32,695 nt of DNA, taken from NCBI GenBank assembly GCA_017454005.1, contig JAFTDU010000084.1:1-32695 (forward strand). The letters run 5' to 3'. Made by a program: the position numbers and the translations under genes. Below, piece after piece: positions 1 through 32,695 of this stretch (the first letter of the stretch is position 1; every line of letters starts with the position of its first letter). The notes under the pieces were generated by a model. That model was given only the letters and a program-made list of their open reading frames with translations, was not told the origin of the DNA and did not search any database. Source of the DNA: Desulfovibrionaceae bacterium (lineage in GTDB: Bacteria; Desulfobacterota; Desulfovibrionia; Desulfovibrionales; Desulfovibrionaceae).

Positions 1-231
1 CAAGGGTTGTGTGCGCAAGGTCAATTCCGCTCCCTCGGCCAAGGTACCTTCAGCAAAGAGTTCAAAACATGAAGTCAGGGTTTGGGGTTCAACGCAAGAA
101 AACAAACCAAGATCACAAATAATCTCGCGTACACGGCAAATTTTTTGGAAGGGCTCAGCCCTGGCATTTGCATCCTGCACGGTAGATAGTACTAATTGTA
201 ACAAACCTTGAACTAAACTTGCTTCATGCAT
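1..231 (-). CDS. hypA: HypA hydrogenase nickel-insertion protein (3' end cut by window)
   Basis: The first 77 codons are visible and the gene runs off the window's left edge. The protein begins MHEASLVQGLLQLV. The Met-His-Glu start is the invariant nickel-binding N-terminus of HypA (His2 and the terminal amine are Ni ligands in this family). The zinc-finger cysteines of HypA lie further downstream and are not in the window. HypA works with HypB to deliver nickel to the large subunit of [NiFe]-hydrogenases. It starts 27 nt after the stop of the hydrogenase large subunit, so it is probably the last visible gene of that operon, as in Desulfovibrio coo clusters. No ORF longer than this exists on the other strand that looks like a protein. 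Confidence 0.88.
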   Translation of the reverse strand, partial: MHEASLVQGLLQLVLSTVQDANARAEPFQKICRVREIICDLGLFSCVEPQTLTSCFELFAEGTLAEGAELTLRTQPL

Positions 232-258
232 AGTAACTCTAGCCGTATCGCTTCATTG

Positions 259-1344
259 TTAGCGCTCAGTGCATGACACACAGGGGTCAATGCTATTGAG
301 CACAAGAGCAACTTCAGCGATTTGACAACCCCGCATCATCACTCCCAAAGCCTTCCAATTCATATAAGAAGGCACACGCCACTTTAACCTGGCCGGTGTA
401 TCAGAACCGTTCGTCCGGATATAGTAGGCGACTTCACCGCGGGGTGCTTCGGTATGGGCAAAAGCTTCCGTAACGGGGATTTGTACCATGGGAGCACGTA
501 CAGGCCCGTGAGGCATGCGTTCGCAACATTGTCTGATCAGTTTCATTGATTCAAACAATTCGCGGATACGCACCATCGTTCTTGAATGCACGCAGCAGCC
601 ATCTTCCACAATCATATCAAATTCAAGATTAGGATAGGCAGCATAAGGTGAATCAAAACGCACATCACGCCGTAAACCTGAACCACGGGCCACAGGGCCA
701 CAAACACCTAAAGCTTCAGCATCTTCAGGCGGCAAGAGACCCAAACCTTTAGTTCTTGTGAGCATGATGTGATTATTCTCAAAAATATCACGCAGCTCTT
801 CTAGTTGAGGCTCAATGACATCAAGTTGTTTCAAAATATATTCAATTAACTCATCATCAACATCAGACTTGACACCACCGATGCAGTTAGTAGCTAGATT
901 CATGCGGTTGCCATAGACGGTTTCTTTGACATCCTGCATGATTTCTCTAACTTCCATCACATGCATAAACAGAGATTTAAAGCCAGCGATATGGGCTTGA
1001 ATGGCTGTATTAAAGAGATGGGACGCAATGCGTTTAATCTCTTCAGCCATAACCCGTAAATATTTGGCTCTCTCAGGAATTTCGAGATTTAAAGCGTTCT
1101 CAACAACATTACAATAGGTGAAAGAGTGACTATTGGAACATAAGGAGCAGACCCGTTCCGTTAAAGTCACATTCTTCACCAAATTGCGTTGCATGGCCAA
1201 GCGCTCCATCCCACGGTGGACATGGCCTGAGGTCAGCTCAACATTTTTAATGTTTTCGCCTTCAACGGTCAGATTGAAATAGACCGGCTCCTCAAGTGCC
1301 ACATGCACTGGCCCTAGGGGCATTGTATAGGTAGTGATGCTCAT
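259..1344 (-). CDS. cooH: Group 4 [NiFe]-hydrogenase catalytic large subunit, CooH type
   Basis: 361 residues, related to the 49-kDa subunit of complex I (NuoD). The nickel-binding motifs of [NiFe]-hydrogenases are both present: RVCSLC near the N-terminus (Cys66, Cys69) and DPCVSC at the C-terminus (Cys355, Cys358). The active site is therefore expected to be a real hydrogenase centre rather than a quinone site. The protein ends three residues after the last cysteine, so there is no C-terminal extension to be cleaved by a maturation protease, which fits Coo/Ech-type enzymes. Its ATG overlaps the end of cooU (ATGA type), showing translational coupling. It would reduce protons to H2 (or oxidise H2) at the cytoplasmic face of the membrane complex. 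The symbol rests on gene order with cooM; EchE is the closest alternative name. Confidence 0.93.
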   Translation of the reverse strand: MSITTYTMPLGPVHVALEEPVYFNLTVEGENIKNVELTSGHVHRGMERLAMQRNLVKNVTLTERVCSLCSNSHSFTYCNVVENALNLEIPERAKYLRVMAEEIKRIASHLFNTAIQAHIAGFKSLFMHVMEVREIMQDVKETVYGNRMNLATNCIGGVKSDVDDELIEYILKQLDVIEPQLEELRDIFENNHIMLTRTKGLGLLPPEDAEALGVCGPVARGSGLRRDVRFDSPYAAYPNLEFDMIVEDGCCVHSRTMVRIRELFESMKLIRQCCERMPHGPVRAPMVQIPVTEAFAHTEAPRGEVAYYIRTNGSDTPARLKWRVPSYMNWKALGVMMRGCQIAEVALVLNSIDPCVSCTER

Positions 1345-1877
1345 GCCTGTTGCTCCTTAGAACTGAGAATACGCTCCCAAAGATCCTTGGAACTCGCCCC
1401 ATTCATCATCACAGACAGAGGAATGGCTGTTGAGAGTTGCCCCGCATCGAGGGTTTCATCCAAGAAGAGACGTTTGGGATTGGGATGATCGGTCACTTTG
1501 ACCTTATATAACTCCATAATTTCCCGCTCATGCCAATCGGCATTGGCAAAATCAGGGGTAATGGATGGAACAATGGGCCATTCAGCGTTCTGGACCACTG
1601 TGAAATTGTAAATGACACCTTCCACTTCAAAGTGGTAGCACAATTCTTTCATCAAGAGATCAGCATCTTTATTTTCGTAAGCTGAAATCATGATGAGGCG
1701 TGCCCTAAACGCTTTTAAAAATTTGGCCGCATCTTTGATTTTATTGGGGCTAGCCAAACGGAACCAATGGTAGCTGTTACCATAACGGTCTGCCGAATGC
1801 CGAATGTCATCCTCATTGGCACAGAGAGGCGTCAGGTTGTCTATTAATTGGGTATGCCCCTTGATAATCTCCTGCAT
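1341..1877 (-). CDS. cooU: Hydrogenase 30-kDa-type subunit (NuoC-like), CooU
   Basis: 178 residues, related to the NuoC/30-kDa subunit of complex I and EchD. The central segment with HEREIMELYKVKVTDHPNPK (residues about 115-134) is the family signature (usually ...ERE.yDl.Gv.f..HP...R). The subunit is a structural peripheral-arm protein that holds large and small subunits together; no cofactor ligands are evident. A Shine-Dalgarno-like AAAGGA lies just upstream of the ATG at 1877. It sits 29 nt downstream of cooX and overlaps cooH by 4 nt, so it is part of the same transcript. Confidence 0.88.
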   Translation of the reverse strand: MQEIIKGHTQLIDNLTPLCANEDDIRHSADRYGNSYHWFRLASPNKIKDAAKFLKAFRARLIMISAYENKDADLLMKELCYHFEVEGVIYNFTVVQNAEWPIVPSITPDFANADWHEREIMELYKVKVTDHPNPKRLFLDETLDAGQLSTAIPLSVMMNGASSKDLWERILSSKEQQA

Positions 1878-1906
1878 AGTTTATCCTTTCCTGTGAATGA
1901 AGATTC

Positions 1907-2452
1907 TTAAGATTCCACAGCAGGCTGTTCAGCAGCAGCTGGCAATCCAGCACTGCGCCGTGCATCTTCCAATTGCCGACATGCAGGGCAGAGATGTTGT
2001 ACATGCTCTAAATCAATGTCGGAATTGTTTACATAGAGTTTTTTCAAAATTTCAGTCGGCACAGGACGAATCTTCTTGCCACATACACTGCAGGGTTCGT
2101 ATTGAATGCTCTTCTGCTCCACTACATTATACTTATCACGCTCTTCGTGAGCTGAATGCCAATCCTTAACTAAGGTAATGGCATGTACGGGGCAGAATTG
2201 TTTACAAGAAGCACAGCGGCAACAAGCATTATGCCATATGGTAATGGTGTGTCCTTCTTCGGTATGCTGAATATTTATGGCGCCAGCTACACAGCTATAG
2301 ACACAAATACCACACCCCATGCACAAGGTTTCATCAACAACGACCTTGCCACGCAAGCGCTCTGGCTCCATCCGGGTGGGTCCCAGAGGAAAGGGATCCG
2401 TACTTGGGCCTTCGAGCAAATTGCGAAATAGGACTTTTAAAAAGCCTGCCAT
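1907..2452 (-). CDS. cooX: Polyferredoxin-like hydrogenase subunit (NuoI-like), CooX
   Basis: 181 residues. Two 4Fe-4S binding motifs are visible: CMGCGICVYSC (about residues 44-54) and CRCASCKQFCP (about 78-88), as in NuoI, EchF and CooX. A second cysteine pattern, CSVCGKK...CPACR, in the C-terminal third looks like a zinc-ribbon and may be structural. The protein would pass electrons between ferredoxin and the small-subunit cluster. The final cysteine of the first motif is followed by Val rather than the usual Pro. It begins one nucleotide after cooL ends, so it is tightly coupled within the operon. Confidence 0.9.
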   Translation of the reverse strand: MAGFLKVLFRNLLEGPSTDPFPLGPTRMEPERLRGKVVVDETLCMGCGICVYSCVAGAINIQHTEEGHTITIWHNACCRCASCKQFCPVHAITLVKDWHSAHEERDKYNVVEQKSIQYEPCSVCGKKIRPVPTEILKKLYVNNSDIDLEHVQHLCPACRQLEDARRSAGLPAAAEQPAVES

Positions 2453-2453
2453 C

Positions 2454-2903
2454 TTATGCCTCCAGACCCAATTTTTGCTTCCAGATCTTCAGTCCCAGGG
2501 CCACGGCCTCTAAAATTGCCTGCGGACGAGGTGGACAGCCAGGCACATTGACATCAATAGGAATATATTTGTCGATGGGGCCTGTAATGGAATAGCCCTC
2601 GCGGAACACGCCACCAGAAATGGGGCAAATGCCTACAGCAACCGTAACTTTAGGCTCGGGAATTTCATTCCATACACGTAAGACTTGGTCGTGGATACGT
2701 GCAGTCAAAGGCCCTGTAATCAACACAATATCAGCATGGCGTGGGCTACCGCAGTACCGACAACCTAAGCGTTCTACGTCATACCGAGGAATTAAAGCGG
2801 TGGTAGCTAATTCTACGTCGCAGCCATTGCAAGAACCGGCGTTAATACGGAATAACCAGGGAGAGCGTACCGAGTTCTTTTTGAGCAAATCGTCAAAAGC
2901 CAT
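2454..2903 (-). CDS. cooL: Hydrogenase small subunit (NuoB-like), CooL
   Basis: 149 residues. The N-terminal GSCNGCDVE motif (about residues 23-31), the later Cys in VGICPISGG and the GCPPRP motif near residue 122 supply the four cysteines of the proximal 4Fe-4S cluster found in NuoB, EchC and CooL. This subunit takes electrons from the CooX clusters to the nickel site in CooH. It lacks the twin-arginine leader of periplasmic hydrogenases, agreeing with a cytoplasm-facing complex. It is 10 nt downstream of cooK. Confidence 0.93.
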   Translation of the reverse strand: MAFDDLLKKNSVRSPWLFRINAGSCNGCDVELATTALIPRYDVERLGCRYCGSPRHADIVLITGPLTARIHDQVLRVWNEIPEPKVTVAVGICPISGGVFREGYSITGPIDKYIPIDVNVPGCPPRPQAILEAVALGLKIWKQKLGLEA

Positions 2904-2913
2904 TCTTGCCTCC

Positions 2914-3882
2914 TTACATCAACCAGACTAGCAATAGGCTGCACAAAGCTAGCATCGTGGGCACTAAAACAAAGAAACGGAAAGCCTGATCGATGCGGTA
3001 CCGACCTGTAGCTGACTTCACAACGGTCAGCGAAACAAGCATGAGTACAAGACACTTAGCAAGGAACCATAAGAGATTTATTAACCAGAAATCACAAATA
3101 GTTCCTGGGAAGAACATGGCTACGCCCAAACCTAAAACTACGAAGGTCTTGAGAGCGGAACCAACATGGAAAAGGGCCAATAAGGGGCCGCCATATTCCA
3201 ATAAGGGACCTTCCACGACTTCCGTTTCAGCCTCAGGAATATCAAACGGCGCTACGCCCATGGTACCGGGTAAGAAAATCAAGTAGGCTAAGAAGGCGGG
3301 AATCATCACGGGATTGAAGCCCAAGGATCCATTGGCTTCTTGCCATTCGACGATCTTTAACAAAGAAAATTCAGCACCCCAGTCACCACCATTAAGAGAC
3401 TTACCTACTAACATAGCAGTAGCTAAGAGAATCATTAATAGAGGTGTTTCATAGGCAAGCATGATGATCATCTCACGCGAAAAACCTACGGCACCAAAAG
3501 GTGAACTGGATGCAGAACCACCCATCATCATAGCTATAGCCGGAATGGGTAAGAGATAGAACAACACAAGCAGGTCGCCCATGTTGTAAAGTCCATCAAA
3601 AACCCCAGGCACAGGAATAAACGCTGCACACACGGCCATACCGGCAAAGCCAACAACTGGCGCGAGTAAAAACGCTTCTTTGCAGGCAGTTTTAGGAATC
3701 AAGGTTTCTTTGGTTAAGAGTTTCGCTGTATCCAACCAAGGTTGGACTAATGGAGGCCCTACACGGCGCTGCAGTCTGGCCTCTACGCGGCGGTCAAGGC
3801 CTTTAAAGAAAAAGCCGATCACCAGAGCAAAGATGCCTCCGGGAAAGATAAGCATATGTAAAATGCCGAGCAACGTATCCAT
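2914..3882 (-). CDS. cooK: Hydrogenase membrane subunit (NuoH-like), CooK
   Basis: 322 residues from the ATG at 3882, which shares one base with the cooM stop codon (TAATG). The open frame extends further upstream but that part lies inside cooM. The protein is mostly hydrophobic, with about eight predicted membrane helices. It contains the NuoH/EchB loops LDRRVEARLQRRVGPPLVQP (about residues 24-43) and PFDIPEAETEVVEGPLLEYG (about 208-227), the acidic stretch that lies at the junction of peripheral and membrane arms. It anchors the hydrogenase module and is thought in this family to start the conformational or charge signal that drives ion pumping. Confidence 0.92.
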   Translation of the reverse strand: MDTLLGILHMLIFPGGIFALVIGFFFKGLDRRVEARLQRRVGPPLVQPWLDTAKLLTKETLIPKTACKEAFLLAPVVGFAGMAVCAAFIPVPGVFDGLYNMGDLLVLFYLLPIPAIAMMMGGSASSSPFGAVGFSREMIIMLAYETPLLMILLATAMLVGKSLNGGDWGAEFSLLKIVEWQEANGSLGFNPVMIPAFLAYLIFLPGTMGVAPFDIPEAETEVVEGPLLEYGGPLLALFHVGSALKTFVVLGLGVAMFFPGTICDFWLINLLWFLAKCLVLMLVSLTVVKSATGRYRIDQAFRFFVLVPTMLALCSLLLVWLM

Positions 3883-6800
3883 TAACGCACCTCCCGAGAC
3901 ACTAAGGAGAGCCCAAGATTCTTCAGGGCGCCAAAGACACTGGAGGGATCCATGCGGCTCGTGGCCTGACTGACGGGCACACCGCAAGTGTAAACGTCAA
4001 TTTCCCGCAGATGGGTAAAGCGCTTGACAAAGTAACGGCCAGCAAAGAAAGCAATGGCCATCATAATAAACATGCCTGTGGCATTCCATGTACCAGGACC
4101 TGACAAGACACCAGATAAACCGATATCTAAAGTCTGTGCACCATATTCACCGAGGATCGTATTAATGGGCGCTAAGGCTAAGCCTGGGAAGATACCAGTA
4201 ATGATACAGCCGAGGCCTAAAATACCCATGGGTATACGCATAACCCGTGGTGCTTCATGCACATCGTCCAAATCAGTGGCGGGTTGACCCAAGAAAGCTG
4301 CATGCATGAACTTGGCAATGTAGGCCAAGGTCAAGACACTACCAAATAATGACAGGAGAGCTAAGAAAGGTTGCCCTGCTTGCATTAAGGCATGGTAGAT
4401 TAACCACTTGGAAGAGAAGCCACTTGTTGGCGGCACACCTACAACAGAGAGACCAGCAATAGCAAACATAGCTAAGGTAAAGGGCATCTTACGACCAATA
4501 CCACCTAATTGTTCCAAGGTCTCACGGTGTGTGGTGAACATGACTGCACCACAGATCAAGAAGAGCAGGTCTTTGAAGAAGATGTGGTTGACGATATGTA
4601 ACATTCCACCTGCATAGCCTAAGGCAGTACCTGCACCTACGGCTAAGACCATGTAGCCTAATTGGCTCACTGTGGAATAGATAAACATCAATTTGAGACC
4701 ATTGGTCATCATAGCCTTTACAGCAGCCATGATAATAGTAATGGCACCAATCCACATAACAATAATATTCAGCACATCACGCTCAGTGGTATTCAACATG
4801 CCAGCCAGCACGAAACCACCACCAAGTAACATGAAGAGCTTAATCAGACCAAATAAAGCACTCTTAAGTAAAACAGAGGAGATGAAACCCGACACAGGCG
4901 TAGGTGCCACAGCTGGGTGCATCTGCCAATCAATACGGAAGGGCAATTGGGCAGCCTTCATCACAAAGCCAATGGCTAAGAGGGCCATACCCACAAAGGC
5001 ACCATGGCTAACATTGGGCAAGGCACCTTGGGTTAAGACGGATAGATTGAAAGGTGTGAAGGGTCCAATTACGCAGACAGCTACAAAGAGGAAGCCTGCG
5101 CCAGCCATATTGAACATGAAATATTTGAAAGCCTCCCGCATGGAGAGGTTGTCACCTTCATGAGCTAAGGCCATGTATAAACACCAAGAACTCATGATTT
5201 CCCAGAAGAGGAAGAAGCTTAAGAGATACTGGCTAGCTGCCATACCCACTAAGCCACCGCACATGCAGGTAAAGGCCGCAAAGAAGCGCCATTGGGTGTG
5301 GGAGTGTTCCATGTAACCAATAGCATAGGCCATATTCACGGCACCAATGATCGGCACAAGGAGGGCAAAGCAGTAGGAGAGCATATCTAAATCGCGCCCA
5401 AAGATAAGCACAAGCAGAGCTGTAAGTAAGAGGACACCTACACTTGCCTGGCCAGCCTTGACACGATTGTTCGCGAAGAAAGCAGGTAAGAGCGCACCAA
5501 ATACTGGGACAATAACATAAATGGGCCATGGTACACTGATGCAATCCATGATGGTCTTATCAACAGGTACTGCACCAAAGCACATATTAGCCACATTAGA
5601 GACTAAGTACATGGGGGCTTGGGGCACTAAAGCCATTAAGAGACTTAAGACTGCCAAGACACCCATGGCAATACGCATGGTGAAAGGAGCTTCAGCTACA
5701 TGCGGCATGTCGGCAGGACGCTTTTCAAAGACAATCGTCTTTAAAATACGTGTATAGTAAATAGCACCCACTAAGGAACCGACAAAGATTAAGACAGCGA
5801 GACCCATGTGCCCAGAATCAATGGCAGCTTGGATCATTAATAATTTGCTATAAAAGGCGCCAAATGGTGGCAAACCCATGATGCTGACTAAACCAACGGC
5901 CATAAAGCCAGCAGTCCAAGGCATGTTCTGCCCAATACCACGTAAATCTGCTAACTTACGACTTCCAGCCCGCAGAATTAAAGCACCTGCGCCCAAGAAG
6001 AGTAAGTCCTTCATGATGGCGTGATTGAGCATGTGCCAAAGGGCACCGGTTGTCGCAAGCCATGTGCCTAAGCCTAAGACCAAGGCGATTTCACCCACTT
6101 GACCTAAGGTCGAGTAGGCTAACATGCGTTTAATGTCTTGCTGCAACAAAGCCATGATTTCGCCATAGATTAAGGTGGCGACACCCATGGCGCAGAGGCC
6201 TGTGCCAAACCAACTCATGCCGAGCAAACCACCAAACTTGGCACTTGCTGTACCGGCACCCAACATGACAACACTGATTAACCCAAAAAAGCCCATCTTG
6301 GTGATGATACCAGAGAGGGGACCTGAAACTGACGACGGGGCGGCAGGGTGAGCATCAGGGAGCCAGGAATGCAGAGGCACGAGACCGGCTTTAACACCAA
6401 AACCAACCAAGCATAAAAAGGCCGCAAATTTAAAGATGCCAGGTGATTGGGCCAAATTGACCATGTCACCAGAGAATTGCCCAAGGATATGCAGGCCAGG
6501 CAACATGAATAAAGCTCCACCTGCACACATGACATAATATTTGAGACCCGCTTCAAAAGCTGTAGGCTTGAGTTCATGTACTACTAAGAAGTAAGAGGCA
6601 AAGGTCATTAACTCCCAGTAGCCATACATGGCACTGGCTTCACTGGCGGACACGATGCCGGCGAGTGAGGCAAATGTCAAAAGTAAGAAGAACCAATACC
6701 AGCCTTTGCGTTCACGAATGTAACTCAAAGAGTACAGGCTAACTACTAAAGCGATAACAGTCACCATGACCAAGAAGAGTTGTGCTAAAGCCTGGGCAGG

Positions 6801-7604
6801 CCAGATTAACACAGCAAGCAAGGCCAAGACGGAAGTTAATACACCTAAGTAGGCGGCGTAAGAGAACCTAAATAAATAGGCAATACCTGTGACAAAGGCA
6901 CCTATGTAGTAAATACAGTAGGCTGAATGCGTACAGGCAGCTTCGCTAACGAGACCCATGGGCGCAATGGATTCGGTCAAAGACACCCGGAAAATGCCAA
7001 AGAGGGCCACAATCACTGCGAAAATAACAGCCGCAATGCTGATGTCCTGATTAAAGGGCACAACCGCTGTTTCGCTCTTGGTATTGGGCTCAAGCCACAC
7101 CTGGCGAATAGCGTCCACATGCAGCCAAATAAATACGGTCGTCGCAGCAGCCATCAATAAAATCGGGCCAAACCCAAAGGTGCCTGTGCTATCAAGCACA
7201 CCATCCACGATGAAGGCCCTAGCTTCTGGAAGCAGGAAAGGAGAGCCACCCACCGCTGCGAGCATGCCGAAAGCATACAGCGCACCTGAATATGGTTTGA
7301 TACGACCGCAGCCCCGCAGCTGAGAAAAGTCCTTTTTCTCGCTCATGGGTGTAAGAGCCTGAAGACCAAACCACGCCAACAAACGACTTGCGACCTGATA
7401 CATGACAAAAAGCCAAGCACCAGTGGCACCGCAAGCTGTCTGGGAGAAGATGGCCATAATGAGGATGCCGGCATCATGCAACGTGCCCCATAGAATGAGA
7501 CGACGTGGATCCATACGGTTTTGCACAGCTTTGGCTGTTGCCACAAGCATGAGTAAGCAACCGAATGTAATCAAGAGGCCGGTCAAGGACAAAAATGATG
7601 TCAT
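3882..7604 (-). CDS. cooM: Giant antiporter-like hydrogenase membrane subunit CooM
   Basis: 1,240 residues from the ATG at 7604 (MTSFLSLTGLLIT); the frame stays open to 7718 but the extra 38 residues are charged and unlike a membrane start. This is a fusion of complex-I/Mrp antiporter-type modules. An incomplete N-terminal module is followed by two complete ones. The first complete module has VPLHSWLPDAHPAAPSSVSG and WHMLNHAIMKDLLFL. The second has QLPFRIDWQMHPAVAPTPVS and HIVNHIFFKDLLFL. The repeated HxxNH..xKDLLFL and PxPVSG segments carry the Lys and His residues used for ion translocation in NuoL/M/N. CooM of Rhodospirillum rubrum has a similar size. It would translocate H+ or Na+ when the hydrogenase turns over. 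It is the first gene of the operon; its ribosome site is weak. Confidence 0.9.
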   Translation of the reverse strand: MTSFLSLTGLLITFGCLLMLVATAKAVQNRMDPRRLILWGTLHDAGILIMAIFSQTACGATGAWLFVMYQVASRLLAWFGLQALTPMSEKKDFSQLRGCGRIKPYSGALYAFGMLAAVGGSPFLLPEARAFIVDGVLDSTGTFGFGPILLMAAATTVFIWLHVDAIRQVWLEPNTKSETAVVPFNQDISIAAVIFAVIVALFGIFRVSLTESIAPMGLVSEAACTHSAYCIYYIGAFVTGIAYLFRFSYAAYLGVLTSVLALLAVLIWPAQALAQLFLVMVTVIALVVSLYSLSYIRERKGWYWFFLLLTFASLAGIVSASEASAMYGYWELMTFASYFLVVHELKPTAFEAGLKYYVMCAGGALFMLPGLHILGQFSGDMVNLAQSPGIFKFAAFLCLVGFGVKAGLVPLHSWLPDAHPAAPSSVSGPLSGIITKMGFFGLISVVMLGAGTASAKFGGLLGMSWFGTGLCAMGVATLIYGEIMALLQQDIKRMLAYSTLGQVGEIALVLGLGTWLATTGALWHMLNHAIMKDLLFLGAGALILRAGSRKLADLRGIGQNMPWTAGFMAVGLVSIMGLPPFGAFYSKLLMIQAAIDSGHMGLAVLIFVGSLVGAIYYTRILKTIVFEKRPADMPHVAEAPFTMRIAMGVLAVLSLLMALVPQAPMYLVSNVANMCFGAVPVDKTIMDCISVPWPIYVIVPVFGALLPAFFANNRVKAGQASVGVLLLTALLVLIFGRDLDMLSYCFALLVPIIGAVNMAYAIGYMEHSHTQWRFFAAFTCMCGGLVGMAASQYLLSFFLFWEIMSSWCLYMALAHEGDNLSMREAFKYFMFNMAGAGFLFVAVCVIGPFTPFNLSVLTQGALPNVSHGAFVGMALLAIGFVMKAAQLPFRIDWQMHPAVAPTPVSGFISSVLLKSALFGLIKLFMLLGGGFVLAGMLNTTERDVLNIIVMWIGAITIIMAAVKAMMTNGLKLMFIYSTVSQLGYMVLAVGAGTALGYAGGMLHIVNHIFFKDLLFLICGAVMFTTHRETLEQLGGIGRKMPFTLAMFAIAGLSVVGVPPTSGFSSKWLIYHALMQAGQPFLALLSLFGSVLTLAYIAKFMHAAFLGQPATDLDDVHEAPRVMRIPMGILGLGCIITGIFPGLALAPINTILGEYGAQTLDIGLSGVLSGPGTWNATGMFIMMAIAFFAGRYFVKRFTHLREIDVYTCGVPVSQATSRMDPSSVFGALKNLGLSLVSREVR

Positions 7605-7733
7605 AGACGCCCCGTATTTTATGGAATTTCGCCTTACATTGGTCCAAGGCAGCCCATCCGACCTTGTCAACAGCACGCGAAAGCCCGTTTGACCAATAAG
7701 TCCGCTATTGAGACTCAAAATGCATAAGAGCGC

Positions 7734-7752
7734 AAAAAAGCCTAGGCTTTAA
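7734..7752 (-). promoter_or_regulatory. Palindrome with T-run upstream of cooM (possible attenuator/terminator)
   Basis: A perfect 14-bp palindrome (AAAGCCTAGGCTTT, 7737-7750) is followed on the minus strand by three further T residues, making a run of six T. It can form a five-pair stem with a CTAG loop. It lies about 130 nt upstream of the chosen cooM start, with a second short inverted repeat (CTGCCTGGCAG, 7756-7766) next to it. This could be a terminator for something upstream or an attenuator in the coo leader. The stem is short, so support is weak. Confidence 0.25.
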
Positions 7753-7766
7753 ACCTGCCTGGCAGA

Positions 7767-9034
7767 AGCGCCAAAATAGGTGAAAGCCCGAGCATCGACT
7801 ACAAAAAAGTTACGCTTAAGTTTAAAGCAGAATGTTTTTTTGTGCAAGATATAGCGTGATTCTCTCAACAAAGTCAAAAAGACAGAACATCGATCCGCGC
7901 AAGCTGAGCGAGTGAGTTTGCCGCCCTTGGAGCTGATATTTCTTACAGCATTTAGCGCGTATTTGCGCCTCGTGCACAAAATTATAGTTACTTCTAGATT
8001 AACTGTGACAGTATATATGCAATTTGTAGCAAGATGATCTTAGTTCAAGCCTTGAATGAATATTTTTTAAGCAATCTATTATAGCTAATAGAATCAATAG
8101 ATATTAATTTATAAAACTATGTTCATGATTAAATTATACATATAATTATTTAATCTATATGTATGCTATTTCTTTAATTTGCTAAATCTGTACTCTTTTT
8201 GCTTGTAGTTTATGTGATAAATTATATGATTATATATCAATCCTTTTGGATCATGTTGAATGGCAATGAATAATTTTCTTATGATTTACTCTAAGCCAAT
8301 GTAAAAAATAGATTCTCTAGGAATACTTGTTCTAACCGAAATCAATGCTCACTAGACTTACATATTTGTGTTGAATGTTGAATTAAAAATGTCATACAAA
8401 CAATCTATAAGTATATCCCAATAAAATTTTCCAACGCATCTTGTATTATGAGTATCATATTAATCTATACGTATGATGATTTACCTAATGTTTGTAGAAA
8501 CAAATATGTATACCTACAGAATAAAGAATATTCATAACTAGCAGCATTCATAGAGATCTATCTTGATGCAAATTGTGTCTTTCAGGCATCAGATCTTATA
8601 CATTGCTAAAAGCATTATCAGTACATATGCTGTGTGCATTAATTAACTATCAAATTTTAGAATAATTACGGCTTTTCATATCTGGAAATAATCTAAAGAT
8701 TACCTGGATAGATTTTTTTATCGTGCGCACATCTCACCACATTGCTAATCCTGCTAAATGTAAGATCATCTAGCAAATTATAAGGCAAAAAGTCGTAACT
8801 TGGTCTGGCATAAGCCTCTTAGCAAAAGGCCTATGTCTCATTAGCAGAGTTACGCGATCCACTAATATTTAATCAATTGAGTCTCATCAATATCAAAATT
8901 ATTTTCTTGACGTAAAGAGAGAACATTCTCTTCATCACTTGTGATAATCAGTGCATAGTCAATTATTTTCTAAATTAAGTACTATCTTATTCTTAACCCT
9001 GTAATAATATTTTGATAGCAATCTTTATAAAATA
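7767..9034. other. Long AT-rich intergenic region, no convincing gene
   Basis: About 1.3 kb between the hydrogenase operon and cheV. Stop codons are frequent in all frames and base composition is far more AT-rich than the flanking genes. The only ORF of note (7749-7979, minus, 76 codons) is Cys/Arg-rich, lacks a ribosome site and does not resemble a protein family. The region contains a structured element at 8786-8860 listed separately. The promoter of the coo operon must lie here, but I could not recognise a good -35/-10 pair or a sigma-54 site. Confidence 0.6.
8786..8860 (-). ncRNA. Candidate small structured RNA with terminator-like 3' end
   Basis: On the minus strand the segment folds into a closed two-level structure. 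An outer 7-bp stem pairs 8848-8854 with 8794-8800 (CGTAACT with AGTTACG). An inner, nearly 10-bp stem pairs 8828-8837 with 8807-8816, with one mismatch and one G-U pair. The outer stem is followed directly by ACTTTTT. A plausible promoter lies upstream: TTGATA (8891-8896) and TTAAAT (8867-8872) with an 18-bp spacer. It is more GC-rich than its surroundings. No tRNA or known riboswitch consensus is recognised. It could also be only an isolated terminator. Confidence 0.35.
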
Positions 9035-9065
9035 AGAAGAGGCCGGATATCTACCGACCTCTTCT
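9035..9065 (-). terminator. Intrinsic terminator downstream of cheV
   Basis: Twelve-pair hairpin with one mismatch: AGAAGAGG at 9035-9042 pairs with CCTCTTCT at 9058-9065, with three further inner pairs and a loop around 9047-9053. It lies about 95 nt beyond the cheV stop. T-rich sequence follows on both strands, so it may work in both directions. Confidence 0.7.
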
Positions 9066-9160
9066 CTCTATTTTTAAGTTGACAGACTAAAACATGCTCG
9101 AACAAAAATAAATGATTTTGTACTCACATATAGACTGTCAAACTTACTTATGTGCTTATT

Positions 9161-10258
9161 TTAAGAATTACTGCTGATATTCTCTGCAGATCGTACAGGT
9201 TCTTCGGGATATTTAGCTGCATAGGCTTGAATTAAGTCAGCGGCACGTCTGGCTAAAGACCCCACTTCTGGTTTTGAGATTTGCCCATCAGCGCCAACAC
9301 TTTCACCCCTATGTCGCAATTTTTCAGTAACTAAGGATGAAAAGATTAATACTGGTAAGCGTTTAAGTAAATTATCGTTTTTGACCCTACTTGTTAAATT
9401 TAAGCCATCCATAACAGGCATTTCAATATCTGTAACCACAACTTGCACAAATTCACTTAAACGATGTTGGCCTTCTTCCACATGTTTCTTACATTGCAGT
9501 AAATAATCCCAGGCCTCTTTACCATTAGTTGTAACGACGACTTTAAAACCATCTTTGTCAAGCAAATCGCGCTGCATACCACGAATTAGAGGCGAATCAT
9601 CAGCAATTAAGGCCTTATAACCTAAATTGACATTCCAATCAGCCCCAAGATCACCAAGACGCAAGGCGAGATTGGGATTCAAATTGGTCACAATCTTTTC
9701 AAGATCCAGCAAAAACACAATCCGATCATCTAATTTCACAACACCCACAATAGTATCGCTCGACACACTCGACACATATTGATTGGGTGGTTCCACCTCT
9801 TCCCAACTGATACGGTGAATACGATTCACGCCTGAGACCATGAAGGCTGTGTTGACATTATTAAATTCGGTCACAATGGCTTTGCCATCTTGGGCTGTTT
9901 TGGCGGGCTCCTTGCCCAACCACATTCCCAAATCCACCAAGGGCACGATGCGGTCGCGTAAATTAAAGGCACCACGCACACTAGGACTCTGTAATTCGGG
10001 CAATTCTGTGACGCGGGGCATGCGAATAATCTCTGTCACCTTGGCCACATTGACGCCATAGTAGCCCCGATAAAAGTCTTTCGTCACGTTTTGCTGGTCA
10101 GGAACTAAGAGCTTTGGGTTGGTTTTGCTATCGCCAAGCAGATTGGCATTGCCAGCCGATGCGTCGTCCTGCAAAGCTTCATCCAAATAGAATTCTACAA
10201 TTTCTAATTCATTGGTGCCAGCTTCTAACAGAATATTGGTGATGGCAGTTTGTGACAT
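9161..10258 (-). CDS. cheV: CheV-type chemotaxis coupling protein (CheW domain plus response receiver)
   Basis: 365 residues from the ATG at 10258 (MSQTAITNILLEAGTNELEI). A longer frame with a TTG start at 10312 exists but adds a hydrophobic non-conserved stretch. Residues about 40-190 form a CheW-like domain (GVNVAKVTEIIRMPRVTELP, FNLRDRIVPLVDLGMWLG). Residues about 225-350 form a receiver domain with ALIADDSPLIRGM, the phosphorylation site in VVVTDIEMPVMDG (Asp near 275) and the conserved Lys in SKPE. CheV links chemoreceptors to CheA and is thought to tune adaptation by phosphorylation. The gene stands alone between AT-rich gaps, with a weak ribosome site and a clear terminator. It fits with flagellin further along the window. 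Confidence 0.9.
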   Translation of the reverse strand: MSQTAITNILLEAGTNELEIVEFYLDEALQDDASAGNANLLGDSKTNPKLLVPDQQNVTKDFYRGYYGVNVAKVTEIIRMPRVTELPELQSPSVRGAFNLRDRIVPLVDLGMWLGKEPAKTAQDGKAIVTEFNNVNTAFMVSGVNRIHRISWEEVEPPNQYVSSVSSDTIVGVVKLDDRIVFLLDLEKIVTNLNPNLALRLGDLGADWNVNLGYKALIADDSPLIRGMQRDLLDKDGFKVVVTTNGKEAWDYLLQCKKHVEEGQHRLSEFVQVVVTDIEMPVMDGLNLTSRVKNDNLLKRLPVLIFSSLVTEKLRHRGESVGADGQISKPEVGSLARRAADLIQAYAAKYPEEPVRSAENISSNS

Positions 10259-10816
10259 AGGATCTATCTTTAAATAATATGTTAGAATTAAGAAGAAAGT
10301 TATACGCTTCAATATTGAACCATAAACAGAAAATTAACCCATACAGCAAAAAATCTAAAAGGAGCAATCTAGCAATAAATTTATCTTAATATTTTTTCTT
10401 TAGTTTAGTACTTTGTCTACCATAGCACTTACCATATACTATTCGCACACATATACAACATAATGTTCAAAACAATAAATCATAATATAGTTTGGTAGAG
10501 AAAGAATATACAAATCGTAAATTATAATGTAAGTATAATAAGTTTCATATTTTTATAAAACTTCAATCTATAAAATTTAGTATACGAAATTATACGCAAT
10601 ATTATAAATTTTGGAATAGTGTTATATACTCACTGCATGTCATAAAATACTTTATGTAAATATTTCATATAGCATTTTCTACAATACAAACTTGATGAAT
10701 ATATTTTATTGTTCAAAATTCTTATAAAAATAAAAAAGTTTATATATCGATTTGCCTAAGAATAAGTTATTGCTGAGTATAGGATAGATTGTTTATAAAA
10801 ATGTTTAGTAATATGT
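10259..10816. other. AT-rich intergenic region
   Basis: About 560 bp of very AT-rich sequence upstream of cheV, with no open frame of useful length and no recognisable repeat or RNA. It must hold the cheV promoter; I could not assign a sigma-54 or sigma-70 site with confidence. Confidence 0.6.
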
Positions 10817-11500
10817 CTAATTTATACTAAAAATTGGTACATATCCGTTTTCAATTGCAAAATCAGAAGATACATTTGAGATTTTTAGTTCAGCTGACTT
10901 TCCCGATAGAATTTCTTTGTTCAATTTCCACCCTGTTAATCCTGCAAATGGTACTTTATCAACATATACAGCATTTGGATAAATTATTACATTTTTTCCT
11001 AAATCATTAACAACACGAATAACTGCTAACAATTTAAAGTCATCTGATTGTTTTATAAATTTACGTATTTTTTCCGATACAAGAAAATACACATTATCTT
11101 TATTCTTTAATACTGAAATCCCTTTAGTATTTGAAATATTGCCATCAAAAGTTCCAACTGTCATAGGTACATTATAGGATGCAAATGTATCCATGTTTTC
11201 ATTTTTACATTCTAAAAATTCTGATTCATCAAATAGTTTATTTATTGTATCATTTGCTTTTAATAAATCTGTTGATGGACTGTTGTTATCATCATGAGGA
11301 TGACATGATGTAATTTCCACTTTTATAATCGAATCTATTTTTGTCTCAGCACCAGAAAGCTGAGATAATTTTATTCTAGAATGACTTTCTAATTTACAGC
11401 CCATAAGAGAGATATTTAAAATAAATAGCAAAAAAAACAATAAAAATTTTTTTATAATATTTCCTTTGAAATAATTTTCTAAACATTTTGAGTACGGCAT
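10817..11500 (-). CDS. Putative lipoprotein of unknown function
   Basis: 227 residues. Positively charged residues (GNIIKKF) precede a hydrophobic stretch FLLFFLLFILNISLMGC, which ends in a lipobox (L-M-G-C, Cys34). The protein is therefore probably exported and lipid-anchored. The mature part is hydrophilic and beta-rich in appearance, with Cys residues in EITSCHPHDD and EFLECKNENM that could pair. From memory, the pattern recalls uncharacterised lipoproteins (DUF7424-like) of enterobacteria and their phages, but I cannot confirm this. The ATG at 11500 has AAGGA only two bases upstream and gives a long n-region, so a later non-ATG start near the IIKK segment is possible. The gene is much more AT-rich than its neighbours and stands alone in an AT-rich island, which suggests acquisition by transfer. 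Confidence 0.65.
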   Translation of the reverse strand: MPYSKCLENYFKGNIIKKFLLFFLLFILNISLMGCKLESHSRIKLSQLSGAETKIDSIIKVEITSCHPHDDNNSPSTDLLKANDTINKLFDESEFLECKNENMDTFASYNVPMTVGTFDGNISNTKGISVLKNKDNVYFLVSEKIRKFIKQSDDFKLLAVIRVVNDLGKNVIIYPNAVYVDKVPFAGLTGWKLNKEILSGKSAELKISNVSSDFAIENGYVPIFSIN

Positions 11501-11958
11501 GTTCCTTATACACCAGTATGCATGAGTTTAACAATCTAAATAATGATCATAAGTATAATGAGATCCAACATAACCTATATTTTTATGCTTAGTCTTAGAT
11601 ATCATTGATTAATTTATAACAGCTAGATTCATATTTTCACATTCTACAATGCATTTTTCTCATTAATATCTAATTTATTAATTATATAAAGAGACTATGA
11701 TAGTAATCAACAATCTTTCTTTATCAATTTACATTAGAAATAATTAGCATTCACACAATGTAATATTTGTGTGAAGAGGCAAAGCACATGAGAAAAACTG
11801 GTGGACAATCAGACAACAAAAACAAACCTAATATCGCACAGACTGAAAGGACTATACAAATTTCTAAGAAATGCTATAACTTCTGCGCTAAAATAAAATT
11901 CACGTTATATTGTAAGCAAATAGTCCTACAGCTTAAGGCTGCAACCTTTTTGCTAATT
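11501..11958. other. AT-rich intergenic region with a 9-bp hairpin
   Basis: No convincing gene. A perfect 9-bp inverted repeat (TTCACACAA at 11750-11758 with TTGTGTGAA at 11767-11775, 8-nt loop) is present but has no adjoining T-run. A 68-codon plus-strand frame (11767-11973) starts inside this hairpin with TTG, lacks a ribosome site and overlaps ispH; I regard it as chance. Confidence 0.5.
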
Positions 11959-12807
11959 TCACAACGCAGCTAAAAATTGTTCTGTTTGATCAATGAGGTT
12001 TTTCGGCGTAGATGCGCCTGCCGTTAGGCCTACGCACTTTTTATTTACAAATTTTTGGGCATCAAGTTCGCAAGCTGTTTCCACCAAAATGGTTTCAATG
12101 CCAGCTAGCGCTGCCACATCGGCCAAGCGTCTGGTATTGCCACTCTGTCTGCCGCCAACAACGACCATGATATCTACTTTTCCTGCAATGGTACGCGCTT
12201 CAGCTTGTCGCTCCCTGGTTGCGTCACAGATGGTTGAGAGCACGTTGAGGTTTGGATAAATTTTTGCAGCCTGCTCGCGCAAAAGATCAAAAGCTTCGCG
12301 ATCTTGGGTTGTCTGCGAGGCTAAAATGACCCTGCTTGTGGGACTGATCTCTAAATCTTCGAGGCGGTCTTCTTGGGTGATCACAAAGGCTTCACCTTGG
12401 GCATAAGAGATGAGACCCCGCACTTCGGGATGATCAGCCTCCCCAAAGAGCAATAATATGGATCCATCTTGGGTAGCATGACTTATGGCTAGTTGCGCCT
12501 TTTTGACCTTGGGGCAGGTAGCATCGATAACTCTAGCACCACTCGCCCGTAAATTGGCCTCCATTTGCTTAGGAATGCCATGGGCTCTAATGACTACGCA
12601 ATCACTCTCTTGTAATTGATCTTTGCTACTATAGCACAATACGCCTTTGGCTTCATACTCGGCTAGTACTTGGGGATTATGAATTAAAGGCCCCAAGGTA
12701 TAGATGCGCTCATTATCATAAGCTTCGCTGATAGCTGAATCAAGTTTCTTTAAAGCCAAACTCACACCCATGCAAAAGCCAGCTGTTTTGGCCCGCACAA
12801 CCTGCAT
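11959..12807 (-). CDS. ispH: 4-hydroxy-3-methylbut-2-enyl diphosphate reductase
   Basis: 282 residues from the ATG at 12807, which has GGAG seven bases upstream (an ATG six bases earlier is too close to it). The three cysteines that bind the Fe-S cluster are present: Cys12 (AGFCMGV), Cys98 (DATCPK) and Cys194 (STICDATRERQ). Substrate-binding His43, His76 (RAHG) and His126 and the proton-relay Glu128 (DHPEV) are also conserved. The enzyme makes isopentenyl and dimethylallyl diphosphate in the last step of the MEP isoprenoid pathway. It lies about 95 nt downstream of cbiC on the same strand and may be co-transcribed with the cobalamin genes. Confidence 0.96.
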   Translation of the reverse strand: MQVVRAKTAGFCMGVSLALKKLDSAISEAYDNERIYTLGPLIHNPQVLAEYEAKGVLCYSSKDQLQESDCVVIRAHGIPKQMEANLRASGARVIDATCPKVKKAQLAISHATQDGSILLLFGEADHPEVRGLISYAQGEAFVITQEDRLEDLEISPTSRVILASQTTQDREAFDLLREQAAKIYPNLNVLSTICDATRERQAEARTIAGKVDIMVVVGGRQSGNTRRLADVAALAGIETILVETACELDAQKFVNKKCVGLTAGASTPKNLIDQTEQFLAAL

Positions 12808-12904
12808 GATCATTCTCCAACAAACAGAGGATAAGCTAAAAGTCTATGGCTCACATGATGCTTCTTGGACAATATATTGGTCAAGAAAAGTTTGCAAAAG
12901 CACC

Positions 12905-13549
12905 TCAATCTTTATTGCGCACAACAATTTCAGCCAAAGCATTCACACAAGCTGCAGCTAAAGGTGAGCCCCCACGTGTGCCAAGCAGAGTAAAATTGGT
13001 ATATGAAGAATTATACAACAATTTTTTGGCTGGGCTGGCATTTACAAAGCCCACAGGCATCCCAATAATTAAGGCTGGGGGAGTTAAACCCAGCTCAAGG
13101 ACATCTAAAAGGGCAAGGAGGGCTGTAGGCGCATTGCCAATGGCAACAATCTGCCCGCTTAACTTCTCCCCAAGCATTTCTATGCCAGCACGCGCCCGTG
13201 TGCAGCTATTGTTTGCTGCATAAGCTGCAACACCAGGAAGATCCATAAGAGCCACGATCTTACAGTTTAGCGCGTTAAAATGTTTAGGGGTTAAGCCACA
13301 AGCAACCATGCGCGTATCTGTATAGATTGTGCATCCTGCCTCTAAAGCCTTGAGCCCTTTTGTAAGACCTGCCTCACTTAATTTAAGCCCATCTAAGATA
13401 CCTAGGTCACCTGTTGTATGGATGCATCGCCTCGCAACTTCCCATAAGAGACCTGTATAGGGTCTCTTAGATCCTAGCTGCTCCTCAATTATGGCAAAGG
13501 ATCTCTCCTCAATGGCATTAGGTGTGGTGTAGGGTTCCAGATACACGAC
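12905..13549 (-). CDS. cbiC: Precorrin-8X / cobalt-precorrin-8 methylmutase
   Basis: 214 residues if translation starts at the GTG at 13549, which has GGGAGG about ten bases upstream. An in-frame ATG at 13564 lies inside the end of cbiA and would add five residues. Family motifs are RRCIHTTGD (with the catalytic His), DTRMVACGL, IGNAPTALLALLD and IGMPVGFVNAS. The enzyme moves the methyl group from C-11 to C-12 of the corrin ring, giving (cobalt-)precorrin-8 to cobyrinate conversion. The usual PVGFV-NAxESK end appears as NASPAKK. It sits beside cbiA, whose product acts on the next intermediate. Its start overlaps or abuts the cbiA stop, so translation is coupled. Confidence 0.92.
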   Translation of the reverse strand, partial: VVYLEPYTTPNAIEERSFAIIEEQLGSKRPYTGLLWEVARRCIHTTGDLGILDGLKLSEAGLTKGLKALEAGCTIYTDTRMVACGLTPKHFNALNCKIVALMDLPGVAAYAANNSCTRARAGIEMLGEKLSGQIVAIGNAPTALLALLDVLELGLTPPALIIGMPVGFVNASPAKKLLYNSSYTNFTLLGTRGGSPLAAACVNALAEIVVRNKD

Positions 13550-13550
13550 T

Positions 13551-14915
13551 CTACATCCTCCCATGCATCAGGTTCGCTAAACCTTGCCAAAACTTTTGTC
13601 CACCTTGACAGGTTAAATGCACAAAACTGCCCGCGATATTTTGCGATACAGATCCCCTTTGACCTTGACTTTGCCCATCTTTATCATACACATGCCATAA
13701 AGGTTGATACTCTGCCTCAAGACTATAATAATGAAATTCATGCCCACGTAAAGGCGTATCGATATTTTCTACAAAGGGTGTCGCAAGGGTTAATTCCCTA
13801 TAGCCTAGGGCCTGCCGTTTAGGAGATTTTCGCACACACCCATGCAGAAGATCTGCCATGGGCCACTTACTGCCATCTCCAAGCTCTAAAGTTGTAAAGA
13901 GATAAGAGTAACCTCCACCCTCGGCATAAATTAAGATCCCCTTTTCTTTCAAAGCCATTAAGGCCGCACGCATCTGCCAATTTTGCGATAACTCTTTGGC
14001 ATAGAGTTCTGGAAAGCCGCCTGGTAGATAGATGCCAGCACATTCTGGGATCTTCTGATCATTGAGAGGTGAAAAATAGACAATCTCAAGCCCAAGTTCG
14101 CTAAGATAGCTTGGGATATCGGCATAGCAGAGGTAAAAGGCAGCATCAAAGGCTATGGCTAGAGTTTTTTTTGCGCATTTATGATTTACGCCAAAAAAAC
14201 TAGTGTCTTTTTCTTGTTTATGATGTTCTTTTGGTTGTAGGTTAAGCCTATTTAAAAGGGCATCAACTTGGCAATTGGCCTTAAACCACGGCACAAGGCG
14301 ATTAGATGAAAGTTCATCTGCATTAATTTCAAAGCTTGCTAAACCAAGTGTGCCAAATTGCAATTTGGGGGCAGAGCTTTTTGGCAAGCAGCCTAAAAGA
14401 GGTACAGAAAGAGTTGCTAGCGCTTTATGTAAGAGATGGGCATGTAGACTACTGCCAACATGGGTCAAAAGAATACCTGCAAAGTTTAAAGAATATTTTT
14501 CCCCAAGACTTAGATAGCCCAAAGCCTTAGCCAAAATCGAATCACTTAGGCCGTGGGCATCTAGGAGGAGCAAGACCTGCGCCTTAAAGAGACTTGCAAC
14601 TGCGGCTGTACTTGATGGGCCACCATCAAAGAGCCCCATCACGCCTTCAATTAAAATGATGTCAGGCTTAAGATCCTTTAAGCGCTGCCAAAGATTTTGC
14701 ACACCACTTACGCCATCAAGCCACAGATCTAAATTGGCGCAGGGCAAGCCACTAAGCTTTGCTAAATAAGTCGCATCAATAAAATCAGGACCTACTTTTG
14801 CACAGGCCACCTTGAAACCACAGGATCGCAATGTGGCTAAAAGTGCTAAGGTCGTGGTGGTCTTGCCAACGCCACTACATTCAGCGCCAATGACAAGGGT
14901 TGGTGCTTGCAACAC
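13551..14915 (-). CDS. cbiA: Cobyrinate a,c-diamide synthase
   Basis: 454 residues, the usual length. The start is a GTG whose first base is the last base of the upstream stop codon (TAGTG). The N-terminal dethiobiotin-synthetase-like domain has a P-loop (GAECSGVGKTTTTLA, about residues 6-20) and IEGVMGLFDGG. The C-terminal class I-like glutamine amidotransferase domain (from about residue 250) has YLPGGFPELYAKEL and ends with GYRELTLATP and GHEFHYYS. The enzyme uses ATP and glutamine to amidate side chains a and c of (cob)yrinate in the cytoplasm. The canonical nucleophile Cys is replaced in the EGGG segment (YAEGGGYSYL); family members usually have a Cys around 'AECGG', so glutamine use may be impaired or ammonia may be used directly. 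Confidence 0.92.
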   Translation of the reverse strand: MLQAPTLVIGAECSGVGKTTTTLALLATLRSCGFKVACAKVGPDFIDATYLAKLSGLPCANLDLWLDGVSGVQNLWQRLKDLKPDIILIEGVMGLFDGGPSSTAAVASLFKAQVLLLLDAHGLSDSILAKALGYLSLGEKYSLNFAGILLTHVGSSLHAHLLHKALATLSVPLLGCLPKSSAPKLQFGTLGLASFEINADELSSNRLVPWFKANCQVDALLNRLNLQPKEHHKQEKDTSFFGVNHKCAKKTLAIAFDAAFYLCYADIPSYLSELGLEIVYFSPLNDQKIPECAGIYLPGGFPELYAKELSQNWQMRAALMALKEKGILIYAEGGGYSYLFTTLELGDGSKWPMADLLHGCVRKSPKRQALGYRELTLATPFVENIDTPLRGHEFHYYSLEAEYQPLWHVYDKDGQSQGQRGSVSQNIAGSFVHLTCQGGQKFWQGLANLMHGRM

Positions 14916-15160
14916 TAGCTCCCAACACGTGAGCGCAAGGCTTCAGCTATGACAGCTGCATCCTGCTCCACTCTAGCTGTCACTTGCAACTCATTGGGGC
15001 ACGGTGTGCACACAAAGCCCTCTGTTCTTAACTCAAGAAAGCCTGCAGCAACGATCTTGCCATAGGGCAACTGTTCCCGCATATCGGCATGATCAACGCG
15101 TCTTGGAAAGATAAAGGGCACTTCTTGACCTGAAAAATCTTCCACAATGAGATATTTCAC
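14915..15160 (-). CDS. Small conserved-looking hypothetical protein
   Basis: 81 residues, soluble, beginning MKYLIVEDFSGQEVPFIFPR. It contains a CTPC motif (about residues 55-58), which could bind a metal or be redox active. I do not recognise a family. Its reading frame stops at the base where cbiA begins, so the two genes are translationally coupled, which suggests a link to cobalamin synthesis or to its regulation. The sequence composition is like its neighbours, supporting a real gene. Confidence 0.7.
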   Translation of the reverse strand: MKYLIVEDFSGQEVPFIFPRRVDHADMREQLPYGKIVAAGFLELRTEGFVCTPCPNELQVTARVEQDAAVIAEALRSRVGS

Positions 15161-15207
15161 ATCGGATCCTTAAAACAAAGCTAAACGTATAGGGAAGTGA
15201 CTTAAGC

Positions 15208-15239
15208 CCCAAGTAATCACAACTTCACAATTACTTGGG
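15208..15239. repeat. 10-bp inverted repeat overlapping the mltG stop codon
   Basis: CCCAAGTAAT (15208-15217) is the exact inverse of ATTACTTGGG (15230-15239), with a 12-nt loop. The stop codon of mltG lies inside the stem. On the minus strand no T-run follows, so it is at best a weak terminator or an mRNA 3'-end stabiliser; on the plus strand a T-rich stretch follows. Confidence 0.5.
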
Positions 15240-16379
15240 ACTTTTGTTTTGCTGGGATCTCACCCACTTGCGATACTGTTCCACCGCCCGATTGTGCTCT
15301 TCCAGTTTCACTGAAAACACATGTCCCCCACTGCCACTTGCCACAAAATAGAGAAACTTATGCTCTTCTGGTCGCAAGGCAGCCGCTAGGGCTGAACGCC
15401 CAAAAGAACAGATGGGCCCTGGAGGGAGACCTGGACGCTGGTAAGTATTATAGGGATTATTCACATCTTCAAGATGTCTATGGCGCAGTTTTCCTTGGAA
15501 TGAGGGCCCTAAGCCATAGATAACGGTTGGATCAGCCTGCAACAGCATATTGCGCTGCAAGCGGTTAGTATAGACGCCTGCTACCCTTGGGCGTTCTTCT
15601 AAAAGACCTGTCTCTTTTTCAACAATGGAGGCCAAAATCACTAAGGTGCGCAACTTTTCATGTTCTGGCTTTTTGCCTTGGGGCCAGAGTGTGCTTGCCA
15701 TATGCCAAAAATTATCCACCAAGCGCCCTGCGACATTCCAAGCTTGTTTATAGGCCTCACTTTGCTCATTTTTAATTGTAGCTGCAGTCTCTTTGGGAAC
15801 ATTATTCTTTATAGATGCAGGCGAAGTTTTAAGAGCTGTGGGCTCTTCTTGCACAGGATCAGGCTGTTTTAAGAGATAGGTATCTGGCATTAAAAAGCCT
15901 TCAGCATTGGCAAAAGGGATGCCATGATGGCGCAAGAAGCTTGGATCTTGCACCACTTGCAAAAAGACATTCTCATCCACAAAGCCCTTAGTGCTTAAAA
16001 GATGCGCTGTTTGCCACATGCTAAGCCCTTCAGGCACGGTCACCCGATATAAGACAGGACGCCCATAGACTAAGGTATCTAGGATTTTTAAAGGCAGCCA
16101 CCCCGTATTTAAGGCAAATCTGCCAGCTTTAAGCTTTTGATCCACCTGCATATAGCGGGCTAAGAGCCTAAAATATTGGGCATTGCTTATGAGATGCGCC
16201 TCTTCTAAGCTGCGTGCTACATCCTTAAAGCCCTGGCGCGGCAGAACATCAAAATAGAGATCGCGCCCGTTAGTTTCTGGCGGCACTTGTAAAAAATTAT
16301 AGGCCTCAAAGGCCACATAGCCACCACAGAATAGCAGACCTAACAATAGGCAGATCGTGATGCGAATAACAACTTGCAT
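15231..16379 (-). CDS. mltG: Endolytic murein transglycosylase MltG
   Basis: 382 residues from the ATG at 16379, which has AAGGGT nine bases upstream; an ATG at 16418 is in frame but lies inside ruvX. A single N-terminal membrane helix (IRITICLLLGLLFCGGYVAF) is followed by a periplasmic YceG domain. The catalytic Glu lies in ASIVEKETG (about residue 256). Other family motifs are LQADPTVIYGLG and NTYQRPGLPPGPICSFG. The enzyme cleaves nascent peptidoglycan strands and sets glycan length. A Lys/Thr/Glu-rich stretch of about 40 residues (about residues 165-205) looks like a lineage-specific insertion in a loop. It is the last gene in the protease-trpS-ruvX-mltG run. Confidence 0.93.
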   Translation of the reverse strand: MQVVIRITICLLLGLLFCGGYVAFEAYNFLQVPPETNGRDLYFDVLPRQGFKDVARSLEEAHLISNAQYFRLLARYMQVDQKLKAGRFALNTGWLPLKILDTLVYGRPVLYRVTVPEGLSMWQTAHLLSTKGFVDENVFLQVVQDPSFLRHHGIPFANAEGFLMPDTYLLKQPDPVQEEPTALKTSPASIKNNVPKETAATIKNEQSEAYKQAWNVAGRLVDNFWHMASTLWPQGKKPEHEKLRTLVILASIVEKETGLLEERPRVAGVYTNRLQRNMLLQADPTVIYGLGPSFQGKLRHRHLEDVNNPYNTYQRPGLPPGPICSFGRSALAAALRPEEHKFLYFVASGSGGHVFSVKLEEHNRAVEQYRKWVRSQQNKSPK

Positions 16380-16386
16380 GAAGCAA

Positions 16387-16854
16387 CTACCCTTGCAAAG
16401 ATGCAGCATGATCGGCAAAAGATATAGGTTTGGGTCTTACATCTAAGGCTAGAAAGGATTCTAAAATGCGCACGGCAGCTTGTTGATCTAAGATAGCCTT
16501 ACGTTTACCAAGCTTCACCCCCGCAGCACATAAGTCAGCCCAGGCCTCCTGGGAACTTAAGGCTTCATTCATAAAATACATAGGCAGCTCTAATCTCCTG
16601 AATAAGCGGGTTGAGACATTGCGAATCTGCCGACATATTAAGGTTTCAGGCCCCTCTAAGGGGGTGGGCAAACCTAAGACACAGGCCTCGGCCTGAGCTT
16701 CTTTAATCTGCAAAGCTATGGCATCCAAAAGGGCAGATCGCGTAGCATAATCCTTCAAATGTAAGGTACATAAGGGAAAGACTAAGCGTTCACTGGGGTC
16801 AGAGATAGCTAAACCTGTCCTACTTAAACCATAATCAATACCGGCATAGCGCAT
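16387..16854 (-). CDS. ruvX: Holliday-junction resolvase-like protein RuvX/YqgF
   Basis: 155 residues with an RNase H-like fold. GIDYGLSRTGLA gives the first catalytic Asp (Asp7) and ILDQQAAVRIL gives the last. The middle motif, normally DERLTT, reads NEALSS here: the Glu is kept but the Asp and Arg are lost. The family is implicated in 16S rRNA 5'-end processing and possibly in Holliday-junction cleavage. The start codon overlaps the trpS stop (TAATG). The changed middle motif may lower activity or be a lineage trait. Confidence 0.88.
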   Translation of the reverse strand: MRYAGIDYGLSRTGLAISDPSERLVFPLCTLHLKDYATRSALLDAIALQIKEAQAEACVLGLPTPLEGPETLICRQIRNVSTRLFRRLELPMYFMNEALSSQEAWADLCAAGVKLGKRKAILDQQAAVRILESFLALDVRPKPISFADHAASLQG

Positions 16855-17840
16855 TATAAGCCCATTTTTTGCCTAACTTCCTGCATGGTGACACTTGAAA
16901 AGGCACGCGCTTTGGCATTGCCAGCATCTAAAATCTCAGCCACAGCCCCTTTACGGGCTGTCCATTTAGCACGGCGCTCATGTAAGGGTTCCAAGAAGGC
17001 GGCTAAATTTTTTAAGAAGATCTTTTTACAGTCAACGCAGCCCATTTGGGCCTTGGTACAGCCATCACAAATCTCAGCCTGTTCTTCTTGACTACTTAAG
17101 AGCTCATGGTAGGGATAGAGATTGCATTTTTTAGGATCGCCTGGATCTTGGCGTCTTTTTCTCGATGGCTCAGTCAACATGTTCCGAATTTTGGGTTCAA
17201 TATTAGCCATATCTTCCGATAAAAAGATCCCATTATTATAACTTTTGCTCATCTTGCGGCCATCAAGGCCAGGACATTTGGCCGCAGGGGTTAAGGCTGC
17301 CTGGGGCTCGGGAAATGTAGGCCCATAGAAATTGTTAAAGCGTCTAGCAATTTCTCTTGTCAATTCCATGTGGGGCAATTGATCTTCACCCACAGGCACA
17401 TATTGGGGCTTATAGAGCAAAATATCTGCAGCCATTAATACAGGATAGCACAAAAAACCTGCATTACCTAAATCTTTATTCGTAATTTGTTGCTGCTGTT
17501 CTTTATATGTTGGATTTCTTTCTAACCACGATACAGGTGTGATCATACTTAAGAGTAAGGACAATTCACAATGCTCTGTTAAAGCTGATTGGCGAAAAAT
17601 CACACATTTATCAGGATCAAGACCTGCAGCAAGCCAATCGCTCACCATGGCTTCGGTATTGGCTAGGAGCATTGAGGGATCAGCGTAATCACTTGTCAGG
17701 GCATGCCAATCTGCTACAAAGAAATAAGCTTGAACTTTTTCTTGTAACTCGACATAGTTTTTGAGTACGCCAAAGTAATGTCCTAGATGTAGGGGGCCTG
17801 TGGGACGCATCCCTGAAGCCGTACGCTGAGTTTTATCCAT
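16854..17840 (-). CDS. trpS: Tryptophanyl-tRNA synthetase with a probable 4Fe-4S site
   Basis: 328 residues, class I synthetase. Signature motifs are PLHLGHYFG (HIGH box, residues 16-24) and KMSKS (196-200). In the C-terminal anticodon-binding region, Cys239, Cys261, Cys268 and Cys271 follow a C-x21-C-x6-C-x2-C spacing, with one more Cys at 258. The Thermotoga maritima enzyme uses C-x22-C-x6-C-x2-C to hold a 4Fe-4S cluster, so the same is likely here (inference). The enzyme charges tRNA-Trp. It begins 18 nt after the stop of the M50 protease gene and overlaps ruvX by one base. Confidence 0.96.
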   Translation of the reverse strand: MDKTQRTASGMRPTGPLHLGHYFGVLKNYVELQEKVQAYFFVADWHALTSDYADPSMLLANTEAMVSDWLAAGLDPDKCVIFRQSALTEHCELSLLLSMITPVSWLERNPTYKEQQQQITNKDLGNAGFLCYPVLMAADILLYKPQYVPVGEDQLPHMELTREIARRFNNFYGPTFPEPQAALTPAAKCPGLDGRKMSKSYNNGIFLSEDMANIEPKIRNMLTEPSRKRRQDPGDPKKCNLYPYHELLSSQEEQAEICDGCTKAQMGCVDCKKIFLKNLAAFLEPLHERRAKWTARKGAVAEILDAGNAKARAFSSVTMQEVRQKMGL

Positions 17841-17858
17841 GATGAGCCTCTTACAAAA

Positions 17859-18365
17859 TCACATAAGCTTTAAATAGGCCAATAATACATTAGCACTGCC
17901 AATGATTAAAGGCGTTAAAATTTTATCTAATACTTTTGTAAATAATAAGACCATTAAAATTAAAAACCCATAACGTTCAAGACGCATATATTGAATGGCT
18001 TGCGCTGTTGGTAAAAAGAAGGCTACTACGCGACTGCCATCCAAAGGCGGTATGGGTATAAGATTAAGCCAGGCCAAACATAAATTGATATAGACGCCGG
18101 CTTTAAAGGCTTGCAAAACTAACACACAACTGGGGTAGTTATGCCAAAAGGTTGGTGGGATAAAGGTTAAACTTAACCACAAGAGGCCCGCAAAAAATAA
18201 GGCCAAAAGAAAATTGGTACATGGGCCTGCTAGTGCCACCAACATCATGCCTTGGCGGGGTTTATGAAAAAATTGTGGCTGCACAGGCACAGGTTTGGCC
18301 CAGCCAAAGACAAAGGCCCCTGACAAACTTGTGAGCACAAAAACAAGTAAACCGAAGATGATCGC
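17859..18365 (-). CDS. M50 site-2 protease, exon 2 (C-terminal three quarters)
   Basis: 168 residues plus stop, reading in frame from GCG-ATC-ATC at 18365. It contains VFGWAKPVPV, the GMMLVALAGPCTNFLLA helix and the NLIPIPPLDGSR motif, whose Asp is the third zinc ligand of the family. At least four membrane helices are visible. The N-terminal zinc motif HEVAH is missing here and is found in exon 1, 592 nt upstream. Joining the two parts gives a 226-residue protein of normal length for YwhC-like bacterial site-2 proteases. A GTG at 18338 could start translation of this part alone, but that product would lack the catalytic motif. Followed 18 nt later by trpS. Confidence 0.85.
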   Translation of the reverse strand, partial: AIIFGLLVFVLTSLSGAFVFGWAKPVPVQPQFFHKPRQGMMLVALAGPCTNFLLALFFAGLLWLSLTFIPPTFWHNYPSCVLVLQAFKAGVYINLCLAWLNLIPIPPLDGSRVVAFFLPTAQAIQYMRLERYGFLILMVLLFTKVLDKILTPLIIGSANVLLAYLKLM

Positions 18366-18957
18366 ACACCCTTTTTAAGCCCAAGCCTTAAAGGCAAAGC
18401 TTTTACTCTATAAAATCTGCAGAGCTAAAGTTTAAGCTTTGCTACAATTTGTCGCAAGTAAATTTTAGAGGCTAATAAGCTCAAGTGTCGTGTGCCAAAA
18501 GACGCAATTCGCCATGGATTTTGGCAAAAGCACTTAAAAAGAAGGTGCAAGATCAAAATGAGTGTTCACGGGAAGACGCAACTCTTCCGCAGTCTTGCCT
18601 CACGCAGACCTCTTATGCTTTCACATAAGCGCAGACTATATCTTCACCCGAATACGGGGCAACATTTTTCTTCCGGCCTAAGCTTCCGGCTTTACTCTCC
18701 CACGTAGGAGATAGTCGTTGAGGGTGTTCCATAGCTTTTGCCTTAGGAGAGTCCCTGCTAATGACCCATTAGATAGCGTTTAGGAGTAGCTTGCGCCACC
18801 TTTCCTTTAACCTTGCGCCATCCATGCAGTTTTTTCTGCTTTCGCACCAGTTGCAGCTTGATGTTTCCACCTACTGTTTAGGTTGCATGGCTTTAGGGCT
18901 TCAAAGCATTTAACGTTGCGTTCGCAGCAATTACTCGCTACGAAGGGTAGCTTGTTT
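18366..18957 (-). other. Group I self-splicing intron (IA-like), without endonuclease ORF
   Basis: The insert separates two in-frame halves of the protease gene. On the RNA (minus) strand the core has an R-type segment CUCAACGACUAU (18711-18722 region) and an S-type segment AAGAUAUAGUC (18634-18644). They form P7 by GACUAU (18711-18716) pairing with AUAGUC (18634-18639). Between them are two hairpins, about 18698-18713 and 18672-18690, placed as P7.1/P7.2, which is typical of subgroup IA. A GUUGC strand (18659-18663) fits P3 with GCAAC at 18882-18886, and a P8 hairpin CCCG-UAUU-CGGG lies at 18647-18658. A P9 hairpin (CUUAUG...CAUAAG) follows P7. The P-type strand CUAAACAGUAGG (about 18870-18881) resembles phage introns such as T4 td. 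The 5' exon ends in U. Exact splice points are uncertain by a few bases, and about 200 nt of weakly structured sequence lies before exon 2. Confidence 0.85.
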
Positions 18958-19131
18958 ACCCACAGGATCAATATGCGGCAGGGGATTTAAGGTGAGCCTG
19001 CCAGCTTGCCACGCTGTGGGATCGCCTTGGCGATAAGCGACCCAACCGTGCGCGACCTCATGCAAAATAATTCCTGCCATGGCGGGAACTATGTAAATTA
19101 GGAGACGTTGAAGGAAATCTATTTGCTCCAT
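18958..19131 (-). CDS. M50 site-2 protease, exon 1 (N-terminal zinc-binding part)
   Basis: 58 codons, MEQIDFLQRL to LPHIDPVG. It carries the zinc metalloprotease motif HEVAH (His24, Glu25, His28) in a membrane helix and the family sequence RLTLNPLPHIDPVG. If the transcript is not spliced, translation adds eight foreign residues (KQATLRSE) and stops at a TAA. The protein continues in exon 2. The family cleaves membrane-embedded substrates; no partner can be named from context. AAGGAG lies 15 bases upstream of the ATG, farther than usual, so initiation may be inefficient. Confidence 0.85.
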
Positions 19132-19905
19132 AAGATGCGAGATCTGCTCCTTAAAAAAAAGGTGAAGTATAGTATAGCTTTGATAAATTTAGCTTAGATA
19201 CAATTTGTGTTAGTGTTGGAACAAGTACACTAAAATTACCATAAAGAATATATGTTAATAAGTGTCTCTAAAATCATGCTTACATGCTATCAAATACTAG
19301 AATCATCTTACTTGTCTGCAATATAGTTTAATAGTTTATCTTAACAAATATATAGCTAAACTATTCTCATGTTCCAACATGTTGCCGTAATCTGCATCCT
19401 TAAGCTTATCAGCATCCCAGGCATAGATATACTCCTAATTAAACGTATCTTGCTGAAATTTATAAAGAATTGCTCATAATCTTGCAATTTTTATATAGCA
19501 TAGAGTTTACTCATAAATTGCCAACAAATTTAAGCTTAGATCTTTGCATAGCAGTGAGATACTATGCAAAGATCAAGCATATATTTGAAATAAGGTAAAT
19601 TTTAGCTATATATTTTTTAAAATCTTAAGAAGAACGGTTTAGATAATGCGTCAGCTCAAAGCTTCTCTTGACTCTTGCAAGCAAGCTCTTGATTAAGCTC
19701 AGAGCTACACTGCCAAGTTCTAACAACGTGCAATACACGTGTTTTTAAGTAGTTCAATTGTGCAGATTGCAAGATACGCCATCAATCAATACATCATCTG
19801 CAATAAAACATTCTAATATATTAGCCTAAAATGTCGCAAAATATCTAACACGCTATTGAAGTAGTGTTAAACTTTAATTCAAGATACTTATGCTGCACCT
19901 GCAAT
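19132..19905. other. AT-rich intergenic region
   Basis: About 770 bp between the FAD oxidoreductase stop and the protease start, with frequent stop codons in all frames. It contains a perfect 13-bp inverted repeat (listed separately) and a short ACGTG-CAATA-CACGT hairpin with a T-run on the plus strand near 19726-19746, which has no gene upstream of it. No other element is recognised. Confidence 0.6.
19539..19574. repeat. Perfect 13-bp inverted repeat
   Basis: GATCTTTGCATAG (19539-19551) and CTATGCAAAGATC (19562-19574) are exact inverse complements around a 10-nt loop. No T-run follows on either strand, so it is not a standard intrinsic terminator. It lies about 330 nt past the end of the FAD oxidoreductase gene. 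It could be a protein-binding site, an mRNA end or a relic of a small mobile element. Confidence 0.6.
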
Positions 19906-22900
19906 TTAGATTTGAATAATGCGCACATCGCCGCGTGTTTCATTAACCTTTTTTCTAAAGGATTGTCTGCGCTCTTCACCATCTAATAAGCCTGCTAACC
20001 ATTCTGTTGCATGCAGCACAGGTCGTTTTTCATTAAGATTAATCAAGCATCTGCCAATCCCAATTTTACAAGAGGGACAAGCGACAATGATAGGTCCCGC
20101 ATAGCCTTTGGCAAATTCTGCGCTTAACGCCAATTGTTTGCGTTCCCTAAGTAAATTATAGATGCCAGGACTTGTGACTGAACCCATGCCTGATTCACCA
20201 CAGCAGCCTTGATTTAAAAAGACCTCATAGCCTGTAAGATTTGAGAGCTCTTGGACAATCTGCTGCTGCCCTTTAATTAAGTGCACACCAGCCCATTCAC
20301 AATGGCAGGCCCCGTGATAGAGGCGTGTTTTCTGCTCTTGAGGTTTTGTAAAGAGTTTGGGATCAATATGGCGCAAAATTAATTGCACAACATCCAATTG
20401 TTCAAGGCCAGGACAAGTGGCTGCAATATCCATGCGTTCTAAACTGTCACGACAGGTACCACAAGAAGTGACAAGATACTTTAAGGCAAATTTACGGCGC
20501 GTAAGCCCCCGCAACATTTGGGCAAGATACTGGCGCGTCTGGGCTAAATTATCATCAAACGCAGTATCCATACCTGCAGAGAGTAAAGGATAGCCACAAC
20601 ATAAATGCTTGGGTGGCACACAGACTGCAATTCCAGCTTTAAGTAATAGATAAATTGCACTCATGCCTATGCGGTCATAAAAAAGGGCACCACCACAGCC
20701 AGGAAAATATAAGGCTAGAGGCATATCCTCAGTGGGCTCACTGGGCGCAAAGATGCTTCCCCGCTGCAACTTTAGCGATTCGTAGAGGTTGGTATAGCCC
20801 ATCTTGGGTCCCTTGCCTGAAAACATGGGACTCTGCATGCGCTTCATCCAAGCGCTCGGCACAAAGCTTAAGAACTTATTCTGCATTTTTTGGCCGAGCG
20901 AGGCCAATTTGGCAGCTTTGGGCACACGATTGGCGACGTCATTATGTAGATACTCTAAGACCCGGGCCTTAATGGGATGCCCCCCGGCCCCTTCATGCTC
21001 TAATAGTGCCCGCAAGGATAAGGCCACTTCGCCAGAAGGAATCTTCACAGGACAGTTCGCCATGCATCTGCCACAAGCAGTACAATGTTCCACAATATCT
21101 CTTAGTGCACGCAATAAACGATCACTAATTTCGCCTGTGACCACTTGGGAATAGTAGACGGCCTCAAGTAGCATGCCTAAGACCATGTTTTTATTGCGTG
21201 GATGATAGAGCATGGAACGCTCTGGATAGCTCATGGCGCAGACCTGCTTACATTTACCACACCGGGTGCAGGTTTGAATCTTCGTCAACAGCCCAATCAA
21301 AGTTTCTTTATCTGGGAGACCACTTTCATGAATATCTCTCAAAAGGTGATTAAAAGAAAAGGTAAAGGGCTTAACTGGCAATTCTCTAAAGACAAGTTTG
21401 GCAGGATTCATCACATCTCTGGGATCAACCTGTTCCTTAAAGGCGCGTAAAGCATTCATCTTATCTTGCGCCAGAAATGCGATCTTTGTGATGCCAATGC
21501 CGTGTTCGCCAGATACTTCGCCACCTATTTCTTGGCAATGGCGCATGACACGGGCTGCAGTCTGTTCAGCATGTTCCAACATCTCAGGATCATTGGAATT
21601 GACAGGAATATTGACGTGACAATTGCCATCGCCGGCATGCATGTGACTCGCGACGATAATGCGGCTAGCTTCCATGTAAGCGCTGATCTTGGCGATCTTT
21701 TTGGCGAGGTTAGGATATTTCTCCTGCAATTGCTGCAAGAAGCATCTAGCCCCACTTAACATATCGCCATCAGAAATTTCAGCGGAAGATACGCTCCCCT
21801 TGGCAATGCGCGTGACGGCTCGAAATTCTTGCTCCACCTCATCATCCTCAATGGGAAATCCAGGTAAGCGCACAATGTCACGCAAGGCTCTGCGATAGGC
21901 TTGGGCTGTACATTCAAGATTCAACTGCTCTAAAAAGAGAGCAAAATCAGGGATCTTATCTACGGGAATGACTACGTCTTCATTCAGTTTAAACCCTGAC
22001 GTACGTTTGGCAATGACTGACAATCTATGGCGATCTTCCCAGAAATGTTCGGCTTCTTTCTCATCACGAGCGACAATGATATCCACATTGTCTTGATGTT
22101 CTACAACCTTGACAATATCTTGGACACATTTATCCAGCAATTCAGCATTGTCACCATCCACTTGCAAAATGATGACGGAAATAGGTAAGCCTGTAAAATG
22201 TTTGGATTTGGTCTGATATTCAAGGGCTTGCACATATTTAGCATTAAATTCTTCTAGGGCAGAGAGATGTGCATAATCGCCCTCTTCTCTTATTTTATTG
22301 CGCAGCTCAACCAGTTCCTTGACAACGCAAGCTGCTGGATGCATGGAATGGCCAAAAAACTCTAAGACCATGACCCGTTTTAAATGGGGTCTTTTATGAA
22401 TAATAAAGCAGGCTTCAGTAATGATGCCATCGGTACCTTCCTTTTGAATGCCAGGAAGACCGCCTAAGGCTTTATTGGTCACATCTTTGCCAAGGCCAGG
22501 CAAGCGAATTTCATCCCCTTTGAGTTTGACCTGCTTGCGTACCCCACCCAATGGATCCTTAATTAAGAAACTAACCGTCTCTTCAGGCAAGATTTTATGT
22601 CGCGGATGATTTTCCCGCTCAACCGTAATAATGTCGCCTGTGGGGGTAACCATGCGCCACCACAAGAGATTATCGAGGGTTGTGCCATATTCAAAGGCAC
22701 TGGGGCCGCCAGCATTTTCAGAAATATTGCCGCCTATAGATGATGCTTGCTTGGATGCAGGATCCACTGAAAAGAGCGCTCCTGCCTTTTGCACCGCATT
22801 AATGGCTGCTTGGGTAATGACACCTGCCTGGCAGGTCATGGTCATAGACTCTAGATCAATGGGACCTATATGGGTTAAGCGAGTTAAAGATAAGATCACA

Positions 22901-23451
22901 GTACGCTTTCTAGCAGGCACAGCGCCACCAGTCATCCCGGAGCCGCCACCTCTAGGAATCAACGCAAACTTTAAGTCATTAGCCAAATGCACAATCTGAG
23001 AGACCTGCTCAGTTGTATCAGGAGCTACAACTAACAGGGGCAATTCCATGCGCAAGTCAGTGGCATCGGTTGCTGTTTCAATGAGTGATTGGGCATCAGA
23101 CAAGATACATTCATGCGGCACGATCTCACTTACAGCCTCAATTAACTTATCGCGAAATTCAGCCTCCGCACTATAGGCCGACCAAAACATGGTGATGCCT
23201 TCCTCAATGGCCGTAGCATAATAGTGAGCTAACGAGACCGCTTCGCGTTCAAAATTGGCATCCACACTTTGGCGCACCATGCGCACATCGATGAAGGGGT
23301 TATATGCCACTAAAAAGAGCTCTTCAGCGATAGCAATGGCGAGATTTTGCACAGCTTCAGGCCATTCAGAGAAATCATCAATATTGATTTTAAGCATCCT
23401 ATTCACCACATAATTGGGTGAAATTGAGATATGTGGGCCCTTGCGTATCAC
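19906..23451 (-). CDS. FAD-linked oxidoreductase with Fe-S and CCG domains (D-lactate dehydrogenase-like)
   Basis: 1,181 residues from a GTG start at 23451 that has AAGGAG seven bases upstream. Domains in order are a unique N-terminus (1-120), an FAD-binding PCMH domain with IPRGGGSGMTGG (near 170) and SSIGGNISENAGG (near 235), and an FAD-oxidase C-terminal domain ending in GEVSGEHGIGI (near 643). Then come two 4Fe-4S motifs, CTRCGKCKQVC (near 727) and CTACGRCMANCP (near 787), and two CCG repeats with CCGYP (near 950) and GCCGESG (near 1080). The layout is that of GlcD/Dld fused to GlcF/LldE. It would oxidise a 2-hydroxyacid, probably lactate or glycolate, and pass electrons to the membrane or a ferredoxin; the substrate is inferred. 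Large fused forms like this are common in Desulfovibrio. It stands alone with no neighbouring lactate permease in the window. Confidence 0.9.
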   Translation of the reverse strand: MIRKGPHISISPNYVVNRMLKINIDDFSEWPEAVQNLAIAIAEELFLVAYNPFIDVRMVRQSVDANFEREAVSLAHYYATAIEEGITMFWSAYSAEAEFRDKLIEAVSEIVPHECILSDAQSLIETATDATDLRMELPLLVVAPDTTEQVSQIVHLANDLKFALIPRGGGSGMTGGAVPARKRTVILSLTRLTHIGPIDLESMTMTCQAGVITQAAINAVQKAGALFSVDPASKQASSIGGNISENAGGPSAFEYGTTLDNLLWWRMVTPTGDIITVERENHPRHKILPEETVSFLIKDPLGGVRKQVKLKGDEIRLPGLGKDVTNKALGGLPGIQKEGTDGIITEACFIIHKRPHLKRVMVLEFFGHSMHPAACVVKELVELRNKIREEGDYAHLSALEEFNAKYVQALEYQTKSKHFTGLPISVIILQVDGDNAELLDKCVQDIVKVVEHQDNVDIIVARDEKEAEHFWEDRHRLSVIAKRTSGFKLNEDVVIPVDKIPDFALFLEQLNLECTAQAYRRALRDIVRLPGFPIEDDEVEQEFRAVTRIAKGSVSSAEISDGDMLSGARCFLQQLQEKYPNLAKKIAKISAYMEASRIIVASHMHAGDGNCHVNIPVNSNDPEMLEHAEQTAARVMRHCQEIGGEVSGEHGIGITKIAFLAQDKMNALRAFKEQVDPRDVMNPAKLVFRELPVKPFTFSFNHLLRDIHESGLPDKETLIGLLTKIQTCTRCGKCKQVCAMSYPERSMLYHPRNKNMVLGMLLEAVYYSQVVTGEISDRLLRALRDIVEHCTACGRCMANCPVKIPSGEVALSLRALLEHEGAGGHPIKARVLEYLHNDVANRVPKAAKLASLGQKMQNKFLSFVPSAWMKRMQSPMFSGKGPKMGYTNLYESLKLQRGSIFAPSEPTEDMPLALYFPGCGGALFYDRIGMSAIYLLLKAGIAVCVPPKHLCCGYPLLSAGMDTAFDDNLAQTRQYLAQMLRGLTRRKFALKYLVTSCGTCRDSLERMDIAATCPGLEQLDVVQLILRHIDPKLFTKPQEQKTRLYHGACHCEWAGVHLIKGQQQIVQELSNLTGYEVFLNQGCCGESGMGSVTSPGIYNLLRERKQLALSAEFAKGYAGPIIVACPSCKIGIGRCLINLNEKRPVLHATEWLAGLLDGEERRQSFRKKVNETRGDVRIIQI

Positions 23452-23884
23452 AGTTGACTCCTTAACATACAGGCTAACACTACCGCTTGCATACTCTAGA
23501 TGATCTTCTACGGTAGTAAACCCCAGAATTTTATTGCTCTAAACACAATAATTGTTAGTGGTTATGCTTGAGTAATAAGATTATTGATAGCAAATAAGTA
23601 AGAGTTAAAAAAATAATAGATGTATAGATAACTAAACTTGATCTAGACTATAGATTAGAATTCTTTGAATGATAGAAATTGGCTTGAACAATGTTTATAT
23701 TGTTTTTCCTGAATTACTTATAGTATGCAGAGCACGTTTTCATATGTAATCATCTAAAGAGGCAAATTAAGCTTCTGTACATGTAGATCAAAATAAATTT
23801 AAATTTTTCTATATATTAAAAATGATAATGCAAAAATCATCTTGGTTCGATCTAAGCTGCACACATGTTGGGAAGACTTTTTAC

Positions 23885-23947
23885 AATTAAATATGATATA
23901 TGCTTGTTTTGGAGATGGTTACATGAATTTACATACTAAATTTGGAG
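23885..23947. repeat. Imperfect direct repeat, copy 1
   Basis: About 63 bp that recur at 24064-24126 with roughly four fifths identity by eye. Shared blocks are ATGATATAT, CTTGTTTT and AATTTACATACTAAATTTG. The offset between copies is 178-179 bp. A partial third match (TACTAAATTTTA) occurs near 23985. Confidence 0.6.
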
Positions 23948-24063
23948 TATAGATAATTATGCCAAAGATCAATGATAAATTTATATGTACTAAATTTTAA
24001 ATATTATAAGTTACTGATGTATTGTTTAAAGAAAAATTATATACAATTTGTCCATATCTCTAA

Positions 24064-24126
24064 TAATTGTATGATATATACTTGTTTTTGAAGCTAATTA
24101 TCTAAATTTACATACTAAATTTGAAG
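24064..24126. repeat. Imperfect direct repeat, copy 2
   Basis: Second copy of the repeat at 23885-23947. It keeps the same order of blocks, ending in TTTACATACTAAATTTG. It lies just downstream of hldE on that gene's transcription direction. No ORF or strong hairpin is formed by the copy. Confidence 0.6.
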
Positions 24127-24241
24127 GAGATCTCAGCATAGTAATGTATATACGCGCTGTACAAAATGTATCATCAATATTTTAACATCTTTTAGCGTCA
24201 AATATTTCAAAAACATAAATTAAAATCAGCAAAACATAAGT

Positions 24242-25705
24242 CTATTTAGACTTGCTAAGTGAAGTCACAATCCCTGAGGTGCTGCAGCCAGCCTCAAGGG
24301 GTACCAAATGCACGCTCCCTCCATTGGCTTGCACATATTTTGCGCCTACCACATCTTTAAGGGCATAGTCGCCGCCCTTAACGAGCACATCAGGCTGAAC
24401 AAGCTTTATTAGTTCAAGGGGTGTATCTTCTTCAAAAATGATCACACAATCAACCCCTTGCATACCGGCCATGACAAGGGCTCTTGCATCTTCACTTTGA
24501 ATCGGACGCTCTGTACCTTTTAAGCGCTTGACTGACGCATCTGAATTTATGGCCACAATCAAACGATCGCCTTGGCGCACAGCCTCCTGCAAAAGTTTCA
24601 CATGTCCAGGATGTAATAAGTCAAAACAACCATTTGTAAAGACAATGCGGTCATGATGGTTGCGCCACTCAGAGACCTTCGCCGCTAACTGCGCTTTTGT
24701 GACCAATTTGGAGCGCAAAGCCAAGAGACTTGGACTTACACCGTCGCGCTTTTGGCCCAAAATTTCTTGTAATTCTTGAGCGCGGACGGTGCTTGTGCCA
24801 ACCTTGCCAACAACAATCCCAGCTGCAGCATTTGCAATTCTAGCAGCTTCTATAAAATCTAATTCGGCGACAACACTTGCAAGAAACACAGCAATAACTG
24901 TATCGCCAGCGCCAGAGACATCGCAAACCTCGCGGGCTTCGGTCGCAATTTCAGTCACAGTTCCATCGCTTTCAAGAAGCGTCATGCCTTGGGCGCCCCG
25001 GGTAAGTAAAATCATTCCAAAATTAAGGGCGGTCATAAGTTGCTGCCCTTGGCGGCAGAGTGCTGCATAATCACTGGGCTCTACCCCAAGCACGCAGGCC
25101 AACTCTTTAGTATTTGGCGTCAAACACATGGCACCATTGTAGGCCTTCCAATCATTACCTGTGGGATCAACACATAAAGGGATTTGGTGTGCTTGGCAAA
25201 AAGTTATGGCTTGCGCAGCAAGTAAATCATTATGACCACTAAAGACACCTTTACCATAATCTGAAAGAATGACGCCATCAGCCCAGTCTAGGGATTTTGC
25301 ACATTGACGCGCAAGATTAAAAAAAACTTCTTTTTCAAGAGGCGCCTTGGCTTCTTCATCAAGGCGCAAAAGTTGCTGCCCATTAGATAAAATACGGCAC
25401 TTACAGGTTGTGGGTCTATCATCGACTAATATGGCTGGCGCAAGAATTTTTTCTTGCTCCAAGAGTTGTTGCAATTCTTTTCCAGGTGCATCATCAGCCC
25501 GCACACCACATAAAGTAACGCTACAGCCAATGCTAGCCAAATTTCTAGCTACATTTGCTGCACCACCTAAAGCACTCCAGCGTCTTTGGATATTAGCTAC
25601 TGGCACAGGAGCTTCAGGTGAAATCCTGTGCACATCAGTATCAATGTACTTATCTAACATAATATCGCCAATAACCAAAATATTATTGTCAAAAGATAAG
25701 TCCAC
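24242..25705 (-). CDS. hldE: Bifunctional heptose-7-phosphate kinase / heptose-1-phosphate adenylyltransferase
   Basis: 487 residues from a GTG start at 25705 with AAGGAG eight bases upstream. Residues 1 to about 320 form a ribokinase-type sugar kinase (LVIGDIMLDKYIDTDVHRIS at the start, catalytic GAGDTVIAVF near residue 265). Residues about 345-487 form a nucleotidyltransferase with TNGCFDLLHPGH (near 356) and VKGGDYALKDVVGA. The enzyme makes ADP-heptose precursors for the lipopolysaccharide inner core. This indicates a Gram-negative cell with heptose-containing LPS. It stands alone between AT-rich gaps. Confidence 0.95.
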   Translation of the reverse strand: MDLSFDNNILVIGDIMLDKYIDTDVHRISPEAPVPVANIQRRWSALGGAANVARNLASIGCSVTLCGVRADDAPGKELQQLLEQEKILAPAILVDDRPTTCKCRILSNGQQLLRLDEEAKAPLEKEVFFNLARQCAKSLDWADGVILSDYGKGVFSGHNDLLAAQAITFCQAHQIPLCVDPTGNDWKAYNGAMCLTPNTKELACVLGVEPSDYAALCRQGQQLMTALNFGMILLTRGAQGMTLLESDGTVTEIATEAREVCDVSGAGDTVIAVFLASVVAELDFIEAARIANAAAGIVVGKVGTSTVRAQELQEILGQKRDGVSPSLLALRSKLVTKAQLAAKVSEWRNHHDRIVFTNGCFDLLHPGHVKLLQEAVRQGDRLIVAINSDASVKRLKGTERPIQSEDARALVMAGMQGVDCVIIFEEDTPLELIKLVQPDVLVKGGDYALKDVVGAKYVQANGGSVHLVPLEAGCSTSGIVTSLSKSK

Positions 25706-26687
25706 GCTTGTACTCCTTAAAAAATATATGTGATGTGATCAAATCAAAGAAAAAGTGTGTTTTAAGCTGTTTTTATTCCTTAAAATCGCACTCGGATAGC
25801 CCAAAGACAAGTAGCCTCGCTCTACACGCCTTAAAAGCATCTAAATGGCATGCTACCCACAGACATTCATTTCAGCAATCCTAATTTCACGGAAAAATGC
25901 GCTTGCAGGTCCATCAAAAACATATCAGCTTTCGGTCACAGCATAAAACTTTTTTGGCTCTTTGTGATTCAAAGAATGCTCAAAGTAGCACCTTTTAGAC
26001 TAAAGTCAGTACTTGCCATTCAGCTAACACATTTTTGTCGATGTTAAGAACACTTCTTAGAGCATATATTTCTTTAGAAAAACATATTATATAGCATTTT
26101 TTAAGCGTATGATTAGATTTGAGAACATCTCAAATTATTTTAATATCAATAATATAATAGTATCATTACCATATTATTCAATTAAAATTAAATAATATTG
26201 TGCATAATAATCTTTAATTATATAAATTTTATAATTTAAAAATGAATAATTATATAGAAGAGAATATAATTATTAAGAAAAAAATAAAATATTTTCTTCT
26301 GCTTTTAAAAATATATAATAATCATTAATAACAGCAAATTTAGTACATTTTTATATGACTACATTACATTTGTTGCAAAATTCGTGAATACTTATAAGTT
26401 GTTTTCGATTTTTCATAATCAGTTAAAGTACAGTATATTTTCTTATTGCCTATTAAAGTTAAGAAACGCTGATAACATTTATTCTCAATATAACTCTACA
26501 ATGTTAATAAATTTGTCAATAAATGTGATACCATTATAAAAAAATGTAAATATTTGATTTATCAAATATATTTATTATTAATTATACAAAATCATAATCG
26601 AAAAACTTGATATACTTGATATTTACTAAAAGCTTCTTTGCAAAGGAAACTTTTTCCATTTCACAATATAAAATTGTAAGTTTTAAA
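25706..26687. other. Intergenic region, possible gene relic then AT-rich stretch
   Basis: The first part (about 25740-26050) has base composition closer to the coding regions than the rest, but it has no credible open frame; a 65-codon plus-strand frame (25850-26047) has no ribosome site or family resemblance. It may be a decayed gene. From about 26050 onward the sequence is extremely AT-rich with no feature that I can name. Promoters of hldE (minus) and the plus-strand transferase gene must lie here. Confidence 0.5.
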
Positions 26688-28187
26688 ATGAATAAAATAA
26701 AATTAAAGCAAAAAATATGTATCAGTCTGCTTAGTGATTTTTATTGGTATAACGATATGGTACTTCCGTTATACTATTCTTTACAAAAACTTGGATACAC
26801 TGTTTATATAAAATTAAATCAAATCATAAATGATGCTACAAATATTATAATTGGATTTCAAGATGCTCCATACGATACGAATCTAGACATATTTCCTAAC
26901 GATACTATAATCTATAATTCTGAACAAATTGGAATTAAAGGTTCTAAGGGATGTAGATCACATTTAATTAGAGCTTGTCAAAAATTTATTCTTTGGGATT
27001 ATAGTGAAGAAAATATTAAACGCTTTAATGAGTTAGGCATTAGGGATGCTTTTTATGTTCCTTTAGGATTTTGTTCTGAAATGCAGAGGATAAATTCTAG
27101 TTATCCACAAGATATCGACATTGGTTTTTATGGTGCAATTAATCCATATCGGAAAAAAATTATAGATGCTCTTCATAATTCTGGTATCAAAATTTATATT
27201 CATACAAATACTAATTATATTGATAGAGATTGTTTTATTGCTCGTTGTAAAATGGTGCTTAATATGCATCAATTTCGTCCAGGGATTCAAGAAATTGTCA
27301 GATTAGGATACTTATGGGCGAATAAAAAATGTGTATTATGTGAAAAAAATTCTGATACATCAATAGTAGAGATATATTCCGATGCTTGTTTTTATGCTGC
27401 ATATGAAAATTTAGTTGACACAGCGATTAGATCTCTCAAATACCCAGATTTAATAGCTGCACAAGCAGAAAAAGGGTATAATATATTTAAACAAACTTCT
27501 TATGTTGAAATTTTAGATTCGATTGTTGAAGCATCTGGTCCAAGACCTGTCGCATTACCCAAAATTTTGAATATTGGTCATGGTAATTTGTTTAGGTATG
27601 ATGCAATAAATATTGATATCAAAAATAAATTTAATTCAGATATAGATTTAGATATTAGCAAAAAATTAGATTCTAAAATTAAATATCAGACAGTTAGATT
27701 TGGAAGTATTTCGTTAACAGACTGTATGTTTGATAAAATTACTGTAGAAAATACCTTAGAACATGTGACAGATTTAATTACTACAATGACAAACCTATTA
27801 AATTTATTAAATATAGGTGGTGAATTACATATTAAAGTACCTTATGATTTATCATACGGTGCTTGGCAAGATCCAACTAATGTTCGTGTATTCAATGAAA
27901 AAAGTTGGATGTATTATACAGATTTGTATTGGTATATCAATTGGCGTGAGACAAAATTTGATCTTATTTCGTTATCATATGTGTGTTCAGAATTAGGTTC
28001 AAAAATGATCAAAAATGGTACATCCAAAGATCTAGTTATGCTTACTCCAAGAGCAATCGATCAAATGAATGTTATTTTACGTAAACGATATACAACTGAT
28101 GCTGAAAAATTTTACTATGATAAAGTGAATAGTTCAATATATGGTCGTGCTTGTTCGCCATGGACACTCAATCCCTATATTTCTTAA
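26688..28187 (+). CDS. Glycosyltransferase-methyltransferase fusion protein
   Basis: 499 residues from the ATG at 26688 (MNKIKLKQKICISL); a longer frame from a TTG at 26607 has no support. Neither start has a good ribosome site. Residues 1 to about 285 resemble CgeB-type glycosyltransferases, with IGFYGAINPYRKKIIDALH (about 145) and a PGIQEIVRLGYLWANKK acceptor-side segment. Residues about 290-499 look like a class I SAM-dependent methyltransferase: LNIGHGNLFRYDAINIDI, DLDIS, ENTLEHV, NIGGELHIKVPYDLSYGAWQ and DPTNVRVFNE. A joint role in adding and methylating a sugar on a surface glycan or flagellin is plausible. It is the only clear plus-strand gene and is far more AT-rich than its neighbours, suggesting transfer. 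Confidence 0.75.
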   Translation: MNKIKLKQKICISLLSDFYWYNDMVLPLYYSLQKLGYTVYIKLNQIINDATNIIIGFQDAPYDTNLDIFPNDTIIYNSEQIGIKGSKGCRSHLIRACQKFILWDYSEENIKRFNELGIRDAFYVPLGFCSEMQRINSSYPQDIDIGFYGAINPYRKKIIDALHNSGIKIYIHTNTNYIDRDCFIARCKMVLNMHQFRPGIQEIVRLGYLWANKKCVLCEKNSDTSIVEIYSDACFYAAYENLVDTAIRSLKYPDLIAAQAEKGYNIFKQTSYVEILDSIVEASGPRPVALPKILNIGHGNLFRYDAINIDIKNKFNSDIDLDISKKLDSKIKYQTVRFGSISLTDCMFDKITVENTLEHVTDLITTMTNLLNLLNIGGELHIKVPYDLSYGAWQDPTNVRVFNEKSWMYYTDLYWYINWRETKFDLISLSYVCSELGSKMIKNGTSKDLVMLTPRAIDQMNVILRKRYTTDAEKFYYDKVNSSIYGRACSPWTLNPYIS

Positions 28188-28330
28188 TATATGATTTCTT
28201 TAATTTATAAATTGGTATATAATATTATATATGCTGTTTGATAGGCTGCATCGGCATATTATCATTTATAAAAAATATGTTTTGTGAAAATTATTTGTAA
28301 AATATAACTAATCATTTTGTATATTATTAA
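28188..28330. other. AT-rich spacer after the transferase gene
   Basis: About 140 bp with no gene. No plus-strand terminator with a T-run is visible after the transferase stop; the nearby strong hairpin at 28341-28367 terminates minus-strand transcripts. Confidence 0.4.
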
Positions 28331-28367
28331 TAATAAAAAAGGGTTCTTTGGATACCCAAAAGAACCC
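28331..28367 (-). terminator. Strong intrinsic terminator (minus strand)
   Basis: GGGTTCTTT (28341-28349) pairs with the AAGAACCC block ending at 28367, in a stem of about nine pairs with a small GATACCC-type loop, and on the minus strand it is followed by TTTTTTATT. It lies about 400 nt beyond the stop of the 84-residue gene, so the transcript probably extends across 28374-28773. Confidence 0.85.
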
Positions 28368-28373
28368 TCAAAG

Positions 28374-28442
28374 TTACTCTCGATAGAATAAATGCGATAT
28401 ATTAACAATACTGTACCTGCTTGTCATTAAATAGATTAACAA
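28374..28442 (-). CDS. Possible 22-residue small protein
   Basis: A TTG codon at 28442 has AAAGGAG eight bases upstream. The frame reads MLIYLMTSRYSIVNISHLFYRE and stops seven bases before the terminator stem. The product would have a short hydrophobic start and no known motif. The ribosome site and its position between the flagellin-side genes and a strong terminator are the only support, so chance is quite possible in such AT-rich sequence. Confidence 0.2.
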   Translation of the reverse strand: MLIYLMTSRYSIVNISHLFYRE

Positions 28443-28773
28443 TTTACAAGCTCCTTTAAAGAATATACATTCTTGTCTAAATACCTAAAAATAATAACCT
28501 CCAATACTGAATTTAGTAAAAACATTATAATATTTATCAAGGTTTCATTATTTATTAATATAGTTTGCTACAACCTATATTCGAAGATACAGCATTGAAA
28601 AAATTAAATATTTCTGGAGATATTCAAATATTATACAAATCTGTACTATTTTTTAATATTTTTTTAAAGGATTACATAATGATGTTATACTACTAAATTT
28701 CGATTGCTTAAAATATTCCGTATAGAAATATTACTCTTCTAAAGCATAATTTATAATATATGTACTCTTATCC
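28443..28773. other. AT-rich stretch, likely transcribed 3' region
   Basis: About 330 bp between the 84-residue gene and the possible small ORF. I see no open frame longer than about 20 codons with a ribosome site and no clear hairpin. It is probably the 3' part of the same transcript as the upstream gene, because the first strong terminator is at 28331-28367. Confidence 0.4.
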
Positions 28774-29028
28774 TTAAATATCCTCAAGCAATTGCATAAC
28801 ACGAGCATAATCTAATCCTGAATGCACATTTTGCGCAGAAGCTATATTTGCATTAAGATCAGTTCCGACTAATGACAATGCAGCTTGTGCTTCACTATCA
28901 AGGATATTTGATGCTTCAACTGCTGTTTGAACTTGCGGATTCACTTTTTCTAAGGTTTGAGCATGAGCATCCTGATACATTTCTAAAATATTAATACCGT
29001 TAACATTTTCAGTAGGATTTGTATACAT
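28774..29028 (-). CDS. Small protein of unknown function downstream of flagellin
   Basis: 84 residues, acidic and probably helical, with no Cys and no membrane segment. It begins MYTNPTENVNGINILEMY and has an Ala/Gln/Val-rich middle (QVQTAVEASNILDSEAQAALS). AGGAG lies seven bases before the ATG, a good ribosome site. It follows flagellin by 211 nt on the same strand with no terminator seen between, so it may be co-transcribed and linked to motility (inference). I do not recognise the family; a YjfB-like motility protein was considered but the pattern does not match clearly. Confidence 0.65.
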   Translation of the reverse strand: MYTNPTENVNGINILEMYQDAHAQTLEKVNPQVQTAVEASNILDSEAQAALSLVGTDLNANIASAQNVHSGLDYARVMQLLEDI

Positions 29029-29239
29029 GTGTGCTCCTATATTTATTATGTTGATTCAAGCATGTGACTTATACTAATAATTATTTTCAATATATTAATG
29101 ATTCAGACACTCAATTTTCCTCAATTATAATACTGTAAATAATTATCATAGCAGACATATGCTTTTTAATTGTATAAAGTTTAAATGTGATAGAACTAAG
29201 ACACTCAAATATATTTATTAGGATTAATACATCTAATAA

Positions 29240-30820
29240 CTATCCACCAATAAGTTGCATAGCCATTTGTGGGAGAGAGTTAGCTTGTGCTAACATAGCA
29301 ACAGCAGATTGAGTTAAAATTTGGTTACGCACAAAATTGGTCATTTCAGTAGATACATCAACATCAGAAATACGTGATTCAGCAGCTTGTAAATTTTCAG
29401 CCATAGTATTTAAATTGGTAATCGTATTTTCTAAACGGTTTTGCGTTGCACCTAAATCGGCACGAATCTTATCCTTGGCGACAATGGCGTTATTAATAGC
29501 AACTAAGGCCTTCTGAGCATCTTCTTGCGTGGCAATTGAATATCCTGCATAATCATATTCGTCAGCTTTTTGAGCTGCGGCAGCCATTGCTGAAGATAAT
29601 GTGGAATTAATTGCATTTAAAACGACACCATATTCATCATCAGTACCATCTGTATAAGACCCTACAGCCGGTGCAGTAAAGGCAAATGGATATTCAGTAG
29701 GTGCATTAGCACCAGTTGTAGAAACATATTGTGTAGCATCATAATTTGTTGGTGGTAAGTAATATAATAATCCTCCTGAAGTGCCATCGTATACATTTGG
29801 ATCTCCAGAAAAAGCTGAAGTAACGTTAGATCCATCATCTAACAAACCAGTGACATTATATGTAACGGGATGCTCAGCACCATCACCAAAGCCAGTCATG
29901 ACACTCGAAGATTGGGCTACTGTTTGCATTGCAGCTCTGCCAAGAGCATACTTCACCTTTTGCTGTTCTCTTTCTGTAAGTGACGAATACTTCTTGTCAA
30001 ATAAATCGCTTAATGAACTAACTTCGCTATTGCTTTTAAATGCATTATAAAGCTCTTCTTGGTTACTATCTGAAATATTAGTAATTGTATTAAGACCAGT
30101 GCTGAACTGAGTAACCCAGTCAGCTGAAGAAGTTTCAACAGCAGAAAGAATAGTTGCATCAATTCCTGAATTAGCCAAAGTTTTTAAAGAAGATGAGATA
30201 TTCTGTGAGAAAGCATTAACAATACGCTTGCTCGCATCTTCCCAAGTTGCGGCATTGCCAACACCAAAGGCTTGAGCTGTTGATTCGGCAATTTGGATAT
30301 AGTAATAATCTTCTGCCGAATCGTTACCAGTACCAAAATGCACCTTTAACTTACCGGTAGCAGTCATACCACTACCATCATGTTCTTCAGCTTCAAGATT
30401 ACCATCTAATAAGTGAATACCATTAAAATCAGTTGCATTGGCGATACGTGTAATTTCTGAAGCCATTTGCTGATATTCTGATTCAATCATTAAGCGCTGT
30501 GTGGAATCATAGGTACCGGTAGCAGCTTGCTCGGCTAATTCCTTCATACGAATGAGCTTTTCATCGATAACACTTAAAGCTCCATCAGCCGTTTGAATCA
30601 AGGAAATAGCGTCGTTGGCATTTCTTGCACCTTGTTGGAAAGAGGCAATATCAGCCCGCATCAATTCACGAATGGCTAACCCTGCGGCATCATCAGCAGC
30701 GCTATTGATACGCACACCAGAAGAAAGGCGCTGGGTAGAAGTAGATAAGCGACCGTAATGACTATTAAGGGTATTGGCTACATTTGCAGCCATTAAATTG
30801 TGATTGACTACGAGCGACAT
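29240..30820 (-). CDS. Flagellin
   Basis: 526 residues from the ATG at 30820, which has GGAGGGAG just upstream; an ATG 18 bases earlier is less well placed. The conserved N-terminal D0/D1 region (SLVVNHNLMAANVANTLN, RLSSGVRINSAADDAAGLAI, ISLIQTADGALSVIDEKL) and C-terminal region (ISDVDVSTEMTNFVRNQIL, ANSLPQMAMQLIGG) flank a variable, Ser/Thr/Asn-rich centre of about 270 residues. The D1 segment LIRMKELAEQ and a later Glu match the residues that Toll-like receptor 5 binds in Salmonella FliC (Arg90, Leu94, Glu114), so host recognition is likely preserved. No signal peptide, as expected for type III export. A sigma-54 promoter lies upstream. The Ser/Thr-rich centre could be glycosylated. Confidence 0.95.
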   Translation of the reverse strand: MSLVVNHNLMAANVANTLNSHYGRLSTSTQRLSSGVRINSAADDAAGLAIRELMRADIASFQQGARNANDAISLIQTADGALSVIDEKLIRMKELAEQAATGTYDSTQRLMIESEYQQMASEITRIANATDFNGIHLLDGNLEAEEHDGSGMTATGKLKVHFGTGNDSAEDYYYIQIAESTAQAFGVGNAATWEDASKRIVNAFSQNISSSLKTLANSGIDATILSAVETSSADWVTQFSTGLNTITNISDSNQEELYNAFKSNSEVSSLSDLFDKKYSSLTEREQQKVKYALGRAAMQTVAQSSSVMTGFGDGAEHPVTYNVTGLLDDGSNVTSAFSGDPNVYDGTSGGLLYYLPPTNYDATQYVSTTGANAPTEYPFAFTAPAVGSYTDGTDDEYGVVLNAINSTLSSAMAAAAQKADEYDYAGYSIATQEDAQKALVAINNAIVAKDKIRADLGATQNRLENTITNLNTMAENLQAAESRISDVDVSTEMTNFVRNQILTQSAVAMLAQANSLPQMAMQLIGG

Positions 30821-31634
30821 GGTTTCTCCCTCCATCATTTTGGAACTATGACACTTCTCTCACTGCATGTTTCGTGCCAAAATGCTCGGAGGCCGAAAAA
30901 TCAAGCCACGCAGCCAAATTCACCCTTGGCTCGGCAGAATCTACCCCAAGTTTTTCCAGACCTTAGGTAAATTATGCAACCTTAAAGGGATCCTAGAGGC
31001 TTTTGATAGGGGATAAACTTGCAATTCATTCTGCCGCACCTAAAAAGCGCTTCTTACAAAGTCGCAGGTTGGTAACCTTTAAGCGCAAGCAAAAAAGTAT
31101 TTGCACAAAAGCCAAATGTATCTTTAGAGCTTCATCCTCGTAATGTTTAGCTAATAAATTTTATGGACCTTAAAATTAATTTTACTTTATGTTTTACGTG
31201 CCAAAAATACTAATATCTTCATATTTTCTTATGCAATCTCAAATTTTTATACCTATATTAAATATACATAAAACTTTTCATATATATTTTGCTTAACAAA
31301 TTATATCGAGGCAATGTATATTTTAGATAATGTTACATTAAATAAATTATAGGTAAATTTAAAATTTGCTTAAATAATAATTATTATAAATATCAAAAAT
31401 GCCATCCATGCAAAATAAAGACTCTACTTGCAGAATAAAAGCAAATATCTCATCTAGTAAACAAAAAGACCGCCACATGTTTGCAAAATTGTGCCGCAAA
31501 ATTATGCCGTGAAAGCTCATGCGCAAAAAGCTTGCTGGATCTCTTGGCAAATTTCCTCGTCAAAATTTTGGCAAGCTAAGCAGCTGCCCCTAAAGCCCAC
31601 AAATTGACACAAGGCAATCTGCAACACAAAAAAC
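30821..31634. other. Flagellin upstream region and AT-rich gap
   Basis: About 810 bp without a gene. The part next to flagellin (to about 31140) is less AT-rich and holds the sigma-54 promoter. The rest is AT-rich; a 63-codon minus-strand frame (31359-31550) has no ribosome site or family resemblance and is rejected. Confidence 0.6.
30864..30879 (-). promoter_or_regulatory. Sigma-54 (RpoN) promoter of flagellin
   Basis: On the minus strand the sequence reads TGGCACGAAACATGCA. GG and GC are separated by exactly ten bases, as required for a -24/-12 element, and the -24 half is a perfect TGGCAC. The -12 half is ATGCA instead of TTGCA. The predicted start site falls near 30853, about 33 nt before the flagellin ATG. 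Enhancer-binding sites for a FlrC-like activator were not identified. Confidence 0.8.
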
Positions 31635-31672
31635 AAAAAAGGCCTACAGATAATCTGTAGACCTTTTTTACG
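31635..31672 (-). terminator. Intrinsic terminator of the atp operon
   Basis: GGCCTACAG (31641-31649) pairs with CTGTAGACC (31655-31663) with one mismatch and a short loop. A run of six T follows on the minus strand and another on the plus strand. It lies about 30 nt past the atpC stop, marking the end of the ATP synthase operon. Confidence 0.85.
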
Positions 31673-31693
31673 AAATAATCTTTGAAGACTTGA

Positions 31694-32092
31694 TTAGGCT
31701 TTAATAATCTGCAAACGCACTATGGCTCGAGCCAATGCAGCGTTAGCCCGCGCTTCATCGATATTCTCACTTTTTTCGGCAAGCCTTTTTTCAGCACGTT
31801 CCTTAGCAGCTTGTGCCCTGGCAGCATCAATATCTTGAGCTTTTTCCGCTGACTCAGCAAGTACACTCAAAACATTGTTGTTAACATCAGCGAAGCCACC
31901 TGAGATAAAGACATGCTCGTCCTTGCCATTTACGCGGTAACGCAGATCCCCAATTTTCAGGGCTGACAAGAGGGAGACGTGTTGGGGTAAGACCCCAAAT
32001 TCACCCTCAACACCGGGGCAGATAGCCATTTCAACGGCTTCACTGACTACGGTTTTGTCAGGCGTTACAACTTCAAGCTGTAGCGTGGACAT
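31694..32092 (-). CDS. atpC: F-type ATP synthase epsilon subunit
   Basis: 132 residues. The N-terminal beta-sandwich has LQLEVVTPDKTVVSEAVEM and GVEGEFGVLPQHVSLLSALK; the C-terminal part is a helical hairpin rich in Ala, Glu and Arg. The subunit belongs to the F1 central stalk and can inhibit ATP hydrolysis. AAGGAG lies just upstream of the ATG at 32092. It follows atpD by 48 nt and is last in the operon, before a strong terminator. Confidence 0.95.
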   Translation of the reverse strand: MSTLQLEVVTPDKTVVSEAVEMAICPGVEGEFGVLPQHVSLLSALKIGDLRYRVNGKDEHVFISGGFADVNNNVLSVLAESAEKAQDIDAARAQAAKERAEKRLAEKSENIDEARANAALARAIVRLQIIKA

Positions 32093-32140
32093 AGCTTCTC
32101 CTTAAGATATTGAACGCGGTAGTCTTAACTTGCAAATGCC

Positions 32141-32695
<555 letters not shown>

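Follow-up and report, generated by a model that had tools for sequence, protein, structure and literature searches.

A Probable Self-Splicing, Transposon-Derived Group I Intron in an M50 Protease Gene and Its Many Copies in a Desulfovibrionaceae-Like Genome

Results and Discussion

An M50 Protease Gene Interrupted by an Insert

The window (the whole stretch of 32,695 nucleotides that was analyzed) carries on its minus strand, around 18.3–19.0 kb, the ORF of an M50 protease, which the ORF list of the window gives as two pieces; the interruption described in the earlier note was thereby confirmed (table 1). A search of 901 bases with the Rfam group I intron model RF00028, the check proposed in that note, returned a match at 18612–18969 of the minus strand (33.7 bits, E 1.1e-6), although the gathering score of 50 was not reached and a search of the whole window at the gathering threshold was empty. 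Taken alone, this match is modest evidence for a group I intron. The claim of a group I intron in a protein-coding gene with its exons in frame was supported.

Intact proteins of relatives place the joint at HIDPV-G followed by LLVFVLTSL. When 4892 combinations of boundary and frame were scored, the one in which exon 1 ends in GGG and the intron in CGG was among six tied best, and the tied positions read HIDPVG-LLVF. The insert had initially been placed at 18366–18957, which is one base off at the 5′ end and 14 bases short at the 3′ end. Two other joints, HIDPVG-IIFG and HIDPVG-A-IIFG, were rejected, as their extra residues have no counterpart in the relatives. The predicted spliced product reads HIDPVG-LLVFVLTSLSGAF and has 221 residues instead of the 226 first proposed, the five residues AIIFG being absent from intact homologues; the predicted exon junction in the RNA joins GTGGG to TTTACTTG. 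The Pfam model PF02163 scored 47.2 bits on the downstream ORF alone and 53.7 bits on the joined protein, in which its best stretch does not cross the joint, and no NCBIfam model matched the joined protease in a search of 10 joined proteins. A second copy of the protease, which would have counted against the reading of the earlier note, was not found in the genome assembly, which is 67.85% complete.

Table 1. Coordinates of the Interrupted Protease Gene and of the Elements of Its Insert
Feature	Position	Strand	Description	Basis
Exon 1, M50 (site-2 protease family) gene	18959–19131	−	Ends ...HIDPV-G at GTGGG; GGG is 18959–18961	ORF list, relatives' proteins
Probable group B IStron-type group I intron, 607 nt	18352–18958	−	First base T; end CATCTTCGG	Joint search
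Exon 2, M50 gene	17859–18351	−	LLVFVLTSLSGAFVFGWAKPVPV...	ORF list, relatives' proteins, PF02163
Conserved ribozyme core	18563–18949	−	Ends GTGAACA	nhmmer, alignment, RF00028
CCC of proposed internal guide	18945–18947	−	Would pair with exon GGG (P1)	Invariant in 25/25 copies
P2 hairpin	18921–18944	−	100% of cells paired	5/10 pairs changed on both sides
P3, 5′ strand	18912–18918	−	Partner 18660–18666	
P3, 3′ strand	18660–18666	−	Partner 18912–18918	
P7, 5′ strand	18712–18716	−	GACTA; guanosine-binding helix	Invariant in 25/25
P7, 3′ strand	18634–18638	−	TAGTC	Invariant in 25/25
P7.1 and P7.2 hairpins	18674–18711	−	Typical of class IA2 (PMC4227781)	Compensatory changes
3′ inverted-repeat stem, 5′ arm	18523–18556	−	Partner about 18356–18388	
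3′ inverted-repeat stem, 3′ arm	18356–18388	−	Directly before CGG end	

At Least 27 Copies in the Same Genome

The source genome (G000) is a draft of 1.97 Mb in 120 contigs. The DNA of the insert matched 38 places in it (E up to 0.001). With an nhmmer profile of the family, these were resolved into 23 full cores, of which two are interrupted, and into pieces at eight contig ends, four of them 5′ and four 3′. The full cores and the 5′ pieces together give at least 27 copies; that the insert is one of many, which the earlier note had missed, is the decisive result. If three of the 3′ pieces are assigned to further genes, as we read them, the number would be 29 or 30. An exact family motif had 27 matches in the genome and the reversed control pattern none. 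RF00028 matched 26 places, one of them over the cut-off of 50. Identity to the window copy ranged from 68% to 81% in the longer DNA matches.

Several copies show peculiarities of arrangement. At L010 (G000:C50:19633-24442, nth) and L024 (G000:C18, truB), two cores lie within a few hundred bases of each other in one gene each, and in nth the second core sits inside the tail of the first, resembling a nested intron. At L021 and L026 (G000:C68 and C75), the ribozyme core is interrupted mid-way by ~150–200 nt of other sequence. The eight contig ends inside introns belong to C13, C24, C50, C53, C78 (twice), C85, and C113. Since contigs break within introns, repeats of the intron family appear to limit the assembly; in addition, genes split by the copies may lower completeness estimates.

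A Common Joint Rule across Host Genes

Open proteins resulted when the flanking sequences were joined at 14 places, which lie in 13 genes, and intact homologues of these were sought in four genomes of the same genus. By tblastn, a homologue spanning the joint was found for 12 of the 14 joints; none was found for glmS, with only three residues in exon 1, or for rtcB. Compared with the homologues, the joints first guessed made the protease longer by five residues and the topA product by one, and both 3′ ends were therefore moved to a CGG. In a scoring free of any rule, all pairs of boundaries up to 36 bases from the guess were compared with up to four homologues (1155 to 4892 combinations per joint), and the arrangement in which exon 1 ends in GGG and the intron in GG was among the tied best in nine of the 12 joints (11 genes). 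The topA joint scored 236.5 under this rule versus a best of 239.5, and the joints of polA and nth are each one base away from it. For another eight joints, the rule guided a placement by eye; these are in glmS, rtcB, an M15 peptidase gene, a gene that we take to be DVU0772-like, DUF4851, cobO, argF, and ppiB, and all eight are in frame. That of ppiB spans contigs C53 and C78 and was read from their sequences, not found by script.

Overall, exon 1 ends in GGG, the intron ends in GG, and the frame is kept in 18 of 20 joints from 19 genes, including glmS, topA, polA, rpsF, thyX, panC, HU, and endA (two joints). The 3′ end in the 18 joints that follow the rule is CGG in 12 (the window copy among them), TGG in five, and AGG in one. 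Splicing after GGGY was rejected, as the last base of the intron would then vary. The two copies in truB are an exception, a simple join of GGG to the sequence behind CGG being out of frame, and no partner exon was identified for six cut copies and for the copy at L029. All resolved copies are in the sense orientation of their genes, only sense joins having been made. The endonuclease I gene (L014, G000:C85:1-3801) holds two separate introns, both between codons for W and E (TGGG/A); once the exons are joined at the two sites, the PF04231 match of the protein extends across each of them.

Apart from their frames, the joined proteins were compared with protein family models. Five of 10 passed the curated NCBIfam cut-offs (GlmS, PanC, RpsF, Nth, and an [FeFe] hydrogenase); joined ThyX reached 87.0 against a cut-off of 87.9, and endonuclease I, RtcB, and HU had matches below the cut-offs. 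The best Pfam stretch spans the joint in ArgF, CobO, DUF4851, and PolA, both joints in endonuclease I, and, marginally, the joint in TopA; in YcaO, it starts at the joint and does not cross it. For 11 of 13 tested genes, no other match was found in the genome (E 0.001), and the hydrogenase and HU have paralogues there with 48% identity or less.

A Covarying Class IA2 Core and a Copy-Specific 3′ Stem

The cores were aligned in 25 copies, 21 from the source genome and four from two relatives, G064 and G066. RNAalifold predicted 96 pairs, 40 with compensatory changes; after the P7 pseudoknot and the P9.1 helix were added and one conflicting helix was removed, the final structure had 98 pairs, with 98.5% of cells paired, 40 of the 98 pairs changed on both sides, and none of 500 shuffles as good. 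Slid structures paired 36–43% of cells, a gap that is partly built in because the fold was derived from the same alignment. P7, P7.1, P7.2, P3, P8, and P9, which had been proposed from the letters of the insert, were all found. All five pairs of P7 are formed in all 25 copies, and P3 shows compensatory changes. The catalytic P3-P7-P8 core, P7.1/P7.2, and an extended P9, all of which are present here, are features of class IA2. Under the joint rule, the last base of exon 1 is G and not the U of the canonical U-G pair. The core ends in GTGAACA in 23 of the aligned copies and in GTGAACT or GTGAACG in the other two, and the window copy reads GAACAC here. Folding of the whole insert gave a z score of −1.54.

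Behind the core, the tail is 8 to 1807 nt long among resolved copies. The two ends of the window copy's tail form a duplex of −30.3 kcal/mol, and neither 300 shuffles nor 13 swapped ends were as low. Of 20 tails tested, 14 are at least 90 nt long, and in every one of these the two ends pair in this way, none of 13 swapped ends pairing as well. Three short tails were unconvincing, shuffles being as low in 15/300 cases for topA, 29/300 for thyX, and 45/300 for nth. The DVU0772-like copy, outside the 20, has only 8 nt after the core and hence no 3′ stem. Random decay as the source of the tails was rejected, as both ends of most tails pair. In the rtcB intron (L028 2457-2743), the loop of the 3′ stem is largely a TAGATAGATG-like simple repeat.

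TnpB Genes and a Probable IStron Identity

Later work on IStrons, by Zedaveinyte et al. in 2024, reportedly concerns TnpB. In the genome studied here, a frameshifted TnpB gene lies inside the copy on C13, between the core and a right end, TTTATCGTAGCGG, and an open TnpB frame of 396 codons on C11 is followed by the same right end; by eye, the core upstream of the latter is at most a remnant. PF07282 matched three places in the genome, the third of which, on C110, is less alike. No TnpB match was obtained in the window copy or in the argF intron (2614 nt). The gene hosting the TnpB-bearing copy (L075 1978-4425, minus strand) has an exon 2 of 816 codons, and its end overlaps a long low-complexity repeat that reads LIKLIKL in another frame.

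Neither an IS607 serine recombinase (PF00239, zero matches) nor a Y1 transposase was found in the genome assembly, which is 67.85% complete; thus, the assignment to an IS607 origin rests on the ends and on TnpB. When 10 tails were compared, that of truB was found to keep three pieces of the TnpB copy, namely the right end and two internal ones, and nothing notable was seen in the other tails aligned to each other. Because the truB copy retains these pieces, copies lacking ORFs look like deletion derivatives.

In the survey of Tourasse et al. (2014; PMC4227781), group B IStrons are class IA2 elements inserted after sites ending in GG (AGGG, TGGG), with G as the normal last base of exon 1 and a CGG 3′ end. 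Their IS part follows a GAACA-type motif (GAACAA/GAACAC) behind P9.2, and a long inverted-repeat stem encloses the ORF region; ORF B encodes TnpB and ORF A the IS607 recombinase, ORF A being truncated or missing in several elements. All of these traits were found in our family except ORF A, with CGG in 12 of the 18 joints.

The Family in Other Genomes

Of 79 genomes of the genus that were surveyed with RF00028 (E 0.001, stricter filters), five had matches: the source genome at 22 places, G066 at six, and three others at one each. The family profile clearly recognized five of the six places in G066, and G064 as well; the sixth (L113, G066:C70:2000-9000) is a weak and partial match, in which a different, less similar group I core is followed by an ORF of 318 amino acids read as TnpB-like. 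From its sequence, L113 may be an IStron of this genus that carries an ORF. Three of three joins made by eye in G066 are in frame, in genes read as priA, a metal permease gene, and a WbsX-like gene. Group I introns in G080 and G081 were rejected as members, as the nhmmer family profile did not match them at E 10. Searching at the DNA level through 40 further genomes, of which 24 belong to the genus (G064 and G066 not included), gave no match.

The exact motif was also scanned for in a genome collection described as covering 84,980 species, from which the source genome was possibly left out. There were 49 matching stretches, of which seven were in RGIG3607 (G066) and one in RGIG3724 (G064), both goat-rumen MAGs titled Desulfovibrionaceae, in agreement with the host suggested in the earlier note. 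Records with Firmicutes names held 37 of the 49. Single matches came from MAGs labelled Synergistaceae (L178), Methanosphaera (L173), Gastranaerophilales (L151), and Anaerolineales (L133, a weak match to the family profile), which may represent IStron-like introns in further phyla or misbinned contigs. In addition, 20 stretches with the family motif were from viral contigs.

A tree was built from 42 cores, comprising 21 of the 23 full own cores and 21 others that we picked. The own copies fall into two subfamilies, each with copies from rumen Desulfovibrionaceae, and the window copy belongs to the smaller of them, where it shares a starred clade with three other own copies. The separation of these subfamilies from the Firmicutes rows depends on a weak fork (67/68).

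Proposed Origin and Alternative Explanations

We consider it very likely that the insert belongs to a family of group B, IS607-type IStrons and that it was transposed to a position after GGG and is spliced in frame. In such an IStron, a group I ribozyme of class IA2 would be combined with the ends of a transposon whose insertion site lies beside GG(G), and many genes would have received a copy behind a GGG through transposition. Once transcribed, the GGG of the exon would pair with the CCC of the guide (P1), and a guanosine bound in P7 would cut after GGG; the copy's own inverted-repeat stem would then bring the 3′ GG end close to the core, allowing the exons to be joined in frame. Most copies would have lost their ORFs and kept the ribozyme and the stem. 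The copies, their covarying fold, the joints, and the TnpB gene in one copy are observed; from this anatomy we infer splicing, the P1 pairing, and spread at the DNA level by an IS607 recombinase, which is absent from the genome assembly. On sequence grounds, the insert is probably self-splicing and transposon-derived. Against this explanation stand the joints of polA, nth, and topA, the truB copies, the 8-nt tail of the DVU0772-like copy, the poorly pairing tails in topA, thyX, and nth, the missing recombinases, the use of the rule in placing eight of the joints, and the cut copies and L029 copy for which no partner exon was identified.

A group I core in a conserved gene is also what an ordinary site-specific intron would leave after homing into the conserved protease motif, as the earlier note proposed. 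The site is, however, merely GTGGG, and the family, like group B IStrons, sits after GGG in many unrelated genes; at least 27 copies with only GGG in common, one of them with TnpB, make homing highly improbable. An artefact of assembly or contamination, which an incomplete draft of 120 contigs with eight contig ends inside introns might suggest, is equally hard to credit, as the family also occurs in RGIG3607 and RGIG3724 and the joints read by eye in the former are in frame.

Alternatively, the insertions might be dead, leaving the host genes as pseudogenes in a genome that is decaying. The completeness of 67.85%, the lack of TnpA, the frameshift in the TnpB of C13, the polA and nth joints that are one base off, and the truB copies that could not be joined in frame would agree with decay. 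Nevertheless, 18 of 20 joints are in frame, half of the 10 joined proteins exceed curated cut-offs, covariation is seen in the ribozyme fold and in the 3′ stems specific to each copy, and 11 of 13 tested genes, several of them normally essential, have no second copy; we therefore regard decay as quite unlikely. Reverse splicing into RNA followed by reverse transcription, in place of DNA transposition, would account for the few exon bases in common, for the many copies that lack TnpB, and for the sense orientation of the resolved copies (for which only sense joins were made). However, selection on insertions in genes also predicts sense orientation, the right ends and stems match those of IS607-type IStrons, and a copy with TnpB exists, so that this route, too, appears unlikely.

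We lean slightly toward the view that this is an intron-rich chromosome, invaded by two or more IStron subfamilies that lost their transposase and are now fixed, in which some 20 or more housekeeping genes would be expressed only via ribozyme splicing, with the 3′ stem of each copy under selection. Standard annotation would then call the split genes fragments, which may help explain the low completeness estimate. The IStron explanation by itself would extend IStrons beyond both phyla of the 2014 survey (PMC4227781) and would mean that a group I intron has spread across the housekeeping genes of a single bacterium. Such a genome would offer natural tests of how self-splicing makes transposons nearly neutral, of what maintains copies without ORFs, and of the ways in which intron-split genes may mislead annotation and completeness scores; moreover, the many diverged copies already supply an alignment from which the structure of the unusual 5′ splice site, with its final G, could be studied. 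Among the matches listed in the open-access literature, covering titles and abstract beginnings, no report of IStrons or group I introns of this kind in Desulfovibrionaceae was found.

Comparison with Known Systems

The closest counterparts in PMC4227781 are the group B IStrons BcISt1, LsISt1, SrISt1, and CbISt1-4, which share with our family the IA2 ribozyme, insertion after GGG, the G at the end of exon 1, the GAACA motif, the 3′ inverted-repeat stem, the CGG end, and TnpB. In the survey, IStrons are confined to Firmicutes and Fusobacteria, the highest number being 24 copies (C. difficile), and group B has one to four copies per strain; here, in contrast, the host is Desulfovibrionaceae-like, with at least 27 copies that are diverged and lodged in housekeeping genes, TnpB occurs in only one or two of them, and loop lengths are very different. 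CdISt1 of Clostridioides difficile, a group A IStron in the same source, likewise has many copies per genome (9–24), often in genes, but differs in its TTGAT-type target, its TCAG end, and its IS200/IS605 TnpA. The dsrA intron of Ca. Thiomargarita nelsonii, which carries a MITE, similarly belongs to class IA2, has a hairpin inserted in P9, and lies in a gene of core metabolism; it is a single intron in a single gene, and the available part of its description (PMC4853749) reports neither a GGG rule nor TnpB relatives.
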